Source of the DNA: Streptoverticillium olivoreticuli subsp. olivoreticuli
GTDB taxonomy: Bacteria > Actinomycetota > Actinomycetes > Streptomycetales > Streptomycetaceae
DNA: 64,000 nt
Assembly: GCF_003391135.1 (NCBI RefSeq)
Contig: NZ_CP031455.1
Location: 6,618,001-6,682,000, forward strand
Direction: 5' to 3'
Under the pieces are notes generated by a model. It did no database searches. It was not told where the DNA came from and saw only the letters and a program-made list of their open reading frames with translations. This document shows positions 1 through 64,000 of this stretch, in pieces; the stretch's first letter is position 1; each line of letters begins with the position of its first letter. Position numbers and translations under genes: made by a program.

Positions 1-753
1 CTGGAGGCGCTCGTCCGCTGGGTCCACCCCGAGCGCGGCAGAGTCTCCCCGGACGAGTTCATCGCCATCGCCGAGTCGTCCGGGCTGATGCCCCGGCTCA
101 CCGAGTACGTCCTGGAGACCGCCCTCGGCCAGGTCGCGAAGTGGCGGGCGATGGGGCTGAACGTCCCGGTCGCGGTCAACGTCTCGCCCCGCGACGTCCA
201 CACGCCCGGCTTCGCCGGCTCCGTCGCCGCCCGGCTGGCCCGGCACGGCGTCCCGCCGGGCGCGCTGCAACTGGAGATAACGGAGCACGTCCTCCTGGAG
301 GACCCCCAGCGGGCCGCCGACACCCTCGCCGGCCTCACCGGCCACGGCGTGAAGATGTCCCTCGACGACTTCGGCACGGGCTACTCCTCCCTCGTCCACC
401 TGCGGCGGCTCCCGGTGAGCGAGCTCAAGATCGACCGGTCCTTCGTGGCCCGCCTCGCCATCGACAACGAGGACGCGGAGATCGTCCGCTGCACGCTCGA
501 CCTCGCGCACTCCCTGGGCCTGCTGGTCGTCGCCGAGGGCGTCGAGGACGACGAGACATGGGAGCGGCTCCGCGACCTCGGCTGCGACGCGGTGCAGGGC
601 TGGCTGGTCGCCGCGGCGATGCCGCCGGACGAGACGACGGCCTGGCTGCGGCTGCGCAGCGAGAGCGGATGGCACCGCGAGGTCGACCGGCTGCGCGTGG
701 CACCGGTGGCGCCCGTGGCGCCCTCGGAGGAGGCGGACCAGCCGGTGACGTAG
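1..753 (+). CDS. rmdB: EAL-domain c-di-GMP phosphodiesterase (C-terminal part)
   Basis: The frame is open from the first base, so this is the 3' end of a longer gene whose start lies outside the window. It encodes an EAL domain that hydrolyses cyclic di-GMP. The domain looks catalytically intact: the EALVRW signature is at residues 2-7, DDFGTGYSS is near residue 121, ELKIDRSFV follows it, and the AEGVED loop with its conserved Glu is near residue 178. The domain ends about 20 residues before the stop in a Pro/Val-rich tail. Its position directly before gatC matches, from memory, S. coelicolor SCO5495 (RmdB, PAS-GGDEF-EAL with membrane segments). The symbol rests on that synteny because the N-terminal domains are not visible. 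Confidence 0.85.
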   Translation: MEALVRWVHPERGRVSPDEFIAIAESSGLMPRLTEYVLETALGQVAKWRAMGLNVPVAVNVSPRDVHTPGFAGSVAARLARHGVPPGALQLEITEHVLLEDPQRAADTLAGLTGHGVKMSLDDFGTGYSSLVHLRRLPVSELKIDRSFVARLAIDNEDAEIVRCTLDLAHSLGLLVVAEGVEDDETWERLRDLGCDAVQGWLVAAAMPPDETTAWLRLRSESGWHREVDRLRVAPVAPVAPSEEADQPVT

Positions 754-850
754 GGCGCCCGGGCAATGATTTCGCGGGCAGGGGTGGCGGAGCCATAGGA
801 TTGGGCCAATAAACCGCCCAGAAACCGTCACGAACCCTGAGGATCGCCGC

Positions 851-1147
851 ATGCCTGGCATCACGCGCGAGGAGGTCGCCCACCTCGCCCGGCTGGCACG
901 TCTGGAGCTCAAGGACGAAGAGCTCGACCACTTCGCCGGACAGCTCGACGACATCATCGGCGCGGTCGCCCGCGTCTCCGAGGTCGCCGACCAGGACGTA
1001 CCGCCGACGTCCCACCCGCTGCCGCTGACCAACGTCATGCGCGCGGACGAGATCCGTCCGTCGCTGACCCCGCAGGAGGCGCTCTCCGGCGCCCCGGCCC
1101 AGGAGCAGCAGCGTTTCAAGGTGCCGCAGATCCTGGGGGAGGACTGA
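851..1147 (+). CDS. gatC: Asp-tRNA(Asn)/Glu-tRNA(Gln) amidotransferase subunit C
   Basis: GatC is the small non-catalytic subunit that wraps around and stabilises GatA and GatB in the amidotransferase turning misacylated Glu-tRNA(Gln) (and Asp-tRNA(Asn)) into the amide form. At 98 residues it has the usual length. It opens with the typical N-terminal helix ([17 protein letters not shown]) and ends with the conserved VPQILGE segment. The ATG at 851 lies just after a GAGGATCGCC stretch that can serve as ribosome binding site. Only two bases separate its stop from gatA, so the two are co-translated. The operon continues through gatA, a small membrane protein gene and gatB. Confidence 0.97.
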
Positions 1148-1149
1148 CC

Positions 1150-2652
1150 ATGACTGCTGAACTGATCAAGCTGACCGCGGCGGAGATCGCCGCGAAGATC
1201 GCCTCGGGCGAGGTCACCGCCGTCCAGGTGACCGAGGCGCACCTGGCCCGCATCGAGGCCGTCGACGAGAAGGTCAACGCCTTCCTGCACGTGGACCGCG
1301 AGGGTGCCCTCGCGCAGGCCCGCGCCGTCGACGACAAGCGCGCCCGCGGCGAGAAGCTCGGCCCGCTGGCCGGCGTGCCGCTCGCGCTGAAGGACATCTT
1401 CACCACCAAGGGGATCCCGACCACCGTCGGTTCCAAGATCCTCGAAGGCTGGATCCCGCCGTACGACGCGACGCTCACGCAGCGCCTGAAGGCCGCCGAC
1501 GTCGTCATCCTCGGCAAGACCAACATGGACGAGTTCGCCATGGGGTCGTCGACGGAGAACAGCGCGTACGGCCCCACCGGCAACCCCTGGGACCTGACCA
1601 AGATCCCCGGCGGTTCGGGCGGCGGCTCCAGCGCGGCGCTCGCCGCGTACGAGGCCCCCCTCGCCATCGGCACGGACACCGGCGGTTCCATCCGCCAGCC
1701 CGCCGCCGTCACCGGCACCGTCGGCGTCAAGCCGACCTACGGCGCGGTCTCCCGCTACGGCATGGTCGCCTTCTCGTCCTCCCTCGACCAGGGCGGCCCC
1801 TGCGCCCGTACGGTCCTGGACGCGGCCCTGCTGCACGAGGCCATCGCCGGGCACGACCCGCTGGACTCCACCTCCATCGACGCCCCGGTCCCGCCGGTCG
1901 TCGAGGCGGCCCGGAACGGCGACGTCAAGGGCATGCGCATCGGCATCGTCAAGCAGTTCCGCGGCGAGGGCTACCAGGCCGGTGTCCTCCAGCGCTTCGA
2001 CGAGTCCGTCGAGCTCCTCAAGGAGCTGGGCGCCGAGGTCGTCGAGGTGGACTGCCCCTCCTTCGACCTGGCCCTGGCCGCGTACTACCTGATCGCGCCG
2101 TCCGAGTGCTCCTCCAACCTGGCCCGCTTCGACGCCATGCGCTACGGCCTGCGGGTCGGCGACGACGGCACGAAGTCCGCCGAGGACGTCACCGCGCTCA
2201 CCCGCGAGGCCGGCTTCGGCGACGAGGTCAAGCGCCGCGTGATCCTCGGTACGTACGCCCTGAGCTCCGGCTACTACGACGCGTACTACGGCTCCGCGCA
2301 GAAGGTCCGCACCCTCATCACGCGCGACTTCGAGAAGGCGTTCGGCGAGGGCGGTGTCGACGTGCTGATCTCGCCGACCACCCCGACCACCGCGTTCCCG
2401 ATCGGCGAGCGCGCGGACGACCCGATGGCGATGTACCTCGCCGACCTGTGCACCATCCCGACCAACCTGGCGGGCAACGCCGCGATGTCGCTGCCCTGCG
2501 GTCTGGCGCCCGAGGACGGGATGCCGGTGGGTCTGCAGATCATCGCGCCCGCCATGGCCGACGACCGGCTCTACCGGGTCGGTGCCGCGGTCGAGGCCGC
2601 GTTCACCGCCCGCTGGGGTCACCCGCTGCTCGAGGAGGCACCGTCGCTGTGA
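1150..2652 (+). CDS. gatA: Asp-tRNA(Asn)/Glu-tRNA(Gln) amidotransferase subunit A
   Basis: GatA is the glutaminase subunit: it releases ammonia from glutamine and feeds it through a channel to GatB. The 500-residue protein is an amidase-signature enzyme of normal length. The Ser-cisSer-Lys triad is visible as K81 in [11 protein letters not shown]156 in GGSGGGSS and S180 in [11 protein letters not shown]. The start is the ATG two bases after the gatC stop. The TGA stop overlaps the GTG start of the next small gene. No truncation or unusual codon use was seen. Confidence 0.98.
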
Positions 2653-2912
2653 CCATCGAAAAGGCCGGGAAGACCGGCAAGCTCGCGAAGGCCAAGGGCT
2701 TCAAGAAGTCCAGGCCCGGCACGTACCTGTCCATCGGCACCACGCTGTTCGGCGCGGTGAGCGTCGTGAAGCAGGCCAAGAAGGCCCGGGGCGAGCAGGA
2801 CACGCTCCAGCTCGTGGACGCCATCGTCTCCGCCGCCGCCATCGCCACCGGCGTCGCCCTGCTCGTGCGCGAACTGCGCCGGATGAGCAGCGACGACGTT
2901 CTCGCGGACTGA
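2649..2912 (+). CDS. Small membrane protein between gatA and gatB
   Basis: This 87-residue protein starts at a GTG that shares bases with the gatA stop (GTGA), a layout typical of translational coupling. The N-terminus is very basic (Lys-rich, residues 4-20). Two hydrophobic stretches follow (about 24-38 and 59-77), separated by a charged [10 protein letters not shown] loop, and the C-terminus is acidic, so it probably spans the membrane twice. I do not recognise a named family. A small gene at this place is, from memory, also found between gatA and gatB in other Streptomyces. Whether it takes part in amidotransferase function is unknown. Confidence 0.8.
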
Positions 2913-2926
2913 GAGGTTAGTTTTCC

Positions 2927-4435
2927 GTGACCACCATCGACCTGGTGTCGTACGAGGACGCCCTGGCGTCCTACGACCCCGTCATGGGCCTCGAAGTCCA
3001 TGTCGAGCTCGGCACCCGGACCAAGATGTTCTGCGGGTGCTCCACCGAGCTGGGCGCCGAGCCCAACTCGCAGACCTGCCCCACCTGCCTCGGCCTGCCC
3101 GGCTCGCTGCCGGTCGTCAACGCCATCGGCGTCGAGTCCGCCGTGAAGATCGGTCTCGCGCTGCACTGCGAGATCGCCGAGTGGTGCCGCTTCGCCCGGA
3201 AGAACTACTTCTATCCGGACATGCCGAAGAACTTCCAGACCTCGCAGTACGACGAGCCGATCGCCTTCAACGGCTATCTGGACGTCCAGCTGGAGGACGG
3301 CGAGGTCTTCCGCGTGGAGATCGAGCGCGCCCACATGGAGGAGGACACCGGCAAGTCCACCCACGTGGGCGGTGCCACCGGCCGCATCCACGGCGCCTCG
3401 CACTCCCTGCTCGACTACAACCGGGCCGGCATCCCGCTCATCGAGATCGTCACCAAGCCGATCGAGGGCGCGGGCGAGCGGGCCCCCGAGGTCGCCAAGG
3501 CGTACGTCGCCGAGCTGCGCGAGCTCATCAAGGCGCTCGGCGTCTCCGAGGCCCGGATGGAAATGGGCCAGATGCGCTGCGACGTCAACCTGTCGCTGCG
3601 CCCGAACGGCACCGAGAAGTTCGGCACCCGCTCGGAGACGAAGAACGTCAACTCGCTGCGTTCCGTCGAGCGGGCCGCCCGCTTCGAGATCATGCGGCAC
3701 GCGGCGGTGCTGTCCTCCGGTGGCACGATCGTGCAGGAGACCCGGCACTTCCACGAGGAGGACGGGTCCACCACGGCGGGCCGTATCAAGGACAACGCCG
3801 AGGACTACCGCTACTTCCCCGAGCCGGACCTGGTGCCGGTCGCTCCCGCCCGGGAGTGGGTGGAGGAGCTCCGCAAGGGGCTGCCCGAGCTGCCGCGCGT
3901 GCGCCGCAACCGGCTCCGCGAGGAGTGGGGCGTCTCCGAGCACGACATGCAGTCGATCCTCAACGCCGGTGCCGTCGACCTGATCGTCGCCACCATCGAG
4001 GCCGGTGCCGACGCGGCCTCCGCCCGCAAGTGGTGGATGGGCGAGCTGGCCCGCCGGGCCAACGAGGCCGGTACGGACCTCGCGGCGCTGGAGATCACCC
4101 CGGTGCAGGTCGCACGCGTGTGCGCGCTGGTCGCCGAGGGCTCGCTCAACGACAAGCTGGCCCGCCAGGTCATCGAGGGCGTGCTCGCGGGCGAGGGCGA
4201 CCCGGACGCCGTCGTGGCGGCCCGCGGGCTCGCGGTCGTCTCCGACGACAGCGCGCTGGGCACCGCGGTGGACGAGGCCATCGCGGCCAACGCCGGCATC
4301 GCGGACAAGATCCGCGCGGGCAAGGTCGCGGCGGCGGGCGCGCTCGTCGGCGCGGTCATGAAGGCCACCCGCGGCCAGGCGGACGCGGCCCGCGTCCGTG
4401 AGCTCATCCTTGAGCGGCTGGGCGTCGAGGGCTGA
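2927..4435 (+). CDS. gatB: Asp-tRNA(Asn)/Glu-tRNA(Gln) amidotransferase subunit B
   Basis: GatB phosphorylates and amidates the misacylated aminoacyl-tRNA using ammonia from GatA. The 502-residue product has the family's usual length. The early Cys cluster of the zinc site is visible ([19 protein letters not shown]), as are the catalytic-core motifs [25 protein letters not shown] and MRCDVNLS. The C-terminal helical YqeY-like tail that binds the tRNA elbow starts near residue 350. The start is GTG at 2927. It is the last gene of the operon and is followed by a strong stem-loop at 4465-4496. Confidence 0.98.
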
Positions 4436-4464
4436 CCCCAGCCGTCGCAGCCGCCACAGCCGTC

Positions 4465-4496
4465 AATGGCCGTCCCTCACGCGAGGGGCGGCCATT
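4465..4496 (+). terminator. Stem-loop terminator after gatB
   Basis: AATGGCCGTCCCTC and GAGGGGCGGCCATT form a 14-bp stem with one G-U pair around an ACGC loop. There is no long T tract. Its place 30 bases after the gatB stop fits a transcript end. The remaining bases up to the next gene at 4643 are relatively AT-rich (4499-4560) and probably hold that gene's promoter. Confidence 0.75.
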
Positions 4497-4642
4497 GTCG
4501 TATAGCCGAATAACCGAATTCGGCCGTACTTAACGAGAGTTGGCCGGATTTAGCCGTTACGTCCGCCGGGGGTGTAAGCGGTCCGGCATGATCGCGGGGT
4601 GCGGGCCCAGGGTGTGTCCGCGACCAATGGCTGGGGGTAGTG

Positions 4643-5260
4643 ATGCGACGGTTGAGCAGGGCGCTGACGGCGCTCGTGCTGGCGGGCGCCGGGCTGGCGG
4701 CGACGACGGTTCCGGCCGTCGCGGCCGACGGCGACACGGGGAGCACCTCGCCCGCCGTGCGCTGCGAGACCGACTGGGGAAGCCTGGCCAAGGCGAGCGC
4801 GGACAGCGCCTACAAGTCGCTGCGGGACATCAGAACCGGACAGCACGACTGCTTCGACCGCATGGTCTTCGAAGTCAAGGGCACCGGCGAGCGCCCGATC
4901 GGCTATCGCGTGGCCTATGTCGACAAACTGCACCAGGACGGTTCGGGCGAGCCGGTCCCGGTGGGCGGCGACGCGATCCTGGAGATCAGGGTGGCCGCGC
5001 CCAGCTACGACCCGACCACGGGCCTGCGCACCTACCGCGGCCGGGTCGGGGAGCCGCTGCGGGGCGTGGACCTCACCGGCTACCGCACCTTCCGGGACAC
5101 CCGCTACGCGAGCAGCTTCGAGGGCGACACCCAGATCGGGCTGGGCCTGCGGGCGCGGCTGCCGTTCCGCGTCTTCCAGTACGGCCACCTCGTGGTCGTC
5201 GACGTGGCCCACACCTGGGACTCCGCCCCGCTGACGGTGGAGCCGCGCGGGCAGGCGTGA
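4643..5260 (+). CDS. Secreted protein of unknown function
   Basis: This 205-residue protein has a clear Sec signal peptide: a basic MRRLSR start, a hydrophobic core, and a likely cleavage after AVAA near residue 28. The mature part carries two Cys residues (CETDWG and HDCFDR), which may form a disulfide, and is rich in Tyr, Arg and Asp. I recognise no catalytic motif. The ATG at 4643 is preferred over the GTG just before it because GGGGG at 4633-4637 then lies at a normal distance. From memory, similar exported proteins are widespread in Streptomyces without known function. It stands alone between gatB and the MMPL gene. Confidence 0.8.
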   Translation: MRRLSRALTALVLAGAGLAATTVPAVAADGDTGSTSPAVRCETDWGSLAKASADSAYKSLRDIRTGQHDCFDRMVFEVKGTGERPIGYRVAYVDKLHQDGSGEPVPVGGDAILEIRVAAPSYDPTTGLRTYRGRVGEPLRGVDLTGYRTFRDTRYASSFEGDTQIGLGLRARLPFRVFQYGHLVVVDVAHTWDSAPLTVEPRGQA

Positions 5261-5446
5261 CCCCCGGCCGGGGCCATGTGGGCTGGACCACAAAGCGGAC
5301 AAAGGATCTTTTTCGCCTGTCACAGTGGCGGCAGAGGTCCTCCCCGCGTTTCCCGCGTACGGCGGGGCCTCCCGCCCTCCAGCTCCAGCGGTCGTCACCA
5401 CGGGTCATTTCCCGGCGAGGTCGACGCGATACCCGGGAAGCAGGGA

Positions 5447-7657
5447 ATGACCTCACTTGCCCGGTGGTGCCTGCGCCGCCGCCTCGTCGTCATCGTGCTG
5501 TGGCTCGTCGCCCTGCTGGGCACGGGCGCGGCCGCCACGTTCTCCGGCTCCGCGTACTCCAACGACTACGGCGTCCCCGGCACCGAGTCCGCCCGCGCCA
5601 CCGCGCTCCTGCAGAAGGCGTTCCCCGGCGAGGGCGGCGACGACACCATCGTCTGGCACACCGACTCCGGCACCGTCCGCGCCCCCGACGTCGAGCAGCG
5701 CATGAGCGCCGTCCTGCGCGAGGTCGCCGCGCTGCCCGGGGTCGCCGGGGTCGGCAGCCCGTACGGCAGCGACGGCGCGGGCCGCATCAGCCCGGACGGG
5801 CACACCGCCTACGCCTCCCTGAGCTTCGCCGACAAGGGCGGCGATCCGGACAAGGCGCAGGTCCAGCGCGTCGTCGACACCGCGCGGGCCGCCGCCACGG
5901 ACCATATGCAGGTCGCGCTCGGCGGCAGCTCCGTCGCCACCACCGAAGGGTCGAGCGGCCACCTCAGCGAGATCATCGGCGTGCTGGTCGCGGCGGTCGT
6001 GCTGTTCGTCGTCTTCGGCTCGCTCGCCGCCAGCCTGCTGCCCATCGCCACCGCCCTCGTCGGCGTCGGCACCGCCGCCATGGGCACCGTCCTGCTCGGC
6101 CACGTCATGACCGTCGCCGACTTCGCCCCGATGCTGGGCACCCTCATCGGGCTCGGCGTGGGCATCGACTACGCCCTCTTCATCGTCACCCGGCACCGCA
6201 AGGGCCTCAGGGCGGGCCTGTCCGTGCAGGAGGCGGCCGAGCGCGCCGTCGCCACCACCGGGCGCGCCGTCGTCTTCGCGGGCGGCACCGTCTGCGTGGC
6301 ACTGCTCGGCATGCTGATCCTGCGGCTGAGCTTCCTCAACGGCGTCGCCCTCGCCGCCTCGCTGACCGTCGTCCTCACCGTCGCGGCCTCCATCACCCTG
6401 CTGCCCGCGCTGCTCGGGCTGATCGGCCATCGCGCCCTCAGCCGCCGCGAACGCCGCAGCCTCGCCGAGCGCGGCCCCCGCCCGGAGCTCCCCACCGGGC
6501 TCGCCGCCCGCTGGTCGGCCTTCGTCGAGCGCCACCCCAAGCTGCTGGGCGGCCTGGCGGCCGCCGTGATGCTGGTCCTCGCGCTGCCGGTGTTCTCCCT
6601 GCACCTGGGCACCTCCGACCAGGGCAACAACCCGGCGACGTCCACCACCCGCCAGGCGTACGACATGCTCGGCAAGGGCTTCGGCCCGGGCGTCAACGGC
6701 CCGCTGACCCTCGTCGCGCCCCTCGACAGCGCCGCCGACCGGCTCGCCTTCAACCGCCTCCCCGACACGCTCCGCCACACCGAGGGCATCGCCTCCGTCA
6801 GCCCCTCGACCCTGAACCACAGCGGCGACACCGGTGTGATCACCGTCGTGCCCACCACCTCACCGCAGTCCCGCGCCACCAGCGACCTCGTCGACCGGCT
6901 GCGCACCACGGTGCTGCCGCGGGCCACGGACGGCACCGGGGCGGACGTCCAGGTCGGCGGCATCACCGCGAGCTACGACGACTTCGCGGGCATCATCCTG
7001 GGCAAGCTGCCGCTGTTCATCGGCACCGTCGTGGGCCTCGGCTGTCTGCTGCTCCTGCTGGCCTTCCGCAGCATCGGCATACCGCTGAAGGCGGCGCTGA
7101 TGAACATCGCCGCGGTCGCCTCCTCCTTCGGCCTGATCGTCGCGGTCTTCCAGTGGGGCTGGGGCAGCGAGTCTCTCGGCCTGGGCGCCGCGGGCCCCAT
7201 CGAGCCCTTCCTGCCGGTCGTCATGGTCTCGGTCCTCTTCGGCCTCTCCATGGACTACCAGGTCTTCCTGGTCAGCCGGATGTACGAGGAGTGGCGGGCC
7301 ACCCGCGACAACTGCCGCGCGGTACGGGTCGGCCTCGCGGAGACCAGCCGCGTCATCAACTCCGCCGCGGTGATCATGATTGCGGTCTTCCTGGCGTTCG
7401 TGCTGAGCGGCGACCGGGTGATCGCGATGTTCGGCATCGGCCTGGCGGCGGCGGTGGCCCTGGACGCGTTCGTGCTGCGCACGCTGCTGGTGCCGGCGCT
7501 GATGCATATGTTGGGGGGCGCGAATTGGTGGCTGCCGGGGTGGTTGGACCGCGTGCTTCCGCGAGTGAGCATCGAGGCGCCGGACGCGCCTTCGGCGCCG
7601 GTGCCGATCCCTGTGGGCGCCCCGGTTCTTGTTCCCCAGCCCCGCCCCTTCCCGTAA
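5447..7657 (+). CDS. MMPL-family membrane transporter
   Basis: This 736-residue integral membrane protein belongs to the RND-related MMPL exporters that move lipids or other hydrophobic compounds. One transmembrane helix at residues 10-30 is followed by a large extracytoplasmic loop and a helix bundle; the pattern repeats in the second half. Both family signatures are present: GLGVGIDYALFIVTR near residue 235 and FGLSMDYQVFLVSRMYEE near 595, with the conserved Asp-Tyr pairs used in proton relay. The ATG at 5447 follows GGGAAGCAGGGA. The upstream in-frame codons from 5276 look non-coding. The last codons and the TAA stop lie inside a dispersed intergenic repeat, so the extreme C-terminus was probably acquired from it. 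The substrate is unknown. Confidence 0.93.
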   Translation: MTSLARWCLRRRLVVIVLWLVALLGTGAAATFSGSAYSNDYGVPGTESARATALLQKAFPGEGGDDTIVWHTDSGTVRAPDVEQRMSAVLREVAALPGVAGVGSPYGSDGAGRISPDGHTAYASLSFADKGGDPDKAQVQRVVDTARAAATDHMQVALGGSSVATTEGSSGHLSEIIGVLVAAVVLFVVFGSLAASLLPIATALVGVGTAAMGTVLLGHVMTVADFAPMLGTLIGLGVGIDYALFIVTRHRKGLRAGLSVQEAAERAVATTGRAVVFAGGTVCVALLGMLILRLSFLNGVALAASLTVVLTVAASITLLPALLGLIGHRALSRRERRSLAERGPRPELPTGLAARWSAFVERHPKLLGGLAAAVMLVLALPVFSLHLGTSDQGNNPATSTTRQAYDMLGKGFGPGVNGPLTLVAPLDSAADRLAFNRLPDTLRHTEGIASVSPSTLNHSGDTGVITVVPTTSPQSRATSDLVDRLRTTVLPRATDGTGADVQVGGITASYDDFAGIILGKLPLFIGTVVGLGCLLLLLAFRSIGIPLKAALMNIAAVASSFGLIVAVFQWGWGSESLGLGAAGPIEPFLPVVMVSVLFGLSMDYQVFLVSRMYEEWRATRDNCRAVRVGLAETSRVINSAAVIMIAVFLAFVLSGDRVIAMFGIGLAAAVALDAFVLRTLLVPALMHMLGGANWWLPGWLDRVLPRVSIEAPDAPSAPVPIPVGAPVLVPQPRPFP

Positions 7658-7730
7658 CTGGGGCTGCGCCCCAGACCCCGGAAAGCGGCTGCGCCGCTTG
7701 TCCTCAATCGCCGGACGGGCTGAATTCAGC
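7631..7730. repeat. Dispersed GC-rich intergenic repeat, copy 1
   Basis: The core at 7631-7654 (GTTCCCCAGCCCCGCCCCTT then CCCG) recurs inverted at 39236-39259 with two mismatches. It is followed by two small hairpins, each with a TGC loop: CTGGGGC/GCCCCAG (7658-7674) and AAGCGGC/GCCGCTT (7683-7699). A tail resembling TCCTCAATCGCCGGACGGGC follows. I recall this element type from many Streptomyces intergenic regions. It lies between convergent genes, supplies the stop codon of the MMPL gene and may terminate transcription from both sides. Confidence 0.8.
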
Positions 7731-7750
7731 GCGCGAAGCGTGCTTCGGGG

Positions 7751-8932
7751 TCACGTCACCTCGACGCGCAGGATGCGGTCGTCCTCCGGGCCCGGCCGGC
7801 CACGGCCGTCCGTGTTGCTCGTCGTGAGCCACAGACCCCCGTCGTCCGTCGCGACCACCGTGCGCAAGCGGCCGTACTCGCCCGACAGGAACGACTGCGG
7901 TTCCGCGGCCGGTGACGCGCCCTTCAAGGGGATGCGCCACAGGCGCGAGCCCCGCAGGGCGGCCATCCAGAGGGAACCCTTCGCGTAGGCGAGCCCGCTC
8001 GGCGAAGCCTCCGCCGGCTTCCACTGGGCGACGGGGTCGCGATATCCGGAGCGGCCGGCCTTGCCCTCCACCACCGGCCAGCCGTAATTGCCGCCCGGCT
8101 CGATCAGGTTGAGCTCGTCCCACGTGTCCTGGCCGAACTCCGACGCCCACAGTCGCTTGTCCGCGTCCCACGCGAGCCCCTGCACATTGCGGTGGCCCAA
8201 GGAGTAGATCACCGAGTCGGCCCGCGGATTGCGGGGCGCGGGATGCCCGTCCGGCGTCATCCGGAGGATCTTGCCGCCGAAGGACCCGGGGTCCTGGGCG
8301 AGGCCGCGGTCACCGCCCTCGCCGGTGCCCGCGTACAGCATCCCGTCGGGGCCGAACGCGATCCGGCCGCCGTTGTGGATCTGCCCCTTGGGGATGCCCT
8401 GGAAGATCGTGTTGGGCGCGCCCAGCCGCAGCCCGTCGGGCTTGCCCGCGTCGTAGCGCAGCTGCGCGATCCGGTTGTCCGAGGCGGTGGTGAAGTAGGC
8501 GTACAGCAGGTGGTCCGTGACGTAGTCGGGGGAGAGCGCCAGGCCGAGCAGCCCGCCCTCGCCCGCCGCCGCGACGCCCGGCACCGAGCCCACCTCGCTC
8601 TGCGCGCCGTCCTTCGCGGCCACGCGGATGATCTTCCCCGTGTCGCGGGAGCCCACCAGCAGGTCGCCGCCGGGCAGCGGGGCGACGCCCCAGGGGGAGG
8701 TGAGCTTGGTGGCGAGCGTACGGACGACCTTCACCGAACCCTCGGCGGGCGCCGCGGGCACGGAAGGGGCGCCCGTGCCGGGGGAGTTGGCGCCCGACGG
8801 CCCCGAGCCCGGCGTGCCGCGGCCCGGCAGGCCCGCGCCGCCGTCCGAACAGCCCGCGACGGCCAGCAGCGCGCAGACCGTCAGCGCGGCCGTGGCAGCG
8901 GCGAGGCGGGGGCGCGTCGCACGTCGTCGCAT
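7751..8932 (-). CDS. PQQ-dependent sugar dehydrogenase-like lipoprotein
   Basis: This 393-residue protein has a lipoprotein signal ending in the lipobox LAVAGC (Cys 28), so it should be anchored outside the membrane. A Ser/Gly/Pro-rich linker leads to a six-bladed beta-propeller of the glucose/sorbosone dehydrogenase (GSDH) family. Family motifs are visible: HNGGRIAFGPDGMLYAGTG, SLGHRNVQGLAWD and GGNYGWPVVEG. Members oxidise aldoses or related sugars with PQQ, but substrate and cofactor use cannot be read from sequence. The start is ATG at 8932, as required by the signal peptide. The 116 bases upstream hold its promoter region; TATAAG on the minus strand near 8990 is a possible -10 box. Confidence 0.9.
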   Translation of the reverse strand: MRRRATRPRLAAATAALTVCALLAVAGCSDGGAGLPGRGTPGSGPSGANSPGTGAPSVPAAPAEGSVKVVRTLATKLTSPWGVAPLPGGDLLVGSRDTGKIIRVAAKDGAQSEVGSVPGVAAAGEGGLLGLALSPDYVTDHLLYAYFTTASDNRIAQLRYDAGKPDGLRLGAPNTIFQGIPKGQIHNGGRIAFGPDGMLYAGTGEGGDRGLAQDPGSFGGKILRMTPDGHPAPRNPRADSVIYSLGHRNVQGLAWDADKRLWASEFGQDTWDELNLIEPGGNYGWPVVEGKAGRSGYRDPVAQWKPAEASPSGLAYAKGSLWMAALRGSRLWRIPLKGASPAAEPQSFLSGEYGRLRTVVATDDGGLWLTTSNTDGRGRPGPEDDRILRVEVT

Positions 8933-9048
8933 GGTTCGTTCCTCTCGCCGGGGCGGGGCGGCGTGCCGGATCGGCCGCGGCCCAGTTCCTTATACACGCT
9001 CGCGTACGAGCTGACGCGGACCCGGCTCGACCCACGGGCACGCGCCCC

Positions 9049-10041
9049 TCAGTCCCACGACCCCATGGCCTTCGGCAGCGCCGCGATCTCCGCGAAGTCC
9101 TCCGGCGTGAGCCGCAGTTGCGCGGCCGCCGCGTTCTGCACCACCCACCCGGCCTTCTTCGTGCCGGGCACCGGCACCACGTGCCGCCCCTGCGCCAGCA
9201 CCCAGGCCAGGGCGACCTGCGCGGCCGTCGCGCCGTGCCGGCCCGCCACCCGCCGCAGCCCGGCCACTATCGGCTGGTTGGCCGCCATCATCTCGGCGGT
9301 GAACCGGGGGTGCCGCGCCCGGATGTCCTCGGGTTCGAAGCCCTGCCCCGGGGTGAGCGTGCCGCTGAGGAAACCGTTCCCCAGGGGCATCGCCGCGAGC
9401 AGTCCGACGCCCCGCGACGCACACCACGGGACGAGCGAGTCCAGCGCCTCCCGGGACCAGACCGACAGCTCCGCCTGTACACAGCTCACCGGGAAGACCT
9501 GCTGTATTCGCTCCAGCTGGCGGATCGTCGCGTCGTACAGCCCGGCACGCGACCTGCGGCGGGTCCGCGCGCCGATCGCGCACCACCCCAGGGCCCGGAC
9601 CTTGCCCGCCGAGACCAGGTCCGCCATCGCCCCCCAGGTCTCCTCGACCGGCACCTCCGGGTCCGGCCGGTGCAGCTGGTAGACGTCGATCACATCGGTC
9701 TGGAGCCGGCGCAGCGAGGCGTCGCACGCCCGCTTCACATAGCCGGGCCGGCCGTTGGCGACGATGTGCTGATCGCCCACCAGCAGCCCGCACTTGGTCG
9801 ACACAAAGGCTTCCTTGCGCCGCTCCCGCAACACCCGCCCCACCAACAGCTCATTGGTGAACGGCCCGTACATGTCCGCGGTGTCCAGCAGGGTCGTCCC
9901 CGCGTCGAGCGCCGCGTGCACCGTGCGCAGCGCGCCCTCACCGCTCTGCTGAGAGGCCGTGTACGCCCAGTGCATGGGCATGCACCCGAGGCCGATCGCG
10001 CCCACTTCGAGCGCCGCCGCACCGATTGTCCTGCGCTCCAC
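9049..10041 (-). CDS. Aldo/keto reductase
   Basis: This is a 330-residue NADPH-dependent oxidoreductase with the TIM-barrel fold of the aldo/keto reductase family. The catalytic tetrad is visible as Asp and Tyr in LLDTADMYG, Lys in FVSTKCG and His in YQLHRPD. The C-terminal part carries the cofactor-binding segment HVVPVPGTKK. The start is the GTG at 10041, preceded by GGGAGGGAACGGCC; longer in-frame extensions upstream have no family similarity. It is transcribed away from the divergent 2-hydroxyacid dehydrogenase gene, with which it shares a 72-base intergenic region. The substrate is unknown. Confidence 0.93.
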   Translation of the reverse strand: MERRTIGAAALEVGAIGLGCMPMHWAYTASQQSGEGALRTVHAALDAGTTLLDTADMYGPFTNELLVGRVLRERRKEAFVSTKCGLLVGDQHIVANGRPGYVKRACDASLRRLQTDVIDVYQLHRPDPEVPVEETWGAMADLVSAGKVRALGWCAIGARTRRRSRAGLYDATIRQLERIQQVFPVSCVQAELSVWSREALDSLVPWCASRGVGLLAAMPLGNGFLSGTLTPGQGFEPEDIRARHPRFTAEMMAANQPIVAGLRRVAGRHGATAAQVALAWVLAQGRHVVPVPGTKKAGWVVQNAAAAQLRLTPEDFAEIAALPKAMGSWD

Positions 10042-10113
10042 CGGCCGTTCCCTCCCGTTCCTCGTCCCCAAACTAACCTCTGCCGGGCAGGCGGCTTCGC
10101 ATAGCCTCCTGGC

Positions 10114-11076
10114 ATGAGTGCAGATGACAGCGGTTCCGCCCGCCCCCTGGCCTGGCTGCCGATCCGGCCCGAGGAGATCGACGGCCTCCCCGGTGCCCTG
10201 GACTACGCCTACTGGAACGGCGAACCCGACTACCCCACCGACCCCGCCCGCTGCGCCTTCTACGTACCGCCCTATGTGACCAGCGGTGACATCGGCGTCC
10301 GCCCGCTGTCCGCCATGACGGGACTGCGGGTCGTCCAGACGCTCACCGCGGGTGTCGACAACATCCTCCCCGCCGTTCCCTCGCTGCCGTCGGGCACCCT
10401 CCTGTGCAACGCCCGCGGCCTGCACGACACCAGCACCGCCGAACTCGCCCTCACGCTCGTCCTCGCCGCGCTGCGCGACATCCCCGGCTTCGTGCGGGCG
10501 CAGGACGCGGGGGAGTGGGCGCAGGGTTTCCGTCCCGCGCTCGCGGACAAGAACGTGCTGATCGTCGGCTACGGTTCCATCGGATCCGCCATCGAGGACC
10601 GGCTCGTGCCCTTTGAGTGCGCGCGGGTCGTACGCGTCGCGCGCTCCCCGCGTGAAACGCCCCGCGGGCCCGTCCACCCCGTCACCGCGCTCCCGGAGCT
10701 CCTCCCCGGCGCCGATGTCGTGATCATCGCGACGCCGCTCACACCGGACACCCGCGGTCTGGTGGGCGCCGGTTTCCTGGCCGCGATGAAGGACGGCGCC
10801 CTGCTGGTCAACATCGCGCGCGGCGCGATCGTCGACACCGGGGCGCTCCTCGCCGAGCTGGAGAGCGGCAGGCTGCGGGCGGCGCTCGACGTCACCGACC
10901 CCGAGCCGCTGCCGGCGGGCCATCCGCTGTGGAGCGCGCCCGGCGCCCTGATCACCCCCCATGTGGGTGGGCCCTCTTCGGCCTTTCTGCCCCGCGCCGA
11001 ACGACTCCTGCGTGATCAGCTGGCCAGATTCGCTCTGGACGCACCCCTGCAAAATGTCGTAGTCACTGCCCCCTAG
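10114..11076 (+). CDS. D-isomer-specific 2-hydroxyacid dehydrogenase
   Basis: This 320-residue protein is an NAD(P)-dependent dehydrogenase of the D-2-hydroxyacid family. The Rossmann motif is VLIVGYGSIGSAIEDRL (near residue 150). The catalytic Arg is in NIARGAIVDTGAL, the Glu in DPEPLPAGHPLW and the His in LITPHVGG. The N-terminal substrate domain is shorter than in SerA and there is no ACT domain, so it is not a second phosphoglycerate dehydrogenase. Family members reduce 2-oxoacids such as hydroxypyruvate or glyoxylate. The ATG at 10114 is the natural start. It is divergent from the aldo/keto reductase gene. Confidence 0.92.
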   Translation: MSADDSGSARPLAWLPIRPEEIDGLPGALDYAYWNGEPDYPTDPARCAFYVPPYVTSGDIGVRPLSAMTGLRVVQTLTAGVDNILPAVPSLPSGTLLCNARGLHDTSTAELALTLVLAALRDIPGFVRAQDAGEWAQGFRPALADKNVLIVGYGSIGSAIEDRLVPFECARVVRVARSPRETPRGPVHPVTALPELLPGADVVIIATPLTPDTRGLVGAGFLAAMKDGALLVNIARGAIVDTGALLAELESGRLRAALDVTDPEPLPAGHPLWSAPGALITPHVGGPSSAFLPRAERLLRDQLARFALDAPLQNVVVTAP

Positions 11077-11251
11077 TTGCCACGTAGAGGTACCGTTCGG
11101 CTGCACTCAGTGTTCATAACCCCGTTGCTGATTACGCTATGTATATGAGCTATGTCCCTGAGTGACGAGTCTGGTGTATCGTCCGGACCGGGGGCTGCGC
11201 CGGGCACCGTACGGCGCAGCGAAGTACCGGCACTGAGGGGGGCGACGGGCG

Positions 11252-11461
11252 ATGCACGGCCACTGGACGATCAACCCGACGCGGCTCACGCACCGACCAC
11301 GACAGCGCGGCGCGGCGGTTCCGCCGACGCGGCTGGCCCGACTTCCCTGGCTGTTCCGCCTCCGGCCCAGGCCGGGCAGTCCGGGGCGGCGTCCCCATCT
11401 CTCCGTCCTCCGGGCCCACTTCGCCTGGCTCGGGGTCTCGCCCGGGACGGCGGCGCGGTGA
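11252..11461 (+). CDS. Small basic ORF coupled to the GGDEF gene
   Basis: A 69-codon ORF starts at ATG 11252 after a strong GAGGGGGGCGACGGGCG ribosome binding site. Its TGA stop overlaps the probable GTG start of the next gene (GTGA at 11458-11461). By my count about 87 percent of its codons end in G or C, against about 69 percent for the alternative frame that would extend the downstream gene back to 11152. This supports translation of the small frame. The product is rich in Arg, Pro and Leu and has no recognisable domain. It may be a leader that couples translation, or a small protein in its own right. Confidence 0.55.
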   Translation: MHGHWTINPTRLTHRPRQRGAAVPPTRLARLPWLFRLRPRPGSPGRRPHLSVLRAHFAWLGVSPGTAAR

Positions 11462-14361
11462 GCGCCCCCGGAGCGGCGCTGTCCCGTCGGCCGGCCGGCG
11501 GTTCCGGGCCGGCGTCCCAGCTCCTCCTCGCCCTCGTCTGCGGCGGCTACGCGACGGGCGCGGCCTTCGGCTGGGGATCGAGCGAGCTGGCCTCCGCCAT
11601 GGGCGACTTCGGCCTCGGCGGCGCCGCTGCCCTCGCGGCCGTCTCCTGCTTCTGGTACGGGCGGACGCACAAGACGCGCTTCCGGCTCGCCTGGCTGCTC
11701 TTCGCGGCCTCCTCGGCGATGGCCGGCCTCGGCAACATCGTCTGGGGGTGGTACGAGGTCGTCCTCGACGAGCGCGTACCCACCCCGTCACCGGCCGACT
11801 TCTGCTTCCTGCTCTTCGCGCCGCCGGCCATCATCGGCCTGCTCGTCCTCGCCAGGCGCCCCGTCACCCGCGCCGGCTGGGTCTGCCTGGCCCTCGACGC
11901 GTGGCTGACCGGCGGCTCCCTGCTGACCCTGTCCTGGAGCCTGGCGCTCGCGCACACCGCGCACTTCCAGGGCGAGACCGTGGCGCACGCCGCCCTCTCG
12001 CTCGCCTATCCGCTGCTGGACATCGCCCTGGTGTCGATGGTCCTCGCGCTGCACTTCCGGCGCTCCACCGCCAACCGCTCCGCCATCAACACCGCCATCG
12101 CGGCCCTCGCGCTGACCGTCCTGTGCGACGCGCTGTTCACCTCGCCGCTGCTGCGCTCGCACTACCGCTCCGGCCAGATCCTCGACGCCGGCTGGTTCGC
12201 GGGCTACATGCTCATGGCGTACGCCCCCTGGGTGGCCCGGGAGGAGGGTGACGACACCGCGGTGCCCGCCCGCACCGTCCAGCACCTGCACCACCCCAGC
12301 CGGCCCATCGCCGGCTCGCTCGCCGCCCTCACCCCTTATCTCGCGGCCGCCGTCTGCACCCTGGGGATCCTCTACAACGTCCTGGACGGCCACCACGTCG
12401 ACCAGGTCGTGCTCTTCACCGGCTGCACGGTGGTCCTCGCGCTCGTCATCCGTCAGGGCATCATGCTGCTCGACAACATCTCGCTCACCCAGGAACTGGC
12501 CCAGAAGGAGAACCACTTCAGGTCCCTGGTCCAGGGCTCCAGCGACGTCATCATGATCGCCGCACCCACCGGGATACTGCGCTACGTCAGCCCCGCCGCC
12601 GCGGGCGTCTACGGCCGCGAGGCCGAGGAGCTCGTGGGGTCCGAACTGGCCTCGCTGATCCACCCGGAGGACCTCGGCAGAGTCGTCCACGAAGTGCGCC
12701 GCTTCCTCGCGGCACCACCCGCCGAGGAGCCCACCACCCGGATCGAGTGCCGCTTCCGCTCCGGCACCGGCGACTGGCTCAATGTCGAGTCCACCGTCAA
12801 CCGCCACCACGGCGGCCTCATCTTCAACAGCCGTGATGTCACCGAGCGGGTCCGGCTGCAGGCCCAGCTCCAGCACACCGCCGAGCACGACCCGCTCACC
12901 GACCTGCCCAACCGCGCCCTGTTCACCAAGCGGGTCCAGCAGGCCCTCGCCGGCCGCAGAGCGACCGACGCCGGGACCGCGGTGCTCTTCATCGACCTCG
13001 ACGGCTTCAAGGCGGTGAACGACACCGTCGGCCACCAAGCCGGCGACGAGCTGCTGGTCCAGGCGGCCCGTCGCCTCCAGGACTCGGTGCGGTCCGGCGA
13101 CAGCACCGCCCGGTTCGGAGGCGACGAGTTCGCCGCGCTCATCATCGGCGACGGCACCCGCGACCCAGCGGCGCGCGAATACCGCATCCACGAGATCGCC
13201 GACCGGCTCCGGCTCACCCTCTCCCAGCCGTACAGGGTGGAAGGAGGCACCGAGGTCCGCGTGGCCGCAAGCATCGGCGTGGCCTTCGCGGAGCCCGGCA
13301 TCACCCCCGGCTCCCTGATGCGCAACGCCGACCTCGCGATGTACCGCGCGAAGCAGGCGGGCAAGGGCCGCGTCGAGCTCTACGCACCGCAGATGCAGGC
13401 CGACGTGGTGCGCCGCGCCGAGCTGGCCACCCGGCTGCGCACCGCGCTGCACGACGGCGAGTTCGCGCTGCTCCATCAGCCGGTGGTGGAGCTCCAGACC
13501 GGCCGGGTCACCGCCGTCGCCGCGCAGCCGCGCTGGCGCTCGGCCCAGGGGATACTGTTCACCCCCGCCGAGTACCTCCGCGTGGCCGAGAGCGAGCGCG
13601 GCGACGAGGCCGCGCGCTCGGCCGAACTCGGCCGCTGGACGGTCGAGAAGGCCGTCGAGCAGGCCGCCCACCGCTGCCGCGCCGGCCACCCCGTGCCGGT
13701 GTACGTCCAGCTGTCGGCCACCCGTCTGATGGACAAGTCGCTGCCCCCGAAGTACCTCGAAGGGCTGCTCATCCACCACGGCCTGCCCTCCGGCGCGCTC
13801 GTCCTGGAGCTGTCCGGCAGCGACCCCAGGGTCCCGCTGGACGAGCTGGAGCGGCGGCTGGTGACCCTGCGCCGGCTCGGCGTCCGGATCGCCCTCGACG
13901 GCTTCGGCAGCGGCTACGCGGCGATCAGCGCGCTGCGCAGGCTCCCCATCGACACGCTCAAGCTCGACCGCGGGCTGGTCGACGGCGTGGTGGAGTCCGC
14001 CCGGCTGCACAAGATCACCGCGGGGCTGCTGAGGATCGCCACCGACCTCGGGATGCAGTCCGTGGCCGAGGGGGTGGACGTGCCCGAGCAGGCCCTCGCC
14101 CTGCGCGCCATGGGCTGCACCCACGGCCTGGGCAAGGCCTTCGCGGGCCCGCTCGACGAGCACCGGCTGCGCTACGCTCTCGATCTCGGCAGCTATCCGG
14201 TGCCCCGCTCCGTCGACAGCGCGAATGTGCTCGTCGGAGGCGCGCTGCCGGCCCCGGCGATCATGCCGTCGGGCGCCCGTTCGGGGGCCGCGGGCGGCGC
14301 GGGATCCCTCGCGCATGCTCCATTGCGCTCAAATAATGAGACGCCCGTCCCACCCGCTTGA
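11458..14361 (+). CDS. cdgF: Membrane GGDEF protein with PAS and degenerate EAL domain
   Basis: This 967-residue protein has about ten hydrophobic helices (roughly residues 20-345), a PAS domain (about 350-470), a GGDEF domain (about 475-640) and an EAL domain (about 665-930). GGDEF is intact (RFGGDEFAAL near 554) and the product-binding I-site RSGD lies five residues before it, so diguanylate cyclase activity is likely. The EAL domain has lost key residues: the EAL motif reads AVAAQPRW and DDFG reads DGFG near 813, so it is probably inactive or only senses c-di-GMP. I chose GTG 11458, which overlaps the preceding small ORF; ATG 11152 in frame is the alternative. Its place before ilvB matches, from memory, SCO5511 (CdgF). 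Confidence 0.85.
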   Translation: MSAPGAALSRRPAGGSGPASQLLLALVCGGYATGAAFGWGSSELASAMGDFGLGGAAALAAVSCFWYGRTHKTRFRLAWLLFAASSAMAGLGNIVWGWYEVVLDERVPTPSPADFCFLLFAPPAIIGLLVLARRPVTRAGWVCLALDAWLTGGSLLTLSWSLALAHTAHFQGETVAHAALSLAYPLLDIALVSMVLALHFRRSTANRSAINTAIAALALTVLCDALFTSPLLRSHYRSGQILDAGWFAGYMLMAYAPWVAREEGDDTAVPARTVQHLHHPSRPIAGSLAALTPYLAAAVCTLGILYNVLDGHHVDQVVLFTGCTVVLALVIRQGIMLLDNISLTQELAQKENHFRSLVQGSSDVIMIAAPTGILRYVSPAAAGVYGREAEELVGSELASLIHPEDLGRVVHEVRRFLAAPPAEEPTTRIECRFRSGTGDWLNVESTVNRHHGGLIFNSRDVTERVRLQAQLQHTAEHDPLTDLPNRALFTKRVQQALAGRRATDAGTAVLFIDLDGFKAVNDTVGHQAGDELLVQAARRLQDSVRSGDSTARFGGDEFAALIIGDGTRDPAAREYRIHEIADRLRLTLSQPYRVEGGTEVRVAASIGVAFAEPGITPGSLMRNADLAMYRAKQAGKGRVELYAPQMQADVVRRAELATRLRTALHDGEFALLHQPVVELQTGRVTAVAAQPRWRSAQGILFTPAEYLRVAESERGDEAARSAELGRWTVEKAVEQAAHRCRAGHPVPVYVQLSATRLMDKSLPPKYLEGLLIHHGLPSGALVLELSGSDPRVPLDELERRLVTLRRLGVRIALDGFGSGYAAISALRRLPIDTLKLDRGLVDGVVESARLHKITAGLLRIATDLGMQSVAEGVDVPEQALALRAMGCTHGLGKAFAGPLDEHRLRYALDLGSYPVPRSVDSANVLVGGALPAPAIMPSGARSGAAGGAGSLAHAPLRSNNETPVPPA

Positions 14362-14394
14362 CACCTCGTGGGCGGCGGGTGGAGGGTCGGAGCC

Positions 14395-14436
14395 ATGCGC
14401 ACCCGAATTCTCGTACTTGGAAAGCGCGTCGGCTGA
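14395..14436 (+). CDS. ilvB leader peptide
   Basis: A 13-codon ORF with the peptide MRTRILVLGKRVG follows a GGAGGG ribosome binding site at 14381. It contains an Ile-Leu-Val-Leu run, the amino acids made by the downstream pathway. Its stop lies just before a hairpin and a strong terminator. This is the classic layout of transcription attenuation by ribosome stalling, described for actinobacterial ilvB leaders. It is too short to be anything but a regulatory peptide. Confidence 0.8.
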   Translation: MRTRILVLGKRVG

Positions 14437-14513
14437 AGCAGGCCACCCAGTAAGTCCTGCTGACCACTCCGGCGCGCTCCCCTCGCTTGCCTCACGGCAC
14501 GAGGGGTTTTTTG
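14437..14513 (+). promoter_or_regulatory. ilvB transcription attenuator
   Basis: After the leader stop there is a pause-type hairpin AGCAGG/CCTGCT (14437-14461). An intrinsic terminator follows: CCCCTCG and CGAGGGG (14479-14485, 14500-14506) enclose an inner TGCC/GGCA stem and are followed directly by six T residues. A ribosome stalled at the Ile-Leu-Val-Leu codons could favour other pairings of the first hairpin and let transcription run into ilvB. The alternative antiterminator pairing is inferred, not computed. Confidence 0.8.
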
Positions 14514-14618
14514 TTGCACCGGATGCACGCAGACCCGCCCAAACCTCCCGTCCTCCGAAGCTGTCGAAGTCGAAACCGTCGAATCCTTACCGTCGAATCC
14601 TTCGAGAAGAGAATGTCG

Positions 14619-16475
14619 ATGACCGAGCAGGCCACCGGGGCCCACCATCCGCAGCCGCGGGCCCGAAACGGCGCGGCGCACCAGCCCGCCACCGTCGAGC
14701 ACGTCACGGGGGCGCAGTCCCTCATCCGCTCGCTGGAGGAGGTAGGGGCGGAGATCGTCTTCGGCATCCCGGGCGGTGCGATCCTCCCCGCGTACGACCC
14801 GATGATGGACTCCTCGAAGGTCCGCCACGTGCTCGTCCGGCACGAGCAGGGCGCCGGGCACGCGGCCACCGGGTACGCGCAGGCCACCGGCAAGGTCGGG
14901 GTGTGCATGGCGACCTCCGGGCCGGGGGCGACCAACCTCGTCACCCCCATCGCCGACGCCCACATGGACTCCGTCCCGCTGGTGGCCATCACCGGCCAGG
15001 TCGCCTCCAAGTCGATCGGCACGGACGCCTTCCAGGAGGCGGACATCTGCGGCATCACCATGCCGATCACCAAGCACAACTGGCTGGTCACCGACCCCGC
15101 GGAGATCCCGCGGACCATCGCGGAGGCCTTCCACGTCGCCTCCACCGGCCGCCCCGGCCCGGTCCTCGTCGACATCGCCAAGGACGCCCTCCAGGCGCGG
15201 ACCGTCTTCAGCTGGCCCCCGCACACCGACCTGCCCGGCTACCGCCCGGTCACCAAGCCGCACGCCAAGCAGATCCGCGAGGCCGCCAAGCTGATCACCC
15301 AGGCCAAGCGGCCGGTGCTCTACGTCGGCGGCGGGGTGATGAAGTCCGGTGCCACCGCCGAGCTCAAGGTGCTCGCCGAGCTCACCGGCGCCCCCGTCAC
15401 CACCACCCTGATGGCGCTGGGCTCCTTCCCCGACAGCCACCCGCTCCACGTCGGCATGCCCGGCATGCACGGCGCGGTCGCCGCCGTCACCGCCCTGCAG
15501 AAGTCCGACCTGATCGTGGCCCTCGGCGCCCGCTTCGACGACCGGGTCACCGGCAGGCTCGACTCCTTCGCCCCGTACGCCAAGATCGTCCACGCGGACA
15601 TCGACCCCGCCGAGATCGGCAAGAACCGCGCCGCCGACGTGCCGATCGTCGGGGACGCCCGCGAGGTCATCGCCGACCTGATCGTCGCCATCCAGACCGA
15701 GCACGCCGAGGGCCACGCCGGTGACTACAGCGCCTGGTGGGCCGACCTCAACCGCTGGCGCGACACCTACCCCCTCGGCTACGACCAGCCCGAGGACGGC
15801 AGCCTCTCCCCGCAGCAGGTCATCCAGCGCATCGGGCAGCTCGCCCCGCCGGACACGATCTACGCGGCGGGCGTCGGCCAGCACCAGATGTGGGCCTCGC
15901 ACTTCATCGACTACGAACAGCCCCGCACCTGGCTCAACTCCGGTGGCGCGGGCACCATGGGCTACGCCGTGCCCGCCGCGATGGGTGCCAAGGCCGGCGC
16001 CCCCGACCGCACGGTCTGGGCCATCGACGGCGACGGCTGCTTCCAGATGACCAATCAGGAACTGGTCACCTGCGCGCTGAACGACATCCCCGTCAAGGTC
16101 GCCATCATCAACAACGGCGCCCTCGGCATGGTCCGCCAGTGGCAGACGCTCTTCTACAACCAGCGCTACTCCAACACCGTCCTGCACTCCGGACCGGAGT
16201 CGAGCGGCAAGGAGGCCTGCGCCGGCACCAGGGTCCCGGACTTCGTCAAGCTCGCCGAGGCCATGGGCTGTGTGGGCCTGCGCTGCGAGGACCCGGCCCA
16301 GCTCGACTCCGTCATCGAGAAGGCCAACTCCATCAACGACCGCCCGGTCGTGGTGGACTTCATCGTCCACCAGGACGCCATGGTCTGGCCGATGGTCGCC
16401 GCCGGAACCTCCAACGACGAGATCCTCGCGGCGCGCGGTGTCCGCCCGGACTTCGGCGACAACGAAGACGACTGA
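14619..16475 (+). CDS. ilvB: Acetolactate synthase large subunit
   Basis: IlvB is the catalytic subunit of acetohydroxyacid synthase: thiamine-diphosphate-dependent condensation of two pyruvates, or of pyruvate with 2-oxobutyrate, the first common step to Val, Leu and Ile. The 618-residue product has three domains. The catalytic Glu lies in [15 protein letters not shown], and the ThDP/Mg motif runs from [14 protein letters not shown] to IINNG near residue 480. The ATG at 14619 is preferred because AAGAG lies seven bases before it; ATG 14613 would add two residues. A non-conserved stretch of about 25 residues precedes the core. ilvN follows 22 bases downstream. Expression is probably controlled by the leader attenuator. 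Confidence 0.97.
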
Positions 16476-16497
16476 AGCCAGGAGAGGCAAAGAAACC

Positions 16498-17022
16498 ATG
16501 ACCAAGCACACGCTCTCCGTCCTCGTGGAGAACACCCCCGGCATCCTGACCCGGATCGCCGCCCTGTTCGCCCGCCGCGGCTTCAACATCGACTCGCTCG
16601 CCGTCGGCGTCACCGAACACCCCGACATCTCCCGCATCACCATCGTCGTCAACGTCGAGTCGCTGCCGCTGGAGCAGGTCACCAAGCAGCTCAACAAGCT
16701 CGTCAACGTGCTGAAGATCGTGGAGCTGGAGGACAGCAACGCGATCCAGCGCGAGCTGGTCCTGGTGAAGGTCCGCGCCGACAACGAGACCCGCTCCCAG
16801 ATCGTCGAGATCGTCCAGCTCTTCCGCGCCAAGACCGTCGACGTCTCCCCGGAGGCCGTCACCATCGAGGCCACCGGCGGCAGCGACAAGCTGGGCGCGA
16901 TGCTCAAGATGCTGGAGCCGTTCGGCATCAAGGAGCTGGTGCAGTCCGGGACGATCGCCATAGGGCGCGGCGCCCGCTCCATCACCGACCGCAGCCTGCG
17001 CGCCCTGGACCGCACGGCCTGA
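16498..17022 (+). CDS. ilvN: Acetolactate synthase small regulatory subunit
   Basis: IlvN activates IlvB and gives it feedback inhibition by valine. The 174-residue protein has an N-terminal ACT domain (residues 4-76: HTLSVLVENTPGILTRIAALF, GFNIDSLAVG, SRITIVV) and the conserved C-terminal domain ending near residue 160. The start ATG lies after an AGGAGAGG ribosome binding site. The gene is 22 bases after ilvB and belongs to the same operon. ilvC follows after 102 bases that may hold an additional promoter. Confidence 0.97.
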   Translation: MTKHTLSVLVENTPGILTRIAALFARRGFNIDSLAVGVTEHPDISRITIVVNVESLPLEQVTKQLNKLVNVLKIVELEDSNAIQRELVLVKVRADNETRSQIVEIVQLFRAKTVDVSPEAVTIEATGGSDKLGAMLKMLEPFGIKELVQSGTIAIGRGARSITDRSLRALDRTA

Positions 17023-18123
<1,101 letters not shown>

Positions 18124-18132
18124 GCCGTTTCC

Positions 18133-18173
18133 GGCGCGGGGACCCGGGGGCGCGTTCCCCGGGTCCCCGCGCC
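18133..18173 (+). terminator. Stem-loop after ilvC
   Basis: GGCGCGGGGACCCGGGG and its exact complement form a 17-bp perfect stem around the loop GCGCGTT. There is no T tract, as is common in Streptomyces. It begins nine bases after the ilvC stop and separates the ilv operon from serA. The 167 bases after it lead to serA and include the box GATACACT near 18225, a possible -10 element. Confidence 0.8.
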
Positions 18174-18340
18174 GTACTCCGGGGTGACGTTCACCCGTAC
18201 GCACCCGACCCGGGGTCCAACCCCCGATACACTGCCAACCACAAACGCGTCAGGCTCACAGCGTCGTGCGTCACACGCGGCTGCCCTTCACCGCCTTCGG
18301 CCGTCGGGACGGCCGTCCGCAAAGGACTAGTGAGGACCAC

Positions 18341-19945
18341 GTGAGCACAGCTTCGTCCCGTAAACCCGTCGTACTGATCGCGGAGGAGCTCTCGCCCGCG
18401 ACCGTCGACGCCCTGGGTCCGGACTTCGAGATCCGGCACTGCAACGGCGCGGACCGCGCCGCCCTGCTGCCCGCCATCGTCGATGTGGACGCCGTCCTCG
18501 TCCGCAGCGCCACGAAGATCGACGCCGAGGCGATCGCGGCCGCCAAGCGGCTGCGGGTCGTCGCGCGCGCCGGTGTCGGTCTGGACAACGTCGACGTCGC
18601 CGCCGCGACCAAGGCCGGCGTGATGGTCGTGAACGCCCCGACCTCCAACATCGTCACCGCCGCCGAGCTCGCGTGCGGCCTGCTGATCGCCACCGCCCGC
18701 AACATCCCGCAGGCCAACTCGGCGCTGAAGAACGGCGAGTGGAAGCGTTCGAAGTACACCGGCGTCGAGCTGTCCGAGAAGACCCTCGGCGTCGTCGGTC
18801 TCGGCCGCATCGGGGTGCTCGTCGCCCAGCGCATGTCCGCGTTCGGCATGAAGATCGTCGCCTACGACCCCTATGTGCAGCCCGCGCGGGCCGCGCAGAT
18901 GGGGGTGAAGCTGCTGACGCTGGACGAGCTGCTGGAGGCCGCGGACTTCATCACCGTCCACCTGCCCAAGACCCCCGAGACGCTCGGCCTCATCGGCGAC
19001 GAGGCGCTGCACAAGGTCAAGCCGTCGGTGCGGATCGTCAACGCCGCGCGCGGCGGGATCGTGGACGAGGCGGCGCTGGCCACGGCGCTGAAGGAGGGCC
19101 GGGTCGCGGCCGCGGGCCTGGACGTCTACACCCAGGAGCCGTGCACGGACTCCCCGCTGTTCGAGTTCGACAGCGTGGTCGCCACCCCGCACCTGGGCGC
19201 CTCCACGGGCGAGGCGCAGGAGAAGGCGGGCATCGCGGTCGCGAAGTCGGTCCGGCTCGCGCTGGCCGGCGAGCTGGTGCCGGACGCGGTCAACGTCCAG
19301 GGCGGTGTCATCGCCGAGGACGTCAAGCCGGGTCTGCCGCTCGCCGAGAAGCTCGGCCGCATCTTCACCGCGCTCGCGGGCGAGGTCGCGGTGCGGCTCG
19401 ACGTCGAGGTGTACGGCGAGCTCACCCAGCACGACGTCAAGGTGCTCGAACTGTCCGCGCTCAAGGGCGTGTTCGAGGATGTCGTCGACGAGACCGTGTC
19501 GTACGTCAACGCCCCGCTGTTCGCGCAGGAGCGGGGTGTCGAGGTCCGCCTGACCACCAGCTCGGAGTCGGCCGAACACCGCAACGTGGTCACCGTGCGC
19601 GGCACCCTGTCGGGCGGCGACGAGGTCTCGATCTCCGGCACGCTCGCGGGCCCCAAGCACCTCCAGAAGATCGTCGCGGTCGGTGAGCACGACGTGGACC
19701 TGGCGCTCGCCGACCACATGGCGTTCCTGCGCTACGGCGACCGCCCCGGTGTCGTCGGCACGGTCGGCCGGATCCTGGGCGAGGCGGGCATCAACATCGC
19801 CGGCATGCAGGTCTCCCGGGCGCGGGAGGGCGGCGAGGCCCTGGTCGCCCTGACCGTCGACGAATCCATCCCGGCACCGGTCCTCGCCGAGATCGCCGAG
19901 GAGATCGGCGCGGCGTCGGCGCGCGCGGTGAATCTGACCGACTGA
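18341..19945 (+). CDS. serA: D-3-phosphoglycerate dehydrogenase
   Basis: SerA oxidises 3-phosphoglycerate with NAD, the first step of serine synthesis. At 534 residues it is the long type known from mycobacteria. A catalytic/Rossmann core (to about 315) carries VVGLGRIGVLVAQRM, the Arg in NAARGGIVDEAALA and the His in TPHLGASTGEAQ. An intervening allosteric substrate-binding domain (about 320-450) follows, then a C-terminal ACT domain (about 456-529, FLRYGDRPGVVGTVG) that in the family binds serine for feedback inhibition. The GTG at 18341 lies after GTGAGGACCAC. The gene ends against the convergent Rieske gene. Confidence 0.97.
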   Translation: MSTASSRKPVVLIAEELSPATVDALGPDFEIRHCNGADRAALLPAIVDVDAVLVRSATKIDAEAIAAAKRLRVVARAGVGLDNVDVAAATKAGVMVVNAPTSNIVTAAELACGLLIATARNIPQANSALKNGEWKRSKYTGVELSEKTLGVVGLGRIGVLVAQRMSAFGMKIVAYDPYVQPARAAQMGVKLLTLDELLEAADFITVHLPKTPETLGLIGDEALHKVKPSVRIVNAARGGIVDEAALATALKEGRVAAAGLDVYTQEPCTDSPLFEFDSVVATPHLGASTGEAQEKAGIAVAKSVRLALAGELVPDAVNVQGGVIAEDVKPGLPLAEKLGRIFTALAGEVAVRLDVEVYGELTQHDVKVLELSALKGVFEDVVDETVSYVNAPLFAQERGVEVRLTTSSESAEHRNVVTVRGTLSGGDEVSISGTLAGPKHLQKIVAVGEHDVDLALADHMAFLRYGDRPGVVGTVGRILGEAGINIAGMQVSRAREGGEALVALTVDESIPAPVLAEIAEEIGAASARAVNLTD

Positions 19946-19956
19946 GTCAGGGCACC

Positions 19957-19988
19957 GGACGGGCCGGACCCGCGGGTCCGGCCCGTCC
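19957..19988. terminator. Bidirectional stem-loop between serA and the Rieske gene
   Basis: GGACGGGCCGGACC and GGTCCGGCCCGTCC form a perfect 14-bp stem around CGCG. The whole 32-base element is a complete palindrome, so it works equally on both strands. It fills the 49-base space between the convergent stops of serA and the oxygenase gene. Confidence 0.8.
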
Positions 19989-19994
19989 CGCATT

Positions 19995-21074
19995 TCAGAG
20001 CTTGGCCCGTGCGAAATAGGCGTCAGGATCCTGGCCGTCAGGGGTGGGGTAGAACTGACGGGACCACTTGCGGTGGGCTCCGATGGGGCCGTCGCCGCCG
20101 GCGAGCCTGGGCGGCGCGGTGAATCGTTTGTGGTGAAACACTCCGAGGTCGCGGGCCGCGTCCTTCCTGGTCTGCCAGAAGATGGGGTACTGGAGCAGCC
20201 GCAGCACCTTCCGGGAGAGCAGCGCGCCGACCGGTCCGGGCGCGTCGGAGTGATCGAGGAATTCCAGGCTGGACGCGAGGCTGTAGCGCATGCGGCCGGG
20301 GCCTATGGGCGTGGCGAGCAGCCAATTGACGGAGTAGAGGCCGTATTCGCGCATTTCCACGTTGATGTTGGCGCCGGCGAGTCCTGGGAACTGGTTGAGG
20401 AACTCGGACTTCGCGGTGACCGGGCCGATCCTGCGACCTGCCCTCATCGTCACCCGGCCGAAGGGGCCGTCGTACCGCGGGGGCACCACGACTTCCAGGT
20501 CGATCAGCCCGTGCAGGTACGTGAGGTGGGTGTAGTCGACGACGTTCTCCGAGACGTCCTGGGGATATCCGCCGAGATCGGTGATCTGATAGACGGGGTC
20601 GCGGGCGTGTTCGAGCCCGGTGAGGCCGGCGGACAGCTCCCAGGTCGGGCCCGTGTTCTCGCCATGGTGCCAGACCCAGACGATCCCCCATTCCTCCCGC
20701 AGCGGGAGCATGGACAGGGAGATGTCCGGAGCGGGCCCGTAGGGGCTGTGGACACAATCCCCGTTCGTCGAATAGCGGAGATGGTGGAAGGGGCACTGCA
20801 GTTCCTCGTCCCGCACTGTGCCGCCGACTCCGAGGTGTGCGCCGAGGTGGGGGCAGTACGGGCGGGTGGCTTTGAGGGTGCCCCGCGCGGTGCGGAACAC
20901 GACGAGGTCCTCGCCCATGAAGGGGACGGTGTGGACGCTCCCGGGTGCCCACATGTCGGAGAATCCCGCGCAGAACCATCCGTTGGGATAAGGCAGGGCG
21001 GGAGGGCCGCTCCGGTACCCGGGTCGGGCCTCATCGGGGAATCGATGGACTCGCGCAGTCGAATTCTTGCGCAT
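19995..21074 (-). CDS. Rieske non-heme iron oxygenase
   Basis: This 359-residue oxygenase should hydroxylate or desaturate a hydrophobic substrate using an external electron-transfer chain. The Rieske 2Fe-2S site is C74-P-H76 and C94-P-F-H97. The mononuclear iron site reads ENVVDYTHLTYLHG near residue 175, the family pattern with Asp and two His ligands. The overall form resembles the KshA/DAF-36-like oxygenases that act on sterols. The start is ATG 21074, six bases after GGAAGGTGA at the end of the terpene synthase gene. It is the last gene of the cassette cis-prenyltransferase, terpene synthase, oxygenase, so its substrate is probably the cyclised terpene. No reductase gene is adjacent. Confidence 0.92.
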   Translation of the reverse strand: MRKNSTARVHRFPDEARPGYRSGPPALPYPNGWFCAGFSDMWAPGSVHTVPFMGEDLVVFRTARGTLKATRPYCPHLGAHLGVGGTVRDEELQCPFHHLRYSTNGDCVHSPYGPAPDISLSMLPLREEWGIVWVWHHGENTGPTWELSAGLTGLEHARDPVYQITDLGGYPQDVSENVVDYTHLTYLHGLIDLEVVVPPRYDGPFGRVTMRAGRRIGPVTAKSEFLNQFPGLAGANINVEMREYGLYSVNWLLATPIGPGRMRYSLASSLEFLDHSDAPGPVGALLSRKVLRLLQYPIFWQTRKDAARDLGVFHHKRFTAPPRLAGGDGPIGAHRKWSRQFYPTPDGQDPDAYFARAKL

Positions 21075-21079
21075 TCTTG

Positions 21080-22153
21080 TCACCTTCCTTGGGCCGGGCC
21101 GGTGGTGGCGGGAGTGAGAAACCCTTCCTTGCGCTTGTACCGCAGGCACGTCTCCTGCCAGCGGTAGTAGCCGGACAGCGCGTCCTCGAGAACCCGGACG
21201 CCACGCAGGATGTCCTCCTTGTGCCTGGCGTGCGGGTCATCGGCGATATCGGTGAGGCCGCGCAACCTGTCGGCGATCCTGCGGAAGTCACGCAGACGCT
21301 GCTGGGTCATGTACGCGACGTGATGTGCTGCCGACTGAAGGCTGAGGTCCCGGTCCTGGCGCAGGACGAGAACGAGGTTGTGGGGGTTGCGGTAATGCAG
21401 GTCCTTGCGGACGGTGAACGTGTCATTGGACCAGAGCCACAGTTCGGCTGCCATGTCGCGGAGTTCGTAGAAGAGGCCCCGGTGGAGGTGGTCGGGAATG
21501 TTGGCGCCCTGGAGCCCTTCCAGGACGTCGATGCTGGGCCGGGTGGCTCCGTTGACCACGCGCAGACGTAAGTAGGCGTCCGTGTCCGGGAGTTCCTCCG
21601 CGGACCGGTTGCCGACCTCTTTTTCCATGGCGCTCAGATACTGCTTGACGTGCAGCGCGAAGCGGCCGCGCGGGTGTTCGGGGAAATAGTCGTAGAAGTC
21701 GCCCCACAGATCGGCCAGGGCGCGGGCCAGCGGGAAGGCGAGTCCGGGGGCGTTCGGTGACGGGGGCGGATCCTGGCTCAGGAGCAGGTCGAGCCGGGCT
21801 TTGCCGTCCTTGAACACCTCGGGGTCCCTGCCGAGCGGCCCGTCGTCGAAGATGTCGTCCCACAGGAACAGCCAGGCGACCCACTTGGCCATGAGAACGG
21901 CGCCGTGGGTGTCGGTACGCGGGCACCACCAGCCGGAGAACAGGCCGCACTGCATGTCGATCATGCGCTGCCGGGCCGCGTCGTCGTCCAGCAGGCCGAA
22001 GTCCGTCGCCCACTTCCGGGCCGCCCGCTCGGCCCGTTCGTGATCCGGATTGAGGGTGACGGGCCACGGCATGTGGTAGTCGGGGACCTCGTACCGGGTC
22101 ATGGCTGCCATGTCCTGGCCGTGGGTGTCATCGAACAGCCTGGGCTTGGGCAC
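21080..22153 (-). CDS. Class I terpene synthase with a TTA codon
   Basis: This 357-residue terpene cyclase ionises a prenyl diphosphate and cyclises it. The Asp-rich metal motif is WDDIFDDG (D99, D100, D103, D104). The second metal motif is the NSE variant NDTFTVRKD (N243, T247, D251). A C-terminal Arg-Tyr pair (CLRYKRK, near 341) also matches the family. Together these mark an active bacterial class I enzyme of usual length. Residue 195 is encoded by TTA (21569-21571 on this strand), so translation should depend on the bldA tRNA. GTG 22153 follows AGGAGAAGAGAC. The oxygenase starts five bases after its stop and the cis-prenyltransferase ends 27 bases before it. The product is unknown. Confidence 0.93.
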   Translation of the reverse strand: MPKPRLFDDTHGQDMAAMTRYEVPDYHMPWPVTLNPDHERAERAARKWATDFGLLDDDAARQRMIDMQCGLFSGWWCPRTDTHGAVLMAKWVAWLFLWDDIFDDGPLGRDPEVFKDGKARLDLLLSQDPPPSPNAPGLAFPLARALADLWGDFYDYFPEHPRGRFALHVKQYLSAMEKEVGNRSAEELPDTDAYLRLRVVNGATRPSIDVLEGLQGANIPDHLHRGLFYELRDMAAELWLWSNDTFTVRKDLHYRNPHNLVLVLRQDRDLSLQSAAHHVAYMTQQRLRDFRRIADRLRGLTDIADDPHARHKEDILRGVRVLEDALSGYYRWQETCLRYKRKEGFLTPATTGPAQGR

Positions 22154-22180
22154 GTCTCTTCTCCTGGTGGGATGCGGGTG

Positions 22181-22888
22181 CTAGCTCCCGTGGCGGCGCT
22201 GTCGGCCGGCGAACCACCGTCTGGCCTCGTCGAAGTCGCCGCGGGTGAAGTCGGGCCAGAGGGTGTCGGTGAAGTACAACTCGGCGTGGGCGGTCTGCCA
22301 GGGCATGAACCCGGAGAGGCGCTGTTCGCCGGAGGTGCGGATGACGAGGTCGATGTCGGGCTGGCCGGCGGTGGAGAGGTGCCGGGAGATGGCTGTTTCG
22401 TCGATCGGGGCGGTGCGCTCTTCCGGGGTGCGCTCGTGGAGCAGGGACCGGATCGCGGTGACGATGTCGGCGCGTCCGTCGTAGGCGACGGCGATGGTGA
22501 GGGTGCCCGCGCTGTTCGCTCCGGCGGACCGCAGAGCGAGGGTGCGCAGCCGGACGGCGTGGTGGGAGGGGATCCGGTCGAGGGCCCCGATGAGGCGGAT
22601 GTGCCACCGGGTGGCGGTGACGATCCTGTCGAGCCCGTGGGTGACGCTGTTCAGGATCTGCGCGACCTCCTGTGGGCGGCGCTGAAGGTTGTCCTGGGAC
22701 AGGGCCCAGACCGTGACCGCGCAGACCTGGGCCTGTTCGCACCAGGTCACCAAGTCGTGGACGCGCAGGGCCCCTTGGCGATAAGCCTGCTCCAGCGGCA
22801 CGTGGCGGCCCTGGGCCCACCGGCGGTTCCCGTCCAGGATCACGGCGACATGGCGCAGTTTCGGCTCTCGAGCGGTCAGTGCCGGCAT
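22181..22888 (-). CDS. Cis-prenyltransferase (UppS family)
   Basis: This 235-residue enzyme belongs to the undecaprenyl-diphosphate synthase family, which condenses isopentenyl diphosphate in cis. Family motifs are present: HVAVILDGNRRWA with catalytic Asp 19, DNLQRRPQEV in place of the usual ENW-R-P-EV, and RTSGEQRLSGF near 175 followed by WPDF. It is shorter than typical housekeeping UppS and starts a terpene operon, so a short-chain (Z)-prenyl diphosphate synthase or a branching lavandulyl-type condensing enzyme is more likely than cell-wall lipid synthesis. ATG 22888 follows GGGAGAACC; upstream in-frame extension shows no similarity. This family and its substrate use are inferred from motifs and context. 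Confidence 0.9.
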   Translation of the reverse strand: MPALTAREPKLRHVAVILDGNRRWAQGRHVPLEQAYRQGALRVHDLVTWCEQAQVCAVTVWALSQDNLQRRPQEVAQILNSVTHGLDRIVTATRWHIRLIGALDRIPSHHAVRLRTLALRSAGANSAGTLTIAVAYDGRADIVTAIRSLLHERTPEERTAPIDETAISRHLSTAGQPDIDLVIRTSGEQRLSGFMPWQTAHAELYFTDTLWPDFTRGDFDEARRWFAGRQRRHGS

Positions 22889-23238
22889 GGTTCTCCCGGC
22901 TCGGGCGCATCCAGGTCCGGGATGACATGGCCCACAGTTCAACCTCCCCCGACTCCCTGATGTATTCCGCAGGGACCGAGGCGTATACCGCGTCAGGGGG
23001 GCGCGTGGATCGAACCGAGGCACTTGACTGTTGTGCGCACGCAGACATGGACACGCCATCCCTGGGCGCGCTCCGATGCGCCCGTGCCGGGGGTGGTCGG
23101 GGTGCTCACAGGCCACGGTCGTGTCGCTCATGCGAATCCCACGTCGGACGTCGCCGCGGTGGCTCCGAACGATGGTCTGGAACTTTGTATAAGACGAGCG
23201 TCTAGTACACGCGTATGGCCCGGCACTAGGCTGCTGAC
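22889..23238. other. Divergent intergenic region, terpene cassette / TetR
   Basis: About 350 bases separate the start of the cis-prenyltransferase (minus) from the TetR gene (plus). The first 170 bases are ordinary GC-rich sequence with short frames that I do not accept as genes. TTGACT at 23024-23029 is a possible -35 box on the plus strand. The last 60 bases carry the 22-bp palindrome listed separately. Confidence 0.6.
23187..23208. promoter_or_regulatory. TetR-type palindromic operator
   Basis: The 22-base imperfect palindrome has half-sites AGACG and CGTCT around a two-base centre, and matching outer GTA/TAC triplets at equal distances. It lies 31 bases before the TetR start, in an AT-rich patch. 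This position suits autoregulation of that gene and possibly repression of the divergent terpene cassette. Confidence 0.7.
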
Positions 23239-23871
23239 ATGGGACATCGCGAAGACCTGCTCGACGGTGCGAAGGCCTGCATGCTCGAAAAGGGCTGGGT
23301 GCGCACCACCGCGCGCGACATCGTGGCCGCCTCCGGCGCCAACCTCGCCTCGATCGGCTACCACTACGGCTCCAAGGACGCGCTGATGATGGCGGCGTTC
23401 GTGAGGATGACCGAGGAGTGGGGTGCCGAGATGGGCCGCGCCCTGGAGGCCGGTGTGCCGGCGGACGCCTCGCGTGCGGAGCTCCTCGCGGCGAGGCTGG
23501 ACACGCTGACCGCGGGGTTCGGGAACAACCGGCAGTTCTGGGAGCTCCAGCTGGAGGTGATCGGCCAGTTGGGGAGCAACCCGGAGCTCAAGAAGTGGTT
23601 CGCCGGGGTCTTCCCGGAAGGCCGGCAAGGCATGGTGTCGATCTTCGAGGGTGTCGACGGCTGTTCCGCGAGCGACGAGGTGGTGCGCACCGTGGGTGCC
23701 TTCTACCACTCCCTCTTCGTCGGGATGTGGGTCCAGTGGGCCATAGACGCCGAATCCGCGCCGACCGGCGCGGATGTGGTCGAGGGGATGCGCCGGGTGC
23801 TGGCGGGCCGGCTCTCCGGGTCGCCCGGGTCCACCGGCGATACGGCGGCGGACGGCGGCGAGGGTGTCTGA
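23239..23871 (+). CDS. TetR-family transcriptional regulator
   Basis: This 210-residue regulator has an N-terminal helix-turn-helix (about residues 20-50: TTARDIVAASGANLASIGYHYGSKDALM), in which IGYHYGSK is the family's recognition-helix end. A helical ligand-binding domain follows. A 15-residue Gly/Ser/Asp-rich tail ends the protein. The ATG at 23239 is the only reasonable start. A 22-bp palindrome just upstream is its probable operator. It is divergent from the terpene cassette and convergent with the second TetR gene, so it may control the cassette. The ligand is unknown. Confidence 0.92.
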   Translation: MGHREDLLDGAKACMLEKGWVRTTARDIVAASGANLASIGYHYGSKDALMMAAFVRMTEEWGAEMGRALEAGVPADASRAELLAARLDTLTAGFGNNRQFWELQLEVIGQLGSNPELKKWFAGVFPEGRQGMVSIFEGVDGCSASDEVVRTVGAFYHSLFVGMWVQWAIDAESAPTGADVVEGMRRVLAGRLSGSPGSTGDTAADGGEGV

Positions 23872-23905
23872 CGGGTCCGGCGCCCCGCGGGCGTCGGACC
23901 CCTCC

Positions 23906-23960
23906 GCTCATCGATAGCTCATCGACAGCCCATCGAAGGCTCATCGGCAGCTCACCGATA
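23906..23960. repeat. Five tandem 11-bp repeats
   Basis: Five head-to-tail copies of an 11-base unit with consensus GCTCATCGAYA start at 23906, 23917, 23928, 23939 and 23950. Each differs from the consensus at no more than about two positions. The array lies between two convergent TetR genes, and its last copy overlaps the stop codon and last two codons of the minus-strand regulator. The unit length is close to one helical turn. Confidence 0.85.
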
Positions 23961-24551
23961 GGAAGTGATCAGCCGGGCCAGATGCCGCCCGGCGATCAGC
24001 AGCGGCTCCTCGCTCCGCGCGACCTGGGCCGCCAGCTCCGCGCCCTCCAGCGTGTTGATCACCGTGTGCGCGAGCTCGTAGGCGTCCTGCTCGGCGATCC
24101 CGCAGCCACGGAGCTTGTCGGCCACCAGCCCCCGCCAGCGCTCGAACGCCTCCGCCGCCGCCCGCTGGATATCGGGCGCGCGCCCGGCCGTCCCCAGGCT
24201 CGTCGCCGTGACCGGGCAGCCGTCGACCCAGTCGGAGGCGCGCAGCTCCTCGGCGACGACGCGGGCCACGTCGGTCACCGCCTGTGCCGGATCCTCCTCG
24301 GCGCCCAGCACCGACCGCAGGATGCCGGCGAACTCCCGGTCGCCGTGGCGGATCGCCTCCGCCGCCAGCTCCTGCTTGCCACCCGGGAAGAAGTGGTAGA
24401 CCGAGCCGAGCGTGGCCTCGGCCTCCCGGGAGATCTGCTTGATCCCGGTCCCCTCGTAGCCCTGACGCTGCATCAGCCGTGATGTCGCCCGGACGATCCG
24501 TTCGCGCGTGCCGAGGGCGGCGCCCGTGCCTGCCTGCGTAGTGGTCTTCAC
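23952..24551 (-). CDS. TetR-family regulator next to imine-reductase gene
   Basis: This 199-residue regulator has the TetR helix-turn-helix at about residues 30-58 (GTGIKQISREAEATLGSVYHFFPGGKQEL). Its C-terminal domain resembles the LmrA/YxaF type. The start is the GTG at 24551, with only a weak ribosome binding site, so a leaderless message is possible. It is divergent from the dehydrogenase gene at 24641. The shared 89-base region holds two copies of GAGCGTTCGTTC within palindromes, which are its probable operators. The last codons fall inside the 11-bp repeat array. Confidence 0.92.
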   Translation of the reverse strand: MKTTTQAGTGAALGTRERIVRATSRLMQRQGYEGTGIKQISREAEATLGSVYHFFPGGKQELAAEAIRHGDREFAGILRSVLGAEEDPAQAVTDVARVVAEELRASDWVDGCPVTATSLGTAGRAPDIQRAAAEAFERWRGLVADKLRGCGIAEQDAYELAHTVINTLEGAELAAQVARSEEPLLIAGRHLARLITSYR

Positions 24552-24568
24552 CCCGCAAGGATACCGAA

Positions 24569-24624
24569 TAGAGCGTTCGTTCCAGAGGCGTGCTAGGTTC
24601 CTCCTGGATGGAGCGTTCGTTCTA
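24569..24624. promoter_or_regulatory. Twin operators between TetR and imine-reductase genes
   Basis: Two near-palindromes, TAGAGCGTTCGTTCCA (24569-24584) and TGGAGCGTTCGTTCTA (24609-24624), share the identical 12-mer GAGCGTTCGTTC and are exactly 40 bases apart. Half-sites pair at five of seven positions. They flank the likely promoters of the divergent genes, which suits a repressor controlling itself and the dehydrogenase. Confidence 0.78.
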
Positions 24625-24640
24625 GCGAGGGGGATCTCCC

Positions 24641-25531
24641 ATGTCTTTTCAGGCTTCCCAGGACAAGCAGGCCGTCACCGTCATCGGTCTCGGCCCCATG
24701 GGCACGGCGATGACCGAGGCGTTCCTGGCCGCCGGCCACCGGGTGACCGTGTGGAACCGCACGGCCGCCAAGGCCGACGCCCTCGTCGCCAAGGGCGCCG
24801 AGCGGGCGGCCACGGTCGAGGAGGCGCTGGCCGCCAACGAGTTGGTGGTCCTCAGCCTGACCGACTACGACGCGATGTACGCGATCCTCGGTCCCGCCAC
24901 CGCGGCGCTGTCCGGCCGGGTCCTCGTCAACCTCAGCTCCGACACCCCGGCGCGCGCCCGCGAGGCCGCCGCGTGGGCCGAGAGCCACGGCGCGCGCCAC
25001 CTCACCGGCGGGGTGCAGGTGCCGCCCTCGGGCATCGGCTCGCCGGGGTCGTCCACCTTCTACAGCGGCCCCCGGGACGTCTTCGAGGCCCACCGGCACA
25101 CCCTCCAGGTGCTCACCGGCACCGACTTCCGCGGCACCGACCCGGGCCTGGCCGCGCTGTACTACCAGCTCATGATGGACGTCTTCTGGACCACGATGAC
25201 CGGCTACCTGCACGCCGTCACCGTCGCCGACGCCCACGGCATCACCGCCGAGGAGTTCCTGCCGTACGCGAGCTCGATCGTGGCGTCGGTCCCGAACTTC
25301 CTCACGTTCTACACCCCGCGCATCGACGCCGGGCGGCACGACGGCGACGTCGACAACCTCGCCATGGGCGCCGCCAGTGTCGACCACGTCGTGCACACCA
25401 CCGAGGACGCGGGCGTCGACAGCTCGCTGCCCACGGCCGTCCTGGAGATCTTCCACCGCGGACTCGACCGGGGGCACGCGGGCGACAGCTTCACCAGCCT
25501 GATCGGGACGTTCAGGAAGCCTGTGGCGTAA
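24641..25531 (+). CDS. NAD(P)-dependent oxidoreductase, imine-reductase type
   Basis: This 296-residue enzyme has the 6-phosphogluconate/beta-hydroxyacid dehydrogenase fold. The Rossmann motif is VTVIGLGPMGTAMTEAFLAAG, followed by VWNRTAAKADALVAKG, which suits NADPH. The segments SLTDYDAMYAIL and YYQLMMDVFWTTMTGYLHAV resemble bacterial imine reductases, in which the Asp of the MMD segment sits near the substrate. The lysine typical of beta-hydroxyacid dehydrogenases is not evident. I therefore infer reduction of cyclic imines, with general dehydrogenase activity as the alternative. ATG 24641 follows GAGGGGG. It is divergent from a TetR regulator with twin operators. A 13-bp stem-loop follows the stop. 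Confidence 0.85.
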   Translation: MSFQASQDKQAVTVIGLGPMGTAMTEAFLAAGHRVTVWNRTAAKADALVAKGAERAATVEEALAANELVVLSLTDYDAMYAILGPATAALSGRVLVNLSSDTPARAREAAAWAESHGARHLTGGVQVPPSGIGSPGSSTFYSGPRDVFEAHRHTLQVLTGTDFRGTDPGLAALYYQLMMDVFWTTMTGYLHAVTVADAHGITAEEFLPYASSIVASVPNFLTFYTPRIDAGRHDGDVDNLAMGAASVDHVVHTTEDAGVDSSLPTAVLEIFHRGLDRGHAGDSFTSLIGTFRKPVA

Positions 25532-25548
25532 GGAAACGCGTACGCGGA

Positions 25549-25584
25549 TGCGGCCGTGACACCTCGGGGGATGTCACGGCCGCA
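25549..25584 (+). terminator. Stem-loop after the imine-reductase-like gene
   Basis: TGCGGCCGTGACA and its exact complement form a 13-bp stem with a ten-base loop, 17 bases after the stop codon. The rest of the 160 bases up to the P450 gene contains the tandem nine-base repeat CTGGACGTA/CTGGATGTA (25692-25709), which may belong to the P450 promoter or operator. Confidence 0.75.
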
Positions 25585-25743
25585 CCCGTGTGTGCGGACC
25601 TGTCCGGGAAGGCGTAGCGGTGTGCCGTATTTCGTCGTTGTACGGGAAGTGGCCGGATTACGCGTAGCCGACCGCGCTGGAGCAGCTTGCACTGGACGTA
25701 CTGGATGTAGAGGACATTCGTCCGAACGCCTGGAAGGTTGGCC

Positions 25744-26958
25744 ATGACCGACTCCGGAATCCGTACCCTCCCGCCCGCCGCGCCCGTGTTCCCCCAGGAC
25801 CGCACCTGTCCGTACCGGCCGCCCGCGGACTACGACCGGCTGATCGCGGACGGGCCGCTGACGCGCGCCACGCTGTACGACGGGCGCCAGGTGTGGCTGG
25901 TGACCGGGCACGCCGAGGCCAGGGCCCTGCTCGTCGATCCCCGGCTGTCCACCGACCGGCAGAATCCGGCCTTCCCCGTCATCGCCCCGAGCAGCGAGCG
26001 GCAGGGCGAGATCCGCCTGCCGGTCCTCGGCGTCGACGACCCCGAGCACGGCCGGCAGCGCCGCATGCTCATCCCCCACTTCGGCCTGAAGCGCGTCACC
26101 GCCATGCGGCCGCGGATCCAGCAGGTCGTCGACGGCCTGCTCGACACCATGCTGGCCGAGGGGCCGGGGGCGGATCTCGTCCGCGCCTTCGCCCTGCCCG
26201 TGCCGTCGATGGTCATCTGCGACCTGCTCGGCATCCCCTACGCCGACCACGCCTTCTTCGAGGACAGTTCGCGGGCGATGCTCATCGCCGGGACGTCGGA
26301 CGAGTCGATGGCCGCCTTCGACGAGCTGCGGGACTATCTGGAGGACCTGGTCGACCGCAGGCGGGCGGAGCCCGGCGAGGGCCTCCTCGACGAACTCGTG
26401 GCCGACCGGCTCGCCGCCGGGGAGCTCGACCGGAACGAAGTCGCGCTGACCGCCCTGCTGTTGCTCGTCGCCGGGCACGAGACCACCTCGAACATGATCT
26501 CCCTGGGAACGTACTCCCTGCTCGAACACCCCGACCAGCTCGCCGCGTTGCGCGCCGACCCGGCGCTGATGCCCGGGGCGGTCGAGGAGCTGCTGCGGTT
26601 CCTGTCCATCGCCGACGGGCTCATACGCGTGGCCACCGAGGACTTCGAGATCGGCGGCCGGACCGTACGCGCCGGGGACGGCGTCATGATCGGCACCTCG
26701 CTGGTCAACCGGGACGCGGCCGCCTACGCCGACCCGGACGCCCTCGACGTCCACCGGTCGGCCCGCCACCACGTCGCCTTCGGCTTCGGCGTCCATCAGT
26801 GCCTCGGCCAGAACCTGGCCCGGGCCGAGATGGAGATCGCCCTCACCACGCTCTTCCAGCGCATCCCGACCCTGAGCCCGGCCGTCGCCCCCGACGAGGT
26901 CCCCCTCAAGCCCGGGCACAGCCTGCAGGGTCTCTTCGCCTTCCCCGTCACCTGGTGA
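25744..26958 (+). CDS. Cytochrome P450, CYP105-like
   Basis: This is a 404-residue soluble bacterial P450 monooxygenase. The I-helix oxygen-activating motif is AGHETTS (residues 243-249), the K-helix ExxR is EELLRF, and the heme ligand is C353 in FGFGVHQCLGQNLAR. The N-terminus (FPQDRTCPYRPPADYDRL, LVDPRLSTDRQNPAFP) is that of the CYP105 family, whose members hydroxylate diverse xenobiotics and secondary metabolites. ATG 25744 follows GGAAGG. A 3Fe-4S ferredoxin gene follows 26 bases downstream as the usual electron donor. Whether it acts on the nearby terpene product or on something unrelated cannot be told. Confidence 0.95.
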   Translation: MTDSGIRTLPPAAPVFPQDRTCPYRPPADYDRLIADGPLTRATLYDGRQVWLVTGHAEARALLVDPRLSTDRQNPAFPVIAPSSERQGEIRLPVLGVDDPEHGRQRRMLIPHFGLKRVTAMRPRIQQVVDGLLDTMLAEGPGADLVRAFALPVPSMVICDLLGIPYADHAFFEDSSRAMLIAGTSDESMAAFDELRDYLEDLVDRRRAEPGEGLLDELVADRLAAGELDRNEVALTALLLLVAGHETTSNMISLGTYSLLEHPDQLAALRADPALMPGAVEELLRFLSIADGLIRVATEDFEIGGRTVRAGDGVMIGTSLVNRDAAAYADPDALDVHRSARHHVAFGFGVHQCLGQNLARAEMEIALTTLFQRIPTLSPAVAPDEVPLKPGHSLQGLFAFPVTW

Positions 26959-26984
26959 CGGCCTCACGGAAACGGAAAACCACC

Positions 26985-27188
26985 ATGAGCACCATCCGTA
27001 TCTCCATCGACTCCGACCTCTGCGTCGGCTCGGGCCAGTGCGCGCTGACCGCGCCCGGTGTCTTCACCCAGGACGACGACGGCTACGGCGCGGTGCTGCC
27101 CGGCCGCGAGGACGGCGGGGGCGACCCGCTGGCCCGCGAGGCGGCGCGGGCGTGCCCCGTCGGCGCGGTCACGGTGGAGGAGGACTAG
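26985..27188 (+). CDS. 3Fe-4S ferredoxin for the P450
   Basis: This 67-residue ferredoxin donates electrons to the upstream P450. The cluster ligands are visible as CVGSGQC (two Cys five residues apart) and the later ACPVGAV. The middle Cys of a 4Fe-4S type is absent, which is the Streptomyces 3Fe-4S pattern. It starts at the ATG 26 bases after the P450 stop and is surely co-transcribed. The stop lies only 11 bases from the convergent PucR gene. Confidence 0.95.
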   Translation: MSTIRISIDSDLCVGSGQCALTAPGVFTQDDDGYGAVLPGREDGGGDPLAREAARACPVGAVTVEED

Positions 27189-27199
27189 ACCTCCCGGCG

Positions 27200-28447
27200 C
27201 TAGAGGCGGTCCGCCTTCAGGGCCATGTGCAGCAGCAGGCGGCCCTCGCCGTCGTCCAGGTCCAGGCCCGTGAGCTGCTCCACCCGGGAGAGCCGGTAGT
27301 AGAGCGTCTGCCGGTGGATGCCGAGCGCCGCGGCCGTCCGCCCCGCCTGCCCCGCGCAGTCGAGGAAGACCTCCGCCGTGCGGGCCAGCTCCGTGTGGGC
27401 CGGTGCCAGCAGCGGCCGGATGGACGGATCGGCCGCGGCTTCCGCGGGCAGCGCGGACAGCACGCGGTACGGGCCGATGCCCGACCACTCCGCCACCGGC
27501 CCCAGCCGCGCCTCCGCCCCGGCCGCCCGCGCCGCCGCCAGCGCCTCGCGCCAGGCGGCGGGCAGCTCCGCGAGCCCCCGGCGCGGGGTGCCGAGCCCGG
27601 CCGTGGCCCGTACGGGACGGCCGGGCGCACCGCCCGCGCGGGGTGAGCGCAGCAGCCGGTCCGCCGCCGTGTGCGCGGGCGCCGGGGACGTCGTCGCCCG
27701 CAGGCGGATCAGCGCGGCCAGCGCGGCCGACCCGTCGGGCAGGGCGTCCGGCACCGCGCACAGCGCCGCCACCCCCGACTGCCCGGCCAGTGCCGACCCC
27801 GCCGCCGTCCCTTCCGTATCGCCCGCCTCGCCCGTCTCGCCGTCGGCGTCGCCCGCCGCCCGCCAGGGCGCCACCGCGACCACCGCCAGCGGCCCGTCGC
27901 CCGCCGGGCCCAGCGCCTCGCGCAGCGCGGCCCGCGCCGCGTCCCGGCCCGCGGGCCTGCCGGTCAGCAGCTCCCGCAGCAGCTCGCCCAGCTCGGCGCC
28001 CGCCCGGGCCTCGGCGGCCAGCAGCGCCCCGATCCGGGCGGCCGTCTCCATCGCCTGCGCGAGCCGCGGGTCCGCGAACGGCACGGAGAGGTCCAGCCCC
28101 GCCAGGTGCTCGTCGTCCAGCAGCCACACATAGCCCAGCACCACACCCCGATGGCGTACGGGCAGGCAGATGCGGCCCTTGAACACCCCGGCCGCCGGAT
28201 CCGGCGGGATCCGCAGCGGCGCCTGCGCCCGCGCGATGCCGAACGCCTCGAACCACGCCCGGACGGCCGCCGTCGACCGCCGCTGGAGGATCGACCGGGT
28301 CCGCACCGGGTCCATCGTCAGCTCGACGTCGTCGTCACCGTCGTGGGCGCCGAAGGCGATCAGCCCGAAATCCCGGTCCTCCAGGGTCGCGGGCGCGCCG
28401 AGCGCGGCCGATATCTCGTCCACGAGCTGCTGATAGTCGCCGCGCAT
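27200..28447 (-). CDS. PucR-type regulator, probable control of proline catabolism
   Basis: This 415-residue regulator has an N-terminal GAF/PucR-like sensing region and a C-terminal helix-turn-helix of the PucR (HTH_30) type: [27 protein letters not shown]. The central part is an Ala/Gly/Arg-rich linker of weak similarity. Start ATG 28447 has AAGGAG twelve bases upstream; GTG 28486 would add 13 residues. It is divergent from the proline dehydrogenase and P5C dehydrogenase genes, and this order is, from memory, conserved in S. coelicolor (SCO5518-SCO5520). It is therefore probably the proline-responsive activator of that operon. The shared region (28448-28679) shows no obvious palindrome. Confidence 0.88.
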
Positions 28448-28679
28448 CGCCCCGCCGCGCTCCTTCCGGCCCTGGGGCCCCTCCACTGGACCCCTTATGG
28501 CCCGAATTCGCCCCCCGGTTTCATGTGCCGCTCACTATTGTCATACACGTGTCTGAGATCCGGGCCACGGATGCGTGACAGCTGTCGATGGCCGAGGATC
28601 GCTGTGATCTCTAGGTTTCACGATGAGTTACTTATGCCGTTCCCCTCCGTGGGGCCGGCCGTCATCGTGGAGGTGCCCA

Positions 28680-29606
28680 GTGCTGGGTCCTGTGCTGCTC
28701 GCCGCGTCCCGCAGCGACGCCATCCGCCGTCTTGTCTCGGCCGCGCCGGGCACCAAGCAGGTCGTCGCCCGCTTCATCGCCGGCGAGACCCTCGACCAGG
28801 TCATCCCGATCGTCAAGGACGCCGCGGCCGAGGGCCTCGAGGTCACCCTCGACGTGGTGGGCGAGGACATCACCACGGTCGAGCAGTCGTACGCGGCGCG
28901 TGACGCCTACCTGGAGCTGATCGGCCGCCTCGAGGAGCTCGGCCTGGGCGCCAGGGCCGAGATGTCGGTCAAGCTCTCCATGTTCGGCCAGGCGCTGGAG
29001 GGCGGCCACGAGCTCGCGCTCGCCAACGTCCGCCCGGTCGTCGAGGCCGCCGCCGCCATCGGCACCACGGTCACGCTCGACGCCGAGGACCACACCACCC
29101 TCGACTCGATGTTCGCCATCCACGAGGAGCTGCGGAGGGACTTCCCGCAGACCGGCTGCGTCATCCAGGCGTACCTCTTCCGCACCGAGGACGACGCCCG
29201 CCGCCTGGCCGCGGCCGGCAGCCGTGTGCGTATCGTGAAGGGTGCGTACAAGGAGCCGGCCTCCGTCGCGTACCAGGACAAGGCCGAGATCGACAAGGCG
29301 TTCGTCCGCATCGTCAAGATCCTGATGGCGGGCGAGGGCTACCCCATGATCGGTTCGCACGACCCGCGGCTGATCGCCATCTCGCAGGAGCTGGCCCGGC
29401 AGGCGGGGCGCAAACTGGACGAATACGAGTTCCAGATGCTGTACGGCATCCGCAGCGAGGAGCACGTCCGGCTGGCCGCCGAGGGCCACCGGATGCGGGT
29501 CTACACGGCCTACGGCACCGACTGGTACGGCTACTTCATGCGCCGTCTCGCCGAGAAGCCCGCGAACCTGCTGTTCTTCGCCCGCTCCATCCTCACCAAG
29601 GGCTGA
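28680..29606 (+). CDS. Proline dehydrogenase
   Basis: This is the monofunctional FAD-dependent enzyme oxidising proline to pyrroline-5-carboxylate at the membrane face. The 308-residue length fits the short actinobacterial type. The TIM-barrel signatures are present, including IRIVKGAYKEPASVAY and the substrate-binding YTAYGTDWYGYFMRRLAEKP near residue 285 with paired Arg. The start is GTG 28680, seven bases after GGAGG; the longer frame from 28623 is not credible. It is followed after 45 bases by the P5C dehydrogenase gene, the second enzyme of the route to glutamate. Confidence 0.95.
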   Translation: MLGPVLLAASRSDAIRRLVSAAPGTKQVVARFIAGETLDQVIPIVKDAAAEGLEVTLDVVGEDITTVEQSYAARDAYLELIGRLEELGLGARAEMSVKLSMFGQALEGGHELALANVRPVVEAAAAIGTTVTLDAEDHTTLDSMFAIHEELRRDFPQTGCVIQAYLFRTEDDARRLAAAGSRVRIVKGAYKEPASVAYQDKAEIDKAFVRIVKILMAGEGYPMIGSHDPRLIAISQELARQAGRKLDEYEFQMLYGIRSEEHVRLAAEGHRMRVYTAYGTDWYGYFMRRLAEKPANLLFFARSILTKG

Positions 29607-29651
29607 GCCGCCCGACCCCCCTGACGAGCCCCGAAGGAGAAACGGAAAATC

Positions 29652-31283
29652 ATGGACGCCGTTACCCAGGTCCCCGCCCCGGTCAATGAGCCGGTGCACA
29701 GCTACGCCCCCGGTTCCCCCGAGCGCGCCCGCCTCGAGGCGAAGCTCAAGGAGCTGGCCGGGAACCCCATCGACCTGCCGATGACGATCAACGGCGAGAA
29801 GCGGATGGGCGGCGGCGAGCCGTTCAAGGTCGTACAGCCGCACAACCACGCCGCCGTGCTCGGCACGTTCAACAACGCCACGCGGCAGGACGCCCAGGAC
29901 GCCGTCGACACGGCCCTCGCCGCCGCCCCGGCCTGGCGCGCGATGTCCTTCGACGACCGCGCCGCGATCATCCTGCGCGCCGCCGAGCTGCTGGCCGGCC
30001 CCTGGCGCGAGACGCTGGCCGCCTCCACCATGCTGGGCCAGTCGAAGACCGCCCAGCAGGCCGAGATCGACACCCCGTGCGAGCTCGTCGACTTCTGGCG
30101 CTTCAACGTGCACTTCGCGCGCCAGATACTCGCCGAGCAGCCGGTCGCCAACTCCACCGGCGTGTGGAACCGCAGCGACCACCGGCCGCTGGAGGGCTTC
30201 GTCTACGCGATCACGCCCTTCAACTTCACCGCCATCGCCGGCAACCTGCCGACCGCCCCGGCCCTGATGGGCAACGTGGTCGTCTGGAAGCCGTCCCCGA
30301 CCCAGACCCACTCCGCCGTGCTGCTGATGCAGCTCCTGGAGGAGGCGGGCCTGCCCAAGGGCGTCATCAACCTGGTGACCGGCGACGGCATCGCCGTCTC
30401 CGAGGTGGCCCTGAACCACCCCGAGCTGGCCGGCATCCACTTCACCGGTTCGACCAAGACCTTCCAGTACCTCTGGAAGACGGTCGGCAACAACATCGAG
30501 AACTACCGGTCCTACCCGCGCCTGGTCGGCGAGACCGGCGGCAAGGACTTCGTCGTCGCCCACCCGAGCGCCGACCGCGCCATCCTGAAGACCGCGCTGA
30601 CCCGCGGCTCCTTCGAGTTCCAGGGCCAGAAGTGCTCGGCCTCCTCCCGTGCCTACATCCCGCGCTCCATCTGGGAGGACGGCTTCAAGGAGGAGTTCGC
30701 GGCCGAGGTCGACGGCATCACCATGGGTGACGTCACCGACCTGTCGAACTTCATCGGCGCCGTCATCGACGACCGCTCCTTCGCCAAGAACAAGGCCGCG
30801 ATCGACCGCGCCAAGGCCGACCCGAGCTGCACGGTCGTCGCCGGTGGCACGTACGACGACTCCGTCGGCTACTTCGTCCGCCCGACGGTCATCGAGTGCA
30901 CCGACCCGGCGAACGAGGTCTTCACGACCGAGTACTTCGGCCCGATCCTCGCCGTGCACGTCTACGAGGACGGCGACTTCGACGCGATGCTGGCGCAGAT
31001 GGAGTCCGTCTCGGCGTACGCCCTGACCGGCGCGGTCATCGCGCAGGACCGTGCCGCGGCCGCCGACGCGATGGAGAAGCTCCGCTTCGCCGCGGGCAAC
31101 TTCTACATCAACGACAAGTCGACGGGTGCCGTCGTCGGCCAGCAGCCGTTCGGTGGCGGCCGTGCGTCGGGCACGAACGACAAGGCCGGTGCCGCGTCGA
31201 ACCTGATGCGCTGGACGTCGACCCGCTCCATCAAGGAGACCCTGGTCCCGCCGACCGACTACCGTTACCCGCACATGGGCTGA
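29652..31283 (+). CDS. 1-pyrroline-5-carboxylate dehydrogenase
   Basis: This enzyme oxidises glutamate semialdehyde to glutamate with NAD, completing proline degradation. The 543-residue aldehyde dehydrogenase shows AITPFNFTAIAGNL, the GSTKTF nucleotide site, the catalytic Glu in GETGGKDF and the nucleophile C328 in FQGQKCSASSR. GGGRASGTNDKAG near the C-terminus is typical for the P5C subgroup. ATG 29652 follows GAAGGAGAAACGG. It is the second gene of the operon, and a GC stem-loop at 31316-31345 follows. Confidence 0.96.
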   Translation: MDAVTQVPAPVNEPVHSYAPGSPERARLEAKLKELAGNPIDLPMTINGEKRMGGGEPFKVVQPHNHAAVLGTFNNATRQDAQDAVDTALAAAPAWRAMSFDDRAAIILRAAELLAGPWRETLAASTMLGQSKTAQQAEIDTPCELVDFWRFNVHFARQILAEQPVANSTGVWNRSDHRPLEGFVYAITPFNFTAIAGNLPTAPALMGNVVVWKPSPTQTHSAVLLMQLLEEAGLPKGVINLVTGDGIAVSEVALNHPELAGIHFTGSTKTFQYLWKTVGNNIENYRSYPRLVGETGGKDFVVAHPSADRAILKTALTRGSFEFQGQKCSASSRAYIPRSIWEDGFKEEFAAEVDGITMGDVTDLSNFIGAVIDDRSFAKNKAAIDRAKADPSCTVVAGGTYDDSVGYFVRPTVIECTDPANEVFTTEYFGPILAVHVYEDGDFDAMLAQMESVSAYALTGAVIAQDRAAAADAMEKLRFAAGNFYINDKSTGAVVGQQPFGGGRASGTNDKAGAASNLMRWTSTRSIKETLVPPTDYRYPHMG

Positions 31284-31598
31284 CCTGCCCTCTTGTTGAC
31301 CCCTTCTGTTGACGCGCCCCCGTCGGCCCCCCAGCCGGCGGGGGCGGTGTCGTTCCCCGCGCCCTGCTCGCCGTCTCAGATAGTAGGAAGACCGAGTAAT
31401 TGGGCAGACACCGCCGCCGCCCTGTCCTAGCGTGTAAGGAGCCGAAACCTTCCGCTCCATCGAGCGACAGCGGCCCCGGCCGGCGCGCCCCGCGCAGGTG
31501 ACCCCTGCGGCACCCCGCCCCGCGCCCTCCTCCCGGCTCCGTCCGACCCCTCTCGGGGGATCAGCCAAGACGACTCAGTAAGAGGAGACGTGACGTCC
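31284..31598 (+). other. Region after P5C dehydrogenase with a terminator
   Basis: The 315 bases hold a stem-loop at 31316-31345, GCCCCCGTCGG against CCGGCGGGGGC with one G-U pair, which should end the proline operon. After that comes an AT-richer stretch (31375-31405) likely to contain the promoter of the next small ORF. I could not assign convincing -35/-10 boxes. No other gene is supported. Confidence 0.7.
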
Positions 31599-31742
31599 AT
31601 GCCCGAAACCGCCGTCCGCAGGATCCGCCGCGCCCCCCGTCCGGCCGAGAGCGCCGACCGCAGGACCGACCGGATGAACGCCGCCGCCGCCCTCCAGCGC
31701 GCGCTGGACCGCAGGGACAACGGCGGCGAGACCGGTCACTGA
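31599..31742 (+). CDS. Small basic protein, 47 residues
   Basis: A 47-codon frame starts at ATG 31599, eleven bases after AGAGGAG. Nearly all codons end in G or C. The product is rich in Arg and Ala (MPETAVRRIRRAPRPAES...) with a predicted helix AAAALQRALDRRD. I know no function. The stop overlaps the convergent phosphatase gene by seven bases. GTG 31590 in the same frame is too close to the ribosome binding site. Confidence 0.55.
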   Translation: MPETAVRRIRRAPRPAESADRRTDRMNAAAALQRALDRRDNGGETGH

Positions 31743-33328
31743 CCCGGACGGGTCACATCGAAGTGGTCGATGCGCGCGCCGCTCTCCGCCAGCGCCGTCA
31801 CCCGCAGCCGCGGCCGCGGGCCGGGCTCGGACTCGACCGCGAGGAACGAGTAGCCGGTGTAACGCACGCGGGACCACTCCACCGTCTCCTTGTGCTCCTT
31901 GCCGCCCTTCTCCCAGTGGTAGGTGGCCACGCTCTCCAGGTCCTTGACGTGGCCCTCGTAGCTGTCCGGCACCGGGAAGTCGTACAGCGACCTCCCCGCC
32001 CCGCCCGCGGTGACGTAGACGATGCCGTCGCGGGTGGAGTCGGTGCTCCCGCCGATGGGGAGCTTCTTGCCGACCCCGGTGCCCCGGATCGCGTCGGTCC
32101 GCTCGTAGACGTGGTTGTGGCCGTTGATGACGAGGTCGACCTTGTGCTTCTCGAAGAGCGGCAGCCACGCGTCGCGCACGCCGCCGTCCGAGGCGTGCGA
32201 GTTGGTGGTCGAGAAGGCGCAGTGGTGGAAGAAGACCACGATGAAGTCCAGGCCCCGCTGCTTGCGCAGCTCGCCCAGGCGCCGGTCGAGCCAGCGGGTC
32301 TGCTTGCCGCCGGTGTAGCCGGTGTTGGCGGTGATCTCGTACGAGACGTCGTTGGCGTCGAGGGCGACGACGCCGACGTTGCCGTAGACGAAGGAGTAGA
32401 CGCCCGGCGACTTCGTCGCGTCGATGCCGTTGTGCGGCAGCGTCCAGCGGGCGTTCTGGCCGCCGTAGCCGTCGGGGGAGTACCAGGCCTCCATGTCGTG
32501 GTTGCCGGTGGTCACCATCCAGGGCACGGACTTGGCCACCGACTCGGTCTGGGCGAGGAACTGGTCCCACACCCGCGCGTCGTAGTGGTCCGTGGGCTTG
32601 CCCTCGCCGCTGTCGTCGGCGTAGCAGATGTCACCCGCGTGGAGGTGGAAGGCCGGGTTCTGGCCGAGGATCAACTGGTCGTTGGCGAGCGCGTGGTAGC
32701 TGACGCCCTGGTCGCCGAAGGCGGTGAAGGTGAACTTCTCCGGCCGCGCCGGGGCGGTGCTGAAGGTGCCTATGGTCGAGAAGTGGGCGGGATCCGCCGG
32801 GTCGAAGCCGTCGTGCCCGACGCCGTAGTAATAGGTCCGGCCGGGGCGGAGGTTGTCCAGGGCCGCGTGCAGATAGACCTGGTCGACGGCCGGGAGCTTC
32901 GAGGACAGCGACGGGGTGTGCAGGTCCCGCACCTCCGCGTCGATGCGGTGGCCGAGGTCCCAGGGCTTCAGGCCCACCCGCAGATACGGCCGCTTGACCG
33001 CGAACGGCACCTGCCAGGAGATCCGCATCTGCGTCTTGGGGTCGGCGCCGAAGGCGAGGTGACGGCCGAAGGGCGCGACGTGCTTGCCGTCCACCTTGGT
33101 CGTCGCGGCCGAGGTGAGCAGGGTGGGGGAGAGGGGCGCGGGTGCCGCGGCGTACGCGCTCGTGCCGCCGCCGCCCAGCAGACCCGCGCCCGCCACGGTG
33201 CCCGCCGTGACGGCTCCGGCGCGCAGCATGCCGCGCCGCGTCAGCTTGGTCCGCAGGTATTCGTGCTGCTCGGCCATCGTCATCCGGCTCGCGAGCTGTT
33301 GGGGGATGCCTACCCGTGGTGTGTCCAT
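31736..33328 (-). CDS. Tat-exported metallophosphoesterase (purple acid phosphatase-like)
   Basis: This 530-residue secreted phosphatase has a twin-arginine signal (LTRRGMLRAGAVTAG near residue 30) and a cleavage region near AYAAAP. A fibronectin-like N-terminal domain follows. The metallophosphoesterase core reads FGDQG, HAGDICYAD, TTGNHDME, FFHHCAF and INGHNHVYER, giving the full set of metal ligands. This order matches purple acid phosphatases that release phosphate outside the cell. ATG 33328 gives the family's N-terminus but lacks a clear ribosome binding site. It is divergent from leuB with 129 bases between. A pho box was not identified. Confidence 0.92.
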   Translation of the reverse strand: MDTPRVGIPQQLASRMTMAEQHEYLRTKLTRRGMLRAGAVTAGTVAGAGLLGGGGTSAYAAAPAPLSPTLLTSAATTKVDGKHVAPFGRHLAFGADPKTQMRISWQVPFAVKRPYLRVGLKPWDLGHRIDAEVRDLHTPSLSSKLPAVDQVYLHAALDNLRPGRTYYYGVGHDGFDPADPAHFSTIGTFSTAPARPEKFTFTAFGDQGVSYHALANDQLILGQNPAFHLHAGDICYADDSGEGKPTDHYDARVWDQFLAQTESVAKSVPWMVTTGNHDMEAWYSPDGYGGQNARWTLPHNGIDATKSPGVYSFVYGNVGVVALDANDVSYEITANTGYTGGKQTRWLDRRLGELRKQRGLDFIVVFFHHCAFSTTNSHASDGGVRDAWLPLFEKHKVDLVINGHNHVYERTDAIRGTGVGKKLPIGGSTDSTRDGIVYVTAGGAGRSLYDFPVPDSYEGHVKDLESVATYHWEKGGKEHKETVEWSRVRYTGYSFLAVESEPGPRPRLRVTALAESGARIDHFDVTRPGQ

Positions 33329-33457
33329 GACGCAGAACGTGCCAGGGATCGACGACGCGAATGAGGACTTTGCATGAACACGGCCTATACGAATCGCAAT
33401 GTGTCCGTATGGTGGACGTGGCGTGTCATCCAGCGGGACGGGGAGTACGGTCCCGGT

Positions 33458-34501
33458 ATGTCTCGCAGCCTTCGCCTCGCAGTCATCCCCGGTGACGGAA
33501 TCGGCCGGGAAGTCGTGGCCCAGGGCCTCAAGGTCCTTGGCGCCGTGCTCCCTTCGGACGTCAAGCTGGAGACCGAGGAATACGACCTCGGTGCCCGCCG
33601 CTGGCACGCCACCGGCGAGATCCTGCCGGACGCCGAGCTGGAGTCCCTCAGGCGCCACGACGCGATCCTGCTCGGCGCGATCGGCGACCCGTCCGTCCCC
33701 TCGGGGGTGCTGGAGCGCGGGCTGCTGCTCAAGCTGCGGTTCGCCTTCGACCACTACGTCAACCTGCGTCCGTCGAAGCTCTTCCCCCACACGGCGACCC
33801 CGCTCGCCGGGCGCCCCGCGATCGACTTCGTCGTCGTGCGCGAGGGCACCGAGGGTCCGTACGTCGGCAACGGCGGCAGCCTGCGCACCGGCACCCCGGC
33901 CGAGGTCGCCACCGAGGTCAGCGTCAACACCGCGTACGGCGTGGAGCGCGTGGTGCGCGACGCCTACGAGCGCGCCGAGGCCCGTCCCCGCAAGAAGCTC
34001 ACCCTCGTCCACAAGAACAACGTCCTCGTGCACGCGGGCCACCTGTGGAAGAGCATCTTCGACCGCGTCGGCCGGGAGTATCCCGAGGTCACGACCGACT
34101 ATCTGCACGTCGACGCCGCGACGATCTTCTTCGTCACGCAGCCCGAGCGCTTCGACGTCATCGTCACCGACAACCTCTTCGGCGACATCCTCACCGACCT
34201 CGCCGCCGCCGTCACCGGTGGCATCGGCCTCGCCGCCTCCGGCAACATCAACCCCAGCGGCGAGTTCCCCTCGATGTTCGAGCCGGTGCACGGCTCCGCG
34301 CCGGACATCGCGGGCACCGGCAAGGCCGACCCGACGGCCACCGTCCTCTCCGTGGCCCTGCTGCTGCGCCACCTCGGCCACGAGAACGAGGCGGCCCGCA
34401 TCGAGTCCGCGGTGAGCGAGGACCTCGCGGAGCGCGGCGACGCGTTCCGCACCACGGACGAGATCGGCGACGCGCTCGCACTACGCGTAACCGTCGGCTA
34501 G
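33458..34501 (+). CDS. leuB: 3-isopropylmalate dehydrogenase
   Basis: LeuB oxidatively decarboxylates 3-isopropylmalate with NAD, the third step of leucine synthesis. The 347-residue product shows [17 protein letters not shown] at the start, the substrate-binding RLFAF-like [15 protein letters not shown], catalytic Tyr and Lys in [11 protein letters not shown] and [10 protein letters not shown], and the metal-binding Asp in [30 protein letters not shown] is the cofactor loop. Related tartrate or isocitrate dehydrogenases are possible, but the ilvE neighbour supports LeuB. The ATG at 33458 is chosen; the frame before it has no similarity. ilvE follows after 197 bases with its own leader. Confidence 0.95.
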
Positions 34502-34698
34502 CCACCGCCCCGCTGTGCTACCGCGCGGTTGGGTGCGACCATCGACCCGGGCCGCGCAACACATTTTCCGTCCACGGCCCCACGAGCGATAATCGAACGT
34601 GGGGCCGCGGTACGAGGGGAATCTCGGACGTCCCGTACCGAACGGGACGGAGTTTGAGTTCGCGGTCCGCCACACACAAAGGTGAAGGACACGGATTC

Positions 34699-35787
34699 AT
34701 GACGACGCCCACGATCGAGCTCAAGCCTTCCTCGCACCCGCTGTCGGACGCCGAGCGGGAACGGATCCTGGCGAACCCCGGTTTCGGCCGCCACTTCACC
34801 GACCACATGGTGACCATCAAGTGGACCGAAGGCCGCGGCTGGCACGACGCGCAGCTCGTTCCGTACGCGCCGCTGTCGATCGACCCGGCGAACATGACGC
34901 TGCACTACGCGCAGACGATCTTCGAGGGCGCCAAGGCCTACCGGCAGCCCGACGGTTCGGTCGCCATCTTCCGCCCGGAGGAGAACGCCAAGCGCCTGCA
35001 GGCGTCCGCGCGCCGCCTGGCCATGCCCGAGCTGCCCGTCGAGACCTTCATCGAGGCGTGCGACGCGCTCGTGACCCAGGACAAGGCATGGGTGCCGAGC
35101 TCCGGCGAGGCCTCGCTGTACCTGCGGCCCTTCATGTTCGCGACGGAGGTCGGCCTGGGCGTCCGCCCGGCCAACGAGTACCTCTTCGTCGTCATCGCCT
35201 CGCCCGCGGGCGCCTACTTCCCGGGCGGCGTCAAGCCCGTCTCCGTGTGGCTCTGCGAGGAGTACGTGCGCGCCGCCCCCGGCGGCACGGGCGCCGCGAA
35301 GGCCGGCGGCAACTACGCCGCCTCCCTCGTCGCCCAGGCCCAGGCGATGGAGCACGGCTGCGACCAGGTGGTCTGGCTGGACGCCATCGAGCGCCGCTGG
35401 ATCGAGGAGATGGGCGGCATGAACCTGTACTTCGTGTACGGAGACAAGATCATCACCCCGGAACTCACCGGCTCCCTCCTCCCCGGCATCACCCGCGCCT
35501 CGCTGATGACGATCGCCGCGGACCTCGGCTACGAGGTCACCGAGGGCCGCATCTCCGTCGACGACTGGAAGAACGCCAACGCCGACGGCACCCTCACCGA
35601 GGTCTTCGCCTGCGGCACCGCCGCCGTGATCACCCCGGTCGGCTCGGTGAAGTCCACGCGCGCCGACTGGACGGTGGGCGACGGCAAGCCCGGCGAGGTC
35701 ACCATGAAGCTCCGCAAGGCGCTCCTCGACATCCAGACCGGCGCCGCGCCGGACACCCACGGCTGGATGCACCCGCTGGGCGGCTGA
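34699..35787 (+). CDS. ilvE: Branched-chain amino acid aminotransferase
   Basis: IlvE transfers the amino group from glutamate to the 2-oxoacids of Val, Leu and Ile, the last step of their synthesis, using pyridoxal phosphate. The 362-residue fold-type IV enzyme has the Schiff-base Lys in [24 protein letters not shown] near the start, the cofactor region [14 protein letters not shown] and [19 protein letters not shown] 34699 follows GAAGGA. It is downstream of leuB and is followed by a 16-bp inverted repeat. The 197-base gap before it has no gene. Confidence 0.97.
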
Positions 35788-35800
35788 CGACTCCGGCAGT

Positions 35801-35844
35801 TGCGTACTTGCGTGCGCGGTGATCACAACGCACGCAAGTACGCA
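35801..35844. repeat. Perfect 16-bp inverted repeat between ilvE and the transporter
   Basis: TGCGTACTTGCGTGCG (35801-35816) is repeated as its exact complement at 35829-35844 around CGGTGATCACAA, whose TGATCA core is itself palindromic. It starts 13 bases after the ilvE stop and ends 59 bases before the transporter. With no T tract it could terminate ilvE transcription in both directions, or act as an operator. Confidence 0.85.
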
Positions 35845-35903
35845 TGATCGTTGTCGCCCGTACCCTTGTCCGAAACCCCGCTGTTCCGCCACCGTGATCG
35901 ACC

Positions 35904-37220
35904 ATGGGACAGCACTGGAAGAAGATCTGGGTCGGCTCGGCCGGCAACATGGTCGAATGGTTCGACTGGTTCGTCTACGCGAGCTTCGCGACCTACTTCG
36001 CGGGTGCCTTCTTCCCCGCGGGCAACGACACCGCCAAACTCATGAACACCGCAGGCATCTTCGCGGTGGGCTTCTTCATGCGCCCGGTCGGCGGCTGGCT
36101 GCTCGGCCGGGTCGGCGACCGCAAGGGCCGCAAGGCGGCACTCACCCTGACCGTGTCGCTGATGTCGGCGTCCGCCGTGCTGATCGCCGTCGCCCCGACC
36201 TACGCGGTCGCGGGCTACGGCGGGGTCGCCGTCCTCCTCGTCGCCCGGCTGCTCCAGGGCCTCTCCGTCGGCGGCGAGTACGCGGCCAGCGCCACCTACC
36301 TCACCGAGGCGTCCGCGCCGGGCCGCCGGGGCTTCGCCTCCAGCTTCCAGTACGTCTCGATGACCGCGGGCCAGATCATCGGCCTCGGCCTCCAGATCCT
36401 GCTCCAGCACACCCTCTCCAGCGGCGAGCTGCACAGCTGGGGCTGGCGCATCCCCTTCGTCGTGGGCGCGCTCGGCGCCGCAGTCATCTTCTATCTGCGG
36501 CGCAACATGCTGGAGACGGAGGCGTACGAGGAGATCGACGGAGCGGACGCGACGGCGCGGGAGGACCGGGGCACGATCCGCGCGCTGCTACGGCACAAGC
36601 GGGAGGCGTTCCTGGTCATCGCGCTCACCATGGGCGGCACGGTCGCGTACTACACCTACACCACCTACCTCACCAAATACCTCTCCAACAGCGCGGGCCT
36701 GCCCAAGCAGACCGCGACCCTGGTCAGCTTCTGCGCGCTGATCGTCTTCGCCTGCCTCCAGCCGCTCGCCGGGGCGCTCTCCGACCGCATCGGCCGCCGC
36801 CCGCTGCTGATCACCTTCGCGGTGGGCTCCACGTTCCTGACGGTGCCGATCATGACCCTGCTCAAGCGCGCGGGCTCCTTCTGGCCCGCGCTCGGCCTGT
36901 CCCTGCTGGCCCTGGTCGTGGTCACCGGCTACACGTCGATCAACGCGTGCGTGAAGGCCGAGCTCTTCCCCACCGCCATCCGCTCCCTGGGCGTCGCCCT
37001 GCCGTACGCGATCGCCAACGCGCTCTTCGGCGGCACGGCGGAGTACGTGGCCCTGTGGTTCAAGAAGGCGGGCGTGGAATCGGGCTTCTACTGGTACGTG
37101 GCGGGCTGCGCGGCGGTCTCCCTGATCGTCTACCTCACGATGAGGGAGACGCGGGACATCGACCTGAAGGGGGCGCGGCGCGACGAAGTGCCCCGAACGC
37201 CCGAAGTGACCGCATCGTGA
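35904..37220 (+). CDS. MHS-family metabolite/proton symporter
   Basis: This 438-residue major facilitator transporter has twelve predicted membrane helices. It belongs to the metabolite:H+ symporter group (KgtP/ProP-like), shown by the N-terminal SAGNMVEWFDWFVYASFATYF, the loop motif GRVGDRKGRKAAL near residue 72 and LQGLSVGGEYAASATYLTE near 115. Members take up dicarboxylates, citrate, proline or betaine, and the substrate cannot be fixed here. ATG 35904 has no clear ribosome binding site. It sits between ilvE and cimA on the same strand, but an inverted repeat and a leader separate it from both. Confidence 0.93.
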   Translation: MGQHWKKIWVGSAGNMVEWFDWFVYASFATYFAGAFFPAGNDTAKLMNTAGIFAVGFFMRPVGGWLLGRVGDRKGRKAALTLTVSLMSASAVLIAVAPTYAVAGYGGVAVLLVARLLQGLSVGGEYAASATYLTEASAPGRRGFASSFQYVSMTAGQIIGLGLQILLQHTLSSGELHSWGWRIPFVVGALGAAVIFYLRRNMLETEAYEEIDGADATAREDRGTIRALLRHKREAFLVIALTMGGTVAYYTYTTYLTKYLSNSAGLPKQTATLVSFCALIVFACLQPLAGALSDRIGRRPLLITFAVGSTFLTVPIMTLLKRAGSFWPALGLSLLALVVVTGYTSINACVKAELFPTAIRSLGVALPYAIANALFGGTAEYVALWFKKAGVESGFYWYVAGCAAVSLIVYLTMRETRDIDLKGARRDEVPRTPEVTAS

Positions 37221-37262
37221 GACCGCACCGCACCGCGTCCGGCCCCGTGCCAAGATGGCCCC

Positions 37263-37396
37263 GTGCTTCACCTCGCCACGATTATGGGCAGTGAGCGCGC
37301 CGGTCCGCAGTGACCCCGCCGTACCCACGACGTACGGCGCGGCCACCGTCGTCCCAGACCCGCGCGCAGACCTCTCGCACCCGCGAGGGGTCTTTT
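37263..37396 (+). promoter_or_regulatory. Attenuator-like leader of cimA
   Basis: An intrinsic terminator lies at 37368-37396: AGACCTCTCGC and GCGAGGGGTCT pair around ACCC with one G-U and are followed by TTTT, about 105 bases before cimA. Upstream is a hairpin CGCCGTAC/GTACGGCG (37317-37339). A 16-codon frame from GTG 37263 to 37313 begins with Leu-His-Leu-Ala-Thr-Ile. This parallels the ilvB leader, but the frame has only a weak ribosome binding site. The terminator is solid and the leader peptide is an inference. It could also simply end transcripts from the transporter gene. Confidence 0.6.
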
Positions 37397-37500
37397 CGTT
37401 TCCCGGCACCACCTCGCCGGGGCGAGGCGCGAGGGACCATGAGGGGACGGTGGAACCGGTCAATCCGGTAGACCGAGATCCCGACAGGAGTCAGAGCAGC

Positions 37501-39099
37501 ATGACGGACGCAACCGACGACAGCTTTCATGTCTTCGACACCACCTTGCGTGACGGCGCGCAGCGCGAAGGCATCAACCTCACCGTCGCGGACAAGCTGA
37601 CCATCGCCCGGCACCTGGACGACTTCGGTGTCGGCTTCATCGAGGGCGGCTGGCCGGGCGCGAACCCCCGGGACACCGAGTTCTTCCAGCGGGCCCGCCT
37701 GGAGATCGACTTCAAGCACGCACAGCTCGTCGCGTTCGGCGCCACCCGCAAGGCGGGCGTGCGCGCGGAGGACGACCCGCAGGTCGCGGCGCTGCTCGCC
37801 TCGGAAGCCCCTGTCATCACCCTGGTCGCCAAGTCCCACGACCGCCACGTCGAACTCGCGCTGCGCACCACGCTGGAGGAGAACCTCGCGATGGTGCGCG
37901 ACACCGTCTCCTACCTCCGGGCGAAGGGCCGCCGCGTCTTCGTCGACTGCGAGCACTTCTTCGACGGCTACCGCGCCAACCCCCGCTACGCGACGCAGGT
38001 CGTGCGCACCGCGCACGAGGCGGGCGCCGACGTGGCCGTCCTCTGCGACACCAACGGCGGGATGCTGCCCCGGCAGGTGGAGTCCGTCGTCCGCACCGTG
38101 CTCACCGACACCGGGGCGCGGCTCGGCATCCACGCGCAGGACGACACTGGCTGCGCGGTGGCCAACACCCTCGCCGCCGTGGACGCGGGCGCGACCCACG
38201 TGCAGTGCACGGCCAACGGCTACGGCGAGCGCGTCGGCAACTCCAACCTCTTCCCCGTCGTCGCCGCCCTGGAGCTCAAGTACGGCCGCAGCGTGCTGCC
38301 GGAGGGCTCACTCGCCGAGATGACCCGGATCTCGCACGCCATCGCCGAGGTCGTCAACCTCACCCCCTCCACCCACCAGCCCTACGTCGGCGTCTCCGCC
38401 TTCGCGCACAAGGCCGGGCTGCACGCCTCCGCGATCAAGGTCGACCCGGACCTCTACCAGCACATCGACCCGGAGCGGGTCGGCAACACCATGCGGATGC
38501 TGGTCTCCGACATGGCCGGCCGCGCCTCCATCGAGCTCAAGGGCAAGGAACTGGGCATCGACCTGGGCGGCGACCGCGAGCTGATCGGCCGCGTCGTCGA
38601 GCGCGTCAAGGAGCGCGAGCTGGCGGGGTACACCTACGAAGCCGCCGACGCCTCCTTCGAGTTGCTGCTGCGCCAGGAGACGGAGGGCCGGGCGCGCCGC
38701 TACTACCGGGTGGAGTCCTGGCGCGCCATCGTCGAGGACCGCCCCGACGGCACGCACGCCAACGAGGCGACCGTGAAGCTGTGGGCCAAGGGCGAGCGCA
38801 TCGTCGCCACCGCCGAGGGAAACGGCCCGGTCAACGCCCTGGACCGGGCCCTGCGCGTCGCCCTGGAGCGCATCTATCCCCAACTCGCCGCCCTGAAGCT
38901 CACCGACTACAAGGTCCGCATCCTGGAAGGCAGCCTGGGCACGGGCTCCATCACCAGGGTCCTCGTCTCCACGAGCGACGAGAGCGGGGAGTGGTCCACG
39001 GTGGGCGTGGCGGAGAACGTCATCGCGGCGTCGTGGCAGGCACTGGACGACGCCTACGCGTACGGTCTGCGGCGCGCGGGGGTGGAACCGCAGGAGTAG
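37501..39099 (+). CDS. cimA: (R)-citramalate synthase
   Basis: CimA condenses pyruvate with acetyl-CoA to citramalate, giving 2-oxobutyrate for isoleucine without threonine deaminase. The 532-residue protein has the DRE-TIM barrel with VFDTTLRDGAQREGINL at the start, the metal site HAQDDTGCAVANTLAAVDAGATH and GYGERVGNSNL, and the FAHKAGLHASAI segment. A C-terminal LeuA-type regulatory dimer domain (about 395-525) gives feedback control. The barrel form (DGAQREGINL) is of the CimA rather than LeuA group. ATG 37501 follows AGGAG. With ilvBNC and ilvE in the window the isoleucine branch is nearly complete. Confidence 0.93.
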   Translation: MTDATDDSFHVFDTTLRDGAQREGINLTVADKLTIARHLDDFGVGFIEGGWPGANPRDTEFFQRARLEIDFKHAQLVAFGATRKAGVRAEDDPQVAALLASEAPVITLVAKSHDRHVELALRTTLEENLAMVRDTVSYLRAKGRRVFVDCEHFFDGYRANPRYATQVVRTAHEAGADVAVLCDTNGGMLPRQVESVVRTVLTDTGARLGIHAQDDTGCAVANTLAAVDAGATHVQCTANGYGERVGNSNLFPVVAALELKYGRSVLPEGSLAEMTRISHAIAEVVNLTPSTHQPYVGVSAFAHKAGLHASAIKVDPDLYQHIDPERVGNTMRMLVSDMAGRASIELKGKELGIDLGGDRELIGRVVERVKERELAGYTYEAADASFELLLRQETEGRARRYYRVESWRAIVEDRPDGTHANEATVKLWAKGERIVATAEGNGPVNALDRALRVALERIYPQLAALKLTDYKVRILEGSLGTGSITRVLVSTSDESGEWSTVGVAENVIAASWQALDDAYAYGLRRAGVEPQE

Positions 39100-39164
39100 C
39101 CGGCGCGCAGGGTTGTGGGCAATCGTTCCGCTGGGCCGGGGGAGGGTGGGCACAACCCGACCAC

Positions 39165-39260
39165 CGGCCTGCAGCCGGGCGGCGGGGCCCGGGGCGCGAG
39201 CCCCTCGCGCGGCGGAGCCGCATATTGGATGCGGCCGGGAAGGGGCGGGACCGGGGAACA
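39165..39260. repeat. Dispersed GC-rich intergenic repeat, copy 2 (inverted)
   Basis: The core at 39236-39259 is the reverse complement of the core at 7631-7654 with two mismatches. The rest carries hairpins GGGGC/GCCCC (39191-39204) and GCCGCAT/ATGCGGC (39217-39235), which differ in sequence from copy 1 but keep the layout of small stem-loops next to the core. It sits between the convergent cimA and TetR genes and fills most of the 177-base gap. Confidence 0.75.
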
Positions 39261-39276
39261 GACCCACCCGCCCAGC

Positions 39277-39912
39277 TCAGCCGTACGCCGCCCCCAACCC
39301 ACCCCCGAGCAGCCCGTACGCGACATCCGCATCCGCATGAGCAAACGGCAGAGCCTCAGTCGCGCTCGAACCACCCGTCACCCGACGCCAGTTCCCCTGC
39401 GCCAACCGCTGCTGCACGCAGACGATCTGCGCGGCCGCCAGCCCGGCGGTGATCTCGTCCCCCCCACCCGTCTCGCACAGCGCGGCGGCGAGCAGCTCCT
39501 CGTCCCGCCCCGTGTACCGCACGAGCCGCGCCGCCAGGCTCGGCGTCGTGAACACCAGGTCGTGAAAGGCCAGCACGGAGGGCACGTCGCACAGCCCCGT
39601 GACGGGATCACGCGCGTCGAGCCGCTCGTGGAAGTGCGTGCGCAGCGCGCCCAGCGGTGACATCTCCGCCGCCCGCTCCCGCACCACGCGGGCCGCCTCG
39701 CCCTGGTGGTCGGCGATGCGGTGGAGGACCAGATCCTCCTTGGCCGGGAAATAGCGGAAGAGCGTCGGCTTGGACACCTCCACCGCGGCGGCCACGTCCG
39801 CGACCGACACCTGGTCGAAGCCGCGCGCGAGGAAGAGCTCGATCGCCGTCTCGGACAGCGCCTGCCGTGTGCGCTGCTTCTTGCGTTCCCGCAGTCCGGT
39901 CTCGTCAGTCAC
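39277..39912 (-). CDS. TetR-family regulator of the FAD monooxygenase
   Basis: This 211-residue regulator has the helix-turn-helix VSVADVAAAVEVSKPTLFRYFPAKEDLVLHRI at about residues 35-66. A ligand-binding domain of the TetR_C type follows, ending in a Gly-rich LLGGGLGAAYG. The ATG at 39912 is natural. It is divergent from the FAD monooxygenase gene, and the 106-base AT-rich space has two direct TTTGTTAC repeats 17 bases apart, a likely binding region. It presumably represses the monooxygenase until a phenolic or polyketide-like ligand binds. Confidence 0.93.
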   Translation of the reverse strand: MTDETGLRERKKQRTRQALSETAIELFLARGFDQVSVADVAAAVEVSKPTLFRYFPAKEDLVLHRIADHQGEAARVVRERAAEMSPLGALRTHFHERLDARDPVTGLCDVPSVLAFHDLVFTTPSLAARLVRYTGRDEELLAAALCETGGGDEITAGLAAAQIVCVQQRLAQGNWRRVTGGSSATEALPFAHADADVAYGLLGGGLGAAYG

Positions 39913-39931
39913 GGATTCACTCTATCAGGGG

Positions 39932-39956
39932 TTTGTTACCCAGGATCTTTTGTTAC
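39932..39956. promoter_or_regulatory. Direct repeats in the TetR/monooxygenase intergenic region
   Basis: TTTGTTAC occurs at 39932-39939 and again at 39949-39956, a 17-base period. The first copy is also the middle of GGGTTTGTTACCC, with inverted GGGT/ACCC ends. The stretch is clearly AT-richer than its surroundings, as expected for a divergent promoter and operator. Confidence 0.6.
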
Positions 39957-40018
39957 TCGGTTGCATTTTCTCCTCGCGGGGTCTTTGATGGGCGTACCGA
40001 ACGACGGAGGGACACCGC

Positions 40019-41572
40019 ATGACCACCACCGCAGTGCTGATCGTGGGCGCGGGGCCGACGGGCCTGACGCTGGCCTGCACGCTCGCCCGGGCCGGGGTCC
40101 CGGTGCGGATCGTCGACAAGTCGTCCGCGTTCCACGACGGTTCGCGGGGCAAGGGGCTCAATCAGCGCAGCCGTGAGGTGCTCGCGGACCTCGGGATGGG
40201 GGAGGAGTTCACGGCGGCGGGCAACCCCCGCCTGACCTTCCGCAAATACCGGGACGGCGTCGCGGTGGCCGACCACACGCCTCAGGAGGGTGCGGCCCCG
40301 ACGCCCGATGTGCCCTACGCGACGGGGCTGTGGATACCCCAGTGGCGGACCGAGGAGATCCTGAGGGCGAAGCTCGCGTCGTACGGGGTGCTGGTCGAAC
40401 TGGGCAGTGAGGTGGCCGAGTTCACCCAGGACCGGGCCGGGGTGGCGGTCACGTTCACCGACGGCCGGCGCGTCGATGCTTCGTATCTCGTGGGCTGCGA
40501 CGGCGCCCGGGGCATGGTCCGCAAGGCGCTCGGGCTGTCCTTCGACGGGGCGGCCGAACCGGAGCTCGCGCTGGTCGGGGATGTCGAGGTCGAGGGCGGC
40601 CTGGACCGCGGGTACTGGCACCAGTGGATGGACGAGGGTGGCGCCGTTCTCCTCTGCCCCTTGCCCGGCACCCCGCGCTGGCAGCTCCAGAGTTCGCCCG
40701 AGCCCGATGCCGAAGGGGGCTATGCGAAGCCGTCCCTGGAGGTGTTCCAGCGCCAGCTCGACCGCCACGCGCGGATACCCGGGCTGCGGCTGACCAACCC
40801 GGGCTGGCTCTCGACCTACCGCGTCAATGTCCGGATGGCGGAGCGCTTCCGGGTCGGCCGGGTCTTCCTCGCGGGCGACGCGGCTCACATCCACTCGATC
40901 GCCGGCGGCCTCGGCATGAACACCGGCATCCAGGACGGCTACAACCTCGGCTGGAAGCTCGCCCTCGTCGTGAGCGGCGCGGCGGGGGAGGGGCTGCTGG
41001 ACACCTATGAGGAGGAGCGGCTGCCGGTGGCCGCCTGGACCTTGAGGATCACCAACGAGCGGCTGCGGGCCGTCAGGGAGGGGGCGCGGAAGGCGGGGGT
41101 GGGCACGGAGGCGGGGTTCACCCGTGACCTCACCACTCTGGGCGTCGGATACGGCTGGAGTTCGCTGGCGTGGGGCGGGCCGGCGGCGGGGGAGCGGGCG
41201 CCGGACGCACCGTGCCGCGACGCCCTGACCGGCGCGCCCGTCAGGCTCTTCGAGGTCTTCGCCGGCCCCCGGTTCACCCTGCTGGGCTTCGGCCCGCAGA
41301 GCACGGCGGCACTCGCGCGGGTGTCGGCCGCCTGCGGCGAACTGGTCCGTACGTGCCTCGTCGACGGAGGCGGCGCGGGGCTGGTGGACCCCGAGAGGCA
41401 TGCGTGGCGGGCGTATGGAATGGCGGGACGGGAGGGCGGTGGCGCGGACGGGCTGGGGAGGGCCGGCAAGGGCGGGCTGGTGCTCGTGAGGCCCGACAAC
41501 CACATCGCCCTGACGGCGTCGGTGGACCGAGGCGCCGAGGTCGTCGACCGTCTGGAGCGCCTCGGCCGCTGA
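40019..41572 (+). CDS. FAD-dependent aromatic-ring monooxygenase
   Basis: This 517-residue class A flavoprotein hydroxylase uses NAD(P)H and oxygen on aromatic or polyketide-like substrates. The FAD motif VLIVGAGPTGLTLACTLARAG is at the N-terminus, the DG motif reads GCDGARGMVRKALG near residue 162, and the second FAD motif is RVFLAGDAAHIHSIAGGLGMNTGIQD near 280. A C-terminal thioredoxin-like domain (about 400-515) is of the type in rifampicin and anthracycline monooxygenases. ATG 40019 follows GGAGGGACACC. It is divergent from its probable TetR regulator. The substrate is unknown; detoxification of an antibiotic or phenol is plausible. Confidence 0.93.
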   Translation: MTTTAVLIVGAGPTGLTLACTLARAGVPVRIVDKSSAFHDGSRGKGLNQRSREVLADLGMGEEFTAAGNPRLTFRKYRDGVAVADHTPQEGAAPTPDVPYATGLWIPQWRTEEILRAKLASYGVLVELGSEVAEFTQDRAGVAVTFTDGRRVDASYLVGCDGARGMVRKALGLSFDGAAEPELALVGDVEVEGGLDRGYWHQWMDEGGAVLLCPLPGTPRWQLQSSPEPDAEGGYAKPSLEVFQRQLDRHARIPGLRLTNPGWLSTYRVNVRMAERFRVGRVFLAGDAAHIHSIAGGLGMNTGIQDGYNLGWKLALVVSGAAGEGLLDTYEEERLPVAAWTLRITNERLRAVREGARKAGVGTEAGFTRDLTTLGVGYGWSSLAWGGPAAGERAPDAPCRDALTGAPVRLFEVFAGPRFTLLGFGPQSTAALARVSAACGELVRTCLVDGGGAGLVDPERHAWRAYGMAGREGGGADGLGRAGKGGLVLVRPDNHIALTASVDRGAEVVDRLERLGR

Positions 41573-41583
41573 CACCGCACGGG

Positions 41584-42225
41584 TCAGGCCTGGGGGGCGG
41601 ACTTGACCGCGGAGATGTCGAAGGTCAGCTTCACCTTGTCGCTGACCATCACGCCACCGGTCTCCAGGGCGGCGTTCCAGGTCAGGCCCCAGTCGGAGCG
41701 CAGGATCTCGGTGCTGCCCTCGAAGCCGACCCGCTCGTTGCCGTAGACGTCGGTGGCCGAGCCGTTGAACTCCAGGTCGATGGAGAGCGGGCGGGTGACG
41801 TCCTTGATGGTGAGGTCGCCGGTGACGCGGTAGCGGTCGCCGCCGAGCTGCCGGGCGGTGGTGGAGCGGAAGGTCATCAGCGGGAAGCGCTCGGCCTCGA
41901 AGAAGTCGGCGCCGCGCAGGTGGGCGTCGCGGTCCTTGATGCCGGTGTCCACGCTCTCGATCCGCACGTCGAGGGACGCGGTGGAGCGGGAGGGGTCGGA
42001 GCCGTCGAGGCGCAGGGCGCCCTCGTGCTCGGTGAACGAGCCCTTGACGTTGGTGACCATGGCGTGGCGCACGGTGAAGCCGATGCTGCTGTGGGCCGGG
42101 TCGATGGTGTATTCGCCGGTCAGGGCGGCCAGTGCCGGGTCGACGGCGAGGGCGGTGGCCGTGGTGGCGGGTGCCTCGAGGGTGGCGGTGGCGGAGTTGC
42201 CGCGCTTGCGGGCGAAGAGGGCCAT
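41584..42225 (-). CDS. YceI-family lipocalin-like protein
   Basis: This 213-residue protein consists of a 40-residue Ala/Thr-rich N-terminus and a YceI domain (about 38-205), a beta-barrel that binds polyisoprenoid or fatty-acid-like molecules. Family motifs are visible: YTIDPAHSSIGFTVRHAMVTNVKGSF, GIKDRDAHLRGADFFEAERFP and RSDWGLTWNAALE. No signal peptide is seen, so it should be cytoplasmic, unlike E. coli YceI. ATG 42225 follows AAGGAGCACGTC. Upstream are a perfect 14-bp palindrome and a second related repeat, so a repressor of MarR or TetR type probably controls it. It converges with the monooxygenase gene. Confidence 0.92.
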   Translation of the reverse strand: MALFARKRGNSATATLEAPATTATALAVDPALAALTGEYTIDPAHSSIGFTVRHAMVTNVKGSFTEHEGALRLDGSDPSRSTASLDVRIESVDTGIKDRDAHLRGADFFEAERFPLMTFRSTTARQLGGDRYRVTGDLTIKDVTRPLSIDLEFNGSATDVYGNERVGFEGSTEILRSDWGLTWNAALETGGVMVSDKVKLTFDISAVKSAPQA

Positions 42226-42255
42226 GACGTGCTCCTTGGTGAGAGGCGAGATCTT

Positions 42256-42306
42256 GTTGAAGGTTCAACGAGAATGACGTTAGCGCGATCTGGTTCAAGT
42301 TTCAAC
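42256..42306. promoter_or_regulatory. Operator-like repeats upstream of the YceI gene
   Basis: GTTGAAGGTTCAAC (42256-42269) is a perfect 14-bp palindrome, 31 bases before the YceI start. A second element, GTTCAAGTTTCAAC (42293-42306), repeats TTCAA twice with a two-base spacer. Both are in an AT-rich patch of an otherwise GC-rich 274-base intergenic region shared with the divergent lyase gene. The form resembles MarR-family operators. No MarR gene is next to it. Confidence 0.7.
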
Positions 42307-42499
42307 ATCTGACGGGGGTGATTTCCTGGCGCATTCCGAGCCGGGCGCGGTCGTGTCCCTTGTGGGCCCTTCCGGGGCGTGCCACGGTGTGCCCTCGTCT
42401 CTCGCACGACCCCTCTCGCGCCACTCCGGCGGCGGCCCCGCCGCCCCCGCGTCCCACCGCAGCCGTTCCGCGTCGCACCGCCACCGGAAGGATCCCGCC

Positions 42500-44890
42500 G
42501 TGCCGACCGTCCCCGCCTGGACCCGCCGCGGCTTCCTCGCCGCCTCCGCCGCCGGTGCGCTCGGGCTCACCCTCGCCGGGCCGGGGGAGGAGTTCCCGGC
42601 GCTGCGGCAGCGGTGGCGCGCCATCATGCTCGGCACCGGGTTCGACGCCACCGCCGAGCCCTACGCCACCGTCCTGCGCGGCACCGGGGAGCTCGCCCGC
42701 GCCCACCGGGCGGGCATGAGACCCGCTCCCGCCTCGCTCTGGCCCGACGCCCCCTTCGACCCGCCCAGCGGGATCACCCAGAGCTATGCCCGGCTGCACA
42801 CCATGGCGCAGGCGTACGCCCAGCCCGGCACCGGGCTCACGGGGGACACCGGCCTCGCCGCCGACGTCCTCGCCGGGCTCGACCACGTGCACGAGCGCGT
42901 CTACCACCCGGGCACCACGCGGTACGGCAACTGGTGGGAGTGGCAGATCGGCAGCCCCCGGCTGCTCCTCGACACACTCACGCTCCTCCACGACGAGGCC
43001 GGTCCCGAGCGGCGAGCCGGACAGCTGGACGCGGTCGGCCACTTCGTCCCCGACTCCGAGCTCGGCGACTACTCCGGCACCAGCACCGGGGCCAACCGCG
43101 TCGACCTGTGCCGTGTCGTCGCCCTGCGCGGCATCCTCGGCGCGGACGCCGACCGGACCGCGCTCGCCCGCGACGCACTCTCACCCGTCTTCCCCCATGT
43201 CACCCGGGGCGACGGGCTCTACGCCGACGGCTCCTTCGTCCAGCACACCTGGGTCGCCTACTCCGGCACCTACGGCCAGGTCCTGCTCGACGGGCTCGGG
43301 CGGCTCTTCGCCCTGCTGCGGGGATCGCGCTGGGAGGTCGACGACCCGGCCGCGCGGAACATCCACGACAGCGTCGAGAACGCCTACGCGCCCCTGATCC
43401 ACGACGGCCTGATGATGGACAGCGTCTCCGGCCGCGCCATAAGCCGGGGCCTGCAGCGCGCCGACCCCCGAGGGCTGCCGCAGAGCGACCGTCAGCGCGG
43501 CCACGCGGTCATCGCCGCCGTCGCCCTGCTGGCGGGCAGCGCGACCCCCGCCGACCGGGACCGCTGGTATGCGCTGATCAAGGGCTGGGCGGACCGCGGC
43601 ACCGGCCTGCGGGGCGACCCGCAGTTCGGCGTCGCCGACCTCGCCCGTATCGCCGCTGCCCTCGACGCCCCGGGTCCGGCCGCGCCCGCGCCCGTCGGCC
43701 ACCGGCTGTTCGCCGCCATGGACCGGGCCGTGCACCGCCGCCCCGGCTGGACCGTCAACATCGCCATGGCCTCCGACCGCATCACCCACTACGAGAACGG
43801 CAACGGAGAGAACCCCCGCGGCTGGCACACCGGCGCCGGAATGCTCTCCTGGTGGGCGGCGCCGGGTGGCAACGGGCAGTACACGGACGCCTTCTGGCCC
43901 ACCGTCGACCCCTACCGGCTGCCCGGGACGACCGTCTCGGCCAAGCGGCTCGCCGACAACGAAGGCGGCGGCTGGGGAGCGCCCAGACCCGCCGTGCGCT
44001 GGGTGGGCGGCGTCACCGACGGGGAGTTCGCGGCCGTCGGGCAGCACCTCAAGGGGCTCGCCTCCACCCTGGAGGCCCGTAAGTCCTGGTTCTGCGCGGC
44101 CGACGCGGTCGTCTGCCTCGGCGCGGGCATCACCGCCCACGACGGCACACCCGTGGAAACGGTCGTCGACAACCGCGCCCTCGGGGAGCACGGTGTGCCC
44201 CTCCTGACCGTCGACGGCGAACCGCAGGCCGCCACCGTCGGCTGGGCGCGGTCCTACGCCCGCGCCCACTGGGTCCACCTCGCGGGCCACGGCGGCTATG
44301 TCTTCCCGGGCGGTGCCCCCCTGGAGGCCCTGTGCGAAGCCCGCACCGGCGCCTGGCACGACATCAACTCCGGCGGCAGCCCCGACCGTTTCACCCGCCG
44401 CTACCTCACCCTCCTCCGCCCCCACGGCACGGACCCGGCCGACGCCGCCTACGTGTATCTCCTGCTGCCCGGCGCCGGGCAGCGCGCCGTGGAGGCCTGG
44501 GCCGCGGACCCGCGCCGGCTCATGGTGCTCGCCAACTCCCCCGAGTGCCAGGCGGTTCACCTCCCCTCGCTCGGCCTCACCGCCGCCAACTTCTGGGTGG
44601 CGGGCACGGCCGGTGCGGCGGGCGCCCTCGCCGTCTCGGCCCCGGCGTCCGTGCTCGTCAGGGAGGCGCCCGGCCCCGCGCCGGCCGCGCGCGGGCGCAC
44701 CGCGACCCTCCACCTCGCCGAGCCGCCGCGCACCGGCACCCCCCTCGACCTCACCTGGCACCGCCCGGTGCGCGGGGTGACCGCCCACGACCCCTCGGTG
44801 CGGGTGCTGGCCACAGGTGACACACTGCGGCTCAGGGTGACCCCGGGCACGGCCTGTGCCACCCACCGCTGTACGGTCGCTCTGGAGTGA
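42500..44890 (+). CDS. Tat-exported polysaccharide lyase family 8
   Basis: This 796-residue secreted lyase cleaves uronic-acid-containing polysaccharides (hyaluronate, chondroitin or xanthan) by beta-elimination. The Tat signal TRRGFLAASAAGALGLTLAG is at residues 8-27. The N-terminal alpha/alpha toroid holds GNWWEWQIGSPRLLLDTL, the catalytic Asn in TGANRVDLC, His and Tyr in DGSFVQHTWVAYSGTYG and the Arg in SGRAISRG. The C-terminal beta-sandwich domains follow from about residue 340. GTG 42500 has GGAAGGA seven bases before it. The frame from 42353 is non-coding. Substrate preference among family 8 cannot be read from these motifs. Confidence 0.94.
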   Translation: MPTVPAWTRRGFLAASAAGALGLTLAGPGEEFPALRQRWRAIMLGTGFDATAEPYATVLRGTGELARAHRAGMRPAPASLWPDAPFDPPSGITQSYARLHTMAQAYAQPGTGLTGDTGLAADVLAGLDHVHERVYHPGTTRYGNWWEWQIGSPRLLLDTLTLLHDEAGPERRAGQLDAVGHFVPDSELGDYSGTSTGANRVDLCRVVALRGILGADADRTALARDALSPVFPHVTRGDGLYADGSFVQHTWVAYSGTYGQVLLDGLGRLFALLRGSRWEVDDPAARNIHDSVENAYAPLIHDGLMMDSVSGRAISRGLQRADPRGLPQSDRQRGHAVIAAVALLAGSATPADRDRWYALIKGWADRGTGLRGDPQFGVADLARIAAALDAPGPAAPAPVGHRLFAAMDRAVHRRPGWTVNIAMASDRITHYENGNGENPRGWHTGAGMLSWWAAPGGNGQYTDAFWPTVDPYRLPGTTVSAKRLADNEGGGWGAPRPAVRWVGGVTDGEFAAVGQHLKGLASTLEARKSWFCAADAVVCLGAGITAHDGTPVETVVDNRALGEHGVPLLTVDGEPQAATVGWARSYARAHWVHLAGHGGYVFPGGAPLEALCEARTGAWHDINSGGSPDRFTRRYLTLLRPHGTDPADAAYVYLLLPGAGQRAVEAWAADPRRLMVLANSPECQAVHLPSLGLTAANFWVAGTAGAAGALAVSAPASVLVREAPGPAPAARGRTATLHLAEPPRTGTPLDLTWHRPVRGVTAHDPSVRVLATGDTLRLRVTPGTACATHRCTVALE

Positions 44891-44962
44891 GCGGCCGGGA
44901 TGCCGCCCCGCGCCGGACGGCCGTCAAGTTGGGCAGCCTACGGCTCCTGTCAAGGACTTTTG

Positions 44963-45010
44963 TGGGGTATTCACAATGGGCACCCCCTATTGGGGGTGCC
45001 CCGGACCCCA
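44963..45010 (+). promoter_or_regulatory. Large stem-loop before the acyl-CoA carboxylase genes
   Basis: GGGCACCCCC and GGGGGTGCCC form a perfect 10-bp stem with a TATT loop (44978-45001). Outer arms TGGGGT (44963-44968) and ACCCCA (45005-45010) can extend it. It lies about 100 bases before accB and about 70 after the lyase stop. It could terminate the lyase transcript or, within the 5' leader, influence accB expression. The intervening sequence TTGTATGG near 45058 may be promoter DNA. Confidence 0.6.
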
Positions 45011-45109
45011 GTCGCTGTGGCCTTCTGTGATCCCTGCCCACCAAATGGCACAGGACGTTGTATGGAACCGACATGAGTTTCCGGCGGCCCCGCCACGTAC
45101 CGTCTATGC

Positions 45110-46693
45110 ATGAGCAATCTCGAAGGTGCGCCCGTAGAGGCGAGTGACGTCCGTGGGCGCGTCGCCGAGCTGCACGCCATCCGCGAGCAGGTTCGGCGTG
45201 GTCCGAGCGAGCGGGCGACCCAGGCCCAGAAGGCCAAGGGGAAGCTGACGGCCCGGGAGCGGATCGACCTGCTCCTGGACGAGGGGTCGTTCTCCGAGGT
45301 GGAGCCGCTGCGGCGGCACCGGGCTTCGGGGTTCGGACTGGAGAGCAAGAAGCCCTACACCGACGGTGTGATCACCGGCTGGGGCACCGTCCACGGCCGC
45401 ACGGTCTTCGTCTACGCCCACGACTTCCGGATCTTCGGCGGTGCGCTCGGCGAGGCGCACGCCACCAAGATTCACAAGATTATGGACATGGCCATCTCGG
45501 CCGGGGCGCCCCTGGTGTCCCTGAACGACGGCGCCGGAGCCCGCATCCAGGAGGGCGTCTCCGCGCTCGCCGGCTACGGCGGGATCTTCCAGCGCAACAC
45601 CCGGGCCTCCGGCGTCATCCCGCAGATCAGCGTGATGCTCGGCCCCTGCGCCGGCGGCGCGGCCTACAGCCCGGCGCTCACGGACTTCGTCTTCATGGTC
45701 CGCGAGACCTCGCAGATGTTCATCACCGGCCCCGACGTCGTGCGCGCCGTCACCGGCGAGGAGATCAGCCAGAACGGCCTGGGCGGCGCGGACGTGCACG
45801 CCGAGACCTCCGGTGTGGCCCACTTCGCCTACGACGACGAGGAGACGTGCCTCGAGGAGGTCCGCTACCTCCTGTCGCTGCTGCCGCAGAACAACCGCGA
45901 GAACCCGCCCCGCGTGGCGAGCGAGGACCCGGCCGACCGCGTCGGCGAGGCCCTCCTCGACCTGGTCCCGGCCGACGGCAACCGCCCGTACGACATGCGC
46001 AAGGTCATCGAGGAGCTCGTCGACGACGGCGAGTACCTGGAGGTCCACGAGCGCTGGGCCACCAACATCATCTGCGCCCTGTCCCGGCTGGACGGCCAGG
46101 TCGTCGGCATCGTCGCCAACCAGCCGCAGTCCCTCGCCGGAGTGCTGGACATCGAGGCGAGCGAGAAGGCCGCCCGCTTCATCCAGATGTGCGACGCCTT
46201 CAACATCCCGATCATCACTCTTCTGGACGTACCGGGCTTTCTTCCCGGCGTCGACCAGGAGCACGGTGGAATCATCCGGCACGGCGCGAAGCTGCTGTAC
46301 GCCTACTGCAACGCCACGGTGCCGCGGATCTCGGTCATCCTGCGCAAGGCGTACGGCGGCGCGTACATCGTCATGGACTCCCAGTCCATCGGCGCCGACC
46401 TCACCTACGCCTGGCCGACGAACGAGATCGCCGTCATGGGCGCGGAGGGCGCGGCCAACGTGATCTTCCGCAAGCAGATCGCCGAGGCGGACGACCCCGA
46501 GGCGATGCGGGCGCGGATGGTCAAGGAGTACAAGGCCGAGCTGATGCACCCGTACTACGCCGCCGAGCGCGGACTGGTGGACGACGTGATCGACCCGGTC
46601 GAGACCCGGTCGGTGCTGATCAAGTCGCTCGCGATGCTCGCCACGAAGCACGCGGACCTGCCCTCCCGCAAGCACGGCAACCCGCCCCAGTAA
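45110..46693 (+). CDS. accB: Acyl-CoA carboxylase beta (carboxyltransferase) subunit
   Basis: This 527-residue carboxyltransferase moves CO2 from biotin to acetyl- or propionyl-CoA, giving malonyl- and methylmalonyl-CoA for fatty acids and polyketides. It has the crotonase-fold N and C halves with the oxyanion segments LGPCAGGAAYSPAL and RKAYGGAYIVMDSQ. Ile at position 420 in the latter corresponds to the residue that is Asp in strict propionyl-CoA enzymes (PccB) and Ile in AccB. That supports the broader acetyl/propionyl type of S. coelicolor SCO5535. ATG 45110 is chosen; ATG 45106 is out of frame. The epsilon-subunit gene follows 11 bases later. The biotin-carrier alpha subunit is not in this window. 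Confidence 0.95.
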   Translation: MSNLEGAPVEASDVRGRVAELHAIREQVRRGPSERATQAQKAKGKLTARERIDLLLDEGSFSEVEPLRRHRASGFGLESKKPYTDGVITGWGTVHGRTVFVYAHDFRIFGGALGEAHATKIHKIMDMAISAGAPLVSLNDGAGARIQEGVSALAGYGGIFQRNTRASGVIPQISVMLGPCAGGAAYSPALTDFVFMVRETSQMFITGPDVVRAVTGEEISQNGLGGADVHAETSGVAHFAYDDEETCLEEVRYLLSLLPQNNRENPPRVASEDPADRVGEALLDLVPADGNRPYDMRKVIEELVDDGEYLEVHERWATNIICALSRLDGQVVGIVANQPQSLAGVLDIEASEKAARFIQMCDAFNIPIITLLDVPGFLPGVDQEHGGIIRHGAKLLYAYCNATVPRISVILRKAYGGAYIVMDSQSIGADLTYAWPTNEIAVMGAEGAANVIFRKQIAEADDPEAMRARMVKEYKAELMHPYYAAERGLVDDVIDPVETRSVLIKSLAMLATKHADLPSRKHGNPPQ

Positions 46694-46704
46694 GGGAGTA
46701 ACGC

Positions 46705-46902
46705 ATGGAGAACACGCTCGTACGCGTCGAGAAGGGCACCGCCGACGCGGAGGAAGTCGCCGCGGTCACGGCCGTCCTGCTCGCCCGTGCGGCCGCCGCG
46801 GGCAACGCCCCGGCGGTGGCCCGGCCCCGCCGCACGGCCGCCGGGTGGCGCCGCCTGGAGCGCACGTCCGGCTTCAGGGCGCCGCACAGCTGGCAGGTCT
46901 AG
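46705..46902 (+). CDS. accE: Acyl-CoA carboxylase epsilon subunit
   Basis: The 65-residue epsilon subunit is specific to actinobacterial acyl-CoA carboxylases and strengthens alpha-beta assembly. Features are an N-terminal LVRVEKGTADAEEVAAVTAVLLARA helix region, an Ala-rich middle and a conserved basic Trp-containing C-terminus (GWRRLERTSGFRAPHSWQV). It begins 11 bases after accB with GGGAGTAACGC in front. A 15-bp terminator follows before the convergent conservon genes. Confidence 0.95.
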   Translation: MENTLVRVEKGTADAEEVAAVTAVLLARAAAAGNAPAVARPRRTAAGWRRLERTSGFRAPHSWQV

Positions 46903-46954
46903 CGCTCGCCGCCTCGACCGGTGGCGAGCCCGCCCCCGCCACCGGATCACGCAG

Positions 46955-46989
46955 AAGGTCCCCGCACTCCGTGAGTGTGGGGACCTTTT
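46955..46989. terminator. Terminator between accE and cvnD2
   Basis: AAGGTCCCCGCACTC and GAGTGTGGGGACCTT form a 15-bp stem with one G-U pair, loop CGT, followed by TTTT on the plus strand and preceded by AA on the other. It should end transcription of accBE and of the convergent conservon. Confidence 0.88.
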
Positions 46990-47010
46990 CGCGTCGGCAC
47001 AGCCGATCGC

Positions 47011-47592
47011 TCACCGCAGGCGCGCCATCAGGGCGTGCTCGACCAGGGTGATGAGGGCGCTCTTCGCCTCGTTGCGGTGGCGGGCGTCCGTCGTGATGAT
47101 CGGGGCGTCCGGGCCGATCTGGAGGGCCTCACGGACCTCCTCCGGCGTGTACGGCTGGTGTCCGTCGAAGCCGTTGAGGGCGATGACGAAGGGCAGGCCG
47201 CTGTTCTCGAAGTAGTCGACGGCCGGGAAGCAGTCCGCGAGCCGGCGGGTGTCGACGAGCACGACGGCGCCGATCGCGCCGCGCACCAGGTCGTCCCACA
47301 TGAACCAGAAGCGGTCCTGACCCGGGGTACCGAAGAGGTACAGGATCAGGTCCTGGTCCAGGGTGATGCGGCCGAAGTCCATGGCCACGGTCGTCGTGGT
47401 CTTGTCCGGCGCGTGCGTGAGGTCGTCGATACCCGCGGAAGCGGACGTCATCACGGCTTCGGTGCGCAGCGGGTTGATCTCCGAGACCGCACCGACGAAC
47501 GTGGTCTTGCCCACGCCGAATCCACCCGCCACCACGATCTTCGCGGAGGTGGTGGAGCGGACTGCCTCGCCGCTAGAGGTTCCGAAGTCCAC
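47011..47592 (-). CDS. cvnD2: Conservon G-protein-like subunit, cvn2
   Basis: This 193-residue small Ras-like ATP/GTP-binding protein is the D component of a conservon, a membrane-associated signalling set thought to work like a GPCR/G-protein system. The P-loop is VVAGGFGVGKTTF (near residue 20), the switch region GTPGQDRFWFMWDD, and the base-specificity site IALNGFDG replaces the usual NKxD. The GTG start overlaps cvnC2 by 20 bases. It is about 94 percent identical to CvnD1 at 52182-52763. It is the last gene of cvnA2-B2-C2-D2 and ends against the accE terminator. Confidence 0.95.
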   Translation of the reverse strand: MDFGTSSGEAVRSTTSAKIVVAGGFGVGKTTFVGAVSEINPLRTEAVMTSASAGIDDLTHAPDKTTTTVAMDFGRITLDQDLILYLFGTPGQDRFWFMWDDLVRGAIGAVVLVDTRRLADCFPAVDYFENSGLPFVIALNGFDGHQPYTPEEVREALQIGPDAPIITTDARHRNEAKSALITLVEHALMARLR

Positions 47593-48112
47593 TGAGCACC
47601 CTTTCGAGCAGTGTCACGTCAGGCTGGCCGCCGGCGGACTCGTCGCCGCCGGGCTGATGGATGGCGACGAGCCCGGCCTCCGCCAAGTCGGCGACGAGGA
47701 TTCGGGCGACGCCGAGGGGGATGGAAAGGAGTGCCGAGATCTCGGCGACCGACTTGATCTCACGGCACAGATGGCAGATGCGCTGGTGTTCCGGCAACTG
47801 CCCTTGGAGCTGGGACGGCTGGGCCGTGGTGTGCACCAGCGCCTCGATGGCGAGCTGGTACCGCGGCCGGGTCCGGCCGCCGGTCATCGCATAGGGACGG
47901 ACCAGCGGATTGTGCTTCTTGCCCCCCGAGGGGGACGCCTGAGCTGCGCGCCGGTTCTGCTGTTGCTGCGGCACCGGCTGGACGTGCTGTGGCGGACGCG
48001 GGGGCTCCGCGTGCGCTTGGTGGCTCGGCGCAGAGGGGAAGTTGAAGCGGTTCAGCGGGGGCTGTCCCTGCTGTTCATTGCCATACGGGTAACCGCCTGG
48101 GGGCGTTGCCAC
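47573..48112 (-). CDS. cvnC2: Conservon DUF742 protein, cvn2
   Basis: This 179-residue C component has a Gln/Pro-rich N-terminal extension (about residues 1-60) missing from CvnC1, then the DUF742 domain with the signature PLVRPYAMTGGRTRPRYQLAIEALV and a winged-helix-like part (RICHLCREIKSVAEISALL, LGVARILVADLAEAGLV). It is thought to link the sensor A and Roadblock B proteins with the GTPase D. GTG 48112 follows GGAGGATCGAC. Its 3' end overlaps cvnD2. Confidence 0.93.
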   Translation of the reverse strand: MATPPGGYPYGNEQQGQPPLNRFNFPSAPSHQAHAEPPRPPQHVQPVPQQQQNRRAAQASPSGGKKHNPLVRPYAMTGGRTRPRYQLAIEALVHTTAQPSQLQGQLPEHQRICHLCREIKSVAEISALLSIPLGVARILVADLAEAGLVAIHQPGGDESAGGQPDVTLLERVLSGLRNL

Positions 48113-48198
48113 GTCGATCCTCCTCCAACTCGCCTGTCTGCTGCTGGTCGCGCCACCGCACCTTATGGCGCGGTGGCGCGAAACGCACTGCCTCTTTG

Positions 48199-48621
48199 CT
48201 AGTTGAGAAGGCTCCCCTGCAGTTCGGCACGGAGATCGGGCGTGAGCACGGTGCCCGCGCGGTCGACCAGGAGAGCCATCTCGTAGCCCACGAGGCCGAT
48301 GTCGCACTCGGGGTGCGCCAGTACGGCCAGCGAGGATCCGTCGGAGACGGACATGATGAAGAGGAAGCCGCGCTCCATCTCCACCACGGTCTGGTTGACC
48401 GCGCCGCCCTCGAAGATCCGGGAGGCGCCGGCCGTCAGCGAGGTCAGGCCGGAGGCGACCGCCGCCAGCTGGTCCGCGCGGTCCCGCGGGAAACCTTCGG
48501 ACATCGCCAGAAGGAGTCCGTCGGCGGAGACCACGACGGTGTGGGACACCCCTGGGGTGTTCTCCACGAAACTGGTGATCAACCAGTTCAGGTTTTGCGC
48601 CGCCTGGCTCATCGGGCTCAC
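48199..48621 (-). CDS. cvnB2: Conservon Roadblock/LC7 protein, cvn2
   Basis: This 140-residue Roadblock/LC7-fold protein is the B component and probably a regulator of the D GTPase. It covers SQAAQNLNWLITSFVENTPG to PDLRAELQGSLLN. GTG 48621 is taken as start because AGGAG, which lies inside the last codons of cvnA2, is seven bases before it; the often used ATG three codons later would be too far. After that ATG the sequence differs from CvnB1 at one residue only (Ser for Asn), and 206 bases are identical to the other copy. Confidence 0.93.
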   Translation of the reverse strand: MSPMSQAAQNLNWLITSFVENTPGVSHTVVVSADGLLLAMSEGFPRDRADQLAAVASGLTSLTAGASRIFEGGAVNQTVVEMERGFLFIMSVSDGSSLAVLAHPECDIGLVGYEMALLVDRAGTVLTPDLRAELQGSLLN

Positions 48622-48622
48622 A

Positions 48623-51600
48623 CTAACGCTCCTGATCGTAGGTACCGCCGGGGCCGAAGCCCTGGTCGTGTTGCTCATGCTGCTCCTGCGCGGAGCCGGC
48701 GGTGTCGCCGCCCGCGCTGCGCCCCTGCTGGACACCGCGGCGCAGATTGCTCAGCCTGCCGCGTACGTCCTCCGGGGCACGGGATATCTGGGTGCCGCCC
48801 TGGGGGGTCTGCGCCGCCTTGCCCTCGATCAGATTGGCCTTGGGCACTCGGCGGGGCAGGCCGGAGGGGGTGATTCCACCGGCTTTCGGCTCACGGAGCT
48901 GCTCGGCGCGGTGCCAGCGCTCGTCGTTCGTCGATCGCCAGTCGGGCTCGTCACCCTCGTGCGGCTGCTGTCGGACGTCCTGCTGAGGCTGCTCCGGTTC
49001 GCCGGCCCCCGCGGCGTCCTCGACTGACTCGGGCTGCTGCCACTGCGTCGCGCGGCGCGGCAGACCGGACCCGGTCAGCGAGTGGGAGCCGCTCGAGGCG
49101 GGGCCCGGACGGTCGAACTCTACGCGCTCGGGCTGTGCCGTGTCAGCGGGCGGCCGGGATTCCGAATCCGCTCCGTAACCCCGCTGGGGGGCGTTCTGGT
49201 ACGGACCAGACTCCTGCCACCCGCCCTGCTGGGCCGGGGCGTTGAAACCGTCGAAGCCCTGCTGCTGCCCGGCGTAGCCCGGTTCCGCATAGCCGGCGTC
49301 GTAGCCGGCGTCCGGATAGGCGGTCTCCGGGTAGGCGTGCTGGGACGTCTGCTCGTAGGACTCGTGCTCCGGCTGCGGCGCCTGGTGCTGCCCCGTCGAG
49401 TACTGATCCTGCTGGGGCACGGCGTGCTGGCCGGTCGAGTGCTGCCCCTGCTGCGGGACGGCGTGCTGGCCCGTCGAGTGCTGACCGGGGTAGGGGACCG
49501 CGTGGCCACCGGTGTCCTGGTCGGGCTGCTGCTCGTACCCCTGCTGCTCGTACGGCTGCTGGGACACCTGGTCCTGGAACAGCGGGCGGCCTTCGGCCAC
49601 CTGTGCCTCCAGGGCCGCGCGCCGCTCCTCGCGCAGTCGCGAGCGGCCGAGCGGGTCCAGCGCCGGGGCGCCGGAGTTCTCCTGCCGGGGCTCGTAGCGC
49701 GAGTCGTCGAAGCCGAGCTCGGCCGCGGTGCGGGCCCGGGCCATGGGCGTGGCCTGCTGCTCGGGCACCATCCGGGAGACCGTGAAGTCGTCGCCGGCCA
49801 GCTCGTCCTCGCCGCCACCACCGTGCGTGATGGCGTCCGGGAGCATCACCAGCGAGGTGGTGCCGGCCTGCTCGCCGGACGGGCGGAGCTGGACGCGGAT
49901 GCCGTGGCGGGTCGCCAGGCGGCCGACCACGAAGAGGCCCATGCGCTGTGCGATCGCGACGTCCACGGACGGCGGGTTGGCCAGGCGGTGGTTGATGTCC
50001 GCGAAGTCCTCGGCGGTCAGGCCGATGCCCTTGTCGTGGATCTCGACCATCACGCGGCCGTCGGGCAGCCGCGTCGCGGTGACCCTGACCTTGGTGTGCG
50101 GGGAGGAGAACGAGGTCGCGTTCTCCAGCAGCTCCGCGAGCAGGTGCACGAGGTCGGTCACGGCCAGGCCGTGGATCTCGGCGTCCGGGACGCCGGACAG
50201 CTCGATGCGCTCGTACGCCTCCACCTCGGAGGAGGCGGCGCGCAGCACGTCCACCAGCGGGACCGGCTGGTCCCAGCGGCGGCCGGGCTCCTCGCCGGCG
50301 AGGACCAGGAGGTTCTCGCCGTTGCGGCGCATGCGGGTGGCCAGGTGGTCCAGGCGGAAGAGGTTCTCCAGCTGGTCCGGGTCGGCCTCGTTCTCCTCCA
50401 GCTCCGTGATCAGGGTCAGCTGGCCCTCGATCAGGCTCTGGTTGCGGCGCGAGAGGTTGGTGAAGATCGCGTTGACGTTGCCCCGCAGCAGTGCCTGCTC
50501 GGCGGCGAGCCGGACGGCCTCGCGGTGCACCTGGTCGAAGGCGCGGGCGACCTCGCCGATCTCGTCCCGGGTGGTGATCGGGATGGGCTGGATCCGGGTG
50601 TCCACGCGGCCGGGGTCGGTGCGCGAGAGCTGGTCGACCAGCGCCGGCAGCCGCTGCTCGGCCACGTCGAAGGCGGCGCGCCGCAGGTGGCGCATGTTGC
50701 GGCTCATCGAGCGGGCCATCATCCCGGCCACGAAGAACGCGATGATGAGAACGGTGACCAGGATGGCGCCGTTGACGTAGGCGGTCTGCTGAGCGTCGGA
50801 GGAGACCTGCTCGGCCTCGTTCACCGCCTTGTCGGCCAGCTCCTTCTCGACCTCGCGGTAGGCGTCGAACTTCGCCGTCGCGGCCGTGAACCAGCTCTCG
50901 GGGCTGATGTCCAGGGCGGTCTGCTGCTGCTTCGAGATCTTGCCGGCCGCGATCAGGTTGAAGATCTTGTCCTGCTCGGACGACTTGGCCTTGGTGGCCA
51001 TGATGTCGTTCAGGCGGCTGATGTCGTCCTCGCTGCCGGCGGCGTCGTACTCACGCCGGGCGATGGTCTCCAGGAAGTTGTACGAGATGAACGCGGTCGT
51101 CTGGGCGGCCCGGTCGGCTTCGCCCTCGGCCGGCTGGACCAGCAGGTGGGTGCCGATGGAGCGCTGGAGCGACTCGGCGGCCTTCGCCAGCTCGATCGCG
51201 TAGACCATGCGGCCGTAGGAGTTGTTGCCGGTGCCCAGGCCCAGCTCGTTGGCGAAGGTCATCAGCGGCTGCTGGATGGCGCCGTAGCCGTCCTCCGACT
51301 TCACCTGCGGCATCTCCGAGGTGAAGGCCGCCTGGCGCAGCTTCGGCAGCGTCAGCTCGGCCTCGCGGAAGAGCTTCAGACGGCGCCGCAGGCTCTGGGT
51401 GTCCGGCGCCTTGGCGACGGCCTTGTCGAACTCCGCCCTGGCGGTGTCCGTCGCGGCCTGCGCCTTCTTGACGACCGGGTCGTCCCGGTGCTTCAGCAGC
51501 ATCGGCTGCGTGCTCAGGTCGCGCTCGTCGATGACGGCATGGGCGTACGTGGCCGCGGCACGGACCAGACGCGCGGTGTTCGCCGCGTCCTTCGCCTCGG

Positions 51601-51853
51601 TCCAGGTGTCCACCGAGCCCTTGACGTCGAGACCGCCGAAGACCAGGGCCACGAGCACCGGGATCAGCAGGATCGCGTTCAGGCGAACGGGCACACGCCA
51701 GTTGCGGGGCGAGAAGCGGCCACCGGGGGCCGCGGGCGGCGGGGCGGGCGTTTCTGGCACGTCGGAAGGCGGCACCGCTGTGCGCGACGGCGGGGTGAAG
51801 TTGCCCCGCTCGTCCCGCGCCTGCTGTGCGGCGCCCGTCTTTCTGCGCGTCAC
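48623..51853 (-). CDS. cvnA2: Conservon sensor-kinase-like protein, cvn2
   Basis: This 1076-residue membrane protein is the A component. It has transmembrane helices near residues 56-76 and 355-378 flanking a nitrate/nitrite-sensor-like extracytoplasmic domain, a HAMP-like linker, a kinase-like core with LDHLATRMRRNGENLLVLAGEE (near 500) and a GHKL ATPase domain (ELLENATSFSSP, IHDKGIGL, GLFVVGRLA). The C-terminal 370 residues are low complexity, rich in Gln, Pro and Gly, with tandem GQHSTGQHAVPQQ units near residue 790. A short basic motif SGLPRRVPKANLIEG occurs near the end. The start codon ATG 51853 is clear. Confidence 0.95.
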   Translation of the reverse strand: MTRRKTGAAQQARDERGNFTPPSRTAVPPSDVPETPAPPPAAPGGRFSPRNWRVPVRLNAILLIPVLVALVFGGLDVKGSVDTWTEAKDAANTARLVRAAATYAHAVIDERDLSTQPMLLKHRDDPVVKKAQAATDTARAEFDKAVAKAPDTQSLRRRLKLFREAELTLPKLRQAAFTSEMPQVKSEDGYGAIQQPLMTFANELGLGTGNNSYGRMVYAIELAKAAESLQRSIGTHLLVQPAEGEADRAAQTTAFISYNFLETIARREYDAAGSEDDISRLNDIMATKAKSSEQDKIFNLIAAGKISKQQQTALDISPESWFTAATAKFDAYREVEKELADKAVNEAEQVSSDAQQTAYVNGAILVTVLIIAFFVAGMMARSMSRNMRHLRRAAFDVAEQRLPALVDQLSRTDPGRVDTRIQPIPITTRDEIGEVARAFDQVHREAVRLAAEQALLRGNVNAIFTNLSRRNQSLIEGQLTLITELEENEADPDQLENLFRLDHLATRMRRNGENLLVLAGEEPGRRWDQPVPLVDVLRAASSEVEAYERIELSGVPDAEIHGLAVTDLVHLLAELLENATSFSSPHTKVRVTATRLPDGRVMVEIHDKGIGLTAEDFADINHRLANPPSVDVAIAQRMGLFVVGRLATRHGIRVQLRPSGEQAGTTSLVMLPDAITHGGGGEDELAGDDFTVSRMVPEQQATPMARARTAAELGFDDSRYEPRQENSGAPALDPLGRSRLREERRAALEAQVAEGRPLFQDQVSQQPYEQQGYEQQPDQDTGGHAVPYPGQHSTGQHAVPQQGQHSTGQHAVPQQDQYSTGQHQAPQPEHESYEQTSQHAYPETAYPDAGYDAGYAEPGYAGQQQGFDGFNAPAQQGGWQESGPYQNAPQRGYGADSESRPPADTAQPERVEFDRPGPASSGSHSLTGSGLPRRATQWQQPESVEDAAGAGEPEQPQQDVRQQPHEGDEPDWRSTNDERWHRAEQLREPKAGGITPSGLPRRVPKANLIEGKAAQTPQGGTQISRAPEDVRGRLSNLRRGVQQGRSAGGDTAGSAQEQHEQHDQGFGPGGTYDQER

Positions 51854-52181
51854 TCGACCAACAACCTCTCGGCGTCGGCACCTGCGTTGTGTGCCGTTTT
51901 TCGAACTGAGCCGTTACCGCTCAGTTCCTGGAATTCCAGCACGTCAGGCGTGCGCATTCCAAACACTGCACGCGGCCGACGGCCGAAGCGATTTGCCCGA
52001 CATAAAACGGGCATTAAGAGCGAGCGACGCCAAATGGCGGGCGAATCATGAGCGCAGCGAAGTCGGTCGAACGCACGCTGTGTCCGCGTCCGGTCGATTC
52101 TCTGTCGAAACGTTATGAACGCAGTGCCGGGTCGTGTTCAATACCACAACCCATTTGCGACAACCAGGAGATTGCGCGTCG
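51854..52181 (-). other. Intergenic region upstream of cvnA2
   Basis: The 328 bases between the two conservons are AT-rich for this DNA and hold the cvnA2 promoter. Visible are the inverted repeats AACTGAGC/GCTCAGTT (51904-51926) and TGCCCG/CGGGCA (51994-52013), and the palindrome TGGAATTCCA (51929-51938), which recurs upstream of cvnA1. Part of it must terminate cvn1 transcription. No gene is supported. Confidence 0.7.
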
Positions 52182-52763
52182 CTACTTCAGCCGCGCCATC
52201 AGGGCGTGCTCGACAAGAGTGATGAGGGCGCTCTTCGCCTCGTTCCGATGGCGGGCGTCCGTCGTGATGATCGGGGTGTCCGGGCCGATCTGGAGCGCCT
52301 CGCGCACCTCCTCGGGACCGTACGGCTGGTGCCCGTCGAAGCCGTTGAGGGCGATGACGAAGGGCAGGCCGCTGTTCTCGAAGTAGTCGACCGCGGGGAA
52401 ACAGTCCGCGAGCCGGCGGGTGTCCACCAGCACGACGGCACCGATCGCACCGCGCACCAGGTCGTCCCACATGAACCAGAAACGGTCCTGACCCGGCGTC
52501 CCGAACAGATAAAGGATCAGATCGTCGTCCAGCGTGATGCGGCCGAAATCCATCGCCACGGTCGTCGTGGTCTTGTCCTGGACGTGGCTCAGATCGTCGA
52601 TCCCGGCCGACGCGGACGTCATCACGGCTTCGGTGCGCAGCGGGCTGATCTCCGAGACCGCGCCCACGAACGTGGTCTTGCCCACGCCGAAGCCGCCCGC
52701 CACCACGATCTTCGCGGAGGTGGTGGAACGGCCCGCGCCCCCGCTAGAGCTTCCGAAGTCCAC
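52182..52763 (-). CDS. cvnD1: Conservon G-protein-like subunit, cvn1
   Basis: This 193-residue Ras-like GTPase of the first conservon has the same motifs as CvnD2: VVAGGFGVGKTTF, GTPGQDRFWFMW and IALNGFDG. I count about eleven differences from CvnD2, mostly near the N-terminus and in the loop DDLSHVQDK. The GTG start overlaps cvnC1 by 20 bases. It is the last gene of the cvn1 operon. Confidence 0.95.
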   Translation of the reverse strand: MDFGSSSGGAGRSTTSAKIVVAGGFGVGKTTFVGAVSEISPLRTEAVMTSASAGIDDLSHVQDKTTTTVAMDFGRITLDDDLILYLFGTPGQDRFWFMWDDLVRGAIGAVVLVDTRRLADCFPAVDYFENSGLPFVIALNGFDGHQPYGPEEVREALQIGPDTPIITTDARHRNEAKSALITLVEHALMARLK

Positions 52764-53151
52764 TGAGCACCCTTTCGAGCAGTGTCACATCCGGCGTCCC
52801 GCCGGACTCGCCGCTGCCGCCCGGCTGGTGGATCGCCACCATCCCGGCCTCCGCCAGGTCCGCGACGAGGATGCGCGCCACGCCCAGGGGCATGTTCAGC
52901 AGCGCCGAGACCTCCGCGACCGACTTGACCTCCCGGCACAGGTGACAGATCCGCTGGTGCTCGGGGAGCAGCCCCTGGAGGTGCGCCGGATCGGCCGTGG
53001 AGCTGACCAGGGCCTCGATGGCGAGCTGGTAGCGCGGCCGGGTGCGGCCACCCGTCATGGCATAGGGGCGGACCAGCGGCTGGTCGCCTTCACTCCCGTA
53101 CGACGCGTGGTGAGAAGCGCCGTACGGGCCGGGCGAGGCGGGCGGGGTCAT
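52744..53151 (-). CDS. cvnC1: Conservon DUF742 protein, cvn1
   Basis: This 135-residue C component has the DUF742 signature PLVRPYAMTGGRTRPRYQLAIEALV and the winged-helix-like part RICHLCREVKSVAEVSALL. It lacks the long Gln/Pro-rich N-terminal extension of CvnC2. ATG 53151 follows GGAGGATTC. It lies 103 bases after cvnB1 and overlaps cvnD1. Confidence 0.94.
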   Translation of the reverse strand: MTPPASPGPYGASHHASYGSEGDQPLVRPYAMTGGRTRPRYQLAIEALVSSTADPAHLQGLLPEHQRICHLCREVKSVAEVSALLNMPLGVARILVADLAEAGMVAIHQPGGSGESGGTPDVTLLERVLSGLRKL

Positions 53152-53254
53152 GAATCCTCCGGACGGGACAGCAGGATGGCAATAATGCCGTCGAGCGGTG
53201 GCCGGTGGGGGGTTTTCGGCCGTGCGGTCGGACGGTATCTGCGGTGTGCGCGGG

Positions 53255-53677
53255 TCAGTTCAGCAGGCTGCCCTGGAGCTCGGCACGGAGATCGGGCGTG
53301 AGCACGGTGCCCGCGCGGTCGACCAGGAGAGCCATCTCGTAGCCCACGAGGCCGATGTCGCACTCGGGGTGCGCCAGTACGGCCAGCGAGGATCCGTCGG
53401 AGACGGACATGATGAAGAGGAAGCCGCGCTCCATCTCCACCACGGTCTGGTTGACCGCGCCGCCCTCGAAGATCCGGGAGGCGCCCGCGGTCAGGGACGT
53501 CAGGCCGGAGGCGACCGCCGCCAGCTGGTCCGCGCGGTCCCGCGGGAAACCTTCGGACATCGCCAGAAGGAGTCCGTCGGCGGAGACCACCACCGTGTGG
53601 GACACCCCTGGGGTGTTCTCCACGAAGTTGGTGATCAACCAGTTCAGATTCTGCGCCGCCTGGCTCATCGGACTCAA
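53255..53677 (-). CDS. cvnB1: Conservon Roadblock/LC7 protein, cvn1
   Basis: This 140-residue Roadblock/LC7 protein is almost identical to CvnB2 (one difference in the last 137 residues). The start is taken as the TTG immediately after the cvnA1 stop (TAGTTG), because the AGGAG in the last cvnA1 codons is six bases before it. ATG 53668 is the alternative annotated in related genomes. The adjacent stop/start indicates translational coupling with cvnA1. Confidence 0.92.
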   Translation of the reverse strand: MSPMSQAAQNLNWLITNFVENTPGVSHTVVVSADGLLLAMSEGFPRDRADQLAAVASGLTSLTAGASRIFEGGAVNQTVVEMERGFLFIMSVSDGSSLAVLAHPECDIGLVGYEMALLVDRAGTVLTPDLRAELQGSLLN

Positions 53678-56600
53678 CTAACGCTCCTGCTGGTAGGTGG
53701 GGCCAACGTTGTGGCTGCCGGTGGCCGAGGAGTTACCGGCCTGACGGCCCTGCTGGATGCCCCGGCGAAGGTTGGTCAGACGGCCGCGCACGTCGTCGGG
53801 CGCACGCGAGACCTGCGGACCGGTCGGGTTGTTCTGCTGCTGCTCCGCGGTGCCCTCGACGAGGTTCGCGCGCGGCACGCGCCGCGGCAGACCGGACTGG
53901 GTGATCCCGCCCGCGGCCGGCTCACGGACCTGCTCGGCCCGGCGCCAGCGCGCGTCGTTGGGGGAGTCGCGCCAGTTGTCCTGCGCACCCGGCTGCGGCC
54001 GGGCGGCCCGCGGGGCGGGCGGGACCTGGGAGCGCTGCGGGTCGTCGAGGGTCTGGCGCGGCTCGCGCCGCGGCAGCCGCTGCGGGGTGGCCGCCGGGGG
54101 CTCCGGCGCCGCGGGTGCCTGGTTCTCGTCCGTGCCGCGGAACCAGTTGGACTCCAGCTCCTCGAAGAGCGGGGTCCGGCCGTCGCCGGGACCGGCCGAG
54201 GGCAGCGGGGCCGGCGCGGCGTCGGGACGGGCGTGACCGCCCGCGGCGCCGTCCTGCTGACCGAACCGGCGCTCCGGCGTACGGGCGGAGCCGTCACCGG
54301 CCAGCGGCCAGTCGTCCGCCGGTGCCTGGTGCTGCGGTGCCTGCGGCCGCGCGTGCTGGCCACTGGTGCTGTTCGGGGCGTCCGTGGTCCCGGGCAGTGC
54401 GAACTGGCCGGTGCCGTCGGGCCGCGTGAACTGGCCGCTGGTGCTGTTGGGCGCGTCCGTGCTCGCGGGCAGTGCGAACTGGCCGGTCGTACCGGGGCCG
54501 TTCGGCTGCGGGAACTGGCCGCTCGTGCTGTTGGGGAGGTCGAACTGCCCCGTGCCGCCCGGACCGTCGGGGCGCGCGTACTCGCCCGACGTGCTGCCCG
54601 ACGGCTCGGGCGCGGACCCGATCGCCGGGAACTGGGCGGTGTCGCCGGGGCCACCCGCGGGCAGGGCGAACCCGCCCGACGTGCCGCCTGCCGGCGCGGC
54701 GAAGCTGCCCGTGCTCTCGGAGGAGCCGAGGGCGTCGACGTCCTGGTGACCGCGCGGGGTGTCCTGCGCGGCGCGGCCCGCGGCGTCCGCGGACGGCACC
54801 GGCCAGTCGTCGGCCGGCGGCTTCGGGGCGGCCGGCTGCTGCTGGCCGCCCCAGCTGGGGGTCTTGCGGGTCGGCAGCTCGGGCGCGGAGCCGGGGGCGG
54901 CCGCGGGACCGCTGCCCCGGCGCCTCGGCATCTGCGGGCGGCGGACGTTGTCGCTCGCCGGGGGGATGGCGGCGGGGCCGCCCTCACCGCGGGACGGCAG
55001 CGCGGGGCGGCCGTCGGCGCCCGGGGCGCCCTTGGCGTCGCCGCCACCGCGCGGCGCGGCGTCGAAGAGGCTGCCACCGGTCGAACCGGCGCCCGCACCG
55101 GCGCCGTTGCCCGCGCCGGGCGCGGGGACGGGGCGCGTCGGCAGACCGCTCTCCGTCGTGGCCGGGCGGCCGGGCAGCGCCGGACGCGGGCCGCTGGCCG
55201 GGACCTGGCGGCGCGGCGCGGAGCCCATCGGGCCGGGGCCGCCCTTGCCGCCGGGCGCGGGGGGCATGCCCGCCGGGGCGGGCGCGCCGGTGGCACCGGG
55301 CATCGGCCGCTTGCCGCCCTGGGCGACGTCGACCGGGAGCATGACGAGCGCGGTGGTGCCGCCCGAGTCGGACGGGCGGAGCTGGATGCGGACGCCGTGT
55401 CGCAGGGACAGGCGGCCGACCACGAACAGACCCATGCGGCGGGAGACCGACACGTCCACGGTCGGCGGGCTGGCGAGCCGCTCGTTGATGGAGGCGAGGT
55501 CCTCGGGGGAGAGGCCGATGCCGGTGTCGTGGATCTCGACCAGCACCCGGCCGTCGGGCAGCGCGTGACCGGTGACCTTGACCTTGGTCTGCGGCGAGGA
55601 GAACGACGTGGCGTTCTCCAGCAGCTCGGCGAGGAGGTGCACGAGGTCGTTGACCACGCGGCCGGCGACCTCGGTCGGCGGCACACCGCTGAGTTCGATG
55701 CGCTCGTACTGCTCCACCTCGGACGCGGCGGCGCGCAGGACGTCGACGAGGGGCACGGGCCGGGTCCACCGGCGGCCGGGCTCCTCACCCGCGAGGACGA
55801 GGAGGTTCTCGCCGTTACGGCGCATGCGGGTCGCGAGGTGGTCGAGCTTGAACAGCGAGGAGAGCTGGTCGGGGTCGGCCTCGCGGCTCTCCAGCTCGGA
55901 GATCAGCGACAGCTGACGCTGGATGAGGCCCTGGCTGCGGCGCGAGAGGTTGGTGAACATCGCGTTGACGTTGCCTCGCAGCAGCGCCTGCTCGGCGGCG
56001 AGGCGGACCGCCTCGCGGTGCACGTCGTCGAAGGCCGCGGCCACCTTGCCGATCTCGTCCGTGCTGTGCACGCCGACGGACTCCACGGACGTGTCGACGT
56101 CCTGCGGGTCGGTCTCGGAGAGCTGCTTGACGAGCTCGGGCAGACGTTCCTGGGCGACCTTCTGGGCGGTGTCCTGGAGGCGGCGCAGCGAGCGCACCAT
56201 GGACCGTGCCACGACGAACGCGCCGACGAGCGAGATGCCGAGGACGAGCACGATCAGCACACCGTTGAGGATGGCTTCCTGCTGGGCCTCGTCGCGCAGC
56301 TCGCGCGCCTTCTGCTCCATCTGCGAGAGCAGGGTCTGCTCGACCTTGGACATCTCGGTGATCTTGGTGCCCGACTGGTCGGACCAGTCCATCCAGGTGG
56401 CCTGGGCGTCCTTGATCCCGTCCTTCTTGGACAGCACGCGCTCGGCTAGGGCGTTCGCCGTGGTGACGTCCGGGGCACCGCCGTTGAGCGCCTGAAGCAG
56501 CGTCTTGGCGTCCGCGGCGTGGATCGCGGAGAACCGCTTGATCGCCTGGTCCTCGGCCTGCCGCGCCTCGTCGGCGTACTGGCGGTCGTTGTCGGAGAGG

Positions 56601-57379
56601 TTGGCGCCGCCCTTGGCGGCCAGCGCCGCGGTGATCACGGCGCGCTGGATGGACGCGTACTCCTTGGCGGCGGAGAACGTGGCCAGCGAGCGGGTCGCGG
56701 TGATCATGTCGGCGTTGCTGGTGGCCTGGGCCATGTCCTGCGAGAGCGACAGCAGCGAGTTGATCAGCGAGTCGTAGTTGTTGACGGTCTTCGCGATGTA
56801 GGCGTCGTCGTTGTACGCGGTGTTGCGGACGTCCTGGATCTTCTTCAGCTGACGGCTGATGTCGACCAGGGTGGTCTGCACGCCGACCATCGTCGTGTCG
56901 TTGGGCTTCACGCCCTCGGTGGCGTCGCTGAAGGCCTGGATGGCCTTGTCGGAGCGCTGCCGGGTGGAGACCACGAGGTCGTTGGTCTTGTTGCCGGCGG
57001 CCAGCGGCCCCGCGGTCTTGTCGCGCTCCTCCTGCAGGGCGCTGGCCAGTGCGGTGGCCTTGCCCGTCATGTCGGTGAGGAGCTTCATGTGGTCGAGCTG
57101 GTCGACGTTCTGGAGCGAGCTGTCGATACGCAGGGCACCCAGGGTCGTCGCGGCGACGACGGGGAGTGCCAGCAGGGAGACGAGCCGGGTTGAAATGCGC
57201 CAGTTGCGCAGGGCTATTCGTGAGCCCGGCCCGCTGGGCCCTTTCGCCTTCGACTTGGACTTCGACCGTTCGGCGGATTCGCCACCGGTCGGCGCGTCGA
57301 CGGACGTGCCGCGGTCGGTCGCACCGCGCGGCTCCGGCTCCGCCGCAGCGCTGCCATCCCTCTTGAAACGTCCCTGCAC
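53678..57379 (-). CDS. cvnA1: Conservon sensor-kinase-like protein, cvn1
   Basis: This 1233-residue membrane sensor has a Ser/Lys-rich cytoplasmic N-terminus (residues 20-50), transmembrane helices near 62-82 and 360-385 with a nitrate/nitrite-sensor-like domain between, a HAMP-like segment, and a kinase-like core containing LDHLATRMRRNGENLLVLAGEE. The GHKL ATPase part has ELLENATSFSSP and IHDTGIGL. The C-terminal 480 residues are Pro/Gly/Gln-rich with imperfect tandem units of NSTSGQF.RP.GTGQFALP. GTG 57379 is chosen because the frame beyond it lacks similarity. It heads cvnA1-B1-C1-D1. Confidence 0.95.
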   Translation of the reverse strand: MQGRFKRDGSAAAEPEPRGATDRGTSVDAPTGGESAERSKSKSKAKGPSGPGSRIALRNWRISTRLVSLLALPVVAATTLGALRIDSSLQNVDQLDHMKLLTDMTGKATALASALQEERDKTAGPLAAGNKTNDLVVSTRQRSDKAIQAFSDATEGVKPNDTTMVGVQTTLVDISRQLKKIQDVRNTAYNDDAYIAKTVNNYDSLINSLLSLSQDMAQATSNADMITATRSLATFSAAKEYASIQRAVITAALAAKGGANLSDNDRQYADEARQAEDQAIKRFSAIHAADAKTLLQALNGGAPDVTTANALAERVLSKKDGIKDAQATWMDWSDQSGTKITEMSKVEQTLLSQMEQKARELRDEAQQEAILNGVLIVLVLGISLVGAFVVARSMVRSLRRLQDTAQKVAQERLPELVKQLSETDPQDVDTSVESVGVHSTDEIGKVAAAFDDVHREAVRLAAEQALLRGNVNAMFTNLSRRSQGLIQRQLSLISELESREADPDQLSSLFKLDHLATRMRRNGENLLVLAGEEPGRRWTRPVPLVDVLRAAASEVEQYERIELSGVPPTEVAGRVVNDLVHLLAELLENATSFSSPQTKVKVTGHALPDGRVLVEIHDTGIGLSPEDLASINERLASPPTVDVSVSRRMGLFVVGRLSLRHGVRIQLRPSDSGGTTALVMLPVDVAQGGKRPMPGATGAPAPAGMPPAPGGKGGPGPMGSAPRRQVPASGPRPALPGRPATTESGLPTRPVPAPGAGNGAGAGAGSTGGSLFDAAPRGGGDAKGAPGADGRPALPSRGEGGPAAIPPASDNVRRPQMPRRRGSGPAAAPGSAPELPTRKTPSWGGQQQPAAPKPPADDWPVPSADAAGRAAQDTPRGHQDVDALGSSESTGSFAAPAGGTSGGFALPAGGPGDTAQFPAIGSAPEPSGSTSGEYARPDGPGGTGQFDLPNSTSGQFPQPNGPGTTGQFALPASTDAPNSTSGQFTRPDGTGQFALPGTTDAPNSTSGQHARPQAPQHQAPADDWPLAGDGSARTPERRFGQQDGAAGGHARPDAAPAPLPSAGPGDGRTPLFEELESNWFRGTDENQAPAAPEPPAATPQRLPRREPRQTLDDPQRSQVPPAPRAARPQPGAQDNWRDSPNDARWRRAEQVREPAAGGITQSGLPRRVPRANLVEGTAEQQQNNPTGPQVSRAPDDVRGRLTNLRRGIQQGRQAGNSSATGSHNVGPTYQQER

Positions 57380-57861
57380 TAGCGTCGCAACCTCTGGACC
57401 AGGCGTCCCACCGGTGGAGCGGCGGGACGGTGTCGAGTCGTGGGGGGACCGCGGTTGCCCCCTGGCGGTCCGTGGAATTCCAGCACAGTGCCGGATCTCC
57501 AACAAGGCCGGTGCACGCCCCCGTGCGGTGCGTGACGCTCGGTGCCGTGATCCGTCACGGGGTGTAGAGGACCAGAGCCTTTATATGGGTCTGAAATCGA
57601 CAATTCACCCCTTGGGCAACCCCGGCCGCCACGTGTCCCAGTCGCCATGATCAGGAGCGGAACGTCAGGTTCAGCCATGCAATGTCCGTTTCGCGAAGGC
57701 GAAATCGACGCCCGCTATGCGGCATTTTTCAGCGCGCTCGTGAGCAAACTCACAAGCAAGTCATGACTTCTCGCGCGGACGACTGGGGATAGGCGCGCCT
57801 AGCCTGGTCCTTTACACAAGCCGCGAAAACGACCGCGACACACCACACCGCGAGGCAGCAA
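57380..57861. other. Long intergenic region between cvnA1 and the small basic gene
   Basis: The 482 bases hold divergent promoters. On the cvnA1 side the 14-mer GTGCTGGAATTCCA (minus strand) at 57474-57487 recurs before cvnA2, and an AT-rich patch near 57565-57610 includes TATAAA and TTGTCG on the minus strand. On the other side TAGCCT near 57800 may be a -10 box. A stretch around 57670-57760 is AT-rich with no gene. Nothing else is supported. Confidence 0.65.
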
Positions 57862-58074
57862 GTGCAGAGCACCACGAAGAAGACGAAGACCACGACGACG
57901 CTGGTGTCCCGCAAGACCGCCAACCCGCGCCGCACGACGCTCGCCCACCTGGAGAGCGCCCAGGCGCTGCGCGCCCTGGAGCCCCGGGAGCACGCCGTCG
58001 AGCTGCCGGCCGTCACGGCCAACCCGCGCCGCACGGTCCTCATGACCGCCCCCGTCGCGGCCCCCCAGGGCTGA
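57862..58074 (+). CDS. Small basic Thr-rich protein with TANPRRT repeat
   Basis: A 70-codon frame starts at GTG 57862. Every codon ends in G or C, which strongly supports coding in this GC-rich genome. The product starts with a Lys/Thr-rich run (STTKKTKTTTTLVSRK) and carries TANPRRT twice (residues 19-25 and 52-58), separated by a helix-like LAHLESAQALRALEPREHAVELP. It is strongly basic. I do not recognise a family. It stands alone between cvnA1 (divergent) and the FAH-family gene. Confidence 0.75.
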   Translation: MQSTTKKTKTTTTLVSRKTANPRRTTLAHLESAQALRALEPREHAVELPAVTANPRRTVLMTAPVAAPQG

Positions 58075-58166
58075 CCCTCCCGGCGGCGCACGGGCCGCGC
58101 ACGCCCCCCGCGATAGCCTGAGACGGTCAGACTCCGGCCGGATCAGATAAGGGGCAACAGCTTCCC

Positions 58167-58949
58167 GTGCGCATCGCCAGGTTCTCCATCGACGGCAACG
58201 TCGCCTTCGGCGTCGTGGAAGGGGACGCCTCAACCGAAGGCGGCCCCGTCCTCGACATCATCAAGGGCCACCCCTTCGCCGAATTCGAGCGCTCGGGGCA
58301 GAAGATCCCTCTCTCCAAGGTGCGGCTCCTGCCGCCCGTCCTGCCCAACAAGGTCGTCGGCATCGGGCGCAACTACGCCGAGCACGCCGCCGAGCTGGGC
58401 AACGAGGTCCCCGACGCCCCGGTCGCCTTCTTCAAGCCGTCCACCTCGGTCATCGGCCCCGGCGACCCCATCGCGTACCCCTCCTTCTCCAGCGAGGTGC
58501 ACCACGAGGCCGAGCTGGCCGTGGTCATCGGGCGGATGTGCCGCGAGGTCCCGCGCGAGCGTGTGAAGGACGTCATCCTCGGCTACACCTGCGCCAACGA
58601 CGTCACCGCGCGCGACATCCAGCAGCGCGAGAAGCAGTGGGCCCGCGCCAAGGGCTTCGACAGCTCCTGCCCGCTCGGCCCCTGGGTGGAGACCGAGCTC
58701 GACCCGAGCGACCTCGGGATCATGTGCACGGTCAACGGCGAGCAGCGCCAGCTCGGCCGCACGAGCGACATGGTGCGCTCCATCGAGGATCTGATCGTCC
58801 ACATCACCGAGGCGATGACGCTGCTCCCCGGCGACGTCGTCCTCACCGGCACCCCGGCCGGCGTCGGCCCCCTGAACGTCGGCGACGAGGTCGCCGTCAC
58901 CATCGAAGGCATCGGCACTCTCACCAATAAGGTGATCAAGCGTGGCTAG
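58167..58949 (+). CDS. Fumarylacetoacetate hydrolase family protein
   Basis: This 260-residue protein has the FAH fold, whose members hydrolyse, isomerise or decarboxylate 2-oxo compounds with Mg. The metal-binding Glu-x-Glu...Asp set is visible in [13 protein letters not shown] and [19 protein letters not shown], and the active-site region in [18 protein letters not shown]. It resembles acylpyruvase or hydroxyheptadienedioate isomerase types, but the substrate is unknown. The start is GTG 58167 with AAGGGG upstream. Its stop overlaps the gltX start by eight bases, so the two are co-translated. Confidence 0.92.
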
Positions 58950-60420
58950 CGCAACTCCCGTACGCGTCCGTTTCTGTCCCTCGCCGACCGGCAACCCCCA
59001 CGTGGGTCTGGTCCGCACCGCCCTCTTCAACTGGGCGTTCGCCCGCCACAACGGCGGCACCATGGTCTTCCGCATCGAGGACACCGACGCGGCGCGCGAC
59101 TCGGAGGAGTCGTACGAGCAGCTGCTCGACTCGATGCGCTGGCTCGGCTTCGACTGGGACGAGGGCCCCGAGGTAGGCGGCCCGCACGCCCCCTACCGCC
59201 AGTCGCAGCGCATGGACATCTACAAGGACGTCGCGCAGAAGCTGCTGGACGGCGGCCACGCCTACCACTGCTACTGCACCACCGAGGAGCTCGACGTCCG
59301 CCGCGAGGCCGCCCGTGCCGCCGGCAAGCCGTCCGGCTACGACGGCAAGTGCCGGGTCGTGACCCCCGAGCAGAAGGCCGCGTACGAGGCGGAGGGGCGC
59401 CCCTCCATCGTCCGCTTCCGGATGCCCGACGAGGCGATCACCTTCACCGACCTGGTCCGCGGTGAGCTGACCTTCACCCCGGAGAACGTCCCGGACTACG
59501 GCATCGTCCGCGCCAACGGCGCCCCGCTCTACACGCTCGTCAACCCCGTCGACGACGCGCTGATGGAGATCACGCACGTGCTGCGCGGCGAGGACCTGCT
59601 GTCCTCCACCCCGCGCCAGATCGCGCTCTACAAGGCGCTGATCGAGCTGGGCGTCGCCAAGGAGATCCCGGCCTTCGGCCACCTGCCGTACGTCATGGGC
59701 GAGGGCAACAAGAAGCTCTCCAAGCGCGACCCGCAGGCGTCCCTCAACCTCTACCGGGAGCGCGGCTTCCTCCCCGAGGGGCTGCTCAACTACCTCTCGC
59801 TGCTCGGCTGGTCGTTCTCGGCCGACCAGGACATCTTCTCGATCGACGAGATGGTGGCGAAGTTCGAGCTCGCGGACGTCAACGCCAACCCGGCCCGCTT
59901 CGACCTCAAGAAGGCCGAGTCGATCAACGCCGACCACATCCGGCGCCTCGACGTGAAGGCCTTCGCCGAGGCCTGCGCCCCGTGGCTGCGTGCCCCGCAC
60001 GCCAACTGGGCCGCGGAGGACTTCGACCCGGCGGCCTGGGCGGCGATCGCCCCGCACGCCCAGACCCGCGTCACGGTCCTGTCGGACATCACGGCCAACG
60101 TCGACTTCCTCTTCCTGAAGGAGCCGGTGGAGGACGAGGCGTCCTGGAACAAGGCCATGAAGGAGGGATCCGACGCCCTGCTGCGCACCGCCCGGGAGAA
60201 GCTCGGGGCGGCCGACTGGTCCAGCCCCGAGTCCCTGAAGAACGCCGTCCTGGCGGCGGGCGAGGAGCACGGCCTGAAGCTCGGCAAGGCGCAGGCCCCG
60301 GTCCGCGTGGCCGTCACCGGCCGCACGGTCGGCCTGCCGCTCTTCGAGTCCCTGGAGATCCTGGGCCGCGAGCGCACCCTGGCGCGCATCGACGCGGCGC
60401 TGGCGAAGCTGGCGGCGTAA
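58942..60420 (+). CDS. gltX: Glutamyl-tRNA synthetase
   Basis: GltX charges tRNA-Glu with glutamate. With gatCAB present it presumably also mischarges tRNA-Gln for later amidation, as in most bacteria lacking GlnRS. The 492-residue class I enzyme has the HIGH-type motif [10 protein letters not shown] (residues 13-22) and the KMSKS-type motif KLSKR (258-262), plus the C-terminal anticodon-binding domain. GTG 58942 overlaps the FAH gene. tRNA-Gln and tRNA-Glu genes follow 295 bases downstream, after a terminator. Confidence 0.97.
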
Positions 60421-60440
60421 GGCCGTTCCGGCACACCGGG

Positions 60441-60495
60441 GGCCGAGGGCCTGTTCGCGCGGTACGAGTCCGCGGGGCAGGCCCTCGGCCCTTTT
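60441..60495 (+). terminator. Terminator after gltX
   Basis: GGCCGAGGGCCTG (60441-60453) and its exact complement (60478-60490) form a 13-bp stem, followed by CTTTTCC. The long loop can form a smaller internal hairpin. It ends the FAH-gltX transcript. Confidence 0.8.
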
Positions 60496-60599
60496 CCGCC
60501 GGGGCCGCTCCACGGGCCGTGTGCGGCGCCCGGGACCTCTTCCCGGTCGCCCACGGGGCCTTGCGGCGGTGTCCCGGCCGGTGCGCGGGCTTATCGGTT

Positions 60600-60628
60600 T
60601 TGGAGCACCCTCCACCTTCGGGTAATGT
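60600..60628 (+). promoter_or_regulatory. Promoter of the tRNA-Gln/Glu operon
   Basis: TTGGAG (60600-60605) and TAATGT (60623-60628) are separated by exactly 17 bases, a good match to a housekeeping sigma-factor promoter. The first tRNA starts about 80 bases downstream, leaving a 5' leader to be processed. Confidence 0.7.
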
Positions 60629-60714
60629 TCTTCCTGCGCCGCCCGAGAGGGCCGAGAGGCCGGAACGGACGGAGCAAGCCCGAGCAAGACCCCTTCAGGG
60701 AGGTCGAGTTCTGG

Positions 60715-60786
60715 TGGGGTATGGTGTAATTGGCAGCACGAGGGTTTCTGGTTCCCTTAGTCTAGGTTCGAGTCCTGGTACCCCAG
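60715..60786 (+). tRNA. tRNA-Gln (CTG), copy 1
   Basis: The cloverleaf is complete: acceptor TGGGGTA/TACCCCA, anticodon CTG at 60748-60750 and T-loop GGTTCGAGTCC. U1-A72 at the acceptor end is the element by which bacterial GatCAB recognises tRNA-Gln. Positions 31 and 39 form a T-T mismatch in the anticodon stem. CCA is not encoded. An identical body with a different fifth acceptor pair is at 61065. Confidence 0.95.
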
Positions 60787-60847
60787 CAAAAGAAATTCAC
60801 TCGGATTTCTTTTGATAAAGTAGGAAACGCAGTAAAGCGCAGTGCGA

Positions 60848-60920
60848 GCCCCCGTTGTGTAGCGGCCTAGCACGCCGCCCTCTCAAGGCGGTAGCGCCGG
60901 TTCGAATCCGGTCGGGGGTA
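60848..60920 (+). tRNA. tRNA-Glu (CTC), copy 1
   Basis: The 73-base cloverleaf has acceptor GCCCCCG/CGGGGGT (a G-U first pair), anticodon stem CCGCC/GGCGG, anticodon CTC (60882-60884) and T-loop GGTTCGAATCC. CCA is not encoded. Three identical copies exist in this cluster. Confidence 0.96.
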
Positions 60921-60979
60921 CAGATCCTGAATTCATCACCATCCGGAGATTTCCCGGAGGCGAGGAATGGATCGCTAGG

Positions 60980-61052
60980 GCCCCCGTTGTGTAGCGGCCT
61001 AGCACGCCGCCCTCTCAAGGCGGTAGCGCCGGTTCGAATCCGGTCGGGGGTA
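60980..61052 (+). tRNA. tRNA-Glu (CTC), copy 2
   Basis: Identical in sequence to the copy at 60848. It lies 59 bases after it and only 12 bases before the second tRNA-Gln, suggesting a common precursor. Confidence 0.96.
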
Positions 61053-61064
61053 CTTGTAACACCA

Positions 61065-61136
61065 TGGGCTATGGTGTAATTGGCAGCACGAGGGTTTCTG
61101 GTTCCCTTAGTCTAGGTTCGAGTCCTGGTAGCCCAG
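61065..61136 (+). tRNA. tRNA-Gln (CTG), copy 2
   Basis: Identical to the first tRNA-Gln except for acceptor pair 5-68, which is C-G here and G-C there (TGGGCTA/TAGCCCA). The pair change keeps the stem intact. U1-A72 and the T-T mismatch at 31-39 are kept. The anticodon CTG is at 61098-61100. Confidence 0.95.
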
Positions 61137-61171
61137 CGCAGAGAGCGATAGCTCTGCAAACAGCAAAGCAG

Positions 61172-61244
61172 GCCCCCGTTGTGTAGCGGCCTAGCACGCC
61201 GCCCTCTCAAGGCGGTAGCGCCGGTTCGAATCCGGTCGGGGGTA
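61172..61244 (+). tRNA. tRNA-Glu (CTC), copy 3
   Basis: Identical to the other two tRNA-Glu genes. It is the last tRNA of the cluster, followed 12 bases later by a strong terminator. Confidence 0.96.
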
Positions 61245-61256
61245 CAAAAAGGAAAG

Positions 61257-61287
61257 ATGCCTCCCGCATAAGCGGGGGGCATTTTTT
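61257..61287 (+). terminator. Intrinsic terminator of the tRNA operon
   Basis: ATGCCTCCCGC and GCGGGGGGCAT pair over 11 bases with one G-U around an ATAA loop, followed by a T run. This is one of the few classical rho-independent terminators in the window. Confidence 0.92.
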
Positions 61288-61331
61288 CGTGCGGGCTTCC
61301 GCAGGCACGGACCGGGGCCGATAATCCACGC

Positions 61332-62261
61332 ATGGCCCATACCGACGGCGCGCGACACCGGGGCGGCACGAGCGGCACCGGCGGCACGGCCGGCACGGTT
61401 CACGTCGGTGACCTCCGTCCCGGCGACCACGCCTGTGCGCTCTACGCGTCGGACGAGGAACGGGCGTCGATCCTGCGGGGCTTCCTGCTCGGGGGGCTGG
61501 ACGCGAAGCACAAGATCCTCTACCTCGCGGGCGCGGACGGCCCACGGGGACCGGGAGAACTGCTGGAGCAGTGCCGGTTCACCGGGCCGCCGGAGGTGCC
61601 CGCCGGGCAGCTGGAGGTGCTCGGACCGGCCGAGCTCTCCCCGCGGCAGGGCGAGTTGGACCCGGCCGCGTTACTCGGCTCGCTGCGGGCGGCCGTCGAC
61701 CGGTCCCGCAGCGAGGGCTACCGCGCGCTGCGCATCACGGGGGATCTGTGCACCGCTCTGTGCGACGGCCGGGACGTCTCCCGGCTGCTGCGCTACGAGG
61801 CCCTGCTGGCCGCGGAGTTCGGCTCCGGCGAGGCACTGGCGGTCTGCCAGTGCGACACCCGCCGCTGCGACCCCGCCGCCCTGGACGCCTTCGCATCGGC
61901 TCATCCCAGGAGCGTCGAAGTGGATCCCCTCATCCGTACCGCCGAACTCGTCGTCGTCCGCACCTTCGACCCACCGGGCCTGCGGATAGAAGGGGTGGTC
62001 GACACCGCCTCGCACCGGCACCTGCGCGACGCCCTCCAGTCCGTCGCCTCCGTCCGGGGCGACGTCCGGCTGGAGATGTCCCGGGTGGAATTCCTCGACC
62101 TCGCCGGGCTGCGGCTGCTGATGACCTTCGCCAGGGCCCGTGCCGCCCGCCACTGCACCGTCGAACTGGCCGGGGTGCCGCCCCATCTGCTGCATGTCAT
62201 CACCCTGATCGGCTGGGACCGGACACCGGGCCTCCGGCTGGGGGCCGCCCATGCCTGCTGA
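61332..62261 (+). CDS. MEDS-STAS regulator with a TTA codon
   Basis: This 309-residue protein has a Gly/Thr-rich start, a MEDS (DcmR-type) sensory domain (about 24-190, opening LRPGDHACALYASDEER) and a STAS domain (about 208-300, with LEMSRVEFLDLAGLRLLMTFARA), the fold of anti-sigma-factor antagonists. STAS partners bind HATPase kinases in sigma-B-like switches, and the overlapping next gene encodes such an ATPase-like protein. Leu 114 is encoded by TTA (61671-61673), so translation should require the bldA tRNA. ATG 61332 is assumed as start. Its target sigma factor is unknown. Confidence 0.88.
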   Translation: MAHTDGARHRGGTSGTGGTAGTVHVGDLRPGDHACALYASDEERASILRGFLLGGLDAKHKILYLAGADGPRGPGELLEQCRFTGPPEVPAGQLEVLGPAELSPRQGELDPAALLGSLRAAVDRSRSEGYRALRITGDLCTALCDGRDVSRLLRYEALLAAEFGSGEALAVCQCDTRRCDPAALDAFASAHPRSVEVDPLIRTAELVVVRTFDPPGLRIEGVVDTASHRHLRDALQSVASVRGDVRLEMSRVEFLDLAGLRLLMTFARARAARHCTVELAGVPPHLLHVITLIGWDRTPGLRLGAAHAC

Positions 62262-63237
62262 GCACGCGGGCCCCGACGGGCCCGGAACCGCCCGGGGGTT
62301 CGTCCATCACGCCTGCCTGTACGGGAGCGACGAGGAGTTCCTCGCCATGGCGGTGCCCTTCGTCCACGCCGGGCTGGCCGCGGGGGAGCCGGTACTGGCG
62401 GCGACGACCCCCGCCAACATCGAACTCCTGCGCGCCGCCCTCGGGGACGACGCGCACGCCCTGGACACCGCCGAGACCGCGTACTTCGGCCGCAGACCCG
62501 TCGAGCGGGTCTCCGCCTTCCTGCGCTACCACGACCGCCGGGCCCGGCCCGGCGGTCGGCTGCGGATGATCGCCGAGCCGGTGTGGAGCGGCAGATCCGC
62601 CCGCCAGACCGCCGAGTGGAAGCGGATGGAGTCCGGCCTGAACCTGCTGCTGGCCGGACTTCCGCTGTGGATGATCTGCCCGTACGACACCCGGACCGTG
62701 CCGCCCGACGTGGCCGAGGCGGCCTGCGCGACCCATCCGGCGCGGCTGGACGGCGAGCGCGTGACACCGTGCGCCGCCTATCGCGACCCCGCGCACTACA
62801 CGGCGTCGGTGCCGCCGCCCGACCTCCCGCCGCCGCCCTCGGCCGCCCTGGCCCCTCCGACGGCCGACCTCCCCGCCGTACGCCGCTTCGCCCGCGCCCG
62901 GGGGGCCGCCGCGGGCCTCACCGGCGAGCGGCTCGCCCTGGCGGTGCTCGCCGTCCACGAGGCCGCGGACCACCTGCTGACCGCCGACGGCGCGCACGTC
63001 ACGCTGAGCGCCTGGGAGGAGCCGGGGGCCCTGGTGTACGACCTGTGGCGTCCCGGGCCGCTCGGCGCCCCCGTGCCCGCGCTCGCGGGCTACGCGCCGC
63101 CCGGGGCCGCCCGGGGCGGGGAGGACGGCCTCTGGCTCGCCCGCCGCCTCAGCGAGTCCCTGGACGTGCGCTCCCGGGACGACGGGACCCGGATCACCCT
63201 GCGCGTCGCCGGCCCGGGAGACGCGGAAGCCCTGTGA
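62251..63237 (+). CDS. MEDS-HATPase anti-sigma-factor-like protein
   Basis: This 328-residue protein has a MEDS domain (about 17-190, FVHHACLYGSDEEFLAMAVPFV) and a C-terminal RsbW-like HATPase_c_2 domain (about 205-320). The ATPase N-box is degenerate (VLAVHEAADHLL, His in place of the usual Asn), while the G-region EDGLWLARRLSESLDVR is kept, so ATP binding is uncertain. ATG 62251 overlaps the preceding gene by 11 bases, and the two proteins probably act as a pair in a partner-switching pathway. An 18-bp terminator stem overlaps its stop codon. Confidence 0.88.
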   Translation: MPAEHAGPDGPGTARGFVHHACLYGSDEEFLAMAVPFVHAGLAAGEPVLAATTPANIELLRAALGDDAHALDTAETAYFGRRPVERVSAFLRYHDRRARPGGRLRMIAEPVWSGRSARQTAEWKRMESGLNLLLAGLPLWMICPYDTRTVPPDVAEAACATHPARLDGERVTPCAAYRDPAHYTASVPPPDLPPPPSAALAPPTADLPAVRRFARARGAAAGLTGERLALAVLAVHEAADHLLTADGAHVTLSAWEEPGALVYDLWRPGPLGAPVPALAGYAPPGAARGGEDGLWLARRLSESLDVRSRDDGTRITLRVAGPGDAEAL

Positions 63238-63272
63238 GGGCGGGCGTCGCGCCCGCCCTCACAGGGCTTTTT
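63229..63272 (+). terminator. Terminator overlapping the stop codon
   Basis: GCCCTGTGAGGGCGGGCG and its exact complement form an 18-bp stem with a TCG loop and a five-T tail. The left arm contains the last codons and stop of the MEDS-HATPase gene. It separates that gene from convergent ndgR. Confidence 0.93.
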
Positions 63273-63284
63273 CGAACCGAAGGG

Positions 63285-64000
63285 TCAGCCGTTGCGGCGC
63301 AGGGCCTCGCTCAGGCGCACGGCCGCGTCGATGACCGCCTGGGCGTGCATCCGGCCCGGGTGGCGGGTGAGGCGCTCGATCGGTCCGGAGACCGAGACGG
63401 CGGCGACCACGCGGTTGGACGGGCCCCGCACGGGAGCGGAGACCGAGGCGACGCCCGGCTCCCGCTCGCCGATCGACTGGGCCCAGCCGCGGCGCCGCAC
63501 GCCCGAGAGCGCCGTCGCCGTGAAGCGGGCGCCCTGGAGGCCGCGGTGCAGCCGCTCGGGCTCCTCCCAGGCCATCAGCACCTGCGCCGCGGAACCGGCC
63601 TTCATCGGCAGCGTCGAGCCGACCGGCACGGTGTCCCGCAGGCCGGACAGCCGCTCCGCGGCCGCCACACAGATGCGCATGTCGCCCTGCCGCCGGTAGA
63701 GCTGCGCGCTCTCGCCCGTCACGTCCCGCAGGTGCGTGAGCACCGGCCCGGCCGTGGCCAGCAGCCGGTCCTCGCCGGCCGCGGCCGCCAGCTCGCTCAG
63801 CCGCGGGCCGAGGATGAAGCGGCCCTGCATGTCCCGCGCCACCATGCGGTGGTGCTCCAGCGCGACCGCGAGCCGGTGCGCCGTCGGGCGCGCCAGCCCG
63901 GTCGCCGTGACCAGTCCGGCCAGCGTCGCCGGACCGGACTCCAGAGCGCTCAGAACCAGAGCCGCCTTGTCGAGAACGCCCACACCGCTCGAGGCGCCAC
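63285..64000 (-). CDS. ndgR: IclR-family regulator of amino acid metabolism (start cut off)
   Basis: The frame runs open to the window end, so a few N-terminal residues are missing. GTG 63983 is an internal possibility, but codons before it (Gly-Ala-Ser-Ser-Gly) match the NdgR N-terminus as I remember it. The protein has an IclR winged helix (AALVLSALESGPATLAGLV, GLARPTAHRLAVALE) and an effector domain (RDVTGESAQLYRRQGDMRICVAA, SVGTLP-like VGSTLPMKAGSAAQVLM). NdgR in S. coelicolor controls branched-chain amino acid and leucine genes. Several such genes are in this window and may be targets. Confidence 0.93.
   Translation of the reverse strand, partial: GASSGVGVLDKAALVLSALESGPATLAGLVTATGLARPTAHRLAVALEHHRMVARDMQGRFILGPRLSELAAAAGEDRLLATAGPVLTHLRDVTGESAQLYRRQGDMRICVAAAERLSGLRDTVPVGSTLPMKAGSAAQVLMAWEEPERLHRGLQGARFTATALSGVRRRGWAQSIGEREPGVASVSAPVRGPSNRVVAAVSVSGPIERLTRHPGRMHAQAVIDAAVRLSEALRRNG

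Follow-up and report, generated by a model that had tools for sequence, protein, structure and literature searches.

A cis-prenyltransferase, terpene synthase and Rieske oxygenase cassette in Streptoverticillium olivoreticuli: a putative route to oxygenated terpenoids on Z-configured chains

Layout and families of the three genes

The 64,000-nucleotide stretch of DNA analysed here (the window), from the soil bacterium Streptoverticillium olivoreticuli subsp. olivoreticuli, carries, next to serA, a compact cassette of three genes, referred to below as CPT, TS and RO, with the following features:

22181-22888 (-): CPT, cis-prenyltransferase, cis-GFPP-synthase-like; 235 aa; PF01255; nearest solved structure 8wu7
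21080-22153 (-): TS, class I terpene synthase; 357 aa, GTG start; PF19086
19995-21074 (-): RO, KshA-type Rieske non-heme iron oxygenase; 359 aa; PF00355 and PF19298
19957-19988: perfect 32-base palindrome (equal to its own reverse complement) between the convergent ends of RO and serA
23192-23203: box AGACGAGCGTCT, upstream of a TetR gene at 23239-23871 (+); flanks the cassette

The genes are separated by only 27 nt (CPT–TS) and 5 nt (TS–RO) and all three products scored above their Pfam cut-offs, in agreement with a preliminary description that had reported three tight minus-strand genes. They form a candidate operon. The palindrome between RO and serA is a possible shared terminator. A terminator scan, which requires a T run, returned one site against 1.1 expected, and not at the palindrome; a sigma-70-type promoter scan over 19900-23300 found none (0.3 expected), and Rfam gave no match over 19500-24000. 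The GC3 values of the trio (0.915, 0.874 and 0.850) compare with a mean of 0.946 (sd 0.030) for the 41 other predicted window genes, four of which also fall below 0.90. Control of the cassette through the TetR box was rejected because the same type of box precedes the TetR gene in two cassette-free genomes (G015 and G004). A P450 and ferredoxin-like gene (25744-27188) was likewise dismissed as part of the module, since the predicted genes that surround the other cassettes, four in number and described below, include no counterpart of it.

The CPT matched the PF01255 model (E 2.1e-63; 214.3 bits, cut-off 27) and keeps Asp26, Asn28, Arg30, Asn74, Arg77, Arg194, Arg200, Ser202, Glu213 and the RXG motif, which together place it among the cis-prenyltransferases; its catalytic positions agree with those of 8wu7. 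At E. coli position 43 it has Tyr in place of His, as do 8wu7 and Rv1086. The genome holds four PF01255 genes: UppS (L036), two of the PRK14828 (Rv1086-like) type (L037 and L038) and the cassette CPT. Since the cassette enzyme fell outside the UppS pair (support 100/98) and a separate UppS exists, we rule out that it is the housekeeping enzyme; the preliminary description had named clustering with UppS as a result that would count against it, and no such clustering appeared in our trees. Assignment to the Rv1086-like group also failed, as the CPT scored 233.5 bits against a PRK14828 cut-off of 348 (L037, 432.5; L038, 375.5) and was excluded from the Rv1086-like clade (96/94). The enzyme does pass the broad NCBIfam model TIGR00055 (186.2 bits, cut-off 109.6), and plain annotation would place it under that model's name, 'uppS'.

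The TS matched PF19086 (E 1.9e-39; 136 bits, cut-off 23.7) and contains both an aspartate-rich motif (DDIFDDG) and an NSE motif (NDTFTVRKD), so that the full set of metal motifs ascribed to it earlier is indeed present. The model and both motifs identify it as a class I terpene synthase, one of 10 PF19086 places in the genome. It passed none of the 10 named NCBIfam terpene synthase models listed, the best being isoafricanol synthase (152.3 of 500 bits). Its structure model was poor (pLDDT 58; matches were class I synthases, best Z 15.4, rmsd 16.5), too poor for the pocket to inform on chain length.

The RO matched PF00355 (E 1.2e-17; 64 bits, cut-off 20.3) and PF19298, KshA_C (E 1.7e-11; 45 bits, cut-off 23.3). 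Both the Rieske cluster ligands (C74, H76, C94 and H97) and the iron-site ligands (H183, H188 and D309) were invariant in eight aligned homologues, and with the two domains they make it a KshA-type Rieske oxygenase. Its best solved matches were chains of KshA, the 3-ketosteroid 9-alpha-hydroxylase (86 bits, over about the first 190 residues). The trio contains no reductase gene to serve the RO.

Distribution, acquisition and exchange

When the TS was searched against 392 genomes of the genus, 52 of them, including that of the window, held a match at E <= 1e-30. Only one of the others was close (G303, 58%); the remainder were 28–34% identical. A scan of named genomes, which used two short patterns and could have missed others, found TSs of 57–59% identity in Streptomyces sp. 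UNOB3_S3, S. abikoensis, S. albireticuli and S. eurocidicus. G303 and S. eurocidicus were counted once, as were G761 and S. abikoensis. In a class-wide sample 2 of 394 genomes had a close TS (the window and G761), and in 50 plasmid records the best among the matches listed reached 31.5%. The DDxxxD-type and NSE motifs are invariant or nearly so across the five cassette TSs.

In all four of the other named genomes CPT, TS and RO lie on one strand in the same order which, at this level of TS identity, argues that the trio is not a chance arrangement. The gaps there are wider (79–216 and 34–125 nt), so the tight packing is peculiar to the window. S. abikoensis and UNOB3_S3 carry the cassette at one site, S. 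albireticuli and S. eurocidicus at another. When the three sites were compared (10–34 kb of the window), only the trio matched, apart from a single 28% gene match between S. abikoensis and S. eurocidicus. Two close pairs of cassettes gave dN/dS values of 0.17–0.36 for all three genes, indicating that selection retains each of them.

The 3' part of serA was located in 25 of 25 genomes, the window's own included. Twelve stretches downstream of it were examined, of which 11 were readable, a contig having ended in the other. The cassette was present in none of these 11 relatives, which had varying genes at the site instead; the stretch between serA and the put genes is therefore not the strictly conserved block that the preliminary description had suggested. 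The only CPT found at the serA site of a relative (G005) is 36.6% identical to that of the cassette. In G015 and G004 a TetR relative (41%) lies 82 and 77 nt past serA, whereas the window's TetR gene sits behind the cassette, and these two loci are empty sites. Taken with the other chromosomal sites at which only the trio is common, the cassette-free relatives show that the trio is an acquired module, as the preliminary description had supposed. It is real, conserved, mobile and not housekeeping.

The components have not shared a single history. Whereas the five cassette TSs formed one clade (100/100), a single clade of the five CPTs was rejected (log-likelihood 47.5 lower; p-AU 0.00028). Between S. 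abikoensis and S. eurocidicus identity is 76% in TS, 60% in RO and only 48% in CPT, and the window and S. abikoensis CPTs are closer to each other (54%) than the CPTs of these two species. The S. abikoensis–S. eurocidicus CPT comparison gave a dN/dS of 0.53 with dS near 1, which fits an exchange of the CPT. The simplest reading is apparently that the CPT was replaced in one lineage while the TS was retained. On balance we favour a module that moves as a unit and in which an enzyme of a different CPT lineage can take the place of the resident CPT. Such an exchange, with the same cyclase beside a different CPT, provides a comparison set up by nature itself, from which the mutual adaptation of a cyclase and the enzyme that feeds it could be read.

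CPT and TS genes also occur together beyond the trio. The 8wu7 gene, encoding the S. clavuligerus enzyme (57.3%), was found in 16 plasmid records of that species; in the one record examined it is followed after 30 nt by a 'hypothetical' gene (WP_003963511.1), whose product matched PF19086 (E 1.2e-33) and has the motif NDVASLHKE. The JCM17656 plasmid has the order CPT, TS, FAD enzyme, and on two S. anulatus plasmids the CPT's neighbour is not a TS. At a threshold of 1e-74 the 392 Streptomyces genomes yielded 27 CPTs. Seven of the top nine had a TS-like gene nearby (G303, the window, G337 at ~1.5 kb, G108, G262, G228 and G083) and two had none within 13 kb (G170 and G099), while a TS within about 1.5 kb was found for none of the 18 lower hits, which bear an Rv1086-like signature. 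Across the class-wide sample a CPT above the limit was present in 351 of 394 genomes, and a TS adjoined the CPT in 2 of the 30 loci listed (the window and G761). A branch separates the TS-linked CPTs from the rest of the tree, but its support is just 39/45, and so they are not a supported clade. Nor do the TSs that adjoin CPTs form one clade: their tree, which took 19 of 40 further TS-like ORFs, implied three changes, at least two of them forced.

The two CPT trees comprised 24 and 19 rows; the S. anulatus enzyme and the fused CPT of L084 were not part of the second. Of the 18 hits with the Rv1086 signature the first tree took seven and the second three, the other 11 being judged by motif only. 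Neither tree contained the hits of G170 and G099 or the broken one of G083; row 'L085' of the first is a different CPT from the G083 locus.

A second set, with CPT, TS, RO and another TS in a row, was found in G108, G262 and G083, the CPT of the last having an internal stop codon. Its first TS is 26–27% identical to that of the window, and a motif search found the NSE motif in it and not the usual aspartate-rich one. In a tree with 20 ROs from outside the modules, a clade uniting these ROs with the five cassette ROs was rejected (p-AU 0.0018), although these p-values depend on model and long branches and the second RO grouping was named after its members had been seen. The five cassette ROs alone were not rejected as a clade (p-AU 0.42), but the RO of G073, whose locus carries a trans-prenyl synthase, falls among them. 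Given the rejection, the combination has probably been assembled more than once.

Chain length, proposed pathway and alternatives

The structure model of the CPT (pLDDT 83.6) was nearest to 8wu7, the S. clavuligerus cis-geranylfarnesyl (C25) diphosphate synthase (Z 29.1, 57% identity). This enzyme is reported (Angew. Chem. 2024) to make C20 and C25 products. We compared a chosen set of 26 positions, taken to line the E. coli UppS tunnel, with 8wu7 as reference. The window CPT matched it at 19 of the 26, the S. abikoensis and UNOB3_S3 enzymes at 18 and 17, and those of S. albireticuli and S. eurocidicus at 10 and 11. Outside the cassettes the matches numbered 3 for the genome's own UppS, 10 and 8 for its Rv1086-like enzymes, 9 for Rv1086 and 7 for E. 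coli UppS. At E. coli position 69, which we take to limit chain length, both the window CPT and 8wu7 have Ala, Rv1086-like enzymes have Leu or Met, and the S. albireticuli and S. eurocidicus CPTs (two of the five in cassettes) have Pro. This Pro and the 10–11 tunnel matches suggest that chain length may differ between cassettes. The chain-determining region is three residues shorter than in UppS and, at 23 residues, the same as in 8wu7; the Rv1086-like L037 shares the shortened form. Similarity to 8wu7, in overall identity and in the tunnel, thus favours a mixed E/Z C20–C25 diphosphate as the predicted product, with C15 (Z,E)-FPP as the main rival.

We propose, with a probability of roughly 0.55, that the trio is one operon that makes an oxygenated cyclic terpenoid on a Z-configured prenyl diphosphate. 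This putative pathway draws on the observed gene content and order, catalytic residues, phylogeny, acquisition and purifying selection in sister cassettes. The CPT would add IPP in cis, head to tail, onto an E-configured starter (GPP, FPP or GGPP) made by the cell's own trans-prenyl synthases; the genome has seven PF00348 places, none within the window's range, that could supply it. The product would be a short to medium chain, most likely C20–C25, whose diphosphate end carries a Z double bond. The neighbouring TS would then ionise and cyclise this diphosphate; the 2Z double bond would bring C1 within reach of the chain, so that the isomerisation required with all-E substrates could be skipped. 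Finally, the RO would hydroxylate or desaturate the hydrocarbon, drawing its electrons from a reductase of the host. What we infer here is the chain length, the hand-over of the substrate, the oxidation and the union of the three genes in one pathway. That the cyclase takes a Z-configured substrate is the natural conclusion, since the gene of the characterised enzyme 8wu7, too, immediately precedes a TS gene. Of the two substrates put forward in the preliminary description, Z-configured or branched, it is accordingly the former that gains from this neighbourhood.

The same pathway might instead run through C15: like Rv1086, the CPT would make (2Z,6E)-FPP out of GPP, and an oxygenated sesquiterpene would result. 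Rv1086 ties with 8wu7 by Z as the second structural match (28.6), it shares the Tyr that replaces E. coli His43, and sesquiterpene synthases are among the NCBIfam models nearest to the TS. Identity to Rv1086 is only 42%, however, against 57% to 8wu7, position 69 is the Ala of 8wu7, and the CPT stands outside the Rv1086-like clade, so we hold this version to be unlikely, if a serious contender. Less probable still is that the CPT has a different role, in providing a lipid carrier or prenyl donor, and that ordinary all-E substrates go to the TS, the genes travelling together without a common pathway. The related CPTs that have no TS nearby (G170, G099 and the S. anulatus plasmids), the seven trans-synthase places and the change of CPT lineage beside a constant TS would all suit separate roles. 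Yet that change still left a CPT in place, and the two genes are adjacent in five of five cassettes and in S. clavuligerus, JCM17656, G228, G108 and G262.

A branched, head-to-middle (lavandulyl-type) CPT product cyclised by the TS is very improbable. UppS-fold enzymes of this kind do exist in Streptomyces, according to PMC7839719, and a plant lavandulyl synthase ranks fourth by structure (Z 27.2, 32% identity). In a comparison of similarity only, the Streptomyces head-to-middle enzymes, CLDS and Mcl22 among them, are nonetheless just 24–26% identical to the CPT, and the bit scores of cyclolavandulyl synthase (65) and isosesquilavandulyl synthase (59) compare with 107 for the plant enzyme and 252 for 8wu7; the branched half of the earlier suggestion thus lost ground. 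The CPT keeps the usual IPP-site residues, which may also speak against this reading, and the C-terminal RXG motif is, according to PMC8131916, one that both kinds retain.

Returning to the Z-chain pathway, we regard it as an even chance that Streptomyces more widely harbours mobile cis-prenyl modules, in which CPTs of the cis-GFPP-synthase kind are repeatedly paired with distant class I synthases and oxidases, the CPT is exchangeable and the products are cyclic di- or sesterterpenoids on Z chains. The literature searched contained no bacterial cyclic di- or sesterterpenoid on a Z-configured chain. Assays of terpene synthases from bacteria generally offer all-E substrates; if some of these enzymes adjoin a dedicated CPT, apparently inactive ones may simply need the right Z substrate. 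In PMC12298776, a functional TS study, FPP, GGPP or GFPP synthases were supplied, and the main text of this paper and of PMC10509563 nowhere names S. albireticuli, S. abikoensis or S. eurocidicus.

Comparison with known systems

No bacterial CPT–TS–Rieske cluster appeared in the titles or abstracts of the literature searched, mostly without subscription journals. To that extent the claim that no pathway with this trio had been described stands, with the qualification that the first enzyme has a characterised Streptomyces relative.

Plant neryl, (Z,Z)-farnesyl and nerylneryl diphosphate synthases make all-Z products from DMAPP and are paired with different terpene synthase families. They are 28–30% identical to the window CPT and resemble it, according to PMC8131916, in being CPTs that feed Z substrates to terpene synthases. 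The gromomycin pathway is similar in being a Streptomyces terpenoid route that requires Rieske oxygenases, as groA-C deletions showed, and whose authors compare these with KshAB; it differs in its trans-type polyprenyl synthase GroD, its three Rieske genes and a guanidine transfer (PMC12105684). The trio, with one Rieske gene and no PF00348 place in the window's range, is not that pathway. Rv1086, the M. tuberculosis (Z,E)-FPP synthase, and its Streptomyces relatives have in common with the window CPT a short-chain fold and the shortened region, but they differ in Leu/Met69, in forming a separate clade and, for the 18 Streptomyces members checked, in having no TS within about 1.5 kb.

The closest parallel is the S. 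clavuligerus cis-GFPP synthase (8wu7, 8ylz), which shares with the window CPT 57% identity, Ala69, the 23-residue region and a position directly before a PF19086 gene. Its TS is unrelated to that of the window at clade level, and beyond it lies a P450 rather than a Rieske oxygenase. This enzyme shows that the first step, a cis-prenyl chain, can exist, and with three small genes the idea is testable. While a characterised relative of the first enzyme is already known, what would be new is that a cyclase in bacteria has a cis-prenyltransferase devoted to feeding it, and that this supplier has been exchanged.

Variation between serA and the put genes

The stretch from serA to the put genes (window 19945-23239; serA-downstream stretches L116 and L118-L127 of 11 relatives) is a variable site, whose content differs by genome: transporter genes of the MFS or ABC type, TetR, a cis-prenyltransferase (CPT), or little more. 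Near the CPT–terpene synthase–Rieske oxygenase trio lies a further group of genes:

Window 24641-27188: reductase-like gene, P450 and small ferredoxin-like gene

The nearest NCBIfam model to the P450 was pentalenolactone synthase, at 256.7 bits, below the cut-off of 700. None of the three genes had a homologue among those surrounding the other cassettes.

Oxygenase and CPT relatives in other settings

Relatives of the cassette oxygenase were seen in genomes G073 (locus L188) and G108 (L189), in both cases accompanied by a trans-polyprenyl synthase-like gene and terpene synthase-like ORFs, and in G073 additionally by two P450-like genes. High-scoring CPTs in G170 (L085, which contains a second CPT) and G099 (L087) adjoined ABC-transporter and trans-prenyl synthase-like genes, with no terpene synthase-like ORF in 13 kb of sequence.

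CPT genes in G108 and S. clavuligerus

Two further loci contained the following features:

G108, L084 10819-12561: 580-aa protein with a CPT domain
S. clavuligerus, L191 9703-10803: WP_003963511.1, PF19086 terpene synthase

The CPT domain forms the C-terminal end of the G108 protein, the N-terminal part of which appeared, by eye, squalene/phytoene-synthase-like; some 4 kb separate its gene from the set of four (CPT, terpene synthase, oxygenase, second terpene synthase). Although annotated as hypothetical, WP_003963511.1 is a PF19086 terpene synthase, and its gene is directly preceded by that of the cis-GFPP synthase.
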